Assembly: GCF_016278385.1 (NCBI RefSeq)
Contig: NZ_JADQBY010000028.1
Coordinates: 1-64,000 of the forward strand
Source: Methanolobus sp.
Lineage (GTDB): Archaea > Halobacteriota > Methanosarcinia > Methanosarcinales > Methanosarcinaceae
Direction of reading: 5' to 3'
Length of the DNA: 64,000 nt
A program made the position numbers and the translations under genes. The notes beneath the pieces were generated by a model. That model saw only the letters and a program-made list of their open reading frames with translations, searched no databases and had not been told where the DNA came from. Every line of letters starts with the position of its first letter. Position 1 is the first letter of the stretch. This document shows, in pieces, positions 1 through 64,000 of this stretch.

Positions 1-274
1 AGAACTTACCTTTCTGGTAAGCGGAATCCCGAAGGGATTCCATAATCTCATTCCATACTCCTTCCTTTGACCACCTTTTTAGCCTTCTCCAGGCAGTTGC
101 TCTGGAACCATAGCTAGTTGGCATATCCCCCCATCTACAACCGGTTATCAGGACAAAGAGAATACCACTGATGACCTTACAGTCATCAGCTCTCTTTCTT
201 CCAGTTATTGGTTGTGGTGGTAAATGCGGTCGAATAAATATCCATTGCTCATCAGAGAGTTCTCTGAATTCCAT
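1..274 (-). CDS. IS5-family transposase, N-terminal part (runs off the window)
   Basis: Reading the minus strand from the ATG at 274 gives about 91 residues that look like the N-terminal DNA-binding domain (DUF4096 type) of IS5-family DDE transposases: an early DEQW, then LPP, a GRKRADD segment, a GCRWGDMP motif and a TAWRRLKRW helix. The catalytic DDE domain would lie left of position 1. The IS end must fall between 275 and 336, because the cyclophilin stop is at 337-339; I could not fix the terminal inverted repeat. No SD sequence is seen. The family is clear; the element name is not. Confidence 0.8.
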   Translation of the reverse strand, partial: MEFRELSDEQWIFIRPHLPPQPITGRKRADDCKVISGILFVLITGCRWGDMPTSYGSRATAWRRLKRWSKEGVWNEIMESLRDSAYQKGKF

Positions 275-336
275 TCATATCCCCATAATAAAATCCTACG
301 AAGTAGTATTTATAGTTTTGAGATAGGTTCATTGAG

Positions 337-767
337 TTACTCTTCCAGAACAGTGAACTTTTTCATTACATCTTTTCCTTTGATCTTATTGACGACATCC
401 ATGCCTTCAATTACCTGACCAAATACAGTGTGTACGCCGTCAAGGTGTGGCTGTACTGAGTGTGTAATGAAGAACTGGCTTCCACCTGTGTCTTTTCCGG
501 CATGTGCCATTGAAAGTGTACCTTTGCCGTGTTTACGTGGGTTATTTTTTGTTTCACACTTTATTGAATATCCGGGCCACATGGGTCGGTTCCTGATGGG
601 CATCCTCCCTGGATCATAAAGTTTGGAATTACTCTATGGAATGTGAGTCCGTCATAGACCCTTTCTTTGATTCGTTTCTCGAGGTTTGTCACGGTTTTTG
701 GTGCATCTTTCTCGAACAGTTCCAGAACAATGGTTCCTTTGTCGGTTTCAATGATTACTTTCTTCAT
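337..767 (-). pseudogene. Peptidyl-prolyl cis-trans isomerase (cyclophilin), frameshifted
   Basis: Two overlapping frames together make one about 143-residue single-domain archaeal cyclophilin, a cytosolic proline isomerase. The first frame (from 767) has [11 protein letters not shown] and [15 protein letters not shown]; the second (to 337) has [24 protein letters not shown] and HTVFGQV. Together they supply the usual catalytic Arg and the FFIT core. The frame changes near 571-580, where a GGCCCGG run appears one base short of the expected Gly-Pro-Gly-Tyr codons. Everything else is intact and conserved, so a sequencing error or very recent mutation is as likely as true decay. The gene lies directly next to the IS5-type end. 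Confidence 0.85.
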
Positions 768-847
768 GAGTTCACTTTAATGAGATTTGTTAATGGGTGT
801 GCCGGATTTAAGGTTTTCTTTAAGGCTGTTCGGATTTGCCCAAGCAC

Positions 848-2353
848 TTAATCGATGGTAGCTTCAAGCTCGTTTCTCGTCACGTGCAGGAAAGTGAGTA
901 TAGGACCCTCCGCGTCATAAAGTATGGTATATGAGGACTTCTCAAACTCAATTTTTTGATTACCCTTCTCTTCTAGAGTACATTCGATCGTACCATCTTG
1001 TGCCAAGAGTTTCATATAGTGATGAGTAATGTTGTTCAATGACTGGGTGCGATTTGCGTTACTATCTGTTATAGTTATGTCTGGAGTTGAAGAGGTGGAG
1101 CCGACAGGACCCCATGAGTACTCACTATTACTGGTGTCGTAATACATCAGGTAAGTATCACTGATGATATCGATTGTGGATTCTGCCTGCTTTGTAGGGG
1201 TTTTTTGTCCATTAACGGGAAAAGTACTGCCAGAACTGCTTTCCCATATTTCGCTAATTCCTACTGAACTATCGGTATATTCGAGTCCATAAGAAGTCAT
1301 AGACGGGGCTGCAGCCAGTATTATATTAGCCTTGTCTTTCTTATAGAAGCTATATACGAGGGTTTTCGTTCCGGATGTGGCAGTTAGGGTCATCCCCGAG
1401 GCCACAAAGAAACTTGAATCATCACTAGTAAATAAATAAAATGAGAAATTGTCAAATGGTGTGGTGTTAGTGTGGTTCAAAGCGGGAATCTTAAACGAAT
1501 TTGGTAAAGGACTAATCGTTCCCATTTCTGGTTCTGTATCCAGTTCGATAATAGCTGTCTTGTTCTCATAATCCAGGGTTGCTGTGGTGGATATAAGAGT
1601 TTCTGCATAGTCTGCCCAACCGTCATAGAACTCGCTCTGGATGTAAATGATTATCTTGTCAACATCAAGTGGATTGACAAAAATACTGTTGAGGATGGTA
1701 TTCGGGAATAATATCTCAGGGTCGTTGGAGGATGCAATGGAGATTGATGCATCGGTGGTTCCTGCAATGGAAGTATTCCCTTTTATCTGCATAATGGGAA
1801 GTGTCAGGGTTTCACCATTGAAGTGAAACTCAGGAGGCGATATCATTATTGTTCCGCCTGTGGGATATTTGGACCAGACTCCTCCGCCCTCATATGCAAT
1901 TATGCGATCATTGTATGTGTATACGATTTTTCCCATCGATGCGTTAAATCCTGCAAAGTCTGTCTTATTCTTATAGTCTGCCCATGCGTTCCAATAGCCA
2001 CTATTATTGTAAAATTCATTATACCATGTAGAATCGGCTGAAAGTCCTATGATCATTATCCGGCTTTCATTGTAGGCATCCTCCTCTCCTCTCACTTCAA
2101 CATTACCACCCATCAGGGAAAGTCCGGTTGTCTGAAGAGGTGATTCTCCAAGGGCTGCTTTGCTTGTCCTTGAGTCAAAAACCGTAAAAGCCTGTTCTAT
2201 TTTCTGGGCCTTGGCCATATCTTGCATGCTATCTATTGCAGGCATGGTGTAGAGTAACATTATGCCTATTGACAGGAGAGTGATTGCCAGCATTACTATG
2301 ATTCCTATAACTGACGAAACAGCAAATTTATTCCCTGACAAATCCTTTCCCAT
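848..2353 (-). CDS. Secreted pilin-like protein, last gene of a six-gene cassette
   Basis: About 501 residues. A short charged N-terminus (MGKDLSGNKF) is followed by AVSSVIGIIVMLAI, a hydrophobic helix typical of archaeal type IV pilin-like proteins, then a large Ser/Thr/Asn-rich extracellular domain with many N-x-S/T sequons. I start it at the ATG at 2353 because GGAG lies 7 nt upstream; an upstream ATG at 2374 overlaps the previous stop but has no SD. It resembles the haloarchaeal/methanosarcinal families of uncharacterised pilin-like proteins (DUF7289 type, from memory). It is probably a minor pilin or pseudopilin; no enzymatic motif is seen. Confidence 0.75.
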   Translation of the reverse strand: MGKDLSGNKFAVSSVIGIIVMLAITLLSIGIMLLYTMPAIDSMQDMAKAQKIEQAFTVFDSRTSKAALGESPLQTTGLSLMGGNVEVRGEEDAYNESRIMIIGLSADSTWYNEFYNNSGYWNAWADYKNKTDFAGFNASMGKIVYTYNDRIIAYEGGGVWSKYPTGGTIMISPPEFHFNGETLTLPIMQIKGNTSIAGTTDASISIASSNDPEILFPNTILNSIFVNPLDVDKIIIYIQSEFYDGWADYAETLISTTATLDYENKTAIIELDTEPEMGTISPLPNSFKIPALNHTNTTPFDNFSFYLFTSDDSSFFVASGMTLTATSGTKTLVYSFYKKDKANIILAAAPSMTSYGLEYTDSSVGISEIWESSSGSTFPVNGQKTPTKQAESTIDIISDTYLMYYDTSNSEYSWGPVGSTSSTPDITITDSNANRTQSLNNITHHYMKLLAQDGTIECTLEEKGNQKIEFEKSSYTILYDAEGPILTFLHVTRNELEATID

Positions 2354-2373
2354 TTTTTCACTCCATATGATCA

Positions 2374-3144
2374 TTAATCGATAGTTACATCCATAGTCGC
2401 CTTGACGATGTATACATCTATATTTTCGGTATAACTCTTACCTGCTAAAACAGTTAGAGCCGTCTCGTTAACATCTATGGTTGACATATCAAGATGTTCG
2501 TTCAGGTATCTTTCCCATGCTTCAAAGTAATCGCTAGTTATCGTTATGTTGACCTGTGATACATTCTGGTAGCTTTCAATGGATCTTCTTCCTGCATCAG
2601 CAGTAACACGTACAAGTCCTGATCCGGAAACCGAACTGCTGCCTGACATACTTGCATCCGGTATCATAAGTACATTATTTGCATAGGTGAAACGTGGCTG
2701 TACAAGCATGATTGACTCTCCTGAACTGTATCTGACCCAAACACCGCTATTTTCATAAGAAATCAAAGTATCCTGAAAATCATTCTCTATATTTCTCATC
2801 TGCTTTCCAAATGATAATGTTTCAGAGGAACCCGCTGAATTGTTCCAGACCTGCATGCTGATATTGATGTAATTATTCTTTTTAACAGAAAGAGACCCAC
2901 CGTACATTTTCAGCTCAACTGACTGAGCAGGGGCATTCCCGAATACTACTTTATTCACATTTGGTGCAAGCACCTGAAAACTTTGCTTTATATTCTCGGT
3001 GTGCTGGGTTTCCTGCATATGTTCTAACATCGGCACGCCAGCTACTACGATGATTCCGGTTGCAAGAAGTATGATGCTTAGAATGATGCTGTAGTCTATC
3101 ATTTCTGATACTGCATCATCCGATTTAGTAAAATTATTTTTCAT
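2374..3144 (-). CDS. Secreted pilin-like protein (cassette gene 5)
   Basis: 256 residues: a polar leader ending SDDA, then a hydrophobic helix (VSEMIDYSIILSIILLATGIIVV) and a beta-rich extracellular part. The region around residues 60-90 (NVNKVVFGNAPAQS, MYGGSLSV) is similar in pattern to the next gene (SKAALGESPLQT, LMGGNVEV), so the two are probably paralogues. Both carry a GVW segment followed by a short hydrophobic strand. The stop codon overlaps the alternative upstream ATG of the following gene, consistent with one operon. Likely a structural pilin-like subunit; function unknown. Confidence 0.72.
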   Translation of the reverse strand: MKNNFTKSDDAVSEMIDYSIILSIILLATGIIVVAGVPMLEHMQETQHTENIKQSFQVLAPNVNKVVFGNAPAQSVELKMYGGSLSVKKNNYINISMQVWNNSAGSSETLSFGKQMRNIENDFQDTLISYENSGVWVRYSSGESIMLVQPRFTYANNVLMIPDASMSGSSSVSGSGLVRVTADAGRRSIESYQNVSQVNITITSDYFEAWERYLNEHLDMSTIDVNETALTVLAGKSYTENIDVYIVKATMDVTID

Positions 3145-3160
3145 GCAACTCTTCCTGTTT

Positions 3161-3637
3161 TTAATATATTTCTATCATATTTGAGGCTGGATTGTAGTAC
3201 AATATGAATTCATCTGATCCACTGAACAATTTTACCGATGCCACTTCGGTTTCGTGTACTTTGTAAGGTACTTTTAGTCTGGTTGCATCTTTTCCATGGG
3301 ATTCAAATATGATCTCATCGGTCTGGTTTGATAATTCCATTGAATATTGCTGTCCCGCAATCTCATCCGGAAGTGGTAACTGGAAGAAGAAACTGCCTAC
3401 TTCTCCTCCTGCACTTCTGGTTATCTGCACAGCAGTATCGATATTGGATATCTGCAATGCCATATCGTTCCCGTGTATCTCAAACTCATCTCGCATTATG
3501 GTTTGTTCCGCCCTGTCCATCATACTATAGAAAGAGCTAATCACAACCATCATAGTTATTACTGTAATTGCCATAGTCAATATGAATCCTACTGTGATGG
3601 ATACCGCTCTCTCGTCATCTTTGAATTGCCGAATCAT
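3161..3637 (-). CDS. Pilin-like protein, DUF7266-like (cassette gene 4)
   Basis: 158 residues. After the charged leader MIRQFKDDERA comes VSITVGFILTMAITVITMMVV, a single N-terminal membrane helix with the class III signal-peptide look (charged residues, then Ala/Val at the cleavage point). A short globular domain follows. The start overlaps the stop of the upstream gene by 4 nt (ATGA), so translation is probably coupled. It matches the general pattern of archaeal pilin-like DUF7266 proteins, a name given from memory. A pseudopilin or minor-pilin role is inferred. Confidence 0.72.
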   Translation of the reverse strand: MIRQFKDDERAVSITVGFILTMAITVITMMVVISSFYSMMDRAEQTIMRDEFEIHGNDMALQISNIDTAVQITRSAGGEVGSFFFQLPLPDEIAGQQYSMELSNQTDEIIFESHGKDATRLKVPYKVHETEVASVKLFSGSDEFILYYNPASNMIEIY

Positions 3638-4488
3638 ATCTGCCCCTTCGGTAACGTAATAGGTATTGTCACATTGATCTCAAGATGTCCGTTCTTGTTC
3701 AGTTTCATTGTACTATTGACGACTTCTACTCTTTCAATGTAGAACGGGTCTCTGTTGACAAGATCACCTGACATGAGAAAAGTGCCCATGGCCTGGCTTC
3801 CATTTATGAATTTGATACTGTAGGTTTCACCTGCGACTTGGTTGGAGAAATCGAAATCGAAGAACCCTCCATCAATTTCATTGTAGGTAATGTTGATTTC
3901 GGAAAATGAATCATTTTTAGAATTCAGTATGGAGCTACTGTTGCATACATTGAGGTTGATGTTGCCACTTGAATTGAAAAAGCTGGCTGACCAGATTGTA
4001 GTGCCTGATTGATTGTTTGCTTCTATTACAAACTTATTTGATTCATTTCCCAGAGTGGACACGTTAAGTCTGCCTAGTAAGAAGGCATCAGTGTAATTGA
4101 CTCTTTCAATGACGGCCCAGTCGTTGTTCCCATTACCGAGTCCATTTTGACTCAAATAGGTGTCCTGCAATGCACCAGAGTCAAGGGAGAACATGAAGCC
4201 TGAAAGCGAATAGCTCTCTGTCATCTTTTCCGAGTAGTTCGCCATGTAGGCATCGAATGTTGCATTGTCATATCCATTATTTGAGTCTGCATAAGCCTTT
4301 TCATAAGCTTCGGTAGTGGTCTGCACAACGTTGGAAAAATCAAAGACGTTTGTCTCGATACTGGATTCTGAGGCCGTGTTGCTTGCATAGACGATGTTGT
4401 TAAGCATGACAGTCAGGACTACGATGCCTATTCCGATTATAAAACTGGCAATTAATATCATTTGTCCGGATTCGTTCAGTCTTTTCAT
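3634..4488 (-). CDS. Pilin-like protein, DUF7261-like (cassette gene 3)
   Basis: 284 residues. The N-terminus MKRLNESG then QMILIASFIIGIGIVVLTV shows a G/Q junction exactly where prepilin peptidases cut, followed by a hydrophobic helix. The remainder is Asn/Ser-rich with many sequons, consistent with a glycosylated surface protein. It overlaps the downstream gene by 4 nt and is separated from the upstream gene by 15 nt. Its place in a run of six similar N-termini suggests subunits of one extracellular assembly. Function not known. Confidence 0.72.
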   Translation of the reverse strand: MKRLNESGQMILIASFIIGIGIVVLTVMLNNIVYASNTASESSIETNVFDFSNVVQTTTEAYEKAYADSNNGYDNATFDAYMANYSEKMTESYSLSGFMFSLDSGALQDTYLSQNGLGNGNNDWAVIERVNYTDAFLLGRLNVSTLGNESNKFVIEANNQSGTTIWSASFFNSSGNINLNVCNSSSILNSKNDSFSEINITYNEIDGGFFDFDFSNQVAGETYSIKFINGSQAMGTFLMSGDLVNRDPFYIERVEVVNSTMKLNKNGHLEINVTIPITLPKGQI

Positions 4489-4503
4489 GTTAACACCCTC
4501 TTT

Positions 4504-5118
4504 TTACATTCTCCATAAAATCATTTTCACGTCAATGAGATTATAGAAGTCCGTACTTGTATCAGCATCTGCTATGCCCGTGTAGGATTGGAATTGAGAT
4601 GAATTTGGTATATCCGAATCTGACAACAGTACTCTTCTGGACACTATTACGGCGTTATCTGAAGGCTCGCCATTGTAGATGTAGTCCAGGGGCATTACGG
4701 CTCCTGCATCATTGATTACAGCAAATTGCACATTGTGTGCTATACCTTTGGGAGTGATTACAGCCATCAATAGATCAGCGGTCGAGCTGTTTTCAAGGGT
4801 GTTCTTGTTTTCAGATACGTAATCTGTAGAATTCCAGCTATACTCATCTCCGTCCCAGTCCAATATGTCTTCTTTGAGACTGGAATTATGTCCTGATTGG
4901 GAATGGTCGAGCATGGTCAACATATCCTGTGCCAGGGTTTGAAGCTGTGCTTCTATGTGTGCATTTGCCGTTGAGGATGTAAGGGGGGTAAGTGAAGTTG
5001 CCTGCACTGTGAATATTATTATTCCTGTGACAATAATGAGGCCCATGAGAGCTTCCAGAGTGTGTAACTGGGCTGATGTATCGAATTTGATATTGCACGG
5101 AATTTTTCCAGTGACCAT
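4504..5118 (-). CDS. Pilin-like protein, DUF7288-like (cassette gene 2)
   Basis: 204 residues with a leader of about 15 residues, then SAQLHTLEALMGLIIVTGIIIFTVQA, a pilin-type hydrophobic helix with the conserved Glu a few residues in. The pattern HTLEAL, VQATSLTPLTSSTANAHIE strongly recalls the haloarchaeal DUF7288 family (from memory), which also sits beside DUF7287-type genes. The stop at 4504 is 15 nt before the next start. Probably a membrane-anchored pseudopilin; the extracellular part is mixed alpha/beta with no recognised motif. Confidence 0.74.
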   Translation of the reverse strand: MVTGKIPCNIKFDTSAQLHTLEALMGLIIVTGIIIFTVQATSLTPLTSSTANAHIEAQLQTLAQDMLTMLDHSQSGHNSSLKEDILDWDGDEYSWNSTDYVSENKNTLENSSTADLLMAVITPKGIAHNVQFAVINDAGAVMPLDYIYNGEPSDNAVIVSRRVLLSDSDIPNSSQFQSYTGIADADTSTDFYNLIDVKMILWRM

Positions 5119-5119
5119 A

Positions 5120-5587
5120 TTACCACACCCTCACAAATAGCATTCTCTGAGTTTCATTCCTGGTATTTTCATTCCGGACAATAACTATTCTTTTAGTCTG
5201 ACCTATGTTTCCCTGTGTGGGCAATTGTTTGCCTGTGGAATAAATGAGTGAACCCGATGGGATGCTCTCCAGTGTGATGTTGAAGTCATACCGCAAGTAG
5301 GAACTACTCATTCCATAGTAATCAATTGTACTTTCATAATCTTGATTAAAGAAATCATCAACTTTTGTGCCATTGAGCAGATTAGGTGTTTGAGGATTTC
5401 CAGCACTCATGTTTTGTTCAACCATATTTGTTGAGATCCTGTCAGCTATGAGCGTCACTTCATCTGAGTTTGACTGGAAAGGGGTGAAAAGCCCTGCTGT
5501 GTATGAGAATACAAATATGACACTTGTCAGAAAAATAGCGATGCCTATTAGGTAATCTATGTGCATCTGGCCACGGTTATCAATCAT
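5120..5587 (-). CDS. Pilin-like protein, DUF7287-like (first gene of cassette)
   Basis: 155 residues from the ATG at 5587, chosen because GAGG lies just upstream and the protein then begins MIDNRGQMHIDYLIG; a longer frame reaches 5629. The RG/Q junction before a hydrophobic helix is a textbook archaeal class III (type IV pilin-like) signal. The domain after the helix (SYTAGLFTPFQSN, LIADRIS) resembles DUF7287 proteins. It is first in the operon, behind a strong TATA box at 5612-5624. No secretion ATPase or platform protein gene adjoins it: the DNA upstream is an AT-rich accessory region. Confidence 0.74.
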   Translation of the reverse strand: MIDNRGQMHIDYLIGIAIFLTSVIFVFSYTAGLFTPFQSNSDEVTLIADRISTNMVEQNMSAGNPQTPNLLNGTKVDDFFNQDYESTIDYYGMSSSYLRYDFNITLESIPSGSLIYSTGKQLPTQGNIGQTKRIVIVRNENTRNETQRMLFVRVW

Positions 5588-5611
5588 ATTCCTCACAATA
5601 TATAAATGGGT

Positions 5612-5624
5612 TATTATATATAAA
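5612..5624 (-). promoter_or_regulatory. TATA box of the pilin-like operon
   Basis: On the minus strand this reads as a box A element, TTTATATATAAT, about 25-30 nt upstream of the ATG at 5587. Transcription would then start within a few nt of the SD, giving a very short leader. Confidence 0.6.
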
Positions 5625-5677
5625 GACAATTGTAACTCAATTGTGTATTCTGAGGATATTTAATTAGCTCCAAAAAC

Positions 5678-5809
5678 GGCTCTGTAGAAATCCTCAATAT
5701 TCAAACGTAAATCAAAGTGAACAATAATTTTGAAAGTGCTATATGTTATTGAATAAATTAGCTATTTTCAGTCAATTGAGTCTGATTTTGATAGGTTTTC
5801 TACAGACCC
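5678..5809. repeat. MITE-like element with terminal inverted repeats
   Basis: The left end GGCTCTGTAGAAATCCT (5678-5694) is matched in inverse orientation by AGGTTTTCTACAGACCC (5793-5809), giving about 15 of 17 complementary positions. The roughly 130 bp between have no coding frame. This is the shape of a non-autonomous miniature transposable element. No target-site duplication is obvious. Confidence 0.5.
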
Positions 5810-5948
5810 GCTTATTGATGATTGGATAGGACCATAGATCGGCAATGGTAGGAATAGTCATTGTCTAATAATTACAGTCTAATTTTTCATGTTTGGAATG
5901 TATATTACATTCCGAGCGAAATAAACAGATTTATTAATACTTTTCTTT

Positions 5949-6120
5949 TCATTTTCCCATAAAACTCGCCACATGCTGCTTAATCAAATCCCTCTCAATG
6001 TCTGGCGTAATCCTGGCATAATATTTCGCAGTGGTCATCGTACTACTATGATTCAACCTGAACGAAATAACTTCCATAGGAACGCACTGTGAGAGCAGAT
6101 ATGTAGCCAGTCCGTGCCTG
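5949..6120 (-). pseudogene. Tyrosine recombinase, C-terminal remnant
   Basis: The minus strand encodes the last about 57 residues of an archaeal tyrosine integrase: VRHGLATYLL, VISFRLNHSS, then MTTAKYYARITP with the nucleophilic Tyr, ending FMGK at the TGA at 5949-5951. The Arg-His of the HxxRH box is present, but the preceding HxL part appears one base out of frame (near 6118-6124). Nothing upstream continues the gene; at about 6130 it runs into an unrelated fragment on the other strand. It marks an earlier integration at this site and is distinct from the intact integrase at 13727-15049. Confidence 0.75.
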
Positions 6121-6129
6121 ACAGGTGAG

Positions 6130-6372
6130 GATACTTCAGTTCGTTATATTTTATCTCGACAGCATCCAGCATGGCATGATATTAATAACCATTTCATAGA
6201 AATTGTTATGGCACATACCTCAATTATCGATTATGTGGTGGTTCATGAAATGTGTCATTTGAAGCATAAGAACCACTCAAAGGAATATTGGGATTCCATT
6301 AAAACAATAATGCCGGATTATGAACAACGGAAAGAGTGGTTAAGGGTTAATGGGAAGATTTTGGATTTATAG
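6130..6372 (+). pseudogene. YgjP/DUF45-type metallopeptidase, C-terminal fragment
   Basis: An open plus-strand frame ends at the TAG at 6370-6372. From the ATG at 6208 it encodes 54 residues containing IIDYVVVHEMCHLKHKNHS and a following MPDYEQRKEWLR, the zinc-binding HExxH helix and C-terminal signature of DUF45 (SprT-like) metal-dependent hydrolases. The full-length family is about 220-240 residues, so the N-terminal two thirds are missing. The frame extends upstream without a plausible start into the integrase remnant, so this is a recombination scar. Confidence 0.7.
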
Positions 6373-6406
6373 GTGGTAATAAGTCATTGTATCTGACGAG
6401 GACGGT

Positions 6407-6967
6407 TCAAGCAATTAAATTAATTTTACTCAAATATATCATATGCTCGTATGGTTGAATAATTCCAGTTTTTAATCTCATTCTTATTGAATTTGAACGT
6501 GATTTATAATCCATCGTCATCTTGAACTTACCACCATTCTTATTTCTAATATTAACTGGAAGTCCACTATTCCATCTATTATCATATTTTTTAAATCGTT
6601 TTACAAGACGAGCACTTAGTTTAAATTTTAATTTTGGTCTACCATTATTACCTTTTTTATCCGGTTGCACTAATAAGAGATATCCACTACCTTTAATTTT
6701 TCTATCGTTATAGAACTTAGAGTATCTCCGTAAAATCGTTTGTATGGCATGATATTTGACTTCAGACAAACCCAATGAACGTCTACGTTCATTTGTCATA
6801 TCTAATATCTCATTGATAGTAAAGAACTCATTACCATTGGATAGCATAGCTTTAAACATGAGATATTTTGCAGTACCAATCTCAGACCTGTACAAGCAAT
6901 AGTGACATAATGGTTTACCTTGAGTATGTAAAGATTGCCCACAACAAATACATGTATCATCTGTCAT
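6407..6967 (-). CDS. Zinc-ribbon plus winged-helix-like protein, element-encoded
   Basis: 186 residues. The first 25 hold CxxC...CxxC (CICCG and CHYC), a probable zinc ribbon. Residues 30-130 look like a helix-turn-helix region (FTINEILDMTNERRRSLGLS, KYHAIQTILRRYSKF) followed by a wing-like basic stretch; the C-terminus is Lys/Arg-rich. I recognise no named family. DNA binding is inferred from the layout. It is last in a minus-strand run within the accessory region and lies downstream of a strongly structured intergenic segment (7008-7111). Confidence 0.6.
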   Translation of the reverse strand: MTDDTCICCGQSLHTQGKPLCHYCLYRSEIGTAKYLMFKAMLSNGNEFFTINEILDMTNERRRSLGLSEVKYHAIQTILRRYSKFYNDRKIKGSGYLLLVQPDKKGNNGRPKLKFKLSARLVKRFKKYDNRWNSGLPVNIRNKNGGKFKMTMDYKSRSNSIRMRLKTGIIQPYEHMIYLSKINLIA

Positions 6968-7007
6968 TTATACCTGCATCTTTAATTGTTTGAGATAGTT
7001 TTTAGAG

Positions 7008-7111
7008 TTCTATATGTAAGTGCTGACGAGCATGTGGTAAGCAGTAGTAGACTGCCACCACAGACGAAGTAACAAAGTGGTGGCATGTGTCGGAGGGTGC
7101 TACATATAGAA
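7008..7111. other. Nested inverted repeats; candidate structured RNA or cis element
   Basis: A perfect 11-bp outer repeat (7008-7018 against 7101-7111) encloses a 5-bp stem with 5-nt loop (7041-7055) and a perfect 8-bp GC-rich stem GCCACCAC/GTGGTGGC (7054-7061 against 7077-7084). A GCATGTG motif also occurs twice. The segment sits between two minus-strand genes and has no convincing coding frame. It could fold as a branched RNA in the leader of the gene starting at 6967, or act as a DNA cruciform (origin or recombination site). Confidence 0.5.
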
Positions 7112-7133
7112 AAAATACAGAGGATATGTGAAT

Positions 7134-7625
7134 TCACAGATACTTCTCGCCTATATAGTTCCTTATTCCAAAGAATAACGTAATACTCCGGCATGTCAAC
7201 GCTTCATCGTACACTTTTTGCAAATCTGAAACCTTCAACAGACTCATTTTTGGCGTGTTCATTCCACAATATTCACCAAGTTGTATAAGCTCAGCATGTG
7301 AAAGTGTCCGTATGATTTTCATGCTCTGTTCATAATTTGGTTTCTTCTTTGGATAAGGTTCTTCACTTGGTGAACATGGTTTTGTTCCCGATTGTTTCTC
7401 AATGTTGTTGTACCGGACGAGATATTCGATTTGCTCACACATTTTTATATCCGTCTCATCCATCAATTCACAAACGGTATTAAGCGACTGGTCTCTCTCC
7501 CAACAACTGATTGACTCCCAAAAATACAAGAGGTCTTTTAATTCTAATTTCGATTGTTCCTGATTGTTTGGTTGTTCGTCGTCGTCTTCATTTATTTTTA
7601 TACTTGTATCTGTGTTTTTTTTCAT
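7134..7625 (-). CDS. Hypothetical acidic protein of the accessory element
   Basis: 163 residues with no recognised domain. The first 30 are Asp/Glu/Asn-rich and likely disordered, the middle is helical, and residues 95-110 are Pro/Lys-rich. The C-terminal 55 residues (KIIRTLSHAELIQLGEYCG onward) look like a small helical domain. It lies 5 bp downstream of the stop of the wHTH/coiled-coil gene and is probably co-transcribed with it. No signal peptide or membrane segment. The annotation rests only on length, spacing and coding look. Confidence 0.55.
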   Translation of the reverse strand: MKKNTDTSIKINEDDDEQPNNQEQSKLELKDLLYFWESISCWERDQSLNTVCELMDETDIKMCEQIEYLVRYNNIEKQSGTKPCSPSEEPYPKKKPNYEQSMKIIRTLSHAELIQLGEYCGMNTPKMSLLKVSDLQKVYDEALTCRSITLFFGIRNYIGEKYL

Positions 7626-7630
7626 TTAAA

Positions 7631-8475
7631 TCACCATACTAATAATTTTTTACCACCTGCAAGTGCTTCTGACTCTATCAAAAGCCCATTTTCCTTGATT
7701 TCGGTAATTCTGAACTGAGCTGCTGCTATCTCTTGAGGTCGTAGTGCGTGGTCTACGTGTCCTCTTGCAATTTCGGGGTTATTTCGACCTAATATCTCAA
7801 CACAATTCCGTTTGAGTTTCTTGTGTCCACGCATCATATACGGAAATTCACTAGTCCATTCACGGAAAAATTCATAAGTAAGGTATCTACGTGACCACTT
7901 CTGTGCGATGCTGTAACGTGCCTTTTTCCTATCATTGAGCATCTTTTCTTTCATCGGGTCAATTGGTCCAGGATTTGTAATTTTATGCAATTGTTGTTTT
8001 GTTTCGTATTTTTCCTCTGACAAGGTTCGTATGACCTCTTGAAGTCTCATTATTTGAGAATCTTTTTCGGATAATTCTTCAAGTAGGTGCGTGTTATCTG
8101 CATTATTTCCGACACCAGAACCACCGGATACATAAGAACCACCCGATGTATGAGAGTCACCAGATTCATTGGATTCACCGGATATGTCATTTTGATAAAT
8201 AATCTGCTTTTTACTACGTTTCTTTTCCAACCAAATGTATGGGTTCTCATGATGGCGTTTTCCTTTACTTGTTAACGAAAAAAGCATGGGATTGCTATCT
8301 TTTTTAGTTTTCAAATATCCTCTTTTTTTGAGTACATAAAGTTCGGAGTTCCAATTACGATATTGATTTGAAGGATAACCTACACGTTCACGTATTTCTT
8401 TTCCACTTAATGCATCATCACCGATACATGCAAGAATTTTATTTTTTAGGGTGAACTTTTTGTATCTGATTTCAA
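7631..8475 (-). CDS. Winged-helix/coiled-coil DNA-binding-like protein, start unresolved
   Basis: From a TTG at 8314 the frame gives 227 residues, but it stays open upstream to about 8475. The added part reads as a winged helix (KNKILACIGDDALSGKEIRE, then WNSELYVLKKRGY). There is no ATG, GTG or TTG in the extension before the in-frame TGA, so the start is non-canonical or hidden by an indel near the A-rich 8440-8475. After the HTH come a Ser/Gly linker, a coiled coil (about residues 75-105 of the TTG form) and a basic C-terminal domain. A TATA box at 8517-8526 supports a start near 8475-8490. A replication or regulatory role is possible but unproven. Confidence 0.55.
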
Positions 8476-8516
8476 ATCACCTGCTTATATAGACAATATT
8501 AAAGCTGTCTATACCC

Positions 8517-8526
8517 ATATATAAAC
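8517..8526 (-). promoter_or_regulatory. TATA box upstream of the wHTH/coiled-coil gene
   Basis: GTTTATATAT on the minus strand places transcription start near 8495, just ahead of the extended winged-helix frame and about 180 nt before the TTG at 8314. It supports the longer gene model. Confidence 0.5.
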
Positions 8527-8666
8527 ATTCGTATAAAATTCAAAATGATAACATGTCTATGCTATGCGATTATTTCATATTAAATTGTAATATCATGGCA
8601 GTATGAAAGAAAATGAATGTATCTTTGAATGATTACAGGAATGTATATACGACAAAGTCAAAATAT

Positions 8667-8868
8667 AGAAAAGTTGTAAGATACGCATGAATTAAGATTG
8701 TCGTACATTGAATAGTCAGATGATGCGGTGATATTACAGAAAAGTTGTAAGATACCTGCATTTATGCTACAAAATTCAAGAATTAGAATACGTCTTAGTG
8801 AAAAGCAGACTTAATATCAAGGTTGCAAGGTGTCAGCATTTCAATCCTACAACCTTAACGTATACGTT
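8667..8868. repeat. Iteron-like direct repeats plus palindrome; candidate origin or operator
   Basis: AGAAAAGTTGTAAGATAC occurs exactly at 8667-8684 and 8738-8755; a degenerate third copy (AAGGTTGCAAGGTGTCAGCAT) lies near 8819-8839. The third copy also forms an inverted repeat with CCTACAACCTT just downstream. A perfect 12-bp palindrome AACGTATACGTT follows at 8857-8868. The stretch 8480-9014 carries no gene I can support. Repeats spaced about 70-80 bp, next to element-encoded DNA-binding proteins, suggest an iteron-type origin or a multi-site operator. Confidence 0.5.
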
Positions 8869-9014
8869 TCAGAATGTGCTAGAGCTTAAACTGAAAAGTA
8901 GTTATTTTTTATAACTATAAGAAGCTATTATTAAAAACAACCAATACATAATGATAAAAACAAATGATATAACAAAATTAAGGAAGACAGATTAAGAAAA
9001 AGTAAAAACAAAGT

Positions 9015-9191
9015 TTATGCTTTGTTAATTTTTACTTTCTTTAAAAAAGCCCTTCTTTCCTGAGGGACTCTATTAAATGCAGATGTGTACACACGCTGTG
9101 GACTTTCTTCTTGTATAAGAGTATTTACAGTATTAACTGCTACACCATCTTCCACACAAAGGCAGTTTTGCAATAAGTATTTTCCAGCCAT
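9015..9191 (-). CDS. Small hypothetical protein, 58 residues
   Basis: ATG at 9191 preceded by TAGGAG with 8-nt spacing. The product starts MAGKYLLQNC, contains a predicted helix (VNTVNTLIQ) and ends in a basic Arg/Lys tail (PQERRAFLKKVKINKA). No family recognised. It lies between the iteron-like region and the GNAT gene, all on the minus strand. A good SD and the charged C-terminus make it a believable gene; a small DNA-binding or antitoxin-like protein is one speculative reading. Confidence 0.55.
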   Translation of the reverse strand: MAGKYLLQNCLCVEDGVAVNTVNTLIQEESPQRVYTSAFNRVPQERRAFLKKVKINKA

Positions 9192-9342
9192 TTTTATTTC
9201 TCCTATGTTTGGCTTTTTTTCTCCATTCTATAATAAGTTATAACTTGTACATATATCGCACGCTAGAATTTTAAGATTCAATCTATTATTTATTAAGTAT
9301 CCAAGCAATTACATTATCCTATAAAAACTTATCATTCTTCAT

Positions 9343-9906
9343 TTACACGATTTTCAATAAATGAGAATAAAATCCATCAGATTGTTCTTCTACTTGAAAT
9401 TCAGTAAATCCATTATTTTGATAAAATTCAACAACACCTCTATGTTCTTTTTTAGCTTCAACCCATACGACTCTGCCGCCAACACTTTGCGCAGCAGTTT
9501 GTATAGTTGCTAGAGCACTTTCTAATACATATTTCCCTTCTATGGATTCTTTATAGGTATCATTTTTAGCTAATAACGCAATATAATAAGTAGGAATATA
9601 TAAATTTGTCTTTTCTTTTTGATGTAATTTTTTAGCTTTACCGCCACTTATCTCTGCAAGATAAATAACTTTTAATGTTAATGCATAATATCCTAAAATG
9701 CACAAATCATCACTATTTTCATCTAAAATGAAGTATGATTTTGTATCTCCCATATTTTCAGAATGTACACATTTGTCACGAACGAATCCTTCGATAAAGC
9801 TTTCTCTAGAACACTTGAAACCGTCCAATAGAGATTCAATATCATCACGTGTAAATTCTTCGAGCAATTCTCTAAATGGAATAGCTATTGGTTTAATATT
9901 AATCAC
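9343..9906 (-). CDS. GNAT acetyltransferase resembling type II toxin acetyltransferases
   Basis: 187 residues from a GTG at 9906 that directly abuts the TAG of the upstream gene. The pattern FKCSRESFIEGFVRDKC, then YFILDE and ILGYYALTLKVI, followed by a C-terminal VVWVEAKKE and VEFYQNNGFTEF, fits the GNAT fold of about 180-residue proteins such as TacT-type toxins, which acetylate aminoacyl-tRNA. Known partners are ribbon-helix-helix antitoxins; none is evident here, but an 81-residue protein is encoded immediately upstream. The toxin role is inference; the GNAT assignment is firmer. Confidence 0.65.
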   Translation of the reverse strand: MINIKPIAIPFRELLEEFTRDDIESLLDGFKCSRESFIEGFVRDKCVHSENMGDTKSYFILDENSDDLCILGYYALTLKVIYLAEISGGKAKKLHQKEKTNLYIPTYYIALLAKNDTYKESIEGKYVLESALATIQTAAQSVGGRVVWVEAKKEHRGVVEFYQNNGFTEFQVEEQSDGFYSHLLKIV

Positions 9907-10152
9907 CTAACTCAAAATATTGGATAAAAGAGATTGTTCTTTTTTTAGTTTACGGTTGTTTATAGTAATGTTGAACTTATAATCAAGTATTTCCATCAGT
10001 TCTCTGGAAATAAAATTCATTCTTTGTCTATGTATAGAATCTACTTGCCGTATTCTCATATTATCAGTATAGCAGCTTCCCATGCGGATTATCATTTTTC
10101 CAGTCACCGTCTGTGAATTCATCCAGTGGTGCTCTTGCATTTGGTTATTCAC
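9907..10152 (-). CDS. Small basic protein coupled to the GNAT gene
   Basis: 81 residues from a GTG at 10152, or shorter from internal ATGs (for example residue 5). A TATA-like TTATTTAAATAC about 25 nt upstream (10171-10182) would make the GTG start leaderless. The protein is basic, with RIRQVDSIHRQRMNFISRELMEILDYKF in two pieces around residues 33-60. The stop touches the GNAT start codon, so the two are translationally coupled, as in toxin-antitoxin operons. No recognised antitoxin fold. Confidence 0.5.
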   Translation of the reverse strand: MNNQMQEHHWMNSQTVTGKMIIRMGSCYTDNMRIRQVDSIHRQRMNFISRELMEILDYKFNITINNRKLKKEQSLLSNILS

Positions 10153-10385
10153 TTATAACTTATCCGTGTGTATTTAAATAAGTACTTCTTCAGTGTGCGG
10201 TTTTGTTGCTCGTACTTATACCGTATTTATTATTTTGTTGGGGAAAGATTGTATAGAAAATTCCATGAATGTATGATTTGTATTTTAAAACCGGAATAAT
10301 TGGTTTGTTCGTGAGTGGTAAAACAATCATTTGGAAATTAGCCGCTATCGAATAAGTTTATTTACAAAGTTTAAAAATAAGTATA

Positions 10386-10509
10386 CGTCCCAAACAGTAT
10401 AAACGATTGACAGTCATTTTTTAATTTGCTCTGTCAATCGTTTTGACAGTTCTTATTGATAGCGAAAAATCGTTGGTTTTTTGACTTAAAAACCGTGTAT
10501 TTGGGAACG
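10386..10509. repeat. Nested inverted repeats upstream of the GNAT operon
   Basis: A perfect 12-bp inverted repeat AACGATTGACAG/CTGTCAATCGTT (10402-10413 and 10431-10442) lies inside an outer imperfect pair CGTCCCAAA/TTTGGGAACG (10386-10394 and 10500-10509). CTGTCAA/TTGACAG also pairs locally at 10431-10449. The gap 10153-10572 has no gene otherwise. It may be an origin, a recombination site, or a strong bidirectional stop between the helicase gene and the GNAT operon. Confidence 0.5.
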
Positions 10510-10572
10510 AAAATTATTTTCTGAAACGCATCGGTCGGCTTCCCCTGTTCCCTTAATTAATATAGAGGTTTT

Positions 10573-12468
10573 TTAACAAACCATAACTTTGAATTCTTCC
10601 TTCAAAGCAGGCGGAATATTATAAGCACAATAGAACATATCAGTTTGTTTATTTGCAGGTCTGAGCCTATGTAATGTATTGTAGATTTCTCCATTGAGAA
10701 TAAATTTTATAAATAAATCTCTAACCAATGGATGTGATGGCATTACGGTTCTTTCTTTATGATTTGTAATCCATTTGAAACCGGGCATCTTGCCATGTTC
10801 CTTCAAATAATACTCATTCCAAAAACCTTCAAGTTCGTCTTGGTGTGGAATCCAAGTACAAACTACAAACACTGCATTGTAATCTTCCCATTTATTTACT
10901 CCCGGAGCACTCTTATAGTATAGAGCGGGAAGTGTAAATATTGTGCCATCATCTTTTTCATCATCAGTAAAATTAATTTTGTCCATATAAGTGATGACAC
11001 AGACGTTCTTCCCAATTTTCACTTGCTTTTGTGCCATTCTCAATATATTACGATAATTTTTATTCCACTCGTTCCTATTTTCATTGCCTGTACGTGTCAT
11101 AGTGTCAGTTATTATTGATGGAATCCATATTACAGAATCACTTTCTTTTGTAGCAATTTTCATTGTTACTTTAACTTTATATTCGGGAAACCACTGCTTG
11201 AACTCCATCAAATCCTTCAAGAAATATTCCTGCCTGAATTGTAAGGTTGCATCTGCCATCTCAATTTTCCTGCAAGAGTTCATGTGCATATAAAACAACA
11301 TGTGCATGAACTTAACTTTAATAGCTGCATCTACATCATCTGCTATCCTATAATGTGTCCTGAAGCTCTTAATACATGCAAACATATATTCATCATCGAT
11401 ATGTTCCAACTCGAAACTCGTATCGAATGTACTATTTATATTATTTACTTTAGCTAAATTAGCAATATTTGAAAATAACTGCATCTTCATTTCTTGTAAC
11501 TCAGCAATCTTCTCATTATTCATATTTTGTGCAATCTCAGAACCTTCAACTTCCTTGCATTTATTGCCCCATATTTTTAATTGAGAGATTTCACAATTGA
11601 CCATTGCAATTTCTCTAACTGCCTGAGTACACATACCTTCCCATTCACGTTTTTTTTCATCATCCTCAATATGTTTCATAGCATTGTAAAAGTTTAAATA
11701 TGCAACAACGTCCGAGAATCTAAGCAGACACCATTTTGCCTTCTTAATTCTCATATTCATGTTTGCATATTTTTCACATATCATCACATTATATCTGTAT
11801 ATCATATCATCAATACTAGAACCATACTGCTCAATCATATGAACATCTTTAATTCTAAGATGCTTCTCAATATCATCATAGATATGTTGCTTCATCTGAC
11901 CTTCAGAAACAATCTTGTGCAGATTTTTTAAAATATGCTCGATATCAAATTCTAAATCATAACTATTTGCACATCTCTCATCTATGAATACACCATCGAA
12001 ATCCTGATAATTCCAAATAGTCATTATTTCAGGTGTGCAGCAAATATTAACTGCAATATAACCTTCTCTGTCACGTACTTTCTTCCACCGTTCTTTATAA
12101 TCACAATCACCATGACATTTTCTGTTGATACAAATTATGTATGGATTTACACCAGAAGAATGCAATTTCTCAATAGATGTATCATTATCCCACTCTGCAC
12201 ATGTATCTTTCATGGACTTGATTACTACATGATCGTTTGTTAATTTAACATCATACTCATCAAGTAATGCATGCCTCGGTGCAATTATTAGGAACTTTTT
12301 ATCAGGATGTTCATTGACATATTTTTGAATATCGTAACTCTTTCCACTACCAGGAATACCAGAGTTAATGACTAATTCTTTGTTTTGAGTCAGTGGACTT
12401 GGTGACTCGTCTTTATACAGACAGAAACATTTATATTTATCATTACTATAATTACTATTGTTTACCAT
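10573..12468 (-). CDS. Helicase-like P-loop ATPase, probable replication protein of the element
   Basis: 631 residues. Walker A is SGIPGSGKS near residue 40; FLIIAPRHALL follows as a motif Ia-like strand. A Cys cluster (CINRKCHGDCDYKERW, about residues 112-127) precedes the Walker B FDGVFIDERC near residue 160, DER rather than DEAH. Later parts fit superfamily 2 order: ADATL (motif III-like, about 415), NVCVITYMDK (IV), APGVNKWEDYNAVFVV (V) and LHRLRP (VI, about 605). The middle holds long charged helices. This layout recalls helicases of archaeal viruses and plasmids. Upstream is a tiny ribbon-helix-helix gene. Role in element replication is inferred. Confidence 0.65.
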   Translation of the reverse strand: MVNNSNYSNDKYKCFCLYKDESPSPLTQNKELVINSGIPGSGKSYDIQKYVNEHPDKKFLIIAPRHALLDEYDVKLTNDHVVIKSMKDTCAEWDNDTSIEKLHSSGVNPYIICINRKCHGDCDYKERWKKVRDREGYIAVNICCTPEIMTIWNYQDFDGVFIDERCANSYDLEFDIEHILKNLHKIVSEGQMKQHIYDDIEKHLRIKDVHMIEQYGSSIDDMIYRYNVMICEKYANMNMRIKKAKWCLLRFSDVVAYLNFYNAMKHIEDDEKKREWEGMCTQAVREIAMVNCEISQLKIWGNKCKEVEGSEIAQNMNNEKIAELQEMKMQLFSNIANLAKVNNINSTFDTSFELEHIDDEYMFACIKSFRTHYRIADDVDAAIKVKFMHMLFYMHMNSCRKIEMADATLQFRQEYFLKDLMEFKQWFPEYKVKVTMKIATKESDSVIWIPSIITDTMTRTGNENRNEWNKNYRNILRMAQKQVKIGKNVCVITYMDKINFTDDEKDDGTIFTLPALYYKSAPGVNKWEDYNAVFVVCTWIPHQDELEGFWNEYYLKEHGKMPGFKWITNHKERTVMPSHPLVRDLFIKFILNGEIYNTLHRLRPANKQTDMFYCAYNIPPALKEEFKVMVC

Positions 12469-12636
12469 TGAAATCTAATCCTGCACGGAAAAAGAACCGC
12501 AAATTCTGTTCCATGCCTTTTATTTTTATATTTTAGAGAGATTCATTTTCGCATCTCCATTTTGTTTCACCTTTATTGTGTTCGATAGTCTGTACAATGT
12601 GGCGGATTTGCCGCTTCAATGACAAAGTTCGTGTTC

Positions 12637-12774
12637 TTAGTCACCTTTCTCCTCGAAATAGCCTTCTAACACATGATTGATGTATGTGCTTCTTGGGACG
12701 TACCCACGTTCTTCTTCTAATCGTTTACTCACTTTCTTGGTGAGCGTTATTCCGTATGCTTTGAATTCAGACAT
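12637..12774 (-). CDS. Ribbon-helix-helix (CopG/Arc-type) regulator, 45 residues
   Basis: ATG at 12774 with AAAGGT 6 nt upstream. The product reads as a minimal ribbon-helix-helix: beta strand FKAYGITLT, helix KKVSKRLEEERG, then PRSTYINHVLEGYFEEKG, matching the usual strand-helix-turn-helix with a Pro-Arg-Ser-x-Tyr turn. Such proteins bind DNA as dimers and control copy number or partition in plasmids and viruses. It precedes the helicase-like gene on the same strand by about 170 bp. A TATA element CTTTATAAATG lies near 12826-12836. Confidence 0.7.
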   Translation of the reverse strand: MSEFKAYGITLTKKVSKRLEEERGYVPRSTYINHVLEGYFEEKGD

Positions 12775-13082
12775 TTTTTTACCTTTATTAGTATATTATT
12801 AATCATACCTATATTATCACTAACATTTATAAAGATACACCCTGAAAATGAAGCTTCTTGCATTCGATTTATGGTTGTGTATGAGAACAAGAAAACCCTT
12901 TGACATGTGCAAGTTTTGATTTATTTAAATACATGTTTATAAAAATTATCGTAACTGGGAAAGGGTGTGCCAGTTGCAGTATCAAAACAGTTATATATAC
13001 TTATAAATATACATTGAAGTGCATACCATCAACAACCAACGGCATACCATCGACTGGCGGTTTCCATTCCGTCAAAACCTCT

Positions 13083-13125
13083 TGGGTGGGGTTCCAATTG
13101 TCATGATTAATCACTCCCCCACCCA
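13083..13125 (-). terminator. GC-rich hairpin downstream of the membrane protein gene
   Basis: TGGGTGGGG (13083-13091) pairs with CCCCACCCA (13117-13125), a 9-bp stem in otherwise AT-rich DNA, just beyond the stop at 13142. Two GCATACCATC direct repeats lie further downstream (13021-13030, 13042-13051). The stretch 12775-13082 otherwise shows no supported gene. Confidence 0.4.
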
Positions 13126-13141
13126 CTCATCTCTTGTTATC

Positions 13142-13519
13142 TCAATTTCCACTAAATTTTGTAGTCATATTCTCCCCTAACCAACCTAGCTTAAAAGCGG
13201 TAAAAGCAATGATTGCTATTCCGATTGGGGTCGTGATTGGTGATATGGTCACCGTGAGGACTATCCCGACTGCAAATCCTATGATTGCTCCGATTGTTCG
13301 GCCGATATCGAGGTCATCGTCTGTGAGCATAAGGAACACAGCATCGATTCCCAACACACTAATGAATATGAATGTTCCTTTACCGAATGATACGAAGTCA
13401 AGTAAGTATAAAAGGAACGTTACCCCCACCACAAAGGCTGATGCTGATAATAGATACTTATAGATATTATCTTCGATTTTATTTCGATTGGCTGTACTTT
13501 TTTTTGTGATTTTTTTCAT
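13142..13519 (-). CDS. Small integral membrane protein of the accessory element
   Basis: 125 residues. A basic N-terminus (MKKITKKSTANRNK) is followed by about four hydrophobic segments: LLSASAFVVGVTFLLYLL, GTFIFISVLGIDAVFLML, IGAIIGFAVGIVLTVTI and a final IGIAIIAFTAFKLGWLG. The charged TDDDLDIGR loop lies between the second and third. No catalytic motif is recognised. A viral or plasmid membrane protein is a reasonable guess from context only. It lies about 200 bp past the integrase stop, on the same strand. Confidence 0.6.
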   Translation of the reverse strand: MKKITKKSTANRNKIEDNIYKYLLSASAFVVGVTFLLYLLDFVSFGKGTFIFISVLGIDAVFLMLTDDDLDIGRTIGAIIGFAVGIVLTVTISPITTPIGIAIIAFTAFKLGWLGENMTTKFSGN

Positions 13520-13716
13520 ACGGATTCCTTCATATTATTTTTATATTTGATGTAAAAATATTATTTGTGAGCGTATATAAATGTTTTTGACTTTCACGAT
13601 TATGGAAAAAATAAAAGTAAAAAAGATAATAAAAATATTGTAAAAATCCGGGTCAAATCGCACCATCGGATATAAGGGCATGGGTTCATATGCCTGAACT
13701 AAAAAATGTTCACTAT

Positions 13717-13733
13717 GGGCTTTATTTTAGCCC
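13717..13733 (-). terminator. Hairpin overlapping the integrase stop codon
   Basis: GGGCT/AGCCC flank a 7-nt AT loop, and the integrase TAA lies in the loop on the minus strand. It may act as a transcript end for the integrase. Confidence 0.35.
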
Positions 13734-15049
13734 TCATCCTGTAATTTTTCCATGTCCTGTAATTCCTTTTGCCTTGCACGTACTTCTTCAAGTGACATAT
13801 CCGTATCTGGAATATCATCATTCGAATTGTCGGTTGGAAACCCATACAAATCAACATATGGTCTTGCATCATCGGGATTGTTCGGTTTCTTTGCATTTTG
13901 TATATTTTTCAACATCTGCATTGCGGTTACATCACCTTGTTTAATCTTAATGAGTAGTTTATCCATAACTTTATCGATAAAATCATCTGTGTTTACGATA
14001 GGGGAATCCTTTCCTACTCCACATTTATAACAATGTAAATTAGAACTACCGTTATTCTCATTGCAATTGTGGCAAACCCAATTTTGAAGTATTGGCTCTT
14101 CAATCTCTGTTTTATCTACTTCTTCACCGTGCATCCGCCTTAATGCATTATGGGTGGTTTCTTGTGCCATATGTATGTAGATAGAAGGCATTGTACTGGA
14201 CATTTCCCAACCTGCAAACTCACGCATGACAAACTCATTTATCTCTGGGGATTGTGCTAACTGTGTTAACCGTGAATGTCGAAATAAATGCGGATGAACT
14301 CGTTTTGTTATTTTTGCATCTCGTGCAACTTTACGTATCATTGCCTGAACAACCTTATCTGTCAATCGTTGGTGTTGATATCCGATATTGAAGAACAATG
14401 GTTCATCAGGGGTTTTATCCCTGCAATGCTCACTATTGAGCCATTCACGAATATAAGGCACTGAACTAAAAAGCAGTATTTCCCTTTCACCTGTTTTACC
14501 ATCAAGTTTTATGTAAGTACCCTTTTTGTCCTTGAACTCAACATCACCTATGTTAAGGTTACATAATTCTCCGACTCTACAACCACTATCATAGAGCAAA
14601 GCGATTATAACCTTATCACGCACTTGAGAACACTTATTAATCATTAATTCGATTTCTGACATTGTAAGCAAATCATCTTTATTTTTAGGGTTGGATTTGA
14701 CCTTCTTTGTTTTAATCCAGTCTACAGTATCTGCTTTACCTATACCTCTTAACAATTGTTTAAATTTTATTTTTTGTTGTGTAGCAGTACTTTTTTCTAT
14801 TTCACCGTCACGTACCCTGTTTTCAAGGCGGAATACATAATTCTCCACATCTTCTTTTGTGATATCCTGTAGTGGTTTTTTGACAAATTCAATTAGATAT
14901 ATGGTTTCTTTGATGTGATTATCAATTGTCCTTTCTTTCAAACCATCATTAATAGATTTCCTGTAATATTGCCACAGTATGTTAATATCCGATTGTGATA
15001 TATTTCTATCATGAATCCATTTTTCAAATCCTTCCTTATCATATACCAT
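13727..15049 (-). CDS. Tyrosine-type site-specific integrase with C-terminal zinc ribbon
   Basis: 440 residues. A SAM-like core-binding domain occupies about residues 1-110. The catalytic domain follows: GCRVGELCNL supplies the first Arg, HPHLFRHSRLTQL the HxxRH box, FAGWEM the second His/Trp position, and PSIYIHMAQ the nucleophilic Tyr near residue 275. After it, WVCHNCNEN and LHCYKCG form a CxxC...CxxC zinc ribbon, then an acidic tail. SD GGTGAT precedes the ATG. It recombines DNA to integrate or excise the element and is the last gene at its right side. Attachment sites were not found. Confidence 0.88.
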   Translation of the reverse strand: MVYDKEGFEKWIHDRNISQSDINILWQYYRKSINDGLKERTIDNHIKETIYLIEFVKKPLQDITKEDVENYVFRLENRVRDGEIEKSTATQQKIKFKQLLRGIGKADTVDWIKTKKVKSNPKNKDDLLTMSEIELMINKCSQVRDKVIIALLYDSGCRVGELCNLNIGDVEFKDKKGTYIKLDGKTGEREILLFSSVPYIREWLNSEHCRDKTPDEPLFFNIGYQHQRLTDKVVQAMIRKVARDAKITKRVHPHLFRHSRLTQLAQSPEINEFVMREFAGWEMSSTMPSIYIHMAQETTHNALRRMHGEEVDKTEIEEPILQNWVCHNCNENNGSSNLHCYKCGVGKDSPIVNTDDFIDKVMDKLLIKIKQGDVTAMQMLKNIQNAKKPNNPDDARPYVDLYGFPTDNSNDDIPDTDMSLEEVRARQKELQDMEKLQDEG

Positions 15050-15166
15050 TTTATCACCAATTTATATTATATTATAGATTTTATAGATATAAAAAAGGCA
15101 CTTGTGATTTCACCTCTTTTCAGGAAAGGGGACATTGAATAATCCGGAAAATGAAGGGATGATTAA

Positions 15167-15373
15167 ATGAAGACGAGGATTAAGGAACTCAGGGCCAGAT
15201 ATGACATGACCCAGGAAGACCTTGCGAACAAAGTTGGCGTGCGGCGTGAGACCATCGGTTTTCTGGAAAAGGGGAAATACAATCCCTCACTAAAACTTGC
15301 ATATAAAGTAGCAAAAGTACTTGAAACAACAATCGATGAACTGTTCATCTTTGATGAATCGGACCTCGAATAA
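15167..15373 (+). CDS. XRE-family helix-turn-helix regulator
   Basis: 68 residues, essentially one HTH_3 domain: [27 protein letters not shown] then [22 protein letters not shown], ending IDELFIFDE. This compact form is common in archaea, where it acts as a DNA-binding repressor or activator. It precedes the ModE-like gene by 15 nt (TAATAA then GGAGG), so the two form an operon. Target unknown. It begins the conserved chromosomal DNA to the right of the accessory element. Confidence 0.85.
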
Positions 15374-15388
15374 TAAATGGAGGTAATC

Positions 15389-15934
15389 ATGGAAGCAAAA
15401 ACAAAGGTATGGCTTGCAGAAGATGGAAAACCAATAATTGGTGGAGGAAAAGTTGAACTCCTTAAGACAATAGATGAAGAAAAATCACTTCGCAAAGCCT
15501 GTGAAAAACTGGACATATCCTACAAACACGCCTGGAACGTGCTGAACAAAATCAGTGAAAGACTTGGGAGAGATGTAGTTACCACCATCAGAGGCGGAAA
15601 GAACCAGGGAACCATCCTCACAGATGAAGGACGTAAGCTTATCAGTGAATATGAAATGAACAGGAAGTTCATTAACAATACTATGGAAGATGAAGGTTCG
15701 TGGGAGAACATAGGACTTGCTATATCTGCACGTAACAAAATCCCTGCAACAGTTGTTGGTGTGGAAACAGAAGGACTTATCTCAAAGATCAGACTGGAGA
15801 TTGAACCATCAACACTTACATCTATTATTACTTCCGAAGCGGTTGAGAGACTTGACATAAAAGAAGGAGATAAAGTATTTGCAATAATCAAGTCGAGTGA
15901 AGTCCTTATTGGGAATGAGAAAAAGATGGAATGA
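15389..15934 (+). CDS. ModE-like regulator: winged helix plus TOBE domain
   Basis: 181 residues from the ATG at 15389, chosen for GGAGGTAATC directly upstream. Residues 1-110 match the ModE/LysR-type HTH (LLKTIDEEKSLRKACEKLDISYKHAWNVL in two pieces, then RGGKNQGTILTDEGRKLI). Residues 120-180 are a TOBE/Mop fold (SARNKIPATVVGVETEG, SEAVERLDIKEGDKVFAIIKSSEVLIG), which binds molybdate or tungstate. It probably senses oxyanions and controls metal-cofactor genes; no molybdate transporter lies in the window. Confidence 0.82.
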   Translation: MEAKTKVWLAEDGKPIIGGGKVELLKTIDEEKSLRKACEKLDISYKHAWNVLNKISERLGRDVVTTIRGGKNQGTILTDEGRKLISEYEMNRKFINNTMEDEGSWENIGLAISARNKIPATVVGVETEGLISKIRLEIEPSTLTSIITSEAVERLDIKEGDKVFAIIKSSEVLIGNEKKME

Positions 15935-16055
15935 AATATCCCCCATTTTTCAAATATCCATTCAAAAACCGTATATACTTTCAGATTCCACTATAATACA
16001 ACCATACAACCTATTAATCGTAGCTATATCTATTAAAATCTAAAATGGGAACATT

Positions 16056-16268
16056 ATGCCAAAACATGAAGATTTTTCGTGGGACAAAGGAAAAATTAAA
16101 AACGGCAGCTCCCTTGGGAAAATAATTAGTATACCTGCTCAGGGTGATGACATCGAAGGACCTGATGATGTTGAATTAAGAATTGATACTAAGGAAGACA
16201 TAGTTGTAGATGAGTTCAAAGAAAGAATGGCAGAAATTCTTTCGAGAGAACTCCATAAAAAGCAATAA
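16056..16268 (+). CDS. Small acidic hypothetical protein
   Basis: 70 residues, starting MPKHEDFSWDKGKIKNG, with a beta-rich middle and a helical C-terminus (VVDEFKERMAEILSREL). No signal peptide or recognised domain. TATA-like sequence lies about 25-30 nt upstream and there is no SD, so it may be leaderless. It converges with the permease gene, leaving 12 bp between stops. Confidence 0.55.
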   Translation: MPKHEDFSWDKGKIKNGSSLGKIISIPAQGDDIEGPDDVELRIDTKEDIVVDEFKERMAEILSRELHKKQ

Positions 16269-16280
16269 ACTATCCTTATT

Positions 16281-17375
16281 TTATCTTCTTTGCTTGTATA
16301 CACCATAGACCATGAAAGGTATCAACATTAGTGCAAACCCAGTTTTTATACCGGGAGCCAGCACGTCGCTTGCACTACCAACAATAGAACTGGCCTCAAT
16401 TCCTAATCTCAGATAGATTGCATCAAGCAACAGTCCAAACGCCAATGAACACACTGCAATCATTGTAAGATAGATTGTTGCGCTTCTTTTCCCCAGAAAC
16501 TTTGCAACCATGGTAATAGTTGCTGCATTTGTTGCAGGTCCGGCAAGCAGAAACACAAACGCTGTACCCGGACTCATTCCCTTTGAAACTAGAGCTGCTG
16601 CCAATGGTGTTGAAGCCGTCGCACAAATGTAGAGCGGAATCCCTATAACCAGCATAATAAGCATGGAGAAAATACCACCCCCAAGATAATCACCTATTAT
16701 CTCAGCAGGTATCATGTAGGATACAATTCCTGCAATTACAATTCCAAGTATGAGCCATCCGGCAATATCCCCGAGAAGCTCAACAAAAGCATACCGCAAA
16801 CCTTCCAGCATCCTTCGTACCAGTGAAACATCGCTGCTGATAGCTGCCCCTGTGTTGCAGGAACATGAGGAATCACTGCATGCAGATATTGGCTGCATCA
16901 TAAGAATGTTTTTCTTTGGAGTTGAATCTTCTTTTCTCCCGCCTATTATGTTTTCTGTTATTCCTGTTAGCAGTGCCGTAGTCATACTGGCAACAGGTCT
17001 GAAAACAGTCATAATAGGATCCAGCAGTGCATACGTGATAGCTATGGAATCCACACCTGTTTCAGGCGTTGAGATTAGGAAAGAAAGTGTTGCTCCCTTT
17101 GTAGCACCCCTGTTTTTCAGAGAAAGTGCAGTTGGAACTACACCACATGAACACAAAGGCAGTGGGATACCGAGCAGAGATGCATTCAGGGCTGACTTGA
17201 ACTTACCTGCAGACTTACCCAGATACTTCAGTATTTTTTCATCAGGTACGAGCACATGCAAAAGACCTGCAATAGCAAAGCCTAGAATCAAATAGGGTGC
17301 TGCCTCTTCAAAAAGACCCCACGACTCTGCTGCAACTCCGATAATAATAGATAGCAAAGAATCAGACAATGTCAT
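16281..17375 (-). CDS. SO_0444/UPF0718-type metal permease
   Basis: 364 residues from the ATG at 17375, whose A overlaps the TAA of the ArsR gene (TAATG), with GGAGG upstream; a longer frame to 17405 exists. About eight to ten membrane helices. LPLCSCGVVPTALSLKNRGA near residue 75 is the CSC signature of permeases of this family, proposed to export copper, zinc or arsenic-type ions. A cytosolic loop has a Cys-rich cluster (ACSDSSCSCN) likely to bind metal. A second PLYICATASTPLAAAL repeat mirrors the first half. The metal exported is unknown. Confidence 0.82.
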   Translation of the reverse strand: MTLSDSLLSIIIGVAAESWGLFEEAAPYLILGFAIAGLLHVLVPDEKILKYLGKSAGKFKSALNASLLGIPLPLCSCGVVPTALSLKNRGATKGATLSFLISTPETGVDSIAITYALLDPIMTVFRPVASMTTALLTGITENIIGGRKEDSTPKKNILMMQPISACSDSSCSCNTGAAISSDVSLVRRMLEGLRYAFVELLGDIAGWLILGIVIAGIVSYMIPAEIIGDYLGGGIFSMLIMLVIGIPLYICATASTPLAAALVSKGMSPGTAFVFLLAGPATNAATITMVAKFLGKRSATIYLTMIAVCSLAFGLLLDAIYLRLGIEASSIVGSASDVLAPGIKTGFALMLIPFMVYGVYKQRR

Positions 17376-17725
17376 TATTTTGTTTCCTCCACGTGTTCCC
17401 GGCACATAGACATGAATAGTTCTACATGTTCATCAGCCAGATAGTAAATTGCAAACCTGCCTTCTTTGTTTACTCTTACAAGATCAAGCTGCCTGAGATT
17501 TTTCAGGCTATGAGATATCGCAGACTGGGATATTCCAAGTGCATCCTCAAGCCCCCTCACACACATTTCCCCCTGCAGCAAAAGAAACAGAATCTTCAGG
17601 CGGGTGGTGCACTGCAGAGCATTGAATATCTGACACATTGAGGATATTGACTCTTCAGAAGGTAATTTCCTGACTTTTTCAGTGATAGTATCATCATCTG
17701 CACAAATATGACCTATAAATACCAT
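17375..17725 (-). CDS. ArsR-family metal-responsive repressor
   Basis: 116 residues with one winged-helix domain: CQIFNALQCTTRLKILFLLL, then VRGLEDALGISQSAISHSLKNLRQ (recognition helix) and VRVNKEGRFAIYYL (wing). Candidate ligands are Cys in GEMCVRGLE, the position of the alpha3 CxC motif in ArsR/CadC, plus Cys/His in the N-terminus (GHICADD) and the last helix (FMSMCREHVEE). It likely represses its own operon with the permease. A palindrome sits directly upstream. Confidence 0.85.
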   Translation of the reverse strand: MVFIGHICADDDTITEKVRKLPSEESISSMCQIFNALQCTTRLKILFLLLQGEMCVRGLEDALGISQSAISHSLKNLRQLDLVRVNKEGRFAIYYLADEHVELFMSMCREHVEETK

Positions 17726-17728
17726 GGA

Positions 17729-17750
17729 TATATGAGCATATGATCATATA
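17729..17750 (-). promoter_or_regulatory. Candidate ArsR operator
   Basis: ATATGATCATAT (17738-17749) is a perfect 12-bp palindrome overlapping a second imperfect one (ATATGAGCATAT), immediately upstream of the ArsR ATG. This resembles the imperfect 12-bp dyads bound by ArsR/SmtB proteins. It also covers the ecfT stop codon region. Confidence 0.5.
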
Positions 17751-18541
17751 ATAATATATCCCTTAAAGTAAGGCATAGTAAAAAAACTGAAAATAAAGAA
17801 ATACAAAAGATAGAAAAGGTAGTCCATTCTTCGGAATTCCATTACATACATAGATGTCCGTCCAATACCAGAATAACAACGGCTTTCCATTGCCATGGCC
17901 ACTTCTTCCACCCTGCGAACAGAAGTAGCCACAAGAGGAATGGAAATAGAGAATATAGCTTTCACCGGTTCTTTTTTGATATCCAGGCCACGAGAAATCT
18001 GTGCGTCCCTCAAGCTCCTGAAATTATCATACAACAGCGGTGCGAAATAGATGGACAGGGACATCATCATAGCAAAATCATGTGAGGAAATGCCAATGTG
18101 TTTCAGTGGTAGTAGACGAAGAAAACTTTCAATACCAGCAGTAATCCTTGAAGGAGATGTTGTTGCTGTAAGTAAAGATGCAAAAAGTAGTAAGAAAACA
18201 AAACGCAGTGTTATGATAGTACCAAGTACAAGACCTTCGTAGCTTACAGAAAGCCATTTGAAACTGAAAATTACCGTTCCTTCCGTGAAAAAAAGCTGGA
18301 CCAGAAAAAGTATGGCAAAAAATAATAGCATTGGACGTACTGAACGCACAAAGTGCATTACAGGCAGATGGCATATAAAGAGCAAAATTAAAAAAACAAA
18401 CATTATCAATGTAATTTCCATAAACGATGAAGCTTTGAGAATGCAGATGCTTGCAAGCATAAGACCAATTATCTTAGTCCTGGGATCAAGCCTATGAAGT
18501 ATGGAATTGACGGGAACAAAAGATAAAAATAGGTCATCCAT
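17744..18541 (-). CDS. ecfT: Energy-coupling factor transmembrane protein EcfT
   Basis: 265 residues, CbiQ/EcfT family, with about five membrane helices. The N-terminal YLDPRTKI-like motif appears as LHRLDPRTKIIGLML; the coupling-helix region has RDAQISRGLD and AMAMESRCYSGIGR, equivalents of the two Ala-Arg-Gly-type motifs that contact the ATPases. It is the scaffold that links the substrate-binding S component to the ATPases. Start overlaps the ecfA stop by 8 nt. Last gene of the bioY operon. Confidence 0.88.
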   Translation of the reverse strand: MDDLFLSFVPVNSILHRLDPRTKIIGLMLASICILKASSFMEITLIMFVFLILLFICHLPVMHFVRSVRPMLLFFAILFLVQLFFTEGTVIFSFKWLSVSYEGLVLGTIITLRFVFLLLFASLLTATTSPSRITAGIESFLRLLPLKHIGISSHDFAMMMSLSIYFAPLLYDNFRSLRDAQISRGLDIKKEPVKAIFSISIPLVATSVRRVEEVAMAMESRCYSGIGRTSMYVMEFRRMDYLFYLLYFFIFSFFTMPYFKGYIII

Positions 18542-19367
18542 ATCTTTTCACTCCTTTTTTCACCAGTGCATTACTAATCTCATGGAAAGCTGCATCAGCA
18601 GAGAAAATATCATCACGCACATTAAAACCAGCCTTATTAAGCTCTTTCATTAAGAGAGTGACCTCAGGCAAAGGAGATGAAACTGATCTCAGGTACTCGG
18701 CAGGAGTTCCGGTGAAAGCTATAGACCCATGTTTAAGAAGGACAACCTTTTCCGCAAGGGGAAAAAGTTCACACACCTGATGTGAAACAACAATAACAGA
18801 AATCCCGGTGCTATGGAGTTTTTTCAGCGTTGAAAGCAATAAAGATCGGTTCTCGGGATCAAGACCGGATGTAGGTTCATCAAGTATGAGATACTCAGGA
18901 TTCATAGCAAGAACTCCTGCCAGCGCAACCTGCCTCATCTGACCTCCGCTTAAACTAAAAGGGGAAAGAGCAGAAACACTATGATCCAGGCCAACAAGGT
19001 TTAAAGCATCAATTACCCGCTTATTAAGAGCCTCACCTTTTAGTCCAAAGTTAGACGGTCCAAAAGAGACATCATCAAATACAGTTTTTCCGAAGAGTTG
19101 TTTTTGAGGATATTGCATCAAAAGGACTGCTTTGGATCTTACGGCCTTATTTGTGGAATTTATTCCACTTACAGTCACCAAACCCGATTGTGGTTTCAGA
19201 AGACCATTAAAGTGCCTTATCAGGGTAGATTTACCAGAACCCACTTCACCACCGATAAGAACGAACTCACCTTTTTCAACAGACAAGCTAACATTGTCCA
19301 GTGCACGTCTTTCAAGTGACGTTCCTTTGTTATAGCAGAAACTCACGTTCCTTACATCAATTGACAT
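18534..19367 (-). CDS. ecfA: ECF transporter ATP-binding protein (second EcfA)
   Basis: 277 residues from the ATG at 19367, preceded by GGAGG 4 nt upstream; the frame runs open to 19433 but that extension is not needed. Walker A GGEVGSGKST, Q-loop LLMQYPQKQLFG, signature LSGGQMRQVALAG, Walker B YLILDEPTSGLDPE and switch His VVSHQ are all intact. The YPQ-QLF motif is typical of ECF ATPases. It pairs with the other EcfA as a heterodimer and overlaps it by 16 nt. Confidence 0.9.
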   Translation of the reverse strand: MSIDVRNVSFCYNKGTSLERRALDNVSLSVEKGEFVLIGGEVGSGKSTLIRHFNGLLKPQSGLVTVSGINSTNKAVRSKAVLLMQYPQKQLFGKTVFDDVSFGPSNFGLKGEALNKRVIDALNLVGLDHSVSALSPFSLSGGQMRQVALAGVLAMNPEYLILDEPTSGLDPENRSLLLSTLKKLHSTGISVIVVSHQVCELFPLAEKVVLLKHGSIAFTGTPAEYLRSVSSPLPEVTLLMKELNKAGFNVRDDIFSADAAFHEISNALVKKGVKRYG

Positions 19368-20176
19368 AAAGCCTCCATGAGTTTCTCCCGGGAAAGCGGG
19401 AAACATGCCGGATCTATAAAACCGGAATCGCATAGTCTTTTTGCCAGCTCAATTACGGGTGGAAACTCAAAGCCGGAATCCACAACATTCCCCTGGCTTA
19501 ATATAACACGTGGGTAGCCATTGTGTGTTATACGACCATTTTCCATTACTATAAGGCGGTCTGCGTGAACAAGCTCTTCCAGACGATGAGTCACATATAC
19601 AATAGTTGTCCCGTTTTCATGTAATTGTGTAATCAAACCCAGAATCTCTCCCCGTGAATAGGGGTCCAACATAGAAGTAACCTCATCAAACAATATTATT
19701 TCAGGTTTCATGGCAAGAATAGATGCCAATGCAACTTTCTGTTTCTGGCCCCCACTTAATGACCCAGGAGTTTGGTGTTTGTACTCCTGCATCCCCACAT
19801 CCTGAAGTGACATATCCACACGCTTTCGTATATCTTCCTGTGGAAGACCAAGGTTCTCAGGACCGAATGCAACGTCTTCTTCTAAAGTCATCCCTATGAA
19901 CTGTGACTGTGGATCCTGAAAAACCATGCCTGCTATCTGACGGATGTTCAATATGAAGGAAGAGTCAATAGTATCCATTCCCTTTACGACAACAGAACCT
20001 TCAGAAGGAAGCATAAGACCATTCATGTGACGTAAAAGAGTTGATTTGCCAGACCCATTCTTCCCTGCTATGGCTACAAATTCTCCTTTATGGACATCCA
20101 TAGATACCGAATCAAGTACTAGTGTACCATCAGGATACCGATAGCTCAGATTGTTTATGTGAATCATGTAAATCAT
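19352..20176 (-). CDS. ecfA: ECF transporter ATP-binding protein (first EcfA)
   Basis: 274 residues; the ATG at 20176 overlaps the bioY TAA (TAATG), and an ATG three codons later (20167) is also possible. Walker A GKNGSGKST, Q-loop MVFQDPQSQFIG, LSGGQKQKVALAS, Walker B IILFDEVTSMLDP and VTHR are present. Here the catalytic Glu is kept (DEVTS). It energises uptake through BioY with the other EcfA and EcfT. Confidence 0.9.
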   Translation of the reverse strand: MIYMIHINNLSYRYPDGTLVLDSVSMDVHKGEFVAIAGKNGSGKSTLLRHMNGLMLPSEGSVVVKGMDTIDSSFILNIRQIAGMVFQDPQSQFIGMTLEEDVAFGPENLGLPQEDIRKRVDMSLQDVGMQEYKHQTPGSLSGGQKQKVALASILAMKPEIILFDEVTSMLDPYSRGEILGLITQLHENGTTIVYVTHRLEELVHADRLIVMENGRITHNGYPRVILSQGNVVDSGFEFPPVIELAKRLCDSGFIDPACFPLSREKLMEALCQLM

Positions 20177-20718
20177 TAAATAGAGTATCTGGATGCAATG
20201 ATCGATGATGCAAGTACCTTAAGGATGTCTCCGGGAATGTATGGAACAAGACCAAGCACTACCGCCTCGGGGAAAGAAAGGCTTGCAATGTTCATGAGCT
20301 GAAAAATCCCTAACGAATATATTATGAAGATTCCTGCCAACATGAACAGTATATTGAAATGTACCTTGTCCTTGCCATATCTATCGCAAAGAAGCCCGAT
20401 TACAAAAGCACCAAAGACAAAACCTAGCAGATATCCACCAGTTGGACCGAAAAACATACCCAGACCGGAACTGCCACCTGAAAAGACAGGAAGGCCAGCA
20501 ATCCCCAGAAGCAGATATACGATTACACTTATGGTTCCCCACCTGGCACCCAGCATTGCTCCTGCCAGCAATATGAAAAGAGTCTGCAGTGTAATGGGAA
20601 CAGGACTTACAGGCACGGGGATCTTTATGTAGGCACCAACTGCCATCATGGATGCAAACATGGCTGCAAAAACCATGTATCGGATGTTATTATTATACGA
20701 GCATTCGTTTTCTACCAT
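20176..20718 (-). CDS. bioY: Biotin transporter S component BioY
   Basis: 180 residues with six predicted helices. PVPVSPVPITLQTLFILLAG, GARWGTISVIVYLLLGIAGLPVF and GPTGGYLLGF are BioY hallmarks; these residues line the biotin pocket. First gene of bioY-ecfA-ecfA-ecfT, so this is a dedicated biotin ECF transporter rather than a shared module. TATA-like TTATATATTTTG lies near 20829-20840, leaving a leader of about 85 nt. No biotin-synthesis gene is in the window. Confidence 0.9.
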   Translation of the reverse strand: MVENECSYNNNIRYMVFAAMFASMMAVGAYIKIPVPVSPVPITLQTLFILLAGAMLGARWGTISVIVYLLLGIAGLPVFSGGSSGLGMFFGPTGGYLLGFVFGAFVIGLLCDRYGKDKVHFNILFMLAGIFIIYSLGIFQLMNIASLSFPEAVVLGLVPYIPGDILKVLASSIIASRYSI

Positions 20719-20890
20719 AGAAAATCACCAGTTGTCTGTGGAAATATCATGTCGTGAAAATCCAATTGTACTGGATATTCTGAGCTCACATAATATTGTC
20801 AACTAAATGAAATGTTAGTGGTTTACAAAATATATAACCCTTATGCGCAAGGACACAAATTAATAAGTACAATCTAAAAAAGAGAAAAAC

Positions 20891-20908
20891 GTGCAGGAAA
20901 ACCTGCAC
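20891..20908 (-). terminator. Terminator of the thermosome gene
   Basis: GTGCAGG and CCTGCAC form a 7-bp stem with a 4-nt loop, 12 bp past the thermosome stop. On the minus strand it is followed by T-rich sequence. Confidence 0.6.
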
Positions 20909-20919
20909 CAAAAACAAAT

Positions 20920-22536
20920 TTACATATCCATATCAGGCTGTGGCATACCTGGTGGCATTCCGCTGCCTCTGCGGTTTGCAGCTACAACATCATCAATCCT
21001 GAGAATCATGACTGTTGCTTCTGTTGCTGCGTTAATTGCCTGGGTCTTTATCCTGAGTGGTTCAAGGACATTGTTCTCGTACATGTCTACAACCTTTCCA
21101 GTGTAGACGTCAAGACCCATGTTCTTGTTACCCTGCTCGTGCTGTGAGCGGAGTTCAATGAGTTTGTCTATTGGATCAAGACCTGCATTCTCAGCAAGGG
21201 TCTGAGGAATTATTTCAAATGCTTCTGCAAACTTACCAACTGCAAGCTGCTCTCTACCCTTAAGTGTTGCTGCATAGTCCCTGAGTCTCAGTGCAAGTTC
21301 TATCTCCGGAGAACCGCCGCCTGCAACAATCTTCTTGTCTTCAAGTGCTACACCAATTACACAGAGTGCATCGTGAAGTGCACGGTTGAGACTGTCGACG
21401 ATATGTGATGTACCACCGTGAAGAATGAGTGATGCAGTCTTCTCTTCCTTGCATCCAAGGAGGAAGGTCATCTTTGAACCGTGGATGTCCCTTTCTTCCA
21501 CAGACTCAGCAGAACCAAGGTCTTCCGGCCTGATGTCAGTTACATCCTGGAACAGAGTTGCACCAGTTGCTTTTGCGAGTTTCTGAAGGTCGCTCTTTGT
21601 GATCCTTCTACAGGCATAGATACCAGCTTTTTCAAGATAGTACTGTGCAAGGTCATCAATGGCCTTCTGGCAGAATACCACAGTCGCACCGCTAGCAATT
21701 ATCTTGTCGACCATATCCTTTACCATTTTCTCTTCCTGTTCAACGAAGAGGTTCATCTGGTCTGGTGATGTGATCTTAATCTCTGCGGTCTTCTCGATCT
21801 TCTGGAGCTCAATTGCGAAGCTTGCAAGGAGAATCTTTGCGTTCTCTACCTTTTTAGGCATGTTTGGCCTGACCCTTTCCTTGTCAATGACAAGACCAGT
21901 GACAAGTTCTGTGTCAAGAATACTGCCACCTTCACGCTTCTCGATAGTAATATCGTTAACATCTACTTTGATACCGTCATCAGTTTCTTCCACAACTGAG
22001 AGAACTGCATCAAGAGCTTTCTCTGCAAGGAAGTCCTTGTACTCTCCTGCAGCTTTTCCGGTGAGAGCGGTCTTAGCCAGTTTCATCAGGGTTTCCCTGT
22101 CATCTGTAGACACATCAATTGTAATGGTCTTTAAGATCTCAACAGCTTTCTTAGCTGCATGCCTGTAACCACTTGCAATAATTGTAGGGTGAACTCCTTT
22201 GTCAATGAGCTCTTCTGCCTTTGTGAGAAGTTCGCCTGTGAGTACGGCAGCAGTTGTTGTACCGTCACCGACTTCGTCATCCTGAGTCTTTGAAACCTCA
22301 ACTACCATCTTTGCAGCTGGATGTTCAATATCCATTTCCCTGAGGATTGTAGCACCATCGTTAGTGATGACGATATCTCCAAGTCCATCAATAAGCATCT
22401 TGTCCATACCTTTTGGACCAAGTGTTGTCCTTACTGCCTTTGCAACTGCTTTCCCTGCAAGGATATTAATGCTCTGAGCATCCCTTGTACGGGATTTGTT
22501 TCTGTTCCCTAAAGCGTATGTAGGTTGTCCTGCCAA
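20920..22536 (-). CDS. Thermosome (group II chaperonin) subunit
   Basis: 538 residues, full length. ATP-binding signatures are [19 protein letters not shown] and [10 protein letters not shown] near the N-terminus, with [11 protein letters not shown] in the C-terminal equatorial part. The tail ends in a Gly/Met/Pro repeat ([13 protein letters not shown]) typical of thermosomes. It folds cytosolic proteins in a two-ring ATP-driven complex. The start is TTG at 22536 behind a perfect AGGAGG. A leader of about 75 nt carries repeated elements (see 22562-22607). Monocistronic, with its own terminator. Confidence 0.95.
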
Positions 22537-22561
22537 TTTTTAACCTCCTAATAATCATAAT

Positions 22562-22647
22562 GTACTATTAAAGATAGAGTGATATTTGTCAAATAAAGTA
22601 CTATTAATTGTACTGCTCAATCTAGATGCAGGCAGTTCTATATAAAG
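22562..22647 (-). promoter_or_regulatory. Thermosome promoter and repeated leader elements
   Basis: GTACTATTAA occurs twice exactly (22562-22571 and 22598-22607), 36 bp apart, between a TATA box (CTTTATATAG, about 22637-22646) and the SD. On the minus strand this is TTAATAGTAC repeated in the 5' leader. It could bind a heat-shock regulator or act at the RNA level. Confidence 0.4.
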
Positions 22648-22761
22648 ATAACTGATTGACAATTAGTAGATTATAGAAAAATATTAAGTCGCCAGATGAA
22701 AGCATCACCTGAAGGGATATGACATGCATTACAGTGTTGGAAGAACTGCTACTAGTACTTA

Positions 22762-23175
22762 TCACAAATACCTTTCATACAACCTGTTCAGAAGAGTACG
22801 TATCATAGAATAAACATATTCCATGTAATGTCCCGGATCAGGAATATCAAAAATAGCCAGACCACCTGCATTCCATGAAACGTTCGATATTACCTGTTTC
22901 TGTACCATCCCATCAATTATCAGTCTGAGCATGGAAAGATTATCAACCGTTTCACGCCAGTCTCCTGCATGTACTGAAAAAGAAGCAGTTCCATTGACAA
23001 GCTCAAGTTGCTGCAATGCAAATGTATAGACCTGCAACAGGCTGACATCATTTTTAGTTAACTCTATCTGACCACTTTTTGCATTCTCACGCAGGACTTT
23101 AAGGACAAGAGAGATATCAGACGAGCGAAATGTATTGTTATTTAATTTTTCAATGTAGATATTGATCTCATTCAT
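22762..23175 (-). CDS. Hypothetical cytosolic protein
   Basis: 137 residues from the ATG at 23175, chosen because GGGTG lies 7 nt upstream; the open frame to 23274 would add a hydrophobic stretch that is probably untranslated. The N-terminal half is helical (MNEINIYIEKLNN, ISLVLKVLREN); the rest is mixed, with FSVHAGDWRETVDNL and a final tyrosine-rich helix (YMEYVYSMIRTLLNRLYERYL in pieces). I know no family for it. It follows asd after a terminator. Confidence 0.6.
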   Translation of the reverse strand: MNEINIYIEKLNNNTFRSSDISLVLKVLRENAKSGQIELTKNDVSLLQVYTFALQQLELVNGTASFSVHAGDWRETVDNLSMLRLIIDGMVQKQVISNVSWNAGGLAIFDIPDPGHYMEYVYSMIRTLLNRLYERYL

Positions 23176-23272
23176 ATTTTTACACCCGGGACAATAAAAC
23201 CCCGTTAAAAGAACTACCTGAAAACAAATAAAATTTACCAGGCATATCTTAAAATAAAACAAAAAATAGATC

Positions 23273-23291
23273 ACGATGCAAAATGCATCGT
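23273..23291. terminator. Hairpin downstream of asd
   Basis: ACGATGCA/TGCATCGT form a perfect 8-bp stem with a 3-nt loop, 9 bp past the asd stop, followed by T tracts on both strands. Confidence 0.55.
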
Positions 23292-23300
23292 TTTTTATGA

Positions 23301-24296
23301 CTATAAGAACTTTTCAGCTATTTGTACAGCATTGAGTGCTGCCCCTTTAAGAATTTGGTCACCACATACGAAGAACTCAAGACCATGGTCACCAAACACA
23401 ATGTTCTGCCTGATTCTGCCAACTTCCACATCGTATTTCTTTGTAGCAGTTATTGGCATCGGATAAACATTGTTAGTAATATCATCCTTCAGTTCAACAC
23501 CCTGAACTGAGTTTAAAAGCTTCTTTGCATCCTCTGGGTTTACAGGCTTTTCAGTCTCGATTACTATACTTTCTGCATGCACCCTCATGGTGGGAATCCT
23601 TACACAGGTACAACTTATGGACATGTCTGGCTCTGAGAAGATCTTCCTGGTTTCCCAGACGACCTTCATTTCCTCACGTGTGTAATCGTTTTCCTGGAAA
23701 CTATCGATATGCGGAATTGCATTGAAGGCTATTGGATAAGCAAATACCTTGTTTCCGACTTCCTTACCGTCCAGGTAATTGCGTGTCTCTTCTGAAAGTT
23801 CGCTCATACCTGCAGCACCGGCTCCGCTTGTAGCCTGGTAGGTACTAATAATTACCTTTTTTATACCGTATTCTTTATGAAGTGCATACAGAGGAATAGC
23901 TGCAATTGCAGTTGTACAGTTGGGGTTTGCAATGAGCTTTGAATCCCCGATTGCACTGGCATTGATCTCAGGAACTACCAGAGGCACATCATCATCGTAC
24001 CTGAAAGCACTGCTGTTATCAATCACGTAACATCCTGCACTTGTTGCCTTCTTAGCATTTTCTTTGCTCCAGCCACCACTTATTGCAAAGAATGCAATAT
24101 CAAGCTCTGAATAATCTGCAAGGTCAGCATTTTCAATGGTTATTTCTCCAAATGGAGTATCCATTGTCTTGCCTGCACTTCTTACTGACGCAAAAAGTCT
24201 TAGCTGTTCTACAGGAAAGTTCCTGTTGTGCAATACTTCAATTATTTCTCTACCTACTGCACCTGTAGCACCCATGATTCCTACTTTGTAGCTCAT
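23301..24296 (-). CDS. asd: Aspartate-semialdehyde dehydrogenase
   Basis: 331 residues. The N-terminal Rossmann motif is GATGAVGREI; the catalytic Cys lies in NPNCTTA near residue 125, and a later HAESIVIET segment carries the active-site His. It reduces aspartyl phosphate to aspartate semialdehyde with NADPH, on the path to lysine, threonine and methionine. The usual aspartokinase and dihydrodipicolinate genes are not adjacent here. SD GGATGA lies 7-12 nt upstream. Confidence 0.93.
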   Translation of the reverse strand: MSYKVGIMGATGAVGREIIEVLHNRNFPVEQLRLFASVRSAGKTMDTPFGEITIENADLADYSELDIAFFAISGGWSKENAKKATSAGCYVIDNSSAFRYDDDVPLVVPEINASAIGDSKLIANPNCTTAIAAIPLYALHKEYGIKKVIISTYQATSGAGAAGMSELSEETRNYLDGKEVGNKVFAYPIAFNAIPHIDSFQENDYTREEMKVVWETRKIFSEPDMSISCTCVRIPTMRVHAESIVIETEKPVNPEDAKKLLNSVQGVELKDDITNNVYPMPITATKKYDVEVGRIRQNIVFGDHGLEFFVCGDQILKGAALNAVQIAEKFL

Positions 24297-24302
24297 TTTA
24301 TG

Positions 24303-24440
24303 TCATCCGTCCGATTGCTGGGATTTCTTTAAAACCTCAATCTTGTTAAATGAATCTTTGATATACGATATTGAATGCCTTGAGAGTTTTTCTTGCCAGT
24401 ACCATATATATGGAATGATATGAAGATTATCCTCGGTCAT
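24303..24440 (-). CDS. Possible 45-residue peptide upstream of asd
   Basis: An ATG at 24440 opens a frame with IIPYIWYWQEKLSRHSI and ends 6 nt before the asd start. It has no SD. The Trp/Tyr-rich composition and the tight fit to asd make it worth noting, but it could be chance. The remaining part of the gap 24441-24577 shows nothing I can support. Confidence 0.25.
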   Translation of the reverse strand: MTEDNLHIIPYIWYWQEKLSRHSISYIKDSFNKIEVLKKSQQSDG

Positions 24441-24577
24441 ATCTGTGAGTATATGATCAATCCCTAAAAAAGTAAAGAAAAGATTAATGCTGCAAATATT
24501 AAAAGAAATTAGATAGCCAATGCTTGGTATACAAGCAGAAATCCCTTTTTTTTAATAGAAAGTGTTTTCTGTATATA

Positions 24578-24733
24578 TCAGTAGGATACCAGCGTCTGAA
24601 TGCAAGCAGTCTTAACAAAGTTAATCATGTGATATCTTAGTTCAAATTCCTGCTCAGAGAGATCATCAGTCTCCAGATATCTGGAGAACATTTCCCTGAA
24701 GTCATCAAATTTTCTTTCGTCTTGTTCTTTCAT
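24578..24733 (-). CDS. Small charged hypothetical protein, 51 residues
   Basis: ATG at 24733 with GAGGGG 5 nt upstream. The product is a probable two-helix protein, MKEQDERKFDDFREMF then LSEQEFELRYHMINFV, ending in an Ile/Thr tail with one Cys. No family recognised. The strong SD and even charge spacing support a real gene. A poly-A stretch on the plus strand just past the stop gives T8 on the transcript (24546-24553). Confidence 0.5.
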   Translation of the reverse strand: MKEQDERKFDDFREMFSRYLETDDLSEQEFELRYHMINFVKTACIQTLVSY

Positions 24734-24906
24734 AAATTCCCCTCGAATTCACGGATAAGCTTAAATGATGATATATATTTTTTTATTATATAAAAATATA
24801 CTGATACGGATTATCAGATCGCACTATAGAATACAAGAAATATGGAAAAATTGCAGAGATTCCAACTACAAACTAGTGAGATAAATAAAAAAGTGACAGA
24901 AATCTA

Positions 24907-26253
24907 TCACTCACTGTCACCTGCGGCAATACTGTATTCAAAGTTATCTGTGTTTGCAGAAATTATGCTAAGTTCCCACTCCCCCATGGCACCAGTTGCT
25001 TCGTAGACCTCGGTATAGGTTGTTGAATACTGCTGGTATGCAGAGGACTCTGCTGAATACAATATCATATCATTGTTTCCGAAATTAACTGAGCCCTTAC
25101 TAATAGCCTTTACAAGTTTTAGTTCAACTTCTTCATCACCGTTTTTCAGTACGATATCAAATGATGGCTGCTGTTTTGCAGACCCACCACTGTAACCGGC
25201 ATAGTTTGAATATCCATACTGGTTCATTGATACCTCGACCCTAATAGGTGCTTCAGAGAAACTAACAAATTCTGTCACGAATGGTTCTGATGGTTGTTCC
25301 CAAACGTTAAGATAAAACTGTACCTGGTTCTCCCATTCATCCAGTGCAGGATCCTCAATTCCAAGATCAATGGCCGTGCTGTAGCTTCCCTGCATAGATT
25401 CCGGGACTTTCAGGTGTATCTTTATGATTGCAGTTTCGCCTGCTTTTACTTTTGAAGGAGCGTTTATGATGACAGAATCTTCCGCAAATGCATCATCAAA
25501 TGATGAACGACTGCTATCGTAATATGATATTACAGAAGGATCTTGCCGGTTGTAAGCTGCAGAGTTATGGAAATATTCTCGTCTCCAACGTTCACAAGTT
25601 TTATTTCGTAGTCATATTCTTTGCCTGCCTCAACCCTGTCGTTGATATAGTTGGTTGATATTTGGACGCTTGGAGGAATCCACACTTCTACAGAAAGTTC
25701 AATTGTGTTCCCATAAGTAGTAAGCGGATATTTTTTCATCGGCAACACTTGATTCAGCACCTTCACTTATTACAGACCTGTCAAAGATAATATTAGCATT
25801 GTAGTAACCCAGATCTGCGTCATCAGGTATTGCAACTTCAACTGTGAATTCCTTCTTTTCATCGGATTGCATTACTATGTTTGAAGGTATTACTGTTACC
25901 CATTCTTTTTCAAGGTAATTCTCAGTGTAGGACGGCAATACCATTACAGGGTCAATATTTACTGCTTCATCATCCCTGTTAGTGACTGTCACAGTAAAGG
26001 AACTTGTTTCACCGGGCTGCAGGCGCAGGTATGAATATGATGAAGTTACCTGGATCATGCCATAGCCCATTTCAGGAATGTTGATGGTAGCTACCTCTTC
26101 CGCATAATCTCCTACATACAATCCTGATAAAACTGATCTGTCAAAGAACAGTGGTTTTATTAAGGGAGCTACATCGTCTGCCATTGCCCCTGTGACAAAG
26201 ACAACGCTTACAAGCAGCACCACTATTGTAATGTACATTGATATTTTTCTCAT
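24907..26253 (-). pseudogene. Secreted beta-sandwich (NEW3/CARDB-like) protein with two frameshifts
   Basis: The frame from 26253 starts with a signal peptide (MRKISMYITIVVLLVSVVFVTGAMA) and a domain with LQPGETSSFTVTVTNRDDEAVNI, a NEW3/CARDB-like beta-sandwich pattern. At an A6 run (about 25746) the frame moves and continues as YPLTTYGNTIELSVEVWIPPS; near 25546 a second shift restores the original frame (SAAYNRQDPSVISYYDS, then KVKAGETAIIKIHLKVPESM) to the stop at 24907. Together this would be about 448 residues with two or three sandwich domains. The two indels cancel, which fits either sequence errors or a locally altered protein. Extracellular adhesion or wall association is a guess. Confidence 0.65.
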
Positions 26254-26464
26254 TATACTATACTTTCTCTTTAGTTCTCATGTTGCAGAAGTATCCGCAC
26301 ATATTAAAAAATTGCCTAGACTTCAATTTGATTGGTGGTTATGAAAGCTGATAGACACGGAAGATAAAGAATATATGAAATGAGGCTGCGATGGCAAATA
26401 CATGCCTATTTACTATTATCAGAATCAATAGATTATTTATATATTCAAATAATAGATTATTTCC

Positions 26465-26752
26465 ATGGAGGAGAAAAGATACCCAAAAGGTCACTTCATA
26501 GCAATTGGCATGCTTATGGGCCTTCCCATGGGAATTCCCATAGGTATTGTGTCAGGCATGATTGCCATCGGGCCAGCAATTGGAATTATCCTTGGAGTAG
26601 GTATTGGTACATACCTGGAAAAAAAGTATAATCCTAATCCTTTACCAATGACACCTGAAGAGGAAACACAACGAAAAAAGGTTACTTTGGCGCTTGGTGG
26701 AATCTTCCTGCTTGGCATCCTGATGTTTATTGTTCTACTCATGATGAGCTGA
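26465..26752 (+). CDS. Small glycine-zipper membrane protein
   Basis: 95 residues, with a GLPMGIPIGIVSGMIAIGPAIG region and GIILGVGIG forming Gly-zipper-like membrane segments, a charged loop (KKYNPNPLPMTPEEETQRKK) and a final hydrophobic helix. A TATA box TTTATATA about 25 nt upstream and the absence of an SD suggest leaderless transcription. No function is known; small Gly-zipper proteins may be membrane-stress or structural proteins. Confidence 0.55.
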   Translation: MEEKRYPKGHFIAIGMLMGLPMGIPIGIVSGMIAIGPAIGIILGVGIGTYLEKKYNPNPLPMTPEEETQRKKVTLALGGIFLLGILMFIVLLMMS

Positions 26753-26773
26753 AAGTTAAGTCCGGCCTGCTTA

Positions 26774-27070
26774 TCATCCATGAAGGATTGTCATCATGTT
26801 GCTTGTGGTTGCAAGAAGACCGATACATGATACTGAATATCTTGTGAAGTTCCAGTAGGGCCTGTCTGCATTCCTGTACACGTGATACAGCAGGAACATA
26901 AAACTTACTTTTAGTGGTATCAGGAAATTATACCCGTAAGCCCTTAAAATCGGGGAAAGTATGGGGTTTCCTTCATAAAATTGTCCGGTTTGCAGTGCAT
27001 AAAGAGTTGTCAGAGTATCCCCGATGACAAAAAGGAGGAACACTGGTATGATATCCTTTAAAAATGACAT
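26774..27070 (-). CDS. DUF5658-like membrane protein
   Basis: 98 residues, three membrane helices. GDTLTTLYALQTGQFYEGNPIL near residue 17 contains the GDxxTT...EGNP signature I associate with DUF5658, whose function is unknown. The second part (LKVSFMFLLYHVYRN) fits the family too. It overlaps the upstream small gene by 13 bp, and its stop converges with the plus-strand gene at 26752. Confidence 0.6.
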   Translation of the reverse strand: MSFLKDIIPVFLLFVIGDTLTTLYALQTGQFYEGNPILSPILRAYGYNFLIPLKVSFMFLLYHVYRNADRPYWNFTRYSVSCIGLLATTSNMMTILHG

Positions 27071-27273
27071 ACTTTTTCACTTTTGTATATAGTTGACCAT
27101 GCAAATCCTGCGAATCTCATTTGAATCAAAAAACGTGTTATTTCTGTGCAACCTAGCATCAATGGCTCATCAATCCGATTTAAGAAAAAAACCAAGTGGA
27201 TTTTATTGTATATTCCTGCCAAGGCGCCAGACAAAATATCAAGATAAATAAGCCTATAGAATTTGTTTTTCAT
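27058..27273 (-). CDS. Small hypothetical protein upstream of the DUF5658 gene
   Basis: About 71 residues from the ATG at 27273, which has AGGTGG 8 nt upstream. Composition is basic and aromatic (MKNKFYRLIYLDILSGALAG) with no clear domain. It overlaps the next gene by 13 bp, an arrangement common in coupled pairs. It could equally be a leader region of the DUF5658 gene read by chance; the SD is the main support. Confidence 0.35.
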   Translation of the reverse strand: MKNKFYRLIYLDILSGALAGIYNKIHLVFFLNRIDEPLMLGCTEITRFLIQMRFAGFAWSTIYKSEKVCHF

Positions 27274-27547
27274 ATATCGTACCACCTAATTGTATTTTGA
27301 CGTTTTGTGCACAATATAACAGATAAGTAGGATTTATATCTTCCTATAATAATTTATAAAGTTAAAAAGATAAAAAGATAGTCATAATTTTACTACTGTC
27401 ATCTAATGAGAAGTATATTTGAACAAATTAAATGAAACTCAGTATAAAAATAATGGTCTTTTAACCCAAAGAGCAGTGTCTATCAAAAACAAACACATTG
27501 CAATTTTACTCCATTAATCCGGGAACCAAAGATAAAAAAGAGATTAT

Positions 27548-27576
27548 CAGGCAGTCAGAATGCAAATGTCTGCCTG
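27548..27576. other. Isolated hairpin in a 550-bp gene-free gap
   Basis: CAGGCAG and CTGCCTG pair across a 15-nt loop. The gap 27274-27820 otherwise contains AT-rich DNA, an unused SD-like AAGGAG at about 27678 followed by an 8-codon frame, and no gene I can support. Confidence 0.3.
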
Positions 27577-27820
27577 TTAAGATATACTTGGATCCCCTGC
27601 AGAATTGGATTGATTGGAAAATATATAACTGTGTGGAAAAGAAAGTATTTAGAAGTATATAGATTGTAGACAAAAAGGAGACAGCAATAGGATGGACCGA
27701 CACAAAACAGACAACTGATATTTAAAAAAACAGAATCTCCACGTATTGTCTGTGATAGACTTCACACAGAACACAAAATAATCATTAACCAGATATTGAT
27801 TACTCTGTGGCACTGCTAAT

Positions 27821-28630
27821 CTAGCAAAATGCCAGAAAGACCATTTCCCTTATCCGGTCAATCAATTCCCGCACCTCTTCTTCATGCGGCCCTTCGTCCT
27901 CATCAGTAATGGCGCATCTTTCGCTTAAAGTCACAAGATATTCCATTGTCACAAGCTTATCTGAATCGAACCCTTTAGCCTCATCAGAATTATAAAGTCT
28001 CTGAACTATTGCAGCCATTGCTTCCTCTGGCTCCGGTTCAACCCCATTGACCCCACACAACATCCTCAGATATCTTTCAAGAGCCTCGCCTGCGACAGTA
28101 CCAGCAGAACAGACGGACACCAGCTCACACAGACCTTCGGCCTCATCAAGTTCAGAATTTATCAGATCTGCTGTAACCATTCTCTCATGATTGTTCTTTG
28201 CCAGAGCGATACGAGATCCTGCGGAGTGAAGTATACGGACCTGAGCATCAAAACAGGCAATGAACTCTTTTCTCAGATGCTTCTTCTCGTTGGAGTTACT
28301 GACAGAATCATGCAGGTCGATGAGACCTACTATCTTTTCATGCAGCCCTGCAATATCCTCATCTTTTGAATTCCTGCTAGTACCTACATATTCCTGAACA
28401 AGCTCCCGGCAGCTTTCATACCAGGCCCCGTACCTTTGTAATAGAGTACTTTGCAAAACCTCATTCTTAGAATTTAGCACGCATATCCTATATTCGACAT
28501 TCGGCAATCCCGTAGAACCATCATCAATATGCTTCATCCTTCTTTGCGTGGTGCCGTTTAGCAGATTCACATACATCTTTTCGATTATTTCGGCTTCCTT
28601 GATGTATGTGGCAATGTCTGGATTGTTCAT
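27821..28630 (-). CDS. Hypothetical helical protein
   Basis: 269 residues, soluble, highly helical and acidic. The C-terminal 110 residues (AGEALERYLRMLCGV, then IVQRLYNSDEAKGF, LVTMEYLVTLSERC and EEEVRELIDRIREMVFLAFC in parts) have the size and helix spacing of DUF4145/HEPN-like four-helix domains, but the diagnostic RxxxxH motif is not visible. Residues 90-150 form a second helical block. The start ATG at 28630 has a TATA-like element upstream and no SD. Function unknown. Confidence 0.55.
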   Translation of the reverse strand: MNNPDIATYIKEAEIIEKMYVNLLNGTTQRRMKHIDDGSTGLPNVEYRICVLNSKNEVLQSTLLQRYGAWYESCRELVQEYVGTSRNSKDEDIAGLHEKIVGLIDLHDSVSNSNEKKHLRKEFIACFDAQVRILHSAGSRIALAKNNHERMVTADLINSELDEAEGLCELVSVCSAGTVAGEALERYLRMLCGVNGVEPEPEEAMAAIVQRLYNSDEAKGFDSDKLVTMEYLVTLSERCAITDEDEGPHEEEVRELIDRIREMVFLAFC

Positions 28631-28676
28631 GACATTAGAATGGAGTAAATTGTATTTAAATGTTAAATTCGAAGGA

Positions 28677-29530
28677 TCAATCTGAAATCACTGAAAGAAG
28701 CAGAGGAGCAAAAATCCCAAAAAAGTAGCCTGTATAGTGACCAATCGTATTAACAATAAAACCATTCTGCATAATCTCCAGAGGAACCAGAACTGGAAGA
28801 ATGAATATAAAATCTAAGGTTACAATAAGTAATCCTACAGTGTATAATTGCCTGAAATTCGGGAAACATCTCAACCAGTTCCTGATATCTAAAGACTTCT
28901 GGATAACTTCTACGATAACATCCTTTTGTAAGTAGACCAATATCAGTGCAAATGTAATTGTGAATACGTAATGGAACATTCGTGGAGACAGGTTCTCAAG
29001 GACCAATAAAAGGTTCATGATTACTATCAGGAAAAGAAATGTGAGATTCATTCTCTTACAGCAGTGTTCCTTGAGAAATCTATAGACAACATATGTCAGA
29101 TACCCAAACAGCGAGCTTACAGGCCCTGAAAATCCCTGGTATATGGTATTAGTACCTATCACTTTCAAAGAGACTACGATATTATCCAGGGTAAAACAAG
29201 GAACATTAGTATGGAATATGCATAAAATCTACTTTTGTTTGTTTCAAAATTAAAAATCAAAAAACAAAGTGCCAGATAAGTTATCAGGTTTCCTGAAAAG
29301 TGTGACAGGTTGCTATGTACATAGTTTGAGAGAAAAAGCGAATAAAGTGTTATCCTTGACGGATACAGAATGAAATATGCCTCTTTCAAGCTGTCCGGGA
29401 GAGAAAAGATAAAGATGAGCAGTGTCGGAACAAATACAAAATAGAACAAGCCGTCACTCTTTTTCCAGTCTGCAGAAAATAAATATTTCGTGGAAAACGA
29501 TTCAATGTGGCACTTTAGAGTTCCTGACAT
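28677..29530 (-). pseudogene. Rhomboid-family intramembrane protease, frameshifted
   Basis: Two frames make one rhomboid-like protein of about 280 residues. The first (from 29530) has YVHSNLSHFSGNLITYL, the region before the active-site helix; it stops at 29174 in frame 1. The second frame continues as NIVVSLKVIG, then YQGFSGPVSSLFGYL, containing the GFSG serine motif, and IGHYTGYFFG with the partner His. The shift falls near 29185-29200, around TTTTACCCTGG. The catalytic Ser-His pair is intact, so a single-base error or recent mutation is plausible. Rhomboids cut membrane proteins within the bilayer. Confidence 0.75.
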
Positions 29531-29921
29531 CTAAAATGTATTTTAATCTGAATGCAGATATGCTTTTGCTTTAGATACTTATAAATGAAAATCGAGGGTA
29601 CCTTATCAAAAATATTAGATACTATCCGCGTTCCTCTTGCTCAAAATATCGATTAAATCGTTATTGTTTTGTGCTTTATGTTTTATGATACAGAGAAGGT
29701 TAGTGAGGTGTTAAGCTAATTCTTTATTCAATTCGTTAATCCAATTAGATACTTTAGTAACTAAAGAACCTGCTTTTGGCGACACTTAGAAAGTGTATCA
29801 ATATGGTGTATATTAGAGTTGGATAATGGGAAAATCAATAAGTAAATACTGCTATATTTATTTACATCTCAAAACAAAACATGAATATGATTTCTACAGA
29901 GCTATAATAAGGAGATATAAT
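29531..29921. other. Gene-poor gap with a possible coding remnant
   Basis: On the minus strand, near 29710-29790, a short frame reads KAGSLVTKVSNWINELNKELA before a stop. It looks like the C-terminal end of a protein whose upstream part is gone. Otherwise nothing is supported, apart from the SD and promoter of the CPBP gene at the right edge. Confidence 0.25.
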
Positions 29922-30692
29922 ATGGAAAATGACAGAAAATTATTTGCTGTTTTACTAGTTGCATGTATCTTTGGAACGATAGCTGTATTACCTTATACTC
30001 TCACCCTACAGGGAGAATTAATTCAAAATTTACCTGTGCCTTTATATGTACTCCTGACTGCTCAACTTATCCAGAGTATAATCCTGTTTGGTGTTGCAAT
30101 TTTTATTGGCCTTCATCTTGCCAGGAAAGTCGGGCTTGGCCTTCCAATCCTCAATGGATGGCTTGAAGGCAGAGATGTAAAAAAATATCTCAGATCCATA
30201 CTTGGAGTATCTGTTGGGCTTGGAATCCTGGCCAGCATCCTTATAATTGGACTGGATTATTTGTTTTCCCTGTCCGGTGTAACAATCAATGTAACTCAGG
30301 ATTCAATAAATCCTCCTGCATGGCAGGGATTCTTTGCATCTTTTTACGGCGGGATAAATGAAGAGATCCTGTTAAGATTATTCGTAATGACCTTCATTGC
30401 ATGGATACTCTTTAAAGTCAAAAGAACAGACCAAGGTAAGCCAACAAGTTCAGGTATGTGGTTAGCTATTGTTTTAGCTGCAGTTATTTTTGGCGCTGGT
30501 CATTTACCAGCGGTAATGACTATAACAACACTCACACCACTGGTAATTGTTCGTACCATTGTTCTAAATGCCGCTGGCGGAATTATATTTGGATGGCTTT
30601 ACTGGAAAAAAGGTTTAGAATCAGCTATGATATCGCATTTCTCCGCGGATATTGTGTTGCATGTGATATTACCTTTGATAGCATTGATCTGA
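29922..30692 (+). CDS. CPBP-family intramembrane glutamic protease
   Basis: 256 residues from the ATG at 29922, preceded by AAGGAG with 8-nt spacing; the frame is open from 29826. About seven or eight membrane helices. Motif 1 is NEEILLRLF (paired Glu and Arg), motif 2 FGAGHLPAV (His) and motif 3 AMISHFSADIVLH (His, Asp), matching the Abi/CAAX-prenyl-protease-like (CPBP, Rce1-related) family. Substrates in archaea are unknown. It is monocistronic. Confidence 0.85.
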   Translation: MENDRKLFAVLLVACIFGTIAVLPYTLTLQGELIQNLPVPLYVLLTAQLIQSIILFGVAIFIGLHLARKVGLGLPILNGWLEGRDVKKYLRSILGVSVGLGILASILIIGLDYLFSLSGVTINVTQDSINPPAWQGFFASFYGGINEEILLRLFVMTFIAWILFKVKRTDQGKPTSSGMWLAIVLAAVIFGAGHLPAVMTITTLTPLVIVRTIVLNAAGGIIFGWLYWKKGLESAMISHFSADIVLHVILPLIALI

Positions 30693-31034
30693 CTATTAGG
30701 TTTTGCACCCATCTTCTGTTAAATTTTTTCACCTTCGTTTTTGCTAGATGTCATATTTATTCTAAATTCAGCTGCAATCAAGTTATTCTTTTCAGGAGTT
30801 TAGCAACGTAATTATTTACATAAACAAGTTCTATCAAGGCAAGCGGCTAACCTCCCGCCTAACAGCGGCAGGCAACAGCCTAAAACGGAGTCAAAAATTA
30901 AAGTTACTTTTTGGAAAATTATATAGCCTGTCCTTCTTTGAGAACATATAGGAATTGTCTTTATGTTGTTTTTGTAATGGTTAGATTTCTGCAGAATAAG
31001 CAATTACAATTTACTTGAAATAAAAAAAATAGTA

Positions 31035-31106
31035 CGTCCCGACCGAGGATCGAACTCGGATCTAAGGCTCCGCAAGCCTCAAGGATATCCATTACCCTAC
31101 CAGGAC
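31035..31106 (-). tRNA. tRNA-Arg (GCG)
   Basis: Full cloverleaf on the minus strand: acceptor GTCCTGG against TCGGGAC, anticodon stem GAGGC/GCCTT with loop TTGCGGA (anticodon GCG, reads CGC), T arm CCGAG-TTCGATC-CTCGG. The discriminator base is G and no CCA is encoded. No intron. The flanking sequence shows no attachment-site duplication. Confidence 0.93.
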
Positions 31107-31252
31107 ATTAAGGTTCATGCTCTACTGTCTTTCTCATATATAAATATTATTGGTTGCCGAGTGAATATTCATGCTAATTCTGGTTTCCCTTACCATTGAC
31201 AGATGTGTGCACAATCAATAAAAGTTAAATGCTGCAAGGCTGATTACTAACT

Positions 31253-32437
31253 ATGTCGATGACAATAGGACTTGCAGGGAAACCCAATGCAGGGAAATCC
31301 ACATTCTTCAAGGCTGCAACACTGGCAGACGTGGAAATAGCAAATTATCCATTCACAACAATTCATGCAAACAAAGGAGTAACATACGTAAGGGCGGAGT
31401 GCCCCTGCGTAAGCCGTGACAAGCGCTGTGGCAACTGTTCTGACGGAATACGTTACGTTCCTATCGAGCTCATAGACGTTGCCGGTCTGGTACCTGATGC
31501 GCACCAGGGGCGCGGGCTTGGTAACACCTTCCTCGACGACCTGAGGCAGGCACAGGCCATCATCCATGTGATAGATGCCTCCGGCGCAACCGATATAGAA
31601 GGAAATCCGGTTGACATCGGGGATCACGACCCACTTGGTGACATTGATTTTCTCAACCATGAACTCACAATGTGGATTTACAGCATAGTCAACCGGAACT
31701 GGACCAAGCTGTCACGCAAAATACAAGCAGAAGGACTTTCCATTGAGCACATACTTGCAGACCAACTTGCAGGAGCAGGAGTGGATGAGCCACAGGTCAA
31801 TGCCGCCCTTAACCAATGCAAACTGGACAGGAACCATCTCACCAAATGGACCGATGAGGATATTATTCTTTTCTGTGATGCCATCCGCATCCTGAGCAAG
31901 CCGATGATAATCGCTGCCAACAAAACAGATGTTGCGCCACCGGAGAACGTCACCAACCTGCAGGCACTTGAGCAGATAGTAGTACCCACCAGCGCAGCCG
32001 CAGAACTCGCGCTCAGGTCAGCAGTCAAGGGCCATGCCATAAAATATGAACCAGGAGATAACGACTTCACCATCGTGTCTGAAGAGCTCAACGCTGCCCA
32101 GAAAAAAGGTCTGGAGAACGTACGTGCCCTCATACAGAAAATGGACAGTACAGGCATACAAAAATGCATCAACAGCGCAGTTTTCGACCTTCTTGACCTG
32201 ATAATTGTTTATCCCGTAGAGGATGAAGGAAAGTGGATCGACAAGAACGGAAGGATGTTACCTGATGCATTCCTCATGAAAAAAGGCTCAAATGCCCATG
32301 ATTTCGCCTACATGATCCATACGGATATCGGAAAAGGCTTCCTCTATGCAGTGGACGGGAAAACAAAAATGCGACTTGGGGAAAAGCACGAACTTAAAGA
32401 TGGCGATGTCGTAAAGATAGTATCCACAGCAAAATGA
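31253..32437 (+). CDS. YchF/Obg-related GTP-binding protein with TGS domain
   Basis: 394 residues. G1 is GKPNAGKST, G3 DVAGLVPDAHQGRGLG and G4 NKTD, followed by a helical insert and a C-terminal TGS-like domain (HTDIGKGFLYAVDGKTKM, LKDGDVVKIVST). A Cys-rich patch (AECPCVSRDKRCGNC) in the G2 region is typical of the archaeal form. Members associate with ribosomes or tRNA. The next gene begins 25 nt after its stop. Confidence 0.9.
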   Translation: MSMTIGLAGKPNAGKSTFFKAATLADVEIANYPFTTIHANKGVTYVRAECPCVSRDKRCGNCSDGIRYVPIELIDVAGLVPDAHQGRGLGNTFLDDLRQAQAIIHVIDASGATDIEGNPVDIGDHDPLGDIDFLNHELTMWIYSIVNRNWTKLSRKIQAEGLSIEHILADQLAGAGVDEPQVNAALNQCKLDRNHLTKWTDEDIILFCDAIRILSKPMIIAANKTDVAPPENVTNLQALEQIVVPTSAAAELALRSAVKGHAIKYEPGDNDFTIVSEELNAAQKKGLENVRALIQKMDSTGIQKCINSAVFDLLDLIIVYPVEDEGKWIDKNGRMLPDAFLMKKGSNAHDFAYMIHTDIGKGFLYAVDGKTKMRLGEKHELKDGDVVKIVSTAK

Positions 32438-32462
32438 ACAATCATGAAACTACAGACCTCAT

Positions 32463-33128
32463 ATGAAACTTGCAACTTCCTACTATGAAAAGTACCTGTT
32501 GCAGCAGATAGGGAAATACCCTCGCCCACATCATGTTTCCCTAGTACTCTCCGAGGCAGATCTACTGCATAAAGAGGAATCAGGCTACAGGAAACTAAAG
32601 GAGTACATACTCTGGTGCAAACAGCTTGGCATAAGCATCACAAGTATCTACATTGATGTTCTGGATACTGAAGAAAAACTAAAATCAGAAATGATAGAAA
32701 AAGTTTCCGGAAAACTCAATGAAATACTTCAAAAATTGCCGGATAATTCAGGATATGAAATATTCGGTGAAAACGGGGGAACCTATTCAAAAAAGGAAGG
32801 AAAACATTTCCAAGTCTATGTGTCTGTAGGTTTTGGCGGACGTGAGGAAGTCACCAAAGCAGTAAAAGACATACTAGAAAATGTAAAAGAAGGAAAAATA
32901 AAGCCATCGGAAATAACTGAAACAACCATCGAATCACGCCTGGTGGTTAAACATGAACCCGACATACTTATCCGCTCAGGAGGAAAACATCTCTCCGATT
33001 TTTTGATATGGCAGTCAATATATTCAGAGTACTACTTCACCGATGTAAACTGGCATGATGTAAGGAAATTAGACCTGCTCAGGATAATAAGAGATTTCCA
33101 GAAGCGTCAGAGAAGATATGGGAAATGA
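32463..33128 (+). CDS. Cis-prenyltransferase homologue lacking the catalytic motif
   Basis: 221 residues. The C-terminal half matches undecaprenyl diphosphate synthases: PDILIRSGGKHLSDFLIWQ and YSEYYFTDVNWHDV, ending in an RQRRYGK tail. The N-terminal half keeps the fold, but where catalytic enzymes have the DGNGRW motif this protein has VLSEADLLHKEESGY, so the catalytic Asp is missing. Heteromeric cis-prenyltransferases with one such subunit are known for eukaryotes (NgBR/Nus1) and reported for Methanosarcina mazei, so this is likely the non-catalytic partner in making lipid carriers for glycosylation. The stop abuts rimI. Confidence 0.8.
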   Translation: MKLATSYYEKYLLQQIGKYPRPHHVSLVLSEADLLHKEESGYRKLKEYILWCKQLGISITSIYIDVLDTEEKLKSEMIEKVSGKLNEILQKLPDNSGYEIFGENGGTYSKKEGKHFQVYVSVGFGGREEVTKAVKDILENVKEGKIKPSEITETTIESRLVVKHEPDILIRSGGKHLSDFLIWQSIYSEYYFTDVNWHDVRKLDLLRIIRDFQKRQRRYGK

Positions 33129-33554
33129 TCATATCTTCTTGCCCATTACAATTGCATTGTCATCAAGATAGTACCCGTCTATTTTTCCCTCAACCGTAAA
33201 TCCATTATCAGAGTAGAAAGATCGGGCATCCATATTCTTTTCTCTTACCTCAAGCATCATTTCATTGAACCCATGCACCTTAGCAAGGTCTATGCACCAC
33301 TCCAGCAGTTTCCTGGCAATTCCCTGCCTGCGAGAATCACTGTGAACTGCAATGCTCTGAAGATGAGCTTTTTGCCTATCCTCTGAAGAACTGACTATTG
33401 CATAACCACGTATCTGCCCCTCCTCATAAACCAGGAACCCCGGGTTACTGAGGTGTGCCTTGAAAAGAAAATCGGGCCAGGGAACTTGAAAGGAACAATT
33501 TTCAATATCTACTATTTCAGAGATGTCCGATTCCAATGCTCTTCTTATTATCAT
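33129..33554 (-). CDS. rimI: RimI-type protein N-terminal acetyltransferase
   Basis: 141 residues, one GNAT domain: IRGYAIVSS strand, then LQSIAVHSDSRRQGIARKLLEW (acetyl-CoA loop, RxxGxA), LEVREKNMDARSFYSDNGF and a final VMGKKI. This matches archaeal RimI/Ard1 proteins that acetylate N-termini. It converges with the cis-prenyltransferase gene with no spacer. Confidence 0.82.
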   Translation of the reverse strand: MIIRRALESDISEIVDIENCSFQVPWPDFLFKAHLSNPGFLVYEEGQIRGYAIVSSSEDRQKAHLQSIAVHSDSRRQGIARKLLEWCIDLAKVHGFNEMMLEVREKNMDARSFYSDNGFTVEGKIDGYYLDDNAIVMGKKI

Positions 33555-33639
33555 CTAACACGACCACTTCTACAATCACTTATAATTTCATATCTCTATG
33601 AGACTTACTATTTATAGAATAAATACTAAAAAGTTGCCA

Positions 33640-34143
33640 ATGACATATGGAGTCATTGTATGTACAAAGTGCAGGAAACAAGCACAAATAATTGATTGCG
33701 GGATTTCAAAGACCACACGCTGCCAGCGATGTAATGCTACCCTTATAACAAGAAAAATACGCGTCTTCTTTTCATCTGAAAATCTTGACGAGGCAATTTC
33801 CGCAAGGACACAGATACAGGCACAGATAGCAGAAAAGGGAACATACACCCTACAAACTGAAAAAGAAAAAGGCGACAGAACACTGCATCAGGTATTTGGC
33901 AGTGAAATTGATAGTAAAACATCCTGCTTTGCTGACAACCGAAAAGTCCAAAAAAAGAAAAAAGCAGATGAAGTAATAATCAAAATTCTCTTGGCCAACA
34001 ACAAAGAAATGTCCCATAATGAGCTAAAAATAGCAGCGTTGGCAATTGATGTTGATGGAGGGAAATTTGAAGATGCCTTACAGAAAATGCTACAGGCAGG
34101 AGAGATATACTCACCTTCAAAAGGTCTTATAAAGATTGTTTGA
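33640..34143 (+). CDS. DUF5817-like zinc-ribbon/winged-helix protein
   Basis: 167 residues starting MTYGVIVCTKC, with CTKC and CQRC forming a zinc ribbon (about residues 8-30). A charged helical centre follows, then a winged-helix C-terminal domain (IIKILLANNKEMSHNELKI and FEDALQKMLQAGEIY). I start it at 33640 because a TATA box lies about 25-30 nt upstream and the family begins this way; the frame is open from 33598. It probably binds DNA or RNA; partner unknown. The AAA+ gene follows. Confidence 0.65.
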   Translation: MTYGVIVCTKCRKQAQIIDCGISKTTRCQRCNATLITRKIRVFFSSENLDEAISARTQIQAQIAEKGTYTLQTEKEKGDRTLHQVFGSEIDSKTSCFADNRKVQKKKKADEVIIKILLANNKEMSHNELKIAALAIDVDGGKFEDALQKMLQAGEIYSPSKGLIKIV

Positions 34144-34302
34144 TTTAGTACCGCCATTAATGCAAGAATAAAACCAATTCCCATTTTACAAAACATAATA
34201 TATATTTACAGGAAGTGTACACAAAATATATCTAAAAAGATGTATAATATGTAATGTCTGAATGGTTTGGTTTCAAACTAAAATAATTTTACAGGTATGA
34301 AT

Positions 34303-35574
34303 ATGTCCGATATAACCCTTGATATTGTGGAACTGCTGCTGACAGCACAAATATACAGTAAATATCCTGAGATGGATCCAAGTGACTTACCCAAGGATAT
34401 AAGAAAATTTTACTGGAGCAGGGATCATAAAACCGTTCCAAAGCCGATTAGGGTTACAGTAACTGATATTGAGAAGATGTTCCAGGAAGAAAATATAAAA
34501 AACAAAATTAAAACACTTCCTTTTGTCACTATAGATGACCAGGAATTCTCTACAAAAATCACGGCTCTCGATGTTGGTGCAGAGTGGTTCCAGAAAAAGG
34601 ATGAGAACCGGGATAGAATCTCGCACAATCCTGCCCTTGCATTCTACTATGAAAAAAAGCAAACTGAAGGTGCAGACTACAGCAACGCAAAAACAAAGGT
34701 CAGGCCAAAGGAAGTTGACAGGGAATGGATAGAATCCCTGATAGCAGAAATTGAAAAAGAAGAAGGTGGTCCTGAAATGCTTAAGCTGGCACATATCAGT
34801 GCACCGGAAGATATCTATCAGACAATGAAAGACTTTGTCCTTACACATGAACAGGAAGAAGAGACAAAGAAAATAGTCAAGGCGATACAGTACAGAGACT
34901 ACCTGAAACGCATTGGTCTTCATGATGTTGGAAAGATACTCATGGTGGGACCCCCAGGAACAGGAAAGACCTCACTTGCCAAGGCAATGTCAGAACACCT
35001 TGCCACTCCCTTTGTAGAGGTAAGGCTGTCAATGATAACAGATCAGTACCTTGGAGAAACCGCAAAAAACATTGACAGAGTATTCGCTCTTGCTAAAAGA
35101 TTAAGCCCCTGCATACTTTTTATTGATGAATTCGACTTTGTCGCAAAGACACGTTCATCCGATGAACACGCCGCTCTTAAAAGAGCAGTAAACACACTGC
35201 TCAAAGCCATTGACAACATAAGCCTCACAACAGACGGTGTACTTCTCCTGGCTGCAACGAATCACCCCAAGATGCTTGATTCCGCGGCATGGCGACGTTT
35301 TGATGACATAATGAAGTTCCCGCTGCCCGATGTAGATATGCGCAAGAGGATACTTGACATTGTCACAAAAGAGATAGACGGCGACTTTGATACAGCTGAA
35401 ATTGCATCCCTCACACACGGTTATAGTGGTTCTGACCTGAGAATGGTTATCCGCGAAGGTGTGCTTAGTGCACTTGTAACTGAGAGAACAGAACTTACAC
35501 AAAAGGACATGCTCAATGCGGTAGCAACATTCGATGAAAGGGCAATTATCAAGACAAATGAATATGAAGATTAA
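34303..35574 (+). CDS. AAA+ ATPase of the Cdc48/FtsH-like group
   Basis: 423 residues from the ATG at 34303 (AGGT 6 nt upstream; another ATG two codons earlier). The N-terminal about 190 residues have no known domain and start SDITLDIVELLL. The AAA module has GPPGTGKTS, CILFIDEFDF, a sensor-1 AATNH, the arginine-finger-like WRRFDD and the lid YSGSDLRMVIREG. Probably a hexameric unfoldase with its own substrate domain. It sits 12 nt ahead of the metallo-beta-lactamase gene, likely the same operon. Confidence 0.82.
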   Translation: MSDITLDIVELLLTAQIYSKYPEMDPSDLPKDIRKFYWSRDHKTVPKPIRVTVTDIEKMFQEENIKNKIKTLPFVTIDDQEFSTKITALDVGAEWFQKKDENRDRISHNPALAFYYEKKQTEGADYSNAKTKVRPKEVDREWIESLIAEIEKEEGGPEMLKLAHISAPEDIYQTMKDFVLTHEQEEETKKIVKAIQYRDYLKRIGLHDVGKILMVGPPGTGKTSLAKAMSEHLATPFVEVRLSMITDQYLGETAKNIDRVFALAKRLSPCILFIDEFDFVAKTRSSDEHAALKRAVNTLLKAIDNISLTTDGVLLLAATNHPKMLDSAAWRRFDDIMKFPLPDVDMRKRILDIVTKEIDGDFDTAEIASLTHGYSGSDLRMVIREGVLSALVTERTELTQKDMLNAVATFDERAIIKTNEYED

Positions 35575-35586
35575 AAAGGACAATTC

Positions 35587-36330
35587 ATGAAGATTACACT
35601 TCTTGGAACAGGAGACGCTACCGGAACTCCTGTTATTGGTTGTAATTGTCCTACATGCCAGGATGCACACAAAGGCGGGAAAAGCCAGAGAACCAGGTTT
35701 GCTATTCTTGTGGAATCCTCCGAAGGAACTGTACTGATAGACTCTGGACCGGACCTTCGATACCAGTTGCTCAAAGCCGAAACAAAACATATTGACGGAG
35801 TAATCTGGACACACGGCCATTATGATCATTTTGCAGGTTTTGCTGAGTTCCACAGGATCCAGTACAATGTTGACGTTTACGGATTACCTGAAACACTCGA
35901 ATATATTCTTGATTACCTGCAGTTCCTTCGTCCTAAAAAGCATGAAAGGAACATGTACGAACCTTTTAAGCTTATTGGCCTTGAATTCACCCTTTTTGAG
36001 GTAATACACCCACCTGTAAAAAGATCAGTTGGCGTAATGATACGTGATGGAACTACGAAAGTTGTCATAACCGGTGATACCCAAAGAGAGATTCCAAAAA
36101 AGAGTATTGAACTTATAATGGAACCGGATCTTCTCATTGCAGATGCTATTGTCCCGCCCACAGTTGAGGTCAAAAAACACATGAATACGGAAGAAGCTTT
36201 TGACCTGGCCAGGGAAATAAAAACTAAAGAAGTGATATTTACTCACCTCAGCCACTTCTTCAAGCCTCATGATGAAGCAATAAAGAAGTATCCATTAGGA
36301 TATGACGGTATGGTCTTCCAGTACCCGTAA
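35587..36330 (+). CDS. Metallo-beta-lactamase-fold hydrolase, PhnP-like
   Basis: 247 residues. The metal site THGHYDHFAGF is the HxHxDH motif; TGDTQRE and FTHLSHFFKPH provide the later Asp and His. A CNCPTC motif (residues 20-25) matches the extra zinc site of PhnP-type phosphodiesterases (5-phosphoribosyl 1,2-cyclic phosphate hydrolysis). The substrate here is uncertain, since no phn genes are in the window. SD AAAGGA precedes the start. Confidence 0.78.
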   Translation: MKITLLGTGDATGTPVIGCNCPTCQDAHKGGKSQRTRFAILVESSEGTVLIDSGPDLRYQLLKAETKHIDGVIWTHGHYDHFAGFAEFHRIQYNVDVYGLPETLEYILDYLQFLRPKKHERNMYEPFKLIGLEFTLFEVIHPPVKRSVGVMIRDGTTKVVITGDTQREIPKKSIELIMEPDLLIADAIVPPTVEVKKHMNTEEAFDLAREIKTKEVIFTHLSHFFKPHDEAIKKYPLGYDGMVFQYP

Positions 36331-36338
36331 GCCTCATA

Positions 36339-37253
36339 TCAGTCCTTCCCCTTCTTTTTAGGAACAACTATCTGATTTTCAATATCTTCACGTATCTTTT
36401 TTAGCCTTTTCTTCTCAGCTCTGTATCTGGAAAATACAAACAAAGTTACAAGACCAAGAATAACAGCAGCAATTGAAAGATCTCTTGGCGCTGATGTTGT
36501 ATAGAACTTAACGCTTATGAGCTTTGGAAGAGGTTCAATATCAGCCTCATCTTCCTGAGAATAACTTCCCAGCATGCTCAAAAAACCACTTGTTGTCACC
36601 TCATTATTCCATACGAGATTCTCACGCCCATAATTATCAGAATAAATTATATCAGGAGATGGTTTGACCTTTCCAATAAGAGAATTACCGGTTGTATAGC
36701 CCTCTGGTAAAACAAAGCGCACTACAGATGGAGGGGTTGTAATATACAGGAAATCCTGGCCCGGCGGAGTAGACATAGTATAAGCTACAAAACCTGTGAA
36801 TGGTTGTTCAAATGTGATGAACACATGCTTTTGCCCACGAATCACATCATCTGAAATAGTATAATTGATATCAGAAGATTCTTCCAGCAAGGAGAAATCG
36901 GTGAACGATCCCGGTGTTGAATTGGTCTTGTTAGTGAAATCCCCAAGCATGATTACATTACTTACAACTTCGTTGTCTGAAGTACTAAGGTCTTCCAGAG
37001 GTATGATATCAATAATTGATTCGTTGTCAACTAAGGAAACAACCTTTGCAGACCCATTTTTAGACAGATAAAATGTAGAGGTAGGGATTAACGTCCCGTT
37101 ATCGTAACTGCCATTCAGGAAAATCTCAAACTCGTACTCAGAAATCTCCGGTTTAATATCTTCTTTATTCACAGGCACAAGATCATCTATGCAGCCTCCT
37201 GCAAAGATAACCAGACAAAGAAGACACAACGCCAGGAAAAAGTATTTTTTCAT
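36339..37253 (-). CDS. DUF5803-like lipoprotein with C-terminal membrane anchor
   Basis: 304 residues. The signal ends in a lipobox (VIFAGGC) with Cys near residue 21. The ectodomain is beta-rich with Asn sequons; residues 250-270 (LSIAAVILGLVTLFVFS) form a membrane helix, followed by a basic tail (KKKGKD). This arrangement fits DUF5803 (name from memory). Surface-exposed, function unknown. Confidence 0.68.
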   Translation of the reverse strand: MKKYFFLALCLLCLVIFAGGCIDDLVPVNKEDIKPEISEYEFEIFLNGSYDNGTLIPTSTFYLSKNGSAKVVSLVDNESIIDIIPLEDLSTSDNEVVSNVIMLGDFTNKTNSTPGSFTDFSLLEESSDINYTISDDVIRGQKHVFITFEQPFTGFVAYTMSTPPGQDFLYITTPPSVVRFVLPEGYTTGNSLIGKVKPSPDIIYSDNYGRENLVWNNEVTTSGFLSMLGSYSQEDEADIEPLPKLISVKFYTTSAPRDLSIAAVILGLVTLFVFSRYRAEKKRLKKIREDIENQIVVPKKKGKD

Positions 37254-37370
37254 TGCTACACCAATTGAGGATTTATTTTATCAAACTATCGTTACACATT
37301 GTATAATAATATATCATTATTCCATAACATTCAGAATCATCTGTCAAATTTCCATTATATTAATTTTAAT

Positions 37371-38162
37371 TCAGACTACCAACTTTTTCTTCATCAGATT
37401 AATGGAAAGTATCAGCAAAATTATACTTGCAATCAAGATCCACACAATATCAAACAATAAGGATGAACTCAGTATCCCAAATGAAACAGCTCTTATAACA
37501 TTCACCATGTGAGTAAGTGGTAAAAAGGCAATGGCAAAATATTGCACTGGTACTGGAAGAGCACTTAACGGGAAGAATGTGCCACTGAAAAGAAACATTG
37601 GAGTTATGAACAGGAGTATTGGATAGCTGAGAGACATTATATTGGGAGTTATCGCAGTAAAACACATACCAATGGCTGCAAATAAAAGTCCTCCAAGGAA
37701 TGCGAACGGGATAATGAGAAGAGAGTACTTCAGATCAATAAGGCCAAAAAAAGCTATCACAGGTATCATTACAGTTGCGTTTATCATGCTCCGGGTAGCC
37801 CCCCATAGAAGTTCTCCTGCTATCACATCCTCAATCGTCAGAGGTGTGGCGATGATGGCGTCGAATGTCTTCTGGTAGTACATCCTTACATAGGAACTGT
37901 AACTACACTCAAAAAATGCTGCATACATGACTGAAACAGCTATCAATGCAGGGGCTATGAATTTAGCATATGGGACACCATCAATGTTCTCAATGAATTT
38001 CCCCAACCCAAAACCCAGTGCGATAAGATACATTATTGGTTCAAGGAACGGAGGAAGAAAATTCAGCTTTATATCCTTCATGAAGACATCCTTGTTCCTC
38101 TGCCAGACTTTATATGACCTGGAACTTACACTGGGAATTACAAAATAGTCAACCAGTTTCAT
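37371..38162 (-). CDS. ABC-2 type transporter permease
   Basis: 263 residues with six membrane helices. The cytosolic N-terminus (YKVWQRNKDVFMKDIKLNF) and the FDAIIATPLTIEDVIAGE signature are typical of ABC-2 exporters of the NodJ/DrrB type. It overlaps the ATP-binding gene by 4 nt. Substrate unknown; lipids, drugs or glycans are all possible. Confidence 0.85.
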   Translation of the reverse strand: MKLVDYFVIPSVSSRSYKVWQRNKDVFMKDIKLNFLPPFLEPIMYLIALGFGLGKFIENIDGVPYAKFIAPALIAVSVMYAAFFECSYSSYVRMYYQKTFDAIIATPLTIEDVIAGELLWGATRSMINATVMIPVIAFFGLIDLKYSLLIIPFAFLGGLLFAAIGMCFTAITPNIMSLSYPILLFITPMFLFSGTFFPLSALPVPVQYFAIAFLPLTHMVNVIRAVSFGILSSSLLFDIVWILIASIILLILSINLMKKKLVV

Positions 38163-39058
38163 TCTCTGAGCCTCCGTCCTGTGAGTTTCAGGAAGACATC
38201 TTCAAGCGTTGCAGGTCTTGCGCTTATCTTTGAGAGAGAACATTCCATGAGTAGATATTCAGACAGTTCCATGGCATTGTCAGGGTAAATGTGAACAATA
38301 TCACCTATCACTTCGTAATTGACTTCCTTTTTTATGAGACATTCCAGAATTTGCGGACTGTGTTCAGCCTCGATGATATCCGAACCTATGAATTCATCAA
38401 TTACTCCACGAGGACTACCTTCAACCAGTATCTTTCCGTTATCCATAACTACAAGCCTGTTACAGAGTTTTTCCACCTCATCAAGGTAATGAGAGGTTAG
38501 AACAATTGTAACCCCCTGCTTTTGGAGACTGCGCAACTTTTCCCAGATGAGATGACGTGCCTGGGGATCAAGACCAACAGTTGGCTCATCAAGTATCAAA
38601 AGTCGGGGTTGATTTATTAGTGCTCTTGCTAGAACAAGCCTGCGTTTCATTCCACCCGACAGGCTTTCTGTCATAACATCCCTCTTTTCCTGAAGCTGCA
38701 CGAAGTCCAGCAATTCCTCTATTCTTTTTTCCGCCTCTTCCCGAGGAATATCAAAGTATCTGGAATATACAAGCAGGTTCTCATAGACCGTAAAATCCCC
38801 GTCAAGATTGTTCTCCTGCGGAACAACTCCCATGAAGTATTTTATTTCCCTCTGGTGAGTAGAAACATCCATCCCCATAACGTCAAGCTTACCTGCCGTT
38901 ATCGGGGAAACACATTGTATCATCCGCATAGTAGTGGTCTTACCCGCTCCGTTCGGACCGAGGAAGCCGAACATCTCGCCTTCATCAATACTGAAACTTA
39001 TTTTGTTCACGGCTACAAGGTCTTTGAATGACTTTTGCAGGTCTTTTGCTACAATTAT
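38159..39058 (-). CDS. ABC-2 exporter ATP-binding protein, start codon unresolved
   Basis: Walker A GPNGAGKTTT, Q-loop VVPQENNLDGDFT, signature LSGGMKRRLVLAR, Walker B LLILDEPTVGLDPQ and LTSHYLDE are intact. A GTG at 39010 would give 283 residues but would remove the first beta strand and the A-loop. Upstream in the same frame, IVAKDLQKSFKDLVAV supplies them, back to an in-frame TAG at 39068-39070. No ATG/GTG/TTG lies in that extension; ATA codons at 39058 and 39067 and an ATT at 39055 are the only candidates, so the true ATG may be mutated or misread. The C-terminal about 60 residues after the ATPase (LECLIKKEV to RPATLEDVF) are usual for this group. Confidence 0.82.
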   Translation of the reverse strand: MIVAKDLQKSFKDLVAVNKISFSIDEGEMFGFLGPNGAGKTTTMRMIQCVSPITAGKLDVMGMDVSTHQREIKYFMGVVPQENNLDGDFTVYENLLVYSRYFDIPREEAEKRIEELLDFVQLQEKRDVMTESLSGGMKRRLVLARALINQPRLLILDEPTVGLDPQARHLIWEKLRSLQKQGVTIVLTSHYLDEVEKLCNRLVVMDNGKILVEGSPRGVIDEFIGSDIIEAEHSPQILECLIKKEVNYEVIGDIVHIYPDNAMELSEYLLMECSLSKISARPATLEDVFLKLTGRRLRE

Positions 39059-39199
39059 AGGAGCTATCTATACCACCTTTATGAAAGTTAGAGAGGCATA
39101 GTATTAATGATTACGACTGGAAATGGGGTTTTGTAGATAACGTACAACCAGTATTTTAACTATCAAATCTATACTAAAAGGAAATCTGGAGATTTTACA

Positions 39200-39607
39200 A
39201 TGACCGAACTGAAAAATCTGATAGCAACAGCAAAGGAAAAGGGTTCTTTTCCAACCCTCATGAAAGCAGCAGAGAAACTCAAGCTCGTCAACAAATACAG
39301 TAATGAAGGTCCTTTCACCATCTTTGCGCCGGTTGAGTCCGCTTTTGAACCTATACCTGATGAAGTTGTTGATGAATCATTTGACGACCACGGCTACCTT
39401 CTGGGAATTATCAACTACCATATTGTTGAAGGAAAATACACCACTGCGGACCTTGCAGAACTCACTGAGCTTGAAACCATAAGTGGGAACAAACTGAAGA
39501 TCACCGTAAAGGATGGAATAAAGGTCGATACTGCAAAGATAATCGAAGCAGATATTCAGTGCAGTAATGGCGTGATCCATGCAATTGACGAGATACTGGT
39601 TCCGTAA
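39200..39607 (+). CDS. Single fasciclin (FAS1) domain protein
   Basis: 135 residues forming one FAS1 domain: LIATAKEKGSFPTLMKAAEKLKLV, FTIFAPVESAFEPIP, YHIVEGKYTTADL and NGVIHAIDEILVP are the conserved H1 and H2 regions. There is no signal peptide, so it may be cytosolic, unlike most secreted FAS1 proteins. SD GGAG 8 nt upstream. Role unknown. Confidence 0.85.
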   Translation: MTELKNLIATAKEKGSFPTLMKAAEKLKLVNKYSNEGPFTIFAPVESAFEPIPDEVVDESFDDHGYLLGIINYHIVEGKYTTADLAELTELETISGNKLKITVKDGIKVDTAKIIEADIQCSNGVIHAIDEILVP

Positions 39608-39695
39608 TAACTGAACCAGTCTATTTTAAAACATTTTGCATATGATAAAGGATAGCACTCCGTGTAATACCTCATTAATCAATAATAGAAATTAG

Positions 39696-39770
39696 TGGGA
39701 CTGTGGAGATTTGAACTCCAGTCGCTAGACCCCCAGCCTAACAGGATGGACCAAGCTACCCTACAGTCCC
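39696..39770 (-). tRNA. tRNA-Pro (GGG)
   Basis: Cloverleaf on the minus strand: acceptor GGGACTG/CAGTCCC, D arm GGGTAGCTTGGTCCATCC, anticodon stem TTAGG/TCTAG with loop CTGGGGG (anticodon GGG), T arm TGGAG-TTCAAAT-CTCCA, discriminator A. No encoded CCA. Confidence 0.92.
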
Positions 39771-39849
39771 GCAGGATTGTTGTTAAATAGACACTACAGT
39801 ATTTTAGTGTTTCCGAGAACAGAAGGTTCGAAAGAATACAAAATAGTAT

Positions 39850-40575
39850 TTATTGAGAACTTAGCCATATATCGTAAGCCTCAACAACTTCCTCACCTTC
39901 GACGAAGACAAGGTTGTGGTCTTCACCATAATGCTTTGCATCGCCTTTTGCAAGAGCCCTGCCATTTTGGTCATCCAGCATCTCACAGACCACCATTGCA
40001 GGAGTGATTCCGGCAATCTTTGCAAGGGCAATGGAGAGTTCTGTCTGACCCATACGCGCATGGACAAGTCCTTTTGCAGCACGCAGAGTTGCAACATGTC
40101 CTGGCGTTCTGAACTCACTGCCGAAATGGACCTTTTCACCATTAAGTGTCCTGTCGACTATCTCACCAAGTTTGTTTATGGTCAGTGCACGATCATTGTC
40201 AGGAATCCCAGTACGGGTGTCCCTATGATTAACCCATATTGAAAATGATGAGCGTGAATCGTATTTGAGGTCACCGCCTTTTTCTACGATCTTTTCGAGG
40301 GAAGTATTACACTGGGTTGCATCCCTCATAATATCAGCAATAAAAGGAAGACCAAGCTGTTCACATACAGCGGGATCCAAAGCCACGCACATAAGCCCGC
40401 CTGCATCCTTACGCATCCATCTGACAGCCTCAGGCGTTACAGCATTTGCAGCAATGGTAAAATCAGTCTCAGCCTCACGTCCCTCCAGATCGAAAAGCAG
40501 GATCATTTCGCCTTTCTGAAGAGCGGTTATAGCTTTCTGTATATTCTTGCTGTATTCTTTTACACCTGAATTCAT
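39850..40575 (-). CDS. ribB: 3,4-dihydroxy-2-butanone 4-phosphate synthase
   Basis: 241 residues from the ATG at 40575 with GAGTGA just upstream; a GTG at 40596 is the alternative. FDLEGREAETDF carries the acidic metal site, and RKDAGGLMCVAL, SDNDRALTI (here DNDRALTI) and FRTPGHVATLRA are family motifs. It converts ribulose 5-phosphate to the four-carbon riboflavin precursor. It follows ribK by about 30 bp, a riboflavin operon. Confidence 0.92.
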   Translation of the reverse strand: MNSGVKEYSKNIQKAITALQKGEMILLFDLEGREAETDFTIAANAVTPEAVRWMRKDAGGLMCVALDPAVCEQLGLPFIADIMRDATQCNTSLEKIVEKGGDLKYDSRSSFSIWVNHRDTRTGIPDNDRALTINKLGEIVDRTLNGEKVHFGSEFRTPGHVATLRAAKGLVHARMGQTELSIALAKIAGITPAMVVCEMLDDQNGRALAKGDAKHYGEDHNLVFVEGEEVVEAYDIWLSSQ

Positions 40576-40606
40576 GTTATCACTCACACTTATCACTTCT
40601 CAATCA

Positions 40607-41278
40607 TCACTTGCATTTTTGGGGGTTTCTTACCACTATCTTTACTTCGTCACCGTCGCTTATCCCGAGTGCTTCACGCAGTTTTAAAGGTGCGATTATT
40701 TCCAGAAGGTCTGCAGGATAGTGAGTTCTATCAGGTATAATGACAGCACTCTTTATGCCCTCTATCTCTATGGGATAGCATTTCCCTCCACCGAAACTGC
40801 GCTCACCGTCATTAAAACCATGAATAATGAGTGGATCTATGAAGTCCATGTTGTCACGCATCTGGGCACTCTCATCGTTGAGACGCACATTGAGCGTTCC
40901 AGGGAATGGCTTAAAATCAAGCTTGTCCCTAAACTGGGACATATAACCGTCCTTTGCAATGTAATACTGTCCTTCTCCAAGACCTGTTATGACCTCTCCG
41001 CGGAGTTCAAGGTCAAGATGGTCTTTGCAGAATATCTGCTGGTAGTCAGCATACTCTTTTTTGAGAAGCCCAACACCTTCTTCTGTAAGCTGGACGAGCT
41101 GGCCTCCTGCAACGAGCTGTCTGGAAATGTAACCTTCCTCTTCAAGCTGTTTAAGAACCCTTGCAGCTGTCTTGGAACTGGCGGATATGTGGTGCATGAA
41201 CTCAGTGGAGGATATCTTCACAGGCTTTTCAATTGCACCAAGCAGTGCCAGTCTTTTCAAGGATGTTGTTCCGTACAT
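40607..41278 (-). CDS. ribK: CTP-dependent riboflavin kinase with N-terminal HTH
   Basis: 223 residues. The first about 85 form a winged helix (LALLGAIEKPVKISSTEFM, KTAARVLKQLEEEGYI); the rest is the archaeal RFK barrel (GEVITGLGEGQYYIAKDGY, FKPFPGTLNVRL, IIPDRTHYPADLLEIIAP). It phosphorylates riboflavin to FMN using CTP. The fused HTH is common in Euryarchaeota and suggests that the protein also regulates riboflavin genes. Confidence 0.92.
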   Translation of the reverse strand: MYGTTSLKRLALLGAIEKPVKISSTEFMHHISASSKTAARVLKQLEEEGYISRQLVAGGQLVQLTEEGVGLLKKEYADYQQIFCKDHLDLELRGEVITGLGEGQYYIAKDGYMSQFRDKLDFKPFPGTLNVRLNDESAQMRDNMDFIDPLIIHGFNDGERSFGGGKCYPIEIEGIKSAVIIPDRTHYPADLLEIIAPLKLREALGISDGDEVKIVVRNPQKCK

Positions 41279-41448
41279 TGACTTACCACATCAATCTCAT
41301 ATTTGAGTAGAATCTCATTTATGAGAGAGGAGTAAATAAAGGTTTTGATGTATGAACTTACTACCGAAGAGGAGATGTCATACGTTAAATTAAACAAACA
41401 ATCGAAATATATAAATTCTGTCCAGGTATATGGACTTAATGTGATCAA

Positions 41449-42711
41449 ATGAAAAGAACAACATTCATTTTTATAGGCATTTTACTTATGGCAACTCTCT
41501 GGTCAGGTTGTATTGAATCGACTAGTGAGGCTACCAGTGAATCTGAGGATATCACCATTGGAGCACTTTTACCGCTTACAGGGAATCTTGCCTCTATCGG
41601 AGAAGCAAGCCAGGTAGCACTTGAAGTCTCAACCGAGGATATTAACGGCTATTTCTCAGGACTTGGTTCCGGAAAGAACGTAGAAGTGATTGTAAAAGAT
41701 ACACAAAGCAATCCTGAGACAGCCCTGGAACAGCTCAAGGAACTTGATGAAATGGGAATTACGATGGTCATCGGACCACAGGCAAGTAATGAGGTAGAAG
41801 CTGTTCTGGATTATGCAAACGAGAATGGCATCATCCTTCTGAGTACTGCATCAACAGCCCCATCTTTAGGAATCCCTGACGATAATCTGTTCAGGCTCGT
41901 ACCTGATGACACCAATCAGGGAATGGCATTGGCTAAATTCATGCAGCAAGATGAGATCAGTATTGTAATCCCGATGTACAGGAATGACGTGTGGGGTAAC
42001 GGACTCGTTGATGAGATTGAAATGAGTTTTGAGGCTCTTGATGGTACAGTGCTTGAGGGAGTTATATACGAAACAAATAACATGGACCTTTCTGCAGAAG
42101 TAGAGTCACTCAATGAGAAAGTAGTAGCAGCCACTTCAGAATACAACGAGGAATCCGTTGCTGTGGTTCTTTGTTCCTATGGAGAGGTAACAGACATCTT
42201 TGCTCTAGCACAGGAATATCCTGCCCTTTCAGAGGTAGACTGGTATGGTACAGACGGCATAGCACTGAATGATGGACTTATCAACGATGATGATGCAGCC
42301 AATTTTGCTGCAGCAACCAATCTCAAGGCACCAATGTACGGATACGTGAGAGCAAATGACAGATATCAGGAGATTGCACCCAAGATCGAAGAACAACTTG
42401 GAAGAGTTCCCGAGTCTTACGCATTGACCACATATGATGCTTGCTGGATAGCTACATTTGTTGACCTGGATGCTCTCCCAGATGACGACGAAAGTATCAA
42501 AATGGCAATGGACACCATTACAGATACATATTTTGGAATTAGTGGATGGACAATACTCAATGAGAATGGAGACAGAGAATACTGGAACTATGACATCTGG
42601 ACCGTCACTGAAGCAGATGGAAGTAACCAGTGGGAACTTTACGGCAAGATACTTCTCCCGGTCAAGGATAACATGATCATTATGCGGGGCGAAGAACTAA
42701 TATTTGTTTAA
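41449..42711 (+). CDS. ABC transporter substrate-binding lipoprotein (LivK-type)
   Basis: 420 residues. Lipobox LWSGC at Cys 21 follows a short signal. The type I periplasmic-binding fold shows ITIGALLPLTGNLASIGE, VIGPQASNEVEAVLDYANEN and VPMYRNDVWGNGL (as IPMYRN). Such proteins bind branched-chain amino acids, amides or urea. No permease or ATPase adjoins it, so the partners are elsewhere. A TATA box is at about 41407-41414; there is no SD. Confidence 0.85.
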   Translation: MKRTTFIFIGILLMATLWSGCIESTSEATSESEDITIGALLPLTGNLASIGEASQVALEVSTEDINGYFSGLGSGKNVEVIVKDTQSNPETALEQLKELDEMGITMVIGPQASNEVEAVLDYANENGIILLSTASTAPSLGIPDDNLFRLVPDDTNQGMALAKFMQQDEISIVIPMYRNDVWGNGLVDEIEMSFEALDGTVLEGVIYETNNMDLSAEVESLNEKVVAATSEYNEESVAVVLCSYGEVTDIFALAQEYPALSEVDWYGTDGIALNDGLINDDDAANFAAATNLKAPMYGYVRANDRYQEIAPKIEEQLGRVPESYALTTYDACWIATFVDLDALPDDDESIKMAMDTITDTYFGISGWTILNENGDREYWNYDIWTVTEADGSNQWELYGKILLPVKDNMIIMRGEELIFV

Positions 42712-42897
42712 TAAATGTTGGTGTATTCACACCACCATTTACATTTTTATTATCTCTTTTTTGATTCTGCAGATAATTTCTCGAGATTTGCACCATCCTG
42801 CAAAATTTATGGCTTTTATCAATATCTTACTATGATATTTTGAACCTTAAGCGATGAATGAAATTACAGAATAGGTATACTTGGTCCGATAAGTAAT

Positions 42898-43083
42898 TCA
42901 AATGCCACTTTCAACGAATTTACTTTCAGAAATTACTTCAAGATAGAGTTCTATTGACTCTTTGACACGATAATTGAGTTCATCAAGCGTCTGTGCCTGA
43001 GTATGACAACCCGGTAATTCCGGCACAGAAGCCACATAGATACCATCTTCATCCTGCTCAATTTTAACTGTAAATGTGGTCAT
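42898..43083 (-). CDS. HicB-family antitoxin-like protein without HicA
   Basis: 61 residues: FTVKIEQDEDGIYVASVPELPGCHTQAQTLDE (in pieces) then a helix LNYRVKESIELYLE. This is the HicB RNase-H-like partial fold, including the PELPGCHTQG-type motif. It lacks the C-terminal HTH/RHH seen in some HicBs. No HicA toxin frame is visible within 200 bp on either side. Solitary HicB-like proteins are common in methanogens. Confidence 0.8.
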   Translation of the reverse strand: MTTFTVKIEQDEDGIYVASVPELPGCHTQAQTLDELNYRVKESIELYLEVISESKFVESGI

Positions 43084-43221
43084 GATCTTAACCATTTAGT
43101 GTTATAGAGAAAGATAGTTATCTGAATTAAAATAGATGACTGTTCAAGTATAAACTATGCTTGTTAATAAAATCATTTCAATATTGTTTTATTTCTTGAA
43201 ACTGTTTCTATTTATGTGGGC

Positions 43222-44619
43222 ATGAAGCTGGACAAGTTTAAAAAGATTCTATTTATGTGGTTAACAAGGATAGGACACTATTTTATCACATTAGTTTTAC
43301 TTGCAATTTTTGTTGTCTTCATACTCTTGCTAATTCCTGATATACATAATCTATGGACAAATGACATCTATTCTCAATACAACACCACCCAACTAAACGA
43401 CATGGGCTTCTTCGACAACGAGCGCTATCTCCTCAGCGCCCTCATTCAGAGCCTTGCAGCCACCATCGCATTAGTTATCACACTCAGCCTCGTAGCCGTG
43501 CAGCTCGCAGCCCAGTCCTATTCGCCAAGGGTCATTGATGTCTACAAAAGGAACCCCGATATGTGGATACTTCTCTGCATCTACATTATTACTATCTTCT
43601 ACGGGCTTGGATTAACTAAGATTATTGGACTTGGCATTTTAGGAAATTACATGGAGGGCGCCATTTTTGTGGCTTACTTCATGGGGTTCTTTGCTTTTGT
43701 GTGTCTGGTGCCGTATATGTTGAAGACTCTGGATTTGCTGAAGCCGTCATGTTTAATGGGCATACTTGCGGATGAAATAACTAAAGAAAATGTAATTGCA
43801 TTAGCAGATTTCAGCAGCAATAATAAAAAACAAAATGACAAAATTCAGCCAATTGTTGAGGTAATTAATTTTGCCCTTGACAGAAATGATACAGAAACAG
43901 TTCTAAATGGATTCATGATTATTCAAAAAAGGACAACTTCTATTCTAGAAGATTCTTTTTTTGAGAAAAAGGAGGAGGATAAATTCTCTAAATATATAAT
44001 ATATCATATTATGTCAATCTGGATTCGTGGAGCCGAGAAAAATACAGATTCTACGTTAGCAACAATAGACTGTTTAGGAAAAATCGCAATTAAAGCTGCT
44101 ACTAAAAAGTATGCTATAACTGTGCTTAGAGTCTCAAAATCACTTCAAGATATTGGTACTAAATCAATAGAACTAAACAATGGCTTCGAAGTTGAATTTT
44201 TAGCAGGTGCTTTGAAAGCAATTGGAACCAAAGCAATAGAAAAAGAGACTAGAGTTTGTAGTATCAAAGAAACAGGCATTAGAGATGACTTCATTTCTGA
44301 GAAAGTTGTAGAAAATCTTAGACTTTTGGCTCAAAAATCAATTAACCCTAATCTTTTGATTGCCAAATTAGAAATACTTAATTCCCTTCACATGATTGCA
44401 ATTAAAGCTACAGAAAAATCATTTAAATATACAGCTACAGTAGCGATTAAAGGTTTGATTGAAAGTGTGCCTGCAAAAGATGAATCTAACGATATAGCAC
44501 AGTCTATTAAAGAATCACTTAATGAATTAAGGGATAAAATTAAAGGTAAAGAATGGGACAATCTGGAAACTGAAATATCGACGGCTCTTAATAAAATCAA
44601 AGAATCGGAAACTAAATAA
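43222..44619 (+). CDS. DUF2254-like membrane protein with variable C-terminus
   Basis: 465 residues from the ATG at 43222 (a GTG two codons earlier is possible). Four membrane helices lie in the first 180 residues; ALVITLSLVAVQLAAQSYSPRVI is a DUF2254-type signature. The remaining about 280 residues are soluble and helical. The DNA for the conserved core (about 43380-43740) is visibly GC-richer than the AT-rich start and C-terminal part, suggesting a mosaic gene. Function unknown; ion or small-molecule transport is a guess. Confidence 0.65.
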   Translation: MKLDKFKKILFMWLTRIGHYFITLVLLAIFVVFILLLIPDIHNLWTNDIYSQYNTTQLNDMGFFDNERYLLSALIQSLAATIALVITLSLVAVQLAAQSYSPRVIDVYKRNPDMWILLCIYIITIFYGLGLTKIIGLGILGNYMEGAIFVAYFMGFFAFVCLVPYMLKTLDLLKPSCLMGILADEITKENVIALADFSSNNKKQNDKIQPIVEVINFALDRNDTETVLNGFMIIQKRTTSILEDSFFEKKEEDKFSKYIIYHIMSIWIRGAEKNTDSTLATIDCLGKIAIKAATKKYAITVLRVSKSLQDIGTKSIELNNGFEVEFLAGALKAIGTKAIEKETRVCSIKETGIRDDFISEKVVENLRLLAQKSINPNLLIAKLEILNSLHMIAIKATEKSFKYTATVAIKGLIESVPAKDESNDIAQSIKESLNELRDKIKGKEWDNLETEISTALNKIKESETK

Positions 44620-44629
44620 GATTAATTCT

Positions 44630-45325
44630 TCATTCTTCATCATCCACAAACATTCGTGCCACCAGACCTAAATGATCCTCGTGGAAAGGGTCAAGCTCTT
44701 TTCTTTGCAGCACCTCGAATTCGATATCAAAGTCGCTTTCCAGTTTTCGGACCTCTTCCTTGAATACTTTTTTAGGGCTGGCTACGGTGTCGATGCTCCT
44801 TGACTTGATGGAGAGCATCAGATGACCGTGTTCTTCTAAGAAGTATTTTGAGTTTATGGCGGCGATCTCAGACTGGTTGGGCTGGGCTACATCCTGGAAG
44901 ATGACATCTGCTTTTTCCACAATATGGGCGTAAGACTGGGGTTTGTTGGCATCAGCCAGTATAGGGATGATGTTTGGGCGCTGGTCGCAGAGCTGGATTA
45001 AGTCACGCATGGTGCGTGGGGAGAACTCAACTGCGTAGACAAGGCCGTCTGTTAGTATATCAGAAACATGGCTTACTGTTGTTCCAGAAGCAGCACCAAG
45101 ATAGAGTACTGTGGAATCAGGTTCTATCGGATTTTCGAAGTTCTTGAGCACCATGGCTCCAAGTTTACTTCTGCTGGGGTCCCACTGGCGGTATTCAATA
45201 CCATCATCCTTGATGAGACGTTCACCGTAGACACTGAGACCGGGCATTATATTTTTGGTTGCAAGCACCTTCCGATCATTGATATCCAGTTCATAGATAC
45301 CGCGATGTAACTCTTTGACTGACAT
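44630..45325 (-). CDS. flpA: Fibrillarin-like rRNA/tRNA 2'-O-methyltransferase
   Basis: 231 residues. LYLGAASGTTVSHVSDI is the SAM-binding loop; VYAVEFSPRTMRDL, IPILADANKPQSYAHIV and VIFQDVAQPNQ follow as in fibrillarin. It is the catalytic subunit of archaeal C/D box RNPs that methylate rRNA and tRNA at guide-RNA-selected sites. Its ATG overlaps the nop5 stop (TAATG), with GGAGGT upstream. Confidence 0.95.
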   Translation of the reverse strand: MSVKELHRGIYELDINDRKVLATKNIMPGLSVYGERLIKDDGIEYRQWDPSRSKLGAMVLKNFENPIEPDSTVLYLGAASGTTVSHVSDILTDGLVYAVEFSPRTMRDLIQLCDQRPNIIPILADANKPQSYAHIVEKADVIFQDVAQPNQSEIAAINSKYFLEEHGHLMLSIKSRSIDTVASPKKVFKEEVRKLESDFDIEFEVLQRKELDPFHEDHLGLVARMFVDDEE

Positions 45326-46374
45326 TAGCGCTTACCTCCTTTCCTCTTACCTCTGTGTGTTTTTTTACCGCCCTTTCCCTGCGGTTTTGTCTGTAGTTCC
45401 CTCTTTGGAGGGTTTGGATTAGCCCGCCTTATACTTTCCAGTTTCCTGTCAAGAGCCTCCTTAATGGAAGGACTCAGTTCACCGGAATAGAAATCGGTCC
45501 TTGCAGCCAGACTTATCTTGGAAGCAAGTGCCCTTGCAAGCTTGCCCCTCTGCCACCAGGGAGCATTCTTGATAACAGGATTATTGAAGATAATTCCGTG
45601 TTTAGGGGATGGTGCTTTGGAACGCAAATGCTTGAAAAGTGCCCTGCTAGCACCGATAACCTGAACTGTACTGGATGGGAAAGCAGCCAGCTTCTGCAGG
45701 CTTCCTGCCATACTCATAAGGCGGGCACCAATGGATGCCCCTGTAACATTACAAAGGTTCGGTGCAACCGAACCCATGCTCGTATTAATATAATTCTCGA
45801 TATACCTGCGTGTGTCATACAGACTGCAGATATTATTTGCAAAAGCCCTCAAAAGCTCCTCATCTGCAAATGAAAGTTCAGCACCCATGGACTGTGATGC
45901 TTTTTCGGATAACCTATGTTCTTCAGGCACATTTGCCCGGGAACCATAGGCAGAAACAAATCTTGCAAGCTCCTCACCTGTCATATCAAGTTCAGGGAAA
46001 TACCTTCCGTACCACTCGAAAAGACGCTCGCTGAGTTCGTTCACATTCTTATCTATATCATCCAGCGCCTGAACTGCCTGAATAATCCTTGAATCATCCG
46101 TATCGGTTTGCGAGATCTGGCTCTTTGCCGCCCTGATACACACATCCCTCAGGAGTATATCATATTCCTCGTCAAGTTCGACAAAACCACATTCTAGTGC
46201 AGCATCACGGAGATCAGCCCTCTTCAGCGGAACAGCCTGAACATCATCCTCCAGCTCAACAACAAGCTTGGCCAGTTTTTCAGGATCCTTATCAAAGAAA
46301 TCACAATCCTCTATCTTGCCCTCTGAGTCCAGTTTTATTTTACCGAACCATGCAGTGAATTCCATATCTACCAT
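45325..46374 (-). CDS. nop5: Nop5/Nop56-related C/D box RNP scaffold
   Basis: 349 residues. A coiled-coil centre (about 110-190) is followed by the Nop domain: APNLCNVTGASIGARLMSMAG, AFPSSTVQVIGASRALFKHL and KHGIIFNNPVIKNAPWWQRGK. The C-terminus is a Lys/Gly/Arg tail. It binds L7Ae, the guide RNA and fibrillarin. Start ATG overlaps the previous stop (TGAATG) with AGGAGGG upstream. Confidence 0.95.
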   Translation of the reverse strand: MVDMEFTAWFGKIKLDSEGKIEDCDFFDKDPEKLAKLVVELEDDVQAVPLKRADLRDAALECGFVELDEEYDILLRDVCIRAAKSQISQTDTDDSRIIQAVQALDDIDKNVNELSERLFEWYGRYFPELDMTGEELARFVSAYGSRANVPEEHRLSEKASQSMGAELSFADEELLRAFANNICSLYDTRRYIENYINTSMGSVAPNLCNVTGASIGARLMSMAGSLQKLAAFPSSTVQVIGASRALFKHLRSKAPSPKHGIIFNNPVIKNAPWWQRGKLARALASKISLAARTDFYSGELSPSIKEALDRKLESIRRANPNPPKRELQTKPQGKGGKKTHRGKRKGGKR

Positions 46375-47334
46375 TCAGACCCTCCTGATCTCAGCGCCTG
46401 TGTTGTTTGCTTTGGTAACTATAGCCCTGCCACCAATTGTATTATCAAGGAGTTCCTGAACATCCTCCTTGAGATAAGCAGCATCCTCGCTATTATCAAC
46501 AATACCATAAACAGCCGGTCCGAATGAACTCATACCGGCACCGTAGGCACCATTATCCTGCATCAGAGTCATAACGTCCCTCACCGCCTGACTCTGAAGC
46601 TGTAACTCACGCTTCTTAAAACCAATATTCTGTATATGATTAATGCAATAACCAACCGCTTCGATATCCTTCTCAATAATAGCAGGCATCATCTTCATCA
46701 GTATGATATGAGATAATTCCTGCACCTCATTCAGAGGAATGGGACACTCCTGCTGAAATATATTGACTTCTTTTGCATCGTGCGCTCCCTGGGTGTCAGG
46801 AAGTGCAAGCACTATATCCCAGTCCGGGAAATCATGTCTGAATAACACTGGGGCCGGGTCTGCCTTGCTTGCAGATGATGGAGAAAATGAACCTTTGTCA
46901 CTGAACCTGTGACCACCGTCAACGATGAAACCACCCATTTCAAATGAAGCTACACCAATTCCTGATGTGCCACCACGCCCTACTGCAATTGCAAGATCTC
47001 TTACACTCATGTCAAGACCATACAACTCGTTCACAGCAGCAGCAGCAGATAAAGCCGCCTGCGTACCTGAACCAAAACCGACGTGAGCCAGCATATCCTC
47101 TTCTATCTTAAGGCAAATTCCCTCGCCTTCAGGAAGTACTTGCTTTACGGCATAAATCATCCTTTCAGCAAGGAATGAATCCCCTATCACTTCAATTGTA
47201 TCTGACTTTTCTGCAGAGATGAAAACATGAGGTGATGCCATGGAGATACCTGCGCCTCCATCCACTCTGCCAAGTTGCGCATTCATATCAATAAGAGTCA
47301 GATGAAGTCTTGATGGGGACTTAATAGTAATCAT
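46375..47334 (-). CDS. mptG: Beta-ribofuranosylaminobenzene 5'-phosphate synthase
   Basis: 319 residues from the ATG at 47334 (frame open to a GTG at 47355). GHMP-fold motifs: SPSRLHLTLIDMNAQLGRVDGG at the start, HVGFGSGTQAALSAAAAVNEL (ATP loop) and GRGGTSGIGVASFEMGGFIVDGG. This is the beta-RFAP synthase of methanopterin biosynthesis, joining p-hydroxybenzoate or p-aminobenzoate to PRPP. A pantoate-kinase-like GHMP role is less likely given GRGGTSGIG. It is followed by nop5. Confidence 0.88.
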   Translation of the reverse strand: MITIKSPSRLHLTLIDMNAQLGRVDGGAGISMASPHVFISAEKSDTIEVIGDSFLAERMIYAVKQVLPEGEGICLKIEEDMLAHVGFGSGTQAALSAAAAVNELYGLDMSVRDLAIAVGRGGTSGIGVASFEMGGFIVDGGHRFSDKGSFSPSSASKADPAPVLFRHDFPDWDIVLALPDTQGAHDAKEVNIFQQECPIPLNEVQELSHIILMKMMPAIIEKDIEAVGYCINHIQNIGFKKRELQLQSQAVRDVMTLMQDNGAYGAGMSSFGPAVYGIVDNSEDAAYLKEDVQELLDNTIGGRAIVTKANNTGAEIRRV

Positions 47335-47361
47335 GTCATGGATTATCAGTGACACATACTA

Positions 47362-48054
47362 TTAAAGATTAACACTTGTTTTTTTGGACTTCTTTTTTAT
47401 AAAGAAGTTCCATGAAAATCGAAGTACGTTGAGGTTCAGGATAAACAACAAAAAAACAGGGACAAAACGATAAGGCCTTATCCTTATTTTCCCAGACATA
47501 TCAAGATCAAACCTGCTATCTACAAAATCCGGCTCCAGCTGCATGCTCAGATTTCTGAAATTGCATGCCAGATAGGACATTACGGCATAGGAATAACCGC
47601 ATACTATTCCGGTGTAGGACGGGTCAGGAAATCCATATACTGCATTTACCCTTGCATATGGTACTTTTACAGCATGTATAAGACCTTTGAGCAGTCTGAA
47701 AACAGGTGATTTCAGCTGCCTGAAAGCCTGTAGTATTTCGGAAAAAGATATATCAATAGATTTTTTTTTCTTTTTATCCTTTTCCTTTTTTTCTTCTTCA
47801 AAATACCCTGTTACCTTTTCAGTAACAACCTTTTCTGCATCCTTAATTACCTCAGGAATCTCATTGCTTTCATCCTTGTCACTTTCATCCGTGGGACTTA
47901 CCTTTTTGGAAAATAGCAACCAGTGAACAACAACACTATGCTGAACAGAACTTGTGGTCCCTTTCACGTCAAAAACAACATCAATAGCTGCAAAGAGGAC
48001 TAGCAGGACTGCAAAGACAATAAGAAGCAGTATCACCGTTAAAACAGATAGCAT
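47362..48054 (-). CDS. DUF2953 membrane protein (YtfI-like)
   Basis: 230 residues: an N-terminal membrane helix (LTVILLLIVFAVLLVLFAAI), a Lys/Glu-rich linker, then the DUF2953 domain with VNAVYGFPDPSYTGIVCGY and LEPDFVDSRFDLDMSGKIRI, and a final helix. It lies 39 bp downstream of the GerW/YtfJ-like gene; in Bacillus the homologues ytfI and ytfJ are also neighbours. Function in archaea unknown. Confidence 0.78.
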   Translation of the reverse strand: MLSVLTVILLLIVFAVLLVLFAAIDVVFDVKGTTSSVQHSVVVHWLLFSKKVSPTDESDKDESNEIPEVIKDAEKVVTEKVTGYFEEEKKEKDKKKKKSIDISFSEILQAFRQLKSPVFRLLKGLIHAVKVPYARVNAVYGFPDPSYTGIVCGYSYAVMSYLACNFRNLSMQLEPDFVDSRFDLDMSGKIRIRPYRFVPVFLLFILNLNVLRFSWNFFIKKKSKKTSVNL

Positions 48055-48093
48055 AGCGGCTCCTGTGCAGGACCGTTAATAAAATAAAAGGGT

Positions 48094-48501
48094 TCAGTCT
48101 TCTGAAGACTCTTCTGTTCCCTCGCAGGGACCGTCTCCACAACTGCTATCTTTCTTTGATTTCTTCATTGACCTGACTTTCTCAATAAGTCCCGGAACAG
48201 ATTCCAGTATTTTCCCAAAATCGGTCTGGCCACTTAAACTCATCAGCTTTGTGCCTTCAGGTGAGACAACAATGAATGCTACAGGTTCTATCTTTGCACC
48301 TGCTCCACCGCCGCCGCCAAAGCCTTCTTCTGCGCCATTTTTCTTACCCTCGCCACCGCCTGTTCCAAAACCAAATGAAACCTTTGTGACAGGGATAATG
48401 GTGGTCTCCCCTACTACCATAGTTTTTCCAATAACGGTCTCTGTACTTACAAGTCTTTCAAGCTCTGCGGATACTTCTTTCATTAAATCTTCTAATGCCA
48501 T
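48094..48501 (-). CDS. GerW/YtfJ-family protein
   Basis: 135 residues. LVSTETVIGKTMVVGETTIIPVTKVSFGFG (in pieces), a Gly-rich stretch, and KIEPVAFIVVSPEGTKLMSL are the YtfJ signature. The acidic Cys-containing tail (SCGDGPCEG) is less usual. In Bacillus the protein is linked to spore germination, but non-sporulating archaea have homologues, so another role exists. First gene of a pair with the DUF2953 gene. Confidence 0.85.
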   Translation of the reverse strand: MALEDLMKEVSAELERLVSTETVIGKTMVVGETTIIPVTKVSFGFGTGGGEGKKNGAEEGFGGGGGAGAKIEPVAFIVVSPEGTKLMSLSGQTDFGKILESVPGLIEKVRSMKKSKKDSSCGDGPCEGTEESSED

Positions 48502-48638
48502 GTTTTAACCCCTGTAATGATAATGGAACTTCATTGCTAATATTATTTCCTGAAAATGAGAGAGTTTTTAAAATATAAAGAAGTAGCCCCTGTGAATTTT
48601 GAAAATACAACGGAATGTAGACATATATTGGTAGGAAA

Positions 48639-50816
48639 TTATTCATTATCCTGGAAAAAATTCATAAGAGAATATTTTACCTTCTCAGGAGCAACGTCAA
48701 TAAACTCCACTTTTTCCTCTGGTGGGAATATCTCGAACACAGAAAATTTGCCAAATTTTTTAGGAGCATCCGTAGTGAACCGACCGTCAAGAAGTATCCG
48801 AGCACCATAGTCAAACGGAGAACGAACGACCCTTCCCATGGCCTGGCGTATCTTACGTATGGTTGGCACCTGCACAGCATATTCCCATCCAGCACCATAA
48901 CCAAAAGTGTGGTCATAGGCAGATTCAACAGCATTCATCCTGTCATTCAGAGCCGGATAGCCTACACCTACTATAATAACAGTTCTTCCCCTGCCATCAC
49001 GATAATCAATGCCTTCACTAAGCGTTCCCCATATATATGAAACAAGCACAGCCTTACCACCTGATTCTCCTACCCGGAAGAAGTCCTCCCTGACTTCCTG
49101 AGAGGAAACGCCGACTTCATCAAGAAAAACAGGCACATCAACATGTGATTCCAACTTACTGTAATACCTTCTAGCCTCAAAAGAACTCTGGAAGAAGATA
49201 ATAACATTGCCCTGTGTCTGCTCCACTGCATCAAACAGAACCTCTTCAATGACTTTCAGAGTTTGGGGATCATCCCTTGTCTTTGAAAACAACGGAGGAA
49301 TTGAAACAGAAAGAGTCAAGCGTTTGTCCACAGGAAATGATGTTCCATAAGAGAGCTCACAAGTTTGCCTTCCAATCCCCAGAGTGGATTTTACCATATC
49401 AAAAGGACGTAGTGTAGCTGACATGAGCACCGCCGAGAAGACCGAATCAAATAAAGGTTCGGTTACATTCTTGGGAATACATGTGAAAAGTTCAATGCGA
49501 CCATATATCTCATCACTAGGGTCACGTCTCACATTCAAAACCGGATAGTAGTTCAGGTTATTAGACAGTACAAGATATGATGAAAGGAAATCCGAAGCAT
49601 ATCTGATATGTGACTTTTTCAGGACAGCGCTCAAACCTTTTTTATACTGCTCACGATAGTTGTCTTCAAGCATTGCACCGAATGCACTTGCCTCAGAAAG
49701 TACTTTCTGTATCTCCGGTTCATCCCCGAAACCTGCTTCCTTTGCAAGTTTAAGGAATTTTCCGCAGACCATGTCGTTGCGCTCGTAAGGATCACTTATA
49801 CGCATATCATACCAGTGCTTTCCGACCCTCTCACGCTCACCGAATTTGAAACGGGAATTATATATCTCCCGCATTACGCTGAGAAGTATCTTCAGCAAAT
49901 TATGGATACCACCATCAGGCATCTGGTCTATATTTGCCTCAATCTCAGCAATTGCTTTTTCCAGTGTATGCTCTGTAATAGTAATAGATGAGTGCGACCG
50001 TGCAGCAGATTCAATATTATGTGCCTCGTCAAAGATAACGATGACATCCTGTGGCTCTTTTTCAAGCCAGTTGAGCACGGCCATGAATATATCCGAATTC
50101 AAAACATGATGGAAATTGCAGATAATCAGTTCTGCATTTTTGAGTTCACGTTTCAGCAGTTCATAGCCACACATTCCTTTCTGGGATGCATAATCATTAA
50201 CTTCTTCGGGGCTTCGTACATCTTCAAACAACCACTGCCTGAAGGCTTCACCGTCGTAGCGAAGTACCTCATAAAGCTCATTGCATGATCGCTTTCGAAG
50301 CTCTTTTGACTTCTCCTCAGCAACATCCAGCTCCTTTGAAAGAGCATCACGCAGAGCTACAAGAGCCGGGTCCTTTGAACGTTTGTAAGTTTCGAAAGCG
50401 GATTTCATTTCCTGTTTTTTAAGAATAAGCTCCCTTTCGGTTTCCAGAAGTTCAAATGTGTTCTCGCGTTTGAGTCTGCATTCTTCATAATCAGTTTCAT
50501 TAGGACACATTGTAGTCTTGCCCTTTACCACTGCGACTTTCAGATCGTTGGTCTGTTTAATCTCACGGGCCTCATTGATAAATTGCACCATCTGCTGATG
50601 AACATTTGTGGCTATTATAACCGTTTTCTGGAGTTGTTTTGCCACATTAAGAGAAGGTGCCAGAGCACTTAGGGTCTTACCTGTGCCACATGCTCCTTCA
50701 AAAAGTATGATCTCTTTGTTTATGAGAGAAGCATGGATCTTATCCATTGCATCCTGCTGATTTGGATAACAGGTTTCTTTGGGAAAATATTTCATGTATC
50801 CGCTTTTGCTGCTCAT
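48639..50816 (-). CDS. Rad3/XPD-type DEAH helicase with Fe-S cluster
   Basis: 725 residues. Walker A EGACGTGKT, the DEAH box IVIFDEAHNIE, SATLRPFD, and a C-terminal QAMGRVVRSPFDYG (motif VI). Four Cys (in TTMCPNE, YEECRLK, KRSCNEL and KGMCGYE) fit the [4Fe-4S] domain of XPD, FANCJ and DinG. It unwinds DNA 5' to 3' in repair. It is longer than Sulfolobus XPD, with a charged insert near residues 120-190. Single gene. Confidence 0.9.
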   Translation of the reverse strand: MSSKSGYMKYFPKETCYPNQQDAMDKIHASLINKEIILFEGACGTGKTLSALAPSLNVAKQLQKTVIIATNVHQQMVQFINEAREIKQTNDLKVAVVKGKTTMCPNETDYEECRLKRENTFELLETERELILKKQEMKSAFETYKRSKDPALVALRDALSKELDVAEEKSKELRKRSCNELYEVLRYDGEAFRQWLFEDVRSPEEVNDYASQKGMCGYELLKRELKNAELIICNFHHVLNSDIFMAVLNWLEKEPQDVIVIFDEAHNIESAARSHSSITITEHTLEKAIAEIEANIDQMPDGGIHNLLKILLSVMREIYNSRFKFGERERVGKHWYDMRISDPYERNDMVCGKFLKLAKEAGFGDEPEIQKVLSEASAFGAMLEDNYREQYKKGLSAVLKKSHIRYASDFLSSYLVLSNNLNYYPVLNVRRDPSDEIYGRIELFTCIPKNVTEPLFDSVFSAVLMSATLRPFDMVKSTLGIGRQTCELSYGTSFPVDKRLTLSVSIPPLFSKTRDDPQTLKVIEEVLFDAVEQTQGNVIIFFQSSFEARRYYSKLESHVDVPVFLDEVGVSSQEVREDFFRVGESGGKAVLVSYIWGTLSEGIDYRDGRGRTVIIVGVGYPALNDRMNAVESAYDHTFGYGAGWEYAVQVPTIRKIRQAMGRVVRSPFDYGARILLDGRFTTDAPKKFGKFSVFEIFPPEEKVEFIDVAPEKVKYSLMNFFQDNE

Positions 50817-50868
50817 CGAACTACCCCTATGACCTCACATTACTTAAACGGTTTTGATACATAAGAGG

Positions 50869-51504
50869 TCATTCTGCAGGAACTACTTTACATTCACATT
50901 CAGCAATTACACACTGTGTTTCAAGATCTAATATCTTGATGGTTATCTCAACGTTCTCTCTCAAGCCATAGTTGTTGGAAGTGTTGGTAATACCGTTTAT
51001 ACTAACAGATACTGAAGATGCGGAAGTACCATCAATGCTGTCATGTCCGTTGAGTATGAGTGTTTCACCTGCAGACCATAAACCATCGGAAAGAACAGAA
51101 TTCCTTGAAGCATAAGCAGACTCCTTGCCATCAAAAAGAAGGTTATCATAACTGACGAGAACATCACCATATAGATTCATACCACCTATGAAGTTACTGG
51201 TGTAGCTTCTTCCTTCGCCGATTATAACTATTTTTGTGGAATCAACAGATAAAGGCTCACCACCTGCATGTTCAAGGAAAATGAAGTTCTTACCTAAGCC
51301 TACATGATAAGCAGTAGACCCCTCAGATCCTGCTTTAACATAAACCATGGGTGCACTGGAAAGTGATGTACTGATACCATCACCATACACTGCCGACACA
51401 GTAACACCTGCCAGCAAAATCGTCAGAAATACCATTAGTATAACTCCAATAACAGGAGAAACTCCTCTTATGTCACCCCATAAAATCACAATTCGTTTTT
51501 CCAT
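50869..51504 (-). CDS. Archaeal type IV pilin (Pilin_N domain)
   Basis: 211 residues from the ATG at 51504, chosen because a TATA box (TTTATATATC, about 51522-51533) lies 20-30 nt upstream and suggests a leaderless start; the frame is open to 51576. The start region DIRGVSPVIGVILMVFLTILLAG is the canonical Pilin_N signature (RG/VSPVIG). The rest is a beta-rich extracellular domain with sequons (TNTSNN). It is separate from the cassette at 848-5587. Confidence 0.85.
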   Translation of the reverse strand: MEKRIVILWGDIRGVSPVIGVILMVFLTILLAGVTVSAVYGDGISTSLSSAPMVYVKAGSEGSTAYHVGLGKNFIFLEHAGGEPLSVDSTKIVIIGEGRSYTSNFIGGMNLYGDVLVSYDNLLFDGKESAYASRNSVLSDGLWSAGETLILNGHDSIDGTSASSVSVSINGITNTSNNYGLRENVEITIKILDLETQCVIAECECKVVPAE

Positions 51505-51776
51505 GTGGTTAATTTTAATAACTGATATATAAATTAATCTTAATTGTTGTAATATATAATCTGCACCATAATACATACACGTTAAAGAATATAGCAGAAT
51601 TGTAAGTCAGCAGGCACATTAATGAAAATAGGACAGCAGCCCCTCTGTTACAACAGGATAACGATAACTTTTTATTTCAGTTCTGTTATGATAGGATGTA
51701 GAGTTCTACTAATATATGGTAGATAAATATACAAGCACAATCGTGCATTGTGTACAACTAAAGGAGCGTAAAACAA

Positions 51777-51953
51777 ATGGTAGCAATTATTACTGTCGAT
51801 GAATGTGTCGGTTGTGGAACATGTATAGATGAATGCCCTGCAGAGGCAATTACACTTAACGGTGAAAACATTGCACTTGTAGAAGCAAGCGAATGCCTAG
51901 ACTGCGGTGCATGTGTTGATGTGTGCCCAACAGACGCAATAACAATGGAATAA
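51777..51953 (+). CDS. 2[4Fe-4S] ferredoxin
   Basis: 58 residues. Two CxxCxxCxxxCP motifs: [12 protein letters not shown] near the start and [12 protein letters not shown] in the second half, each followed by an AI strand. This is a small clostridial-type ferredoxin, a cytosolic electron carrier for CO dehydrogenase, pyruvate oxidoreductase or heterodisulfide-linked enzymes. AAGGAG 9 nt upstream. Its own promoter region is 51577-51770, with T/A-rich sequence and a small GTAGA/TCTAC hairpin. Confidence 0.93.
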
Positions 51954-52119
51954 GAGTAAATCTTCATTCCATATTCTTTTAAATTCTACTCTTTTACATA
52001 CCTATTCTTCTTTATCCCCACGCGACAATTGTGTCAGCTATGCACACTATTTATATCTGATGCAAAATATATATGAGTAGATAGCTTAACATATTTAAAA
52101 CTTTAAATAAAGGGATATT

Positions 52120-52857
52120 ATGCTAAAAAGCAGAATGATAAAAACAATATTCATGGCAATACTGTTACTCAGTTGTACTGCTACAAACGCATATGCATCA
52201 ATGTTTGAACTGGAAATTGTACCCATTTCCATAATAAAAAAAGATCCCTCTGCGTATGACAGTACTATGGCCTATCGTAAAATTAGCGTAATTGGAAATT
52301 TATCAGAGCTGAGCAAACAATCAGCAACCATTACTGATAATTCAAATTCATTGAAAATAGAAACATCAAGAATAGAACTTTTTGAAGGATTCAATGTGAG
52401 TGAACAGACTCTAATTACAGGAGAGTTTATTTATGAACCAATTGCAGAGAGCACACTTATACCCACTTATGTCCTCCATTATCCAATTGAGGATATGGGT
52501 ATTGTAAATATAAGTGAAATTATTGCAGATTCACCTTCCCATAATGGAAAATATATGACAGTCGTAGGGAATATTTCCAGCATGGAAATGACCATGGGGA
52601 GATATACCATCATCATAATGGATAACGGGAACAATACCTTAAAAGTCTATTACTATGGTTCCACAGACCTTGCACCAGGGGATGTAGTCAAAATATTTGG
52701 ACTTTACAATGGAAAAGCACTTCACAGTGAAAGTATAGGAATGAACAAGTCTCCACTGTCGCTTTCAACACTCGTTCCTGGATTTTCTTCAATTATTGGA
52801 GCAATTGCGATCATTTCCATGGCGTTACTTTTAAAATCAAGACAGCGTAACGACTAG
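52120..52857 (+). CDS. Secreted/anchored OB-fold-like protein
   Basis: 245 residues. A signal peptide ends near NAYAS. Two repeats of an OB-like beta domain follow (AYRKISVIGNLSELSKQSATITD and NGKYMTVVGNISSMEMTMGRYTIIIMD, in pieces), the second ending LAPGDVVKIFGLYNGKAL. A C-terminal membrane helix (IIGAIAIISMALLL) and basic tail anchor it. It precedes pyrH by 8 bp. Function unknown; sugar or nucleic-acid binding at the cell surface is possible. Confidence 0.6.
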   Translation: MLKSRMIKTIFMAILLLSCTATNAYASMFELEIVPISIIKKDPSAYDSTMAYRKISVIGNLSELSKQSATITDNSNSLKIETSRIELFEGFNVSEQTLITGEFIYEPIAESTLIPTYVLHYPIEDMGIVNISEIIADSPSHNGKYMTVVGNISSMEMTMGRYTIIIMDNGNNTLKVYYYGSTDLAPGDVVKIFGLYNGKALHSESIGMNKSPLSLSTLVPGFSSIIGAIAIISMALLLKSRQRND

Positions 52858-52865
52858 AGATTATC

Positions 52866-53570
52866 ATGTTAATTATATTATCAGTCGGTGGATCAATACT
52901 GGCAAAAGAACTTAAACCAGATAGTTTTCTGGGATATGCACAAGCTTTAAAAGAGCTTGCTAAAGAGCACACTGTTGTAGTAGTTACTGGAGGCGGGGTC
53001 GCTGCAAGAGACTATATCGGTGTGGCACGCAGCACTGGTGCCAACGAAGTGGAATGTGACTACATAGGCATAGATATAACCCGCCTCAATGCAAAGCTCC
53101 TCATTTCCGCTCTGGGTGATGCTGCATATCCTGAACCTCCAAAGGATTACAAAGAAGCACAGGATGTGTTATCCTCTGGTAAAATCATTGTAATGGGAGG
53201 AGTCATCCCAGGACAGACTACAGATGCTGTTGCTGCAATACTCACAGAATACCTCCGAGCTGACCTGTTAGTTATATCAACAGCCGTTGATGGCGTATAT
53301 TCTGCAGACCCGCGCAAGGACCCGGATGCTGTCAAATACGAGACAATGACAGCAAAGGAGCTTGTTAATACAGTAATGACAACTGAAATGAAAGCCGGAT
53401 CAAAATCACCAGTAGACCCCCTTGCTGCAAAAATAATAGAACGCTGCAACATTGAAACAATAGTGATGGAAGGCAGTGAACCACAGAATGTCCTGAAAGT
53501 TATTTTACAGGAAACAAAGAAAAGTGGCGATAAAAAAGGCGTTTACCTTGGAACACGCATTGTTAATTAA
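52866..53570 (+). CDS. pyrH: UMP kinase
   Basis: 234 residues, amino-acid-kinase fold: SVGGSILA, VVTGGGVAARDYIG, ECDYIGIDITRLNA, GGVIPGQTTDAVAA and ISTAVDGVYSADPR, ending in DPLAAKIIE. It phosphorylates UMP to UDP in pyrimidine synthesis. The archaeal type lacks the bacterial GTP site. It probably shares a transcript with the upstream anchored protein. Confidence 0.92.
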   Translation: MLIILSVGGSILAKELKPDSFLGYAQALKELAKEHTVVVVTGGGVAARDYIGVARSTGANEVECDYIGIDITRLNAKLLISALGDAAYPEPPKDYKEAQDVLSSGKIIVMGGVIPGQTTDAVAAILTEYLRADLLVISTAVDGVYSADPRKDPDAVKYETMTAKELVNTVMTTEMKAGSKSPVDPLAAKIIERCNIETIVMEGSEPQNVLKVILQETKKSGDKKGVYLGTRIVN

Positions 53571-53588
53571 AAAAATTGTTTGTGACTT

Positions 53589-53885
53589 TCAGATATAAGC
53601 CACAAGATATTCCGGTTCTTCCTTACAGGAAGTAACCTCTTTTAATTTATCAGTGGACTTTTTGAGAGAGTCGATCGTCTGCTCAAATATTGCCATCTTC
53701 TTTTTTGCCTGGCGGACTTTCTCGTTTTCAGCTTCTAGTTTTTCTATGAGGACCTTGCGCTGCTCTTCAGGAATGTCAGCACGGTTTATCTGTTTCTGAT
53801 AATTTAAAGAAAGTTGTATATATTTCCTAAACATCTCATTCATGAGACCAAGGTCGTTTTCCAGTTCTTCAATTGTTTTTGCCAT
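53589..53885 (-). CDS. Coiled-coil hypothetical protein
   Basis: 98 residues from the ATG at 53885 (GTG at 53897 possible). Nearly all helical: ELENDLGLMNEMFRKYIQLS, then KVLIEKLEAENEKVRQAKKKMAIFEQ and a tail with one Cys. A heptad-like pattern suggests a dimeric coiled coil. It converges with pyrH (18 bp between stops). No family recognised. Confidence 0.6.
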   Translation of the reverse strand: MAKTIEELENDLGLMNEMFRKYIQLSLNYQKQINRADIPEEQRKVLIEKLEAENEKVRQAKKKMAIFEQTIDSLKKSTDKLKEVTSCKEEPEYLVAYI

Positions 53886-54097
53886 ACGAGAATTCACACT
53901 CCTTTAAATGAAGGGGCATTAGCCATTCATTTAACCCTAAAGGCCTTAGTATGCCACCAGTTTACATAAAGAGGGTGCAAATTATCATATATAAAAATAT
54001 CTATTCTCGAGTATATAATCACTATGATAATGATGATATATGGCCTAATACAAATTAAACAATAGTATAAAAAATAATAGCAAAAAAAGATTAGCTG

Positions 54098-54616
54098 TCA
54101 AATAACACACAACTGAAAAGTCGTTAATCCAGGATTTGCTGCCATTGCAGCCTTTATGTCCTCTTTGCAGGAGTTGGGAATATCCACAAATTCTCTATCT
54201 TTTTCAAGAAAATCAACTATAGGAACATCGTCAGGTATCTCCACAACTTCATAGCCATTTATCCTGAACATTGTTTCGAGAATATCTATTTTCTCGTCTC
54301 TTTTACCTTCATTAACAAGTTCGATGGCCATACTGTCTGTTCCCTTTTTGCAGCTGTCGCTTTCCTCAAACACCGACATACCTGCTTTCATAGTATTTGA
54401 TGCTGCAAAAATATGAAGGAGACATGCGTTTCCATCTTCAAACATGTCACCAACTGCTTTCATGCCTTCAAGATATCCCTTCTCTATAAAGTCATTGATA
54501 TCCAAACCCATTTTGAGGGCATCTTTAGCTACATTTTCTGCATTCTTCTCATCAAAATTAAGAATCGAATTCTTTGCATCCTCTATGAGCTGTTTTTTAT
54601 CTTTATCCTGAGACAA
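54098..54616 (-). CDS. Corrinoid-protein homologue lacking the cobalt-ligand motif
   Basis: 172 residues from a TTG at 54616 (GGGATGAT upstream). The N-terminal four-helix cap (ILNFDEKNAENVAKDALKMGLDINDFIEKGYLEGMK in pieces, VGDMFEDGNACL) matches methyltransferase corrinoid proteins (MtmC/MtbC/MttC type). The B12-binding Rossmann part begins MAIELVNEGKRDEKIDILETMF, but the DxHxxG motif is replaced (G, R and K at those positions), so the His that binds cobalt is gone. The usual length is about 210-220 residues and the C-terminal end here is shortened. It may be a sensor or a decayed paralogue. Confidence 0.7.
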   Translation of the reverse strand: MSQDKDKKQLIEDAKNSILNFDEKNAENVAKDALKMGLDINDFIEKGYLEGMKAVGDMFEDGNACLLHIFAASNTMKAGMSVFEESDSCKKGTDSMAIELVNEGKRDEKIDILETMFRINGYEVVEIPDDVPIVDFLEKDREFVDIPNSCKEDIKAAMAANPGLTTFQLCVI

Positions 54617-54913
54617 TGTATCATCCCTTTAAGGTGGAGTTGTTACATTTCAAATTGCTTGTATCCCGCGCAATTACGTAACAATTTTGACAAATTTGCA
54701 GTTATATATAAACCCGTCGATGATACCTTCAGAGTATATCACGAATATACATAATTAAATAAAAACGTACAAAATAAATAGAACAATCTGAAATATGGAA
54801 CAAAATGAGATAAACAACAGAATAAATCAAATACTAAATTAGTATAGAGATTTAAATATCAGTCCTTAGAAAAATATAAGAAAATGCATCCATGATGGAT
54901 GCAAAATAAGAAT

Positions 54914-56041
54914 TTACTTTCCAAGAACTATTCTTGCGATATCGTCACCAACATCAGATGTTCCGGCAGAGCCACCCATGTCATAGGTACGGACCTTTGC
55001 ATCAAGTATGTTAGTCTCGATAGCAGAAACAATAGTATCTGCAGCTTCCTTTTCACCGAGCTGTTCCATCATCATAGCACCTGCCCAGATAGTGGCAATT
55101 GGGTTGACCTTGTTCATTCCCTTGTACTTTGGTGCAGAACCGTGGATTGGCTCGAACATGCTGGTACCTTCCGGATTGATGTTTCCACCAGGTGCAAGTC
55201 CAAGTCCTCCCTGAACCATTGCCCCAAGGTCAGTTATTATGTCACCGAACATGTTAGGTGTTACAACAACATCGAACCACTCAGGATTCTTCACGAACCA
55301 CATGGTCATTGCATCAACATAGTTGAAGTCTGTAGTAACATCAGGATGCTCGGATGCAATACTTGTAAATTCTTCCCTCCAAAATCCGTAGATATCAGAA
55401 AGCACATTTGCCTTGTCAACAGATGATACGTGCTTCTTGCTCTTCTCAGCAAGATCGAATGCATATCTGATAACTCTCTGTGTACCTTCCTTAGAGATCA
55501 TACCGATCTGGTACCCAATCTCCTCACTGTCAGTCTCGATGTCAAGACCGAACTTTGCAGAGTAAAGGGATCTTGAGACTTCAAGAAGGTCTTTGCTGAT
55601 ACCTTTCTTTGCACGTCCGCCTATACCGATGTAGAAGTCCTCCGTGTTTTCCCTGACAACCGTGAAGTCAATGTCTGCAGGAGTCTTGTCCTTTATAGGC
55701 GTCCAGACGCCCTCAAGTAACTTGATAGGACGAAGATTAATATACTGGTCAAAGTAGAACCTGGCAGCAAGCAATACACCTTTCTCAAGGACACCCGGTG
55801 CCACTCTTGGGTCACCTATTGAACCAAGGTAAATAGCAGAATACTTAGAAAGCTCTTTCAGAGAATCTTCTGAAATGAGTTCACCTGTTGCGAGATAATG
55901 GTCAGCACCATGCGGGAACTCTGTCCATTCGACATCAAATCCAAATCTCTCGCCTGCAGCATCGATTACTTTGCGACCTTCGGCAATGATCTCAGGCCCT
56001 ATACCGTCACCTGGAATTACAGGTATTTTATACTGTGTCAT
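54914..56041 (-). CDS. leuB: 3-isopropylmalate dehydrogenase
   Basis: 375 residues. [14 protein letters not shown], the Arg-bearing [19 protein letters not shown] (substrate specificity loop), DKANVLSDI and [20 protein letters not shown] are hallmarks of the beta-decarboxylating dehydrogenase family. It oxidises 3-isopropylmalate in leucine synthesis; a paralogue in methanogens acts on homoisocitrate for coenzyme B. The neighbour leuD favours the leucine role, but the substrate cannot be decided from sequence alone. Confidence 0.85.
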
Positions 56042-56099
56042 AATTACTCCTAAGATAAGATCTTCTTAATAATAACAAATATATGAGATTACAATGTGA

Positions 56100-56579
56100 T
56101 CATATAATTTGTCTTGTGTATTCAATCAGGCCACCAGCATCCATAATTCCCCTTACGAAGTCCGGCAGAGGTGTCGCCTGATATTTCTCATTCTTTGTGA
56201 CGTTGGTAATCTCACCTGAAGCAAAATCAACAGATAGCTCATCACCATCATCTATTCTATCAGTGTCAGGACACTCGAGAAGTGCCACACCGATATTAAT
56301 GGAGTTCCTGAAAAAGATACGTGCAAATGATTTAGCGATCACACAGCTTATCTTTGTTCCTTTCAGTGCAATTGGGGCGTGTTCTCTTGAAGAACCGCAA
56401 CCAAAATTGTTACCGGCAACAATGATGTCACCCTCTTTGACCTCTGTAGGGAATTCAGGTCTTACACCTTCAAAAGCATGTGCTGCAAGTTCTTTGGGGG
56501 TATTCATGATAAGATACCTTCCCGGAATCACAGCATCCGTATCAACGTCATCTCCAAATTTCCAGACTCTTCCGTTCAT
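56100..56579 (-). CDS. leuD: 3-isopropylmalate dehydratase small subunit
   Basis: 159 residues. DVDTDAVIPGRYL, NFGCGSSREHAPIALKG and FARIFFRNSINIGV are the aconitase swivel-domain motifs. The specificity segment reads YLIM, unlike the YLRT reported for methanogen homoaconitase small subunits, so isopropylmalate isomerase is favoured. It lies 58 bp ahead of leuB, with AGGTGG at the SD position. Confidence 0.85.
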   Translation of the reverse strand: MNGRVWKFGDDVDTDAVIPGRYLIMNTPKELAAHAFEGVRPEFPTEVKEGDIIVAGNNFGCGSSREHAPIALKGTKISCVIAKSFARIFFRNSINIGVALLECPDTDRIDDGDELSVDFASGEITNVTKNEKYQATPLPDFVRGIMDAGGLIEYTRQII

Positions 56580-56770
56580 ATTTCCACCTGATTAAGAATA
56601 TTAATGATAATCAATACTAATAGTTGAAACTATACCTTAGATATCATTATACTAAATAATACTACTGGCAAATTGAGAGTTACATAAATATCACACATAG
56701 TAAACTGTAAATGTGTAAGAAAATGCCATAACGAAAAATCATTAGTAATAACAAACCCAAGTTTAAGTAG

Positions 56771-57214
56771 ATGGTCAGCAAAAAAGATCAAGTCATACTT
56801 TCCATGCTGCAAAAAGGAGCAAGGACACCAATAACAGAGATAGCTAAGAAAGTGGATCTCAGCGAGAACGGAGTAAGATATAGACTTGAAAAACTGGAAG
56901 AAGAAGGATATATCAAAAATTATACCGTGTTATTGAACCCTAAAAAGTTTGGCAAACATACCTTTGCTATATTCAATCTGGAAATGGAGCCTAAAAAAAC
57001 AAAAGAAAGCATAAAGAAACTCATGCAGATCGATGAATTCATCAAAATATACCAGACAACTGGCCAATACTCTATCAAAGCATTCGGTCTTTTCAATGAT
57101 GAAGAAGAGTTGGCCAGCTTCATAAACAATCATCTTCTCTACGAGATACCTGTGCAGAACTACAGTGTAGAGATTATAACCAGAAGTATTAAGGACAGTA
57201 TCTATTACGTCTGA
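56771..57214 (+). CDS. Lrp/AsnC-family transcriptional regulator
   Basis: 147 residues. N-terminal HTH (ILSMLQKGARTPITEIAKKVDLSENGVRYRLEKLEEEGYI, in pieces), then a RAM/AsnC ligand-binding domain (FAIFNLEMEP, FIKIYQTTGQYSIKAFGLF). It has no SD and a TATA-like element upstream, so leaderless. It converges with ablB (0 bp between stops). It may respond to an amino acid such as lysine or leucine; this is inference from neighbours. Confidence 0.87.
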   Translation: MVSKKDQVILSMLQKGARTPITEIAKKVDLSENGVRYRLEKLEEEGYIKNYTVLLNPKKFGKHTFAIFNLEMEPKKTKESIKKLMQIDEFIKIYQTTGQYSIKAFGLFNDEEELASFINNHLLYEIPVQNYSVEIITRSIKDSIYYV

Positions 57215-58048
57215 TCAAAGCTTTTTGTACCATACATTCATGCTTTCAATACCCCCGGAAATATTGGTATTATTTACAAGCGTTCCGGCATAGATGTAGG
57301 AATGGCGTGAAAAAACCGTATTCATGCCATATGACCTTGCTCTTGCAATGGTGTATGCTGTTTTGATGCCGGTGTCGCTCATATTCTTTTCCATCTCATC
57401 CAACAAATAATAGGAATAGCCTTTTCCCCGCAATTCAGGAAGTGTTGCAAAATCAGTCATCTCAACATTGCTGTCGGCAGTATCCATCTCACATGAAGAA
57501 ACAGCAACGAGTTTTCCGTTTTTTCTTATTCCGAAATAAACAAAATTCTCATACATTGTTTCAAGCAGATAAGTGGCATCACTTATTGGAAAAGGATAGC
57601 TTGGAAATACCTGCCTGTACAGATCGGCCATCTCGGGCGTGTCAGCCTCTCCGCAAACAATGAATTGTTCATCATCTGAGAGTTTCACATCTTTGGAAAC
57701 ATTGAACTTTGAGACAGCCGCTTTCAAAACTGAAGTATTCTCGTGAGAAGTCAGCTCCTGCATACGTGACTGAGAAAGATACTTTGCCATAAAACAGGCA
57801 TCTTCACTCCCATTGAAGAAGCCAGGTATAAGAGCTTCTTCAATGTGACCTCTGTTAAGAAAATATTCTTTGGCAGATATAGGTATCTTGGAAAATATCT
57901 TAGAATAATTATTTTCCTGCGCAATTTCTTCAATCGTGGATGGCAAATACCCAAAGTCATCTGTCGCAAGCTTCATGAGATAAACACGGTCATTGAATGG
58001 ACCATGTTGTATCAGGGAACCTGCGATCTTTTCGATCTGGTCACACAA
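57215..58048 (-). CDS. ablB: Beta-lysine N6-acetyltransferase
   Basis: 277 residues with a TTG start at 58048 inside the end of ablA, preceded by AAGGA. An N-terminal helical region precedes a GNAT domain: [39 protein letters not shown] (split) and [26 protein letters not shown]. It acetylates beta-lysine to N-epsilon-acetyl-beta-lysine, a salt-stress osmolyte of methanogens. Coupled to ablA. Confidence 0.92.
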
Positions 58049-59354
58049 CGTTCCTTCTCTCCATGCGCGCGGTATCTTCAGGCACCAGACTCAATGCATC
58101 ATCATAGTCAGATAGCAGACTTGCAATTCCCACTGATTTTGATTCCTTTGCCTCATCAAGTTTTAACTGTAATTTGCAGTTATCACATTTTCGATCACAA
58201 TACACAGCTTCGTATGAATCCGGTTCCGCATATGAAGTGATCACACCCTCATAGTTTCTCAGGATAACCTTGTTCGTGGACCAGGAGATGAGATAATTTG
58301 GCATAACAGGGATCTTTCCCCCACCACCAGGAGCATCTATCACATAGGAAGGAACCGCAAAACCACTGGTATGACCAATCAGATTTTCCATTATCTCCAT
58401 ACCTTTGCCAACAGATGTCCTGAAATGTGTCAAACCTTCTGAAAGGTCACACTGGTACAGATAATATGGCCGGACCCTGTTTTCTACCAACCTATGGAAG
58501 AGTCTCTTCAGTATCCTGTAACAATCGTTCACACCCGCAAGCAGGACGGTCTGGTTACCTAATGGAATTCCTCCGTCTGCAAGTTTTCGCAGGGCTTCCC
58601 TTGAAGAAGCAGTGACTTCACGTGGATGATTGAAATGAGTGTTTACCCACACAGGATGGTGTTTTTCTAATACATTCACAAGGTTGTCGGTCACACGATA
58701 TGGGAGAACAACAGGCATCCTGCTGCCAATTCTTATGACCTCCACATGTGGAATAGCCCGAATTTCTGTGAGAATCCAGTCCAGATAATCATCTGAGAGC
58801 ATGAAAGGGTCACCACCTGAGAGCAGAACATCCCTTATCTCCGGATTGTTGGCTATATATTCAATTCCCTTGAGAACTTCATCTTTTATAGGGATGGAAT
58901 CCACATCACCCACTTTTCTTTTTCTGGTGCAGTGCCTGCAATACATAGAACATACGTTGCTGATGTGGAAAAGCACCCTGTCAGGATACCTGTGTGTAAT
59001 TCCCGGTACAGGGCTGTCGTGGTCTTCACTTAACGGATCTTCCATGTCATCGCCAGAAAGGATTAGTTCATTAGGTGAAGGGAAGGATTGCATGAAGATA
59101 GGATCATTCCTGAAATCTTCTACTTCAATGAGCGAAAGGTAGTAAGGAGTAATAGATAAAGGAAATGTATCCAACGTCTTCTCAAGTGCTTCCCTTTCAT
59201 CTGCTTCAAATTTGATGTTAAGAAGCGTTTCAAATGTATCAATATCTGTGACTGAATGTCTCAATTGCCATTTCCAGTCATTCCATTTTGTGAGGGGTTC
59301 CTCAGAATCAATTCTATCTACAATGTTTTGTTGTCTTGTTTCGTATGATTTCAT
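58041..59354 (-). CDS. ablA: Lysine 2,3-aminomutase
   Basis: 437 residues from the ATG at 59354 (AAGTGAT upstream; a TTG lies at 59369). The radical-SAM motif CSMYCRHC near residue 135 binds [4Fe-4S], with GGDPFML and [11 protein letters not shown] as PLP/SAM neighbours and the Lys in [16 protein letters not shown] as the PLP site. Late Cys ([10 protein letters not shown]) bind zinc. It makes beta-lysine from lysine, first step of the osmolyte route. The gap 59370-59598 holds its promoter (TATA-like TTATAATGATATAA) and no gene. Confidence 0.94.
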
Positions 59355-59598
59355 CGAATCACTTATCAATATAGGATTTTACTTTACAGAAGATAATGAA
59401 AAACAGAATACCACAGAATAAATAGTTCCAATCTTGGGAACAATTGTTCACCACAAACAATTTCCAGTGGTTGATCTTCTATATCTATAGATACATGCCT
59501 GGTTCTTCATAAAGAAGCTTTTATAATGATATAATAGTTATCTGATGATTCCGCAGATATATAGACTTTTTTGTGCAGAAAAAAAATAAAAGATAGAA

Positions 59599-60855
59599 TT
59601 AAGAGATGATTGCCGGGTCATCGCCACCATGCCAGCTAAGACGTGGTCTCATCCTTATTATATGAGAAGCTTCTGTGTTGTCGTCCACAACAAATGCTGC
59701 CCCTTTCTCAGAGCCCATTTTCATGATAGAATCACCAAAATTCTCTTTCATGTACGTTGGCCGAACAGATTCAAGAACACTGATATCGTCCTGTGATGTA
59801 AGGCGATGACATATTACAATATCAGACTGTGAAAGCACATCCTGATGTATGGACGATGGACGCTGGGTTGCAAGCACCAGCGACAGACCAGGCTGACGCC
59901 CCTGTTTTAGCCATTCATTTAACAGGACATCCGAAGCAAGAGTTCTACCCTCTGAAGGCAGAAATTGCTGGGCCTCATCAATAAACAACCAGACCATAGG
60001 GATGCCTTTTTCGACATTTTCATCCCCCATCATTATCCTCTCATGGGAACGTCTGGCTTCAAGTCGAAGATGATAGATACTCCGTGTAATTGAACTGACA
60101 AGTGCTGATCTTACAGCTTCGCTTTTGATAGTACTGACATCAATAACGGATGTAGAACCGCCTCTGACTATTTCCTCTATGCCTTCACTTTTTTCAGCAA
60201 ACACACCCCATGATGAAGCAGTACTGAAATGATTTTCTACAGCACCTTTTGTGACTGCATCAGAACGTTCGTCCTCCATTACAGAAGCAAGAATATCATC
60301 AAAGGAGAAAACAGAGTTCTTTTTGAGGATATCGATTGTTCTTATAATAAGTACACCAGATGAAGAAATAGCATCTATACCAAATAATTTGCACCACTCA
60401 TACCCATCTATTTGGGATATTGGCATGGAAAGCGGTTTTACTTTAATGTGCCTCTTCTGATAACTTTCAAGACTTCCTGCAGGTACAAAAACATCTATGT
60501 CAAAGCCTCTTGGCTCCATTCCCCACTCATTAATGGCTGAACTTTGTTTTTCATTGCTCTTTCCAAGCGTCCAGAAAATCCCCATGGTATCAATGACAAC
60601 TGAAGAAACGCTATTTTTGATATTATCAGGGAGCATCATCAGCCCTTCCATGAGAACCGCCATAGTATATGATTTTCCATAGCCTCTTTTCCCTGCAATG
60701 AATACTGCATGGGGTTTATTCACATCAAGGGACACATGGGAACCTGAAGACCTGTCGCGTGCAAGATACCTTCCCAGATAAAGGAGAACATCCTCACCAT
60801 TTCCACCAAGGATATATTGCTGTTTTGAAACACCTGCATTTAAAGAACCTGACAT
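59599..60855 (-). CDS. HerA-like P-loop ATPase
   Basis: 418 residues from the ATG at 60855, placed about 25-30 nt after a TATA element; the frame is open to 60897. Walker A IAGKRGYGKSYTMAVL near residue 55, Walker B WLFIDEAQQFLP near 300, and LATQRPSSIHQDVLSQSD (sensor region) fit the HerA/FtsK superfamily (DUF87 type). HerA works with the nuclease NurA in end resection; no nurA gene is nearby, so this may be a stand-alone paralogue. The group II intron sits just upstream. Confidence 0.82.
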   Translation of the reverse strand: MSGSLNAGVSKQQYILGGNGEDVLLYLGRYLARDRSSGSHVSLDVNKPHAVFIAGKRGYGKSYTMAVLMEGLMMLPDNIKNSVSSVVIDTMGIFWTLGKSNEKQSSAINEWGMEPRGFDIDVFVPAGSLESYQKRHIKVKPLSMPISQIDGYEWCKLFGIDAISSSGVLIIRTIDILKKNSVFSFDDILASVMEDERSDAVTKGAVENHFSTASSWGVFAEKSEGIEEIVRGGSTSVIDVSTIKSEAVRSALVSSITRSIYHLRLEARRSHERIMMGDENVEKGIPMVWLFIDEAQQFLPSEGRTLASDVLLNEWLKQGRQPGLSLVLATQRPSSIHQDVLSQSDIVICHRLTSQDDISVLESVRPTYMKENFGDSIMKMGSEKGAAFVVDDNTEASHIIRMRPRLSWHGGDDPAIIS

Positions 60856-60948
60856 AATGATGTGGAAAGCGATACCACAATATATATTCTTTTTCATTTG
60901 GCATTAAATTGTAAAATAGTTAGTATAAAAAGATTTAAAAATAGTCGA

Positions 60949-61663
60949 ATAACAGAGTGGGATTACTCCCACTCCGTCTTCCAAGAACGCACCGTGCAAT
61001 TTTCACCGCAGTACGCTCACGCATGTCGCATGCATGATGAATAAGTAGGCGGATAGTCTTTCAACTTGTAAATGCCTCACCGAAGTGTCTTTGGCTCTTT
61101 TACATACACCGAAATCTTATTCCTTTGCTTTTGACACACCTTTGACAAGTCAGCACCCTTTCAGGTTAGGATAATAGTCCCTATCTCAGACATTACACCC
61201 GAGCCTTCGCTTAATGTCAAATCCTTTACCTGCTATGCATTAGGTCAGACCCCCACCATCTACAAAGTAGTTTGGAGCATATCAGGCTTACCGGTTTCAG
61301 TATGATGGATAGATAGTGATGGTTTAGATGCCGTCTTTACGCCGAGAATGCGATGTTCATTCGATGTGGCACTGTTCTGGTTACCACATCCGGATTCCTT
61401 GCCTTTTGGCCCAAGCGTATCACCTTATTTCGCTTGTCTGTCATAACGACGCCTGTATGGATTTACCAACGATTCACTTACGTTCATCAATGCCATCTTT
61501 CCCTAGCAGCTAGCTGGATTAAGGTACCAGGTTCGCCACATTCCATGTGAGCTTCATACCACACTATGTCTGAAATAGTATCGCATGTCACAATGGGGAT
61601 ACGGGGAACGAATCCCATAACCTCATTCCAAAGGCAATCCATTATACCGCTTTACCGTCGCAC
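60949..61663 (-). mobile_element. ORF-less group II intron
   Basis: Minus strand. The 5' end reads GTGCGAC (group II consensus GUGYG) at 61663. A canonical 34-nt domain V lies at 60985-61018: it begins GAGC, has a GAAA tetraloop on a GCGGT/ATTGC stem, and closes with GTTC. A domain VI hairpin (GAGTGGGA/TCCCACTC) follows, and the 3' end is near TTAT at 60949 (plus or minus 1-2 nt). The about 715 nt between carry no reverse transcriptase or maturase frame, so it would depend on a protein in trans. The 5' flank has CAAT-GTCT-ATTG just before the junction, a small stem. ORF-less group II introns are known in Methanosarcina. It lies between the HerA-like and flavoprotein genes. Confidence 0.82.
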
Positions 61664-61851
61664 AGAACAATAGACATTGCAAAATAAAAAAACAGTGCCA
61701 AACAAATTGAAAAATTATATATATGGCTATTCATATGTAGGTGGACGAGGAATCTCCGTCATCACATCATTCCCCTCTGATGCATTGATTCTTTTAAGAA
61801 ATGTATCATACCCCAAACTTCACCCAAACCATCGTTGTGCGAGGTTCCTCA

Positions 61852-63263
61852 TTACTTCTTATTGATATGTGATAGTATACCCCTAGCAGCGAGTACTCCG
61901 GTTGCCGAAGAATTTACCAGATCACGTGAAAGACCTGCACCGTCTCCTGCAACAAATAGGTTGAAAATATTTGTCTGCATTGTGCTGTCAACATCTATTT
62001 TAAGTGAGTAGAATTTCACTTCCGGAGCGTATAAAAGAGTGCAATCCGAATCAACACCGGGAATGATTTTACTTAGCACTTCCAGACCTTCTATTATATC
62101 CATCACAATTCGATGAGGCATTGCCATGGAAATATCCCCGGGAGTGATATCTTTGAGGGTGTTTATAACTGTATTTCTGGAAATGTGTTCTGCTGTTGAC
62201 CGTCGTCCCCTTTTCAGGTCTCCAAGCCTTTGCAGGACAGGCTTCCCACCACCAATTGTCGTTGCAAGTTTTGCCACCGACCTTGCATATTTGATGGTAT
62301 TTTCCATTGGACGTGTCAGTTCCACATGCACAAGGAATGCAAAATTGGTATTGTCAGACTCCTTACTATGCATTGAATGCCCATTTGTTGCAACGAATCC
62401 ACCATACTCCTCCTTTACAACAAATCCACGTTCGTTGGTACAGAATGTCCTAACAAAATCATCATATCTACGAGTATATATGTGGAACTTAGGGTCATGG
62501 TTTATCCGGGTAATTGGATCCATGATTATGGAAGGAACTTCCACACGAACCCCAATGTCAACTCCGCTGTATGAATATTTTATGGAATGACGGTTCACAA
62601 GGCAATTCATCCACTGATATCCCACTCTCCCCGGAGCCAGTATAGTATACCTTGAATTTATCTTCCTGTTTTCCAGAAGCACACCTTTACATTCCCCTTC
62701 ACCCACAAGGACATCCTTTACCTTCGATTCAAGAAGAAAAGAAACTCCCATGGATTCTAGATCTTTTTTCAAGCAGTTAATCAGAGCTGTAGAATTATCC
62801 GAACCGATGTGGCGCTGCTTTATATCTATGAACCTGGCACCTACCGAAGCAGCCCTCCGCTTTAGCATCTCTGCATCTGCACCTGTAGCAGAGTGGGCTT
62901 TTTGAGGTGCACCGTATTTCAGATAGATACCATCAACATATCCCACAAGTTCCCAGGCAGTCCTTTCATCACCAGTGAGTTCTGCCAGATCACCACCAAT
63001 GTCAGGCCTCAGGTTCAATGTCCCATCAGAATAAGCACCTGCTCCCCCCACTCCACAAAGAATGGAGCATGGTGTGCAATGTTCACACGATAGAACAGAT
63101 GACATCGGGCAATACCTCTTATCAATATCCTTACCTTCCTCCACTACAAGTATCTTCTGACCGGATACTGCAAGTTCGTAAGCTGCAAAAAGCCCTGCTG
63201 GGCCTGCGCCCACAATTACAACGTCATAATCATCTGTTGCATCGAAAATAGTAACACACCCAT
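61852..63263 (-). CDS. FAD-dependent oxidoreductase, 5' end probably frameshifted
   Basis: From a GTG at 63213 there are 453 residues, but this misses the first FAD-binding strand: DYDVVIV lies just upstream in frame (to about 63231), followed by GAGPAGLFAAYELA. No start codon occurs in that upstream frame; an ATG at 63263 with GAGG ahead is one base out of phase (a GTGTG run near 63258). Other features: CPMSSVLSCEHCTPC (Cys cluster), a YTRRYDDFVRTFC region and SATGVLAARG near the C-terminus. This is the family of flavoproteins annotated as NAD(P)/FAD-dependent oxidoreductases; substrate unknown. Confidence 0.72.
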
Positions 63264-63305
63264 GATCCTCGCCTGAAAGAGAGGAACATGAGTATATTGT
63301 AAGTA

Positions 63306-64000
63306 TTAGGATAAGATTTTATCCAGTTGACCGGTGGAACTTGCAATCTTAATTTCCTGGGCAATCCGTTTGCCAGTGGAAAGATCGGGCTCAATAAGGT
63401 CAGAATAAGGAGAGCCTGCGAGATATAGGTTAGTACCTGCAACAATGCGGGCAGATATCTCAAATACCTTGATCTCAAGCTTATCGGTTACTACAGTTTC
63501 CAGACAGAAAGGACCAATCATACCATCAAACAGCTCAAGGGACTGCTCAACTACCTTCTCCCCGAGAGTAAATATCTTAGGGAGAAGTGATTCCCTTGCA
63601 ACAAGAGGAACATTTCCGGTAACCACATAGGTTGGAATGATAGCTGCCTCTTCAAGCTCCCGGGGAGAACCGAGTCTGAAAATCTCATCCGCATTTGACT
63701 CAACCCTGCGGTCCATACTGAGCATCTCAAGAATACCTGTACTCAGTTTGTAGCCTTCCTCCCTCAGAGGAGAATAGAAAAAGTGAAGGTAATATCTTGT
63801 ACCTACAATGAACTCCTGAATGGTGAACTTCTCGTTGGGATCAACATGCTCCTTGAACTCCTCATAGTTCTTGGCAACAAAAAAACCACGTCCACCCTTT
63901 GCACCATGATACTTGACCATAACAGGACCATTTATGTCCTCGGGTTTGACGACCTTTGGCATCTCAAGACCTGCACCTTCCAGCCATTCACGTTCCATTT
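63306..64000 (-). CDS. purP: FAICAR synthetase PurP, N-terminus beyond the window
   Basis: About 231 residues of the C-terminal part: VMVKYHGAKGGRGFF (ATP-grasp lid), FTIQEFIVGTRYYLHFFYSP, GPFCLETVVTDKLEIKVFEISARIVAGTNLYL (metal and ATP site, in pieces). PurP makes FAICAR from AICAR with formate and ATP, the folate-independent archaeal step of purine synthesis. The start codon lies to the right of 64000. Downstream is the flavoprotein gene on the same strand. Confidence 0.92.
   Translation of the reverse strand, partial: MEREWLEGAGLEMPKVVKPEDINGPVMVKYHGAKGGRGFFVAKNYEEFKEHVDPNEKFTIQEFIVGTRYYLHFFYSPLREEGYKLSTGILEMLSMDRRVESNADEIFRLGSPRELEEAAIIPTYVVTGNVPLVARESLLPKIFTLGEKVVEQSLELFDGMIGPFCLETVVTDKLEIKVFEISARIVAGTNLYLAGSPYSDLIEPDLSTGKRIAQEIKIASSTGQLDKILS

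Follow-up and report, generated by a model that had tools for sequence, protein, structure and literature searches.

A complete ORF-less group II intron, probably mobilised in trans and now stranded, in a Methanolobus genome assembled without a reverse transcriptase

The window analysed here, a 64,000-nt stretch of DNA from Methanolobus sp., contains a complete 720-nt group II intron without an ORF, running on the minus strand from 61663 to 60944 (intron nucleotide 1 is 61663, and the window coordinate is 61664 minus the intron position). We consider it probable that this is a non-autonomous member of an ORF-less Methanosarcinaceae lineage that was mobilised by the maturases of other introns and has since become stranded. 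Rfam group II covariance models matched both ends of the element above their cut-offs: RF00029 (D5-D6) at 61020-60944 (minus; 44.2 bits, cut-off 40, E = 2e-5 over the window) and the D1-D4 model RF02012 (D1D4-7) at 61619-61506 (minus; 35.0 bits, cut-off 34, E = 0.0012 over the window and 2.2e-5 in a local scan). The MFE z-score of the intron is -2.5. The 5′ end reads GTGCGAC at 61663, and the 3′ end, ...TTATTCGAC at 60944, was fixed by the Rfam D5-D6 alignment together with the termini common to 16 relatives. The resulting GTGCGAC...CGAC agrees with the group II termini (5′ GUGYG, 3′ AY) and with the relatives, since most of the 16 other family members begin with GTGCGAC and end in ...GAC. A preliminary description had already proposed an ORF-less intergenic group II intron of ~715 nt at 60949-61663, pointing to a 5′ GTGCG, a 34-nt domain V with a GAAA tetraloop, a domain VI stem and no maturase. 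The Rfam matches, the family ends and the empty sites described below confirm that identification, and the individual motifs recur in the relatives and in the consensus fold; its 5′ end stands, but its 3′ end was placed 5 nt too early.

The fold was examined with a consensus structure derived from the 16 relatives only, in which six domains join the 5′ end to D5, a link that the preliminary description had proposed to look for. The intron keeps 159 of the 183 consensus pairs, with both partners changed in 55 of them, and in a set of seven ORF-less introns at least one compensatory change was seen in 130 of 226 pairs. Consensus folds place domain I at 61292-61657 (intron 7-372, closed by helix 7-10/369-372), domain II at 61231-61287 (intron 377-433) and domain III at 61142-61221 (intron 443-522), all on the minus strand like the domains that follow. 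Domain IV (61020-61140, intron 524-644) is about 120 nt long, and neither it nor the rest of the 720 nt holds an ORF of note, so that the RT/maturase ORF of an autonomous intron is lacking. Domain V (60985-61018, intron 646-679; RF00029 and consensus fold) has 34 nt with the pattern GAGC...GAAA...GTTC, that is, an AGC triad and a GNRA tetraloop. Domain VI (60947-60981; RF00029 and consensus fold) carries a bulged branch-point A at 60950 (A714), the seventh nucleotide from the 3′ end, where 7-8 nt is usual for group II introns. The share of consensus pairs kept, 87%, compares with 91-99% in the other full-length family members, and slight decay of the fold is possible. Part of the shortfall, however, comes from lineage-specific helices: several of the 24 broken pairs fall in local helices such as the D2 hairpin CUAC-UUU-GUAG, which is common to the sister copies, and do not represent decay. 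With an intact core, splice-site pairing, the D5 triad and the branch-point A, the intron could still self-splice if transcribed.

The intron lies in the spacer between a gene for a FAD-dependent protein and a HerA-like ATPase gene, upstream of the latter, and both genes are on the minus strand, like the intron. The FAD-dependent product is 75-88% identical to its Methanolobus counterparts. Six corresponding spacers are intron-free (M. psychrotolerans, M. profundi, two strains of M. vulcani, M. bombayensis and a Methanolobus MAG), and the flanks, when joined without the intron, align across the junction with these sites, with a length difference of about 1 nt. Set against these six empty sites of congeners, the intron is a clean insertion. 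TATA-like motifs occur on both sides, on the plus strand for an sRNA-like element and on the minus strand for the ATPase gene, which suggests that the intron sits between divergent promoters; in such a position it may rarely be transcribed. It lies in noncoding DNA, where its splicing would matter to no gene.

The sRNA-like element is a conserved stretch of ~104 nt in the same spacer (61747-61850, plus strand) that belongs to no Rfam family. Its ends pair in a stem of 10-14 bp (GAGGAATCTC/GAGGTTCCTC), for which other species have CCTGCAT/ATGCAGG-type pairs, and it also has an inner hairpin, a C-rich single strand and, in several species, a T-rich tail. An archaeal-type TATA box is located about 25-30 nt upstream, at about 61714-61724. 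The element was found beside the same gene in loci of Methanolobus and Methanomethylovorans (L062, L063, L065-L067, L069, L071-L074, L079, L085 and L112). Its stem appears in single-sequence folds, and consensus folding on a MAFFT alignment, apparently misaligned, gave 0 pairs. We regard it as a candidate for a new archaeal sRNA.

The choice of insertion site is explained by pairing between the intron and its 5′ exon. EBS1 (AGAACAGT, intron 286-293, 61371-61378, minus), located in the loop of a GATGTGGT/GCCACATC hairpin, pairs at 8 of 8 positions with IBS1 (ATTGTTCT, exon positions -8 to -1, 61664-61671, minus), two places having at most a single G-T pair each. EBS2 (GACA, intron 222-225, 61439-61442, minus), whose position was fixed by the family alignment, forms 4 of 5 bp with IBS2 (TGTC, exon -13 to -10, 61673-61676, minus) in the family register, which was checked by hand. 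Loop-exon covariation supports the assignment of EBS1: across 17 family members at different sites, with one six-base loop position taken for each member, the loops made 84 of 102 possible pairs with their own exons, compared to 43.6 ± 4.9 when exons were shuffled among introns, and none of 10,000 shuffles reached 84.

The three closest relatives of the intron, 82-87% identical, are ORF-less fragments beside different genes in three other genomes: G001 (contig C207, intron 373-720, 87%), G047 (C162, intron 121-459, 82%) and G045 (C72, intron 371-536 and 664-720, 86%). In a tree, a long branch leads to a clade (100/100) of the intron and these fragments, in which the present intron is the only full-length member known; its tip is also the shortest in the clade (0.013 versus 0.088-0.23, where the fragments fill few columns). 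At unrelated loci, two 5′-truncated sister copies (L003:1187 and L005:1665) have break points no more than 3 nt apart at the D1/D2 boundary (371-373), which would fit a tendency of reverse transcription to halt at the folded D1. The wider family is about 53-61% identical in D1, and its maturase-bearing and ORF-less members are interleaved in the tree, which indicates that the ORF was lost repeatedly. One ORF-less member outside the Methanosarcinaceae (G279, contig C4; L185:1104-1857, minus) appears to be inserted in domain I of another group II intron. The assemblies of the genomes with sister fragments contain no intact group II maturase (G001 being an incomplete MAG). The single RT of G045, a Methanolobus genome, is encoded at L154:1300-2307 (minus; contig C68), and it was rejected as a group II maturase, with 142 bits against TIGR04416 (cut-off 300) and no GIIM domain.

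Domain IV shows 93-100% identity to that of the G001 copy, versus 84% in D3, with intron 524-584 being 100% identical. It contains a D4a-like hairpin (TGTAAA...TTTACA, 61067-61104, minus) which, judging from the alignment, covariation and the ORF starts of relatives, is homologous to the hairpin that overlaps the maturase start in ORF-bearing relatives, with compensatory changes here. Those relatives carry a maturase of ~500 aa in D4; in the present intron the hairpin has an ATG followed immediately by TAA. D4a of LtrB-type introns binds the maturase. The conservation of D4 is consistent with constraint on a maturase-binding domain, and the kept hairpin would, by analogy, fit service in trans.

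In D5-D6, the identity to the G001 copy drops to 69-77%. This part is instead 91% identical to that of a maturase-bearing intron in G266, to which D1-D4 is only about 61% identical, and the D5-D6 of the G001 copy is 88% identical to that of an intron in G023. On this pattern of identities the element looks chimeric, and exchange of D5-D6 by recombination would be the simplest reading of the mosaic. Two loci in other families of the phylum (L181:1136-1217, minus, and L182:3946-4026, plus) resemble the intron in D5-D6 only, at 88-91% identity. Tandem D5-D6 units were also seen near or after maturase-bearing Methanosarcinaceae introns (L130:2083-2169 and 2316-2392; L147:2977-3044 and 3192-3278); they are comparable to the C.te.I1 repeats of C. 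tetani that permit alternative splicing and to repeats reported for Methanococcoides burtonii (PMC8919778).

Taken together, these data favor a history in which an ORF-less lineage in the Methanosarcinaceae would have been mobilised by maturases encoded in other introns; since its closest relatives are ORF-less fragments placed elsewhere, in three genomes, it probably owed its movement to a maturase from another intron. The present copy would have entered the spacer upstream of the HerA-like ATPase gene by EBS/IBS-guided reverse splicing, presumably after the Methanolobus species diverged, and with no maturase left in the genome, at least as assembled, it is probably immobile now. A plainer account is that this is an ordinary dying retroelement whose copy no longer splices and drifts as a relic in noncoding DNA. 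The intergenic position, the single copy, the missing maturase, the 24 broken consensus pairs and the truncated sister copies all agree with it, and we take it seriously, though we doubt that it is correct. A sister copy from another genus shares this ORF-less D4, which places loss of the ORF before this insertion, and the intact EBS1-IBS1 pairing, D5 and D6, together with the shortest tip in the clade, do not suggest a relic.

The preliminary description had concluded that, if the intron still splices, a maturase acting in trans must exist elsewhere, and had proposed a genome search for it and for further copies; neither was found in the assembly (2.88 Mb in 52 contigs, 100% complete, 0.9% contamination). 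Profile searches, which extended to the contig edges, detected no RVT_1 domain anywhere in it and no GIIM domain at E ≤ 10, and the closest full maturase protein had zero matches at E ≤ 10. RF00029 gave one match in the assembly even at E ≤ 10, so that a second intron is absent from it, and the family 5′-end pattern gave two one-mismatch matches, fewer than the control. On these results we rejected a hidden maturase in the host genome as assembled, the draft thus offering no related maturase for service in trans. An origin from a plasmid or phage was rejected as well, only short conserved D1 or D5 pieces being present in three plasmids and none in phages. The conclusion that a maturase must exist is also not strictly necessary, as C.te.I1 of Clostridium tetani splices in a genome without an IEP gene (PMC3919590). 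Our main caveat is that a repeated maturase intron could be missing from a draft of 52 contigs. The strain might then possess a trans-acting maturase on a collapsed repeat or a plasmid, and in fragmented genomes such as G001 intron ends do lie at contig edges and RT genes are missing. We nevertheless find this improbable, given that no second D5-D6 and no RT or GIIM fragment turned up, that the 5′-end pattern was not in excess of the control, and that other Methanolobus genomes look similar. Among 27 of these, six had an RVT_1 match and nine a D5 match, and 18 had neither, so absence of an RT is the norm in the genus; G047 and G056 match the host genome in being intron-positive and RT-negative.

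Insertion at a terminator hairpin is a trait of class IIC introns, and a short stem that precedes the 5′ junction had been taken in the preliminary description to mean that insertion may favor such a hairpin. The stem exists (CAAT-GTCT-ATTG, 61679-61668) and overlaps the IBS2/IBS1 target, but the preference is not supported here: the stem is AT-rich, and a similarly placed stem of 4 bp or more is found before 15.6% of the positions across the window and in 15.3% of shuffles. Such stems were seen at 7 of 17 family insertion sites versus about 15% expected, a mild excess whose count includes two similar sites in one genome and which, with the 4-bp stem itself, is what speaks for a IIC-like intron aimed at a terminator. 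We rejected this as highly improbable in view of the chance-level stem, the AGC in D5, a target choice that tracks the EBS1 (8 bp) and EBS2 (4/5 bp) pairing, and a local search that found no terminator-like site on the intron strand at the insertion point, which does not follow a stable terminator or attC hairpin as group IIC sites do. Equally hard to credit is the idea that the host has domesticated a group II intron as a noncoding RNA, for which the long-conserved fold could be cited, since the orthologous spacer lacks the element in all other Methanolobus examined.

Spliceosomal introns are taken to descend from group II introns, and a key step on that path is for the ribozyme to give up its own protein and rely on others or on none. 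The sister fragments would document mobilisation without an own ORF as well as D5-D6 exchange. More speculatively, and with little confidence, we propose an archaeal modular intron lineage that is competent for splicing without any cellular maturase and swaps D5-D6 cassettes with ORF-bearing introns; if true, C.te.I1 would have a counterpart in the archaea, and the lineage would mark a natural stage on the way to a ribozyme core whose parts can be exchanged. Archaeal, intact in its anatomy and short in its core (720 nt), the intron offers a practical object on which to test maturase-free splicing.

ORF-less archaeal group II introns are already known; what is uncommon about this one is its RT-free genome, as assembled. 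ORF-less introns nearly always co-occur with related IEP-bearing introns, and the sole stand-alone exception without a genomic IEP gene in a 2015 review, C.te.I1, is bacterial (PMC4424553). Gauged by that review, an orphan ORF-less intron in an RT-free genome is unusual, and an earlier archaeal case is possible. With reference to Dai & Zimmerly and to Simon et al. 2008, the same review (PMC4424553) mentions ORF-less and nested introns of Methanosarcina. They resemble the present intron in being ORF-less, in belonging to the Methanosarcinaceae and in occupying noncoding, intron or IS sites, but they have IEP-bearing relatives in the same genome, whereas none was found here; the relatives that we did find share the ends GTGCGAC...GAC, and over D1 no full-length one is more than about 55-62% identical. 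Trans-mobilised ORF-less introns are established in Thermosynechococcus elongatus (PMC2882425), where TeI3 likewise forms an ORF-less lineage with good EBS/IBS matches and is mobilised by the IEPs of other introns. Its driver IEPs are encoded in the same genome and its copies are many, in contrast to the one copy without a driver here. The G266 intron (L180:1753-3858), from a host in another family of the phylum, has the family ends and the similar D5-D6 and is 65% identical over intron 214-548, but it is only 61-62% identical in D1-D3 and encodes a 499-aa RT/maturase in D4 (TIGR04416, 347 bits); the commonest IEP type in archaea is CL1A (PMC8919778). C.te.I1 likewise lacks an ORF and resides in a genome that encodes no IEP, but it sits within a surface-layer protein gene, carries four D5-D6 repeats and is proven to splice, whereas the Methanolobus intron is intergenic, has one D5-D6 and may splice.
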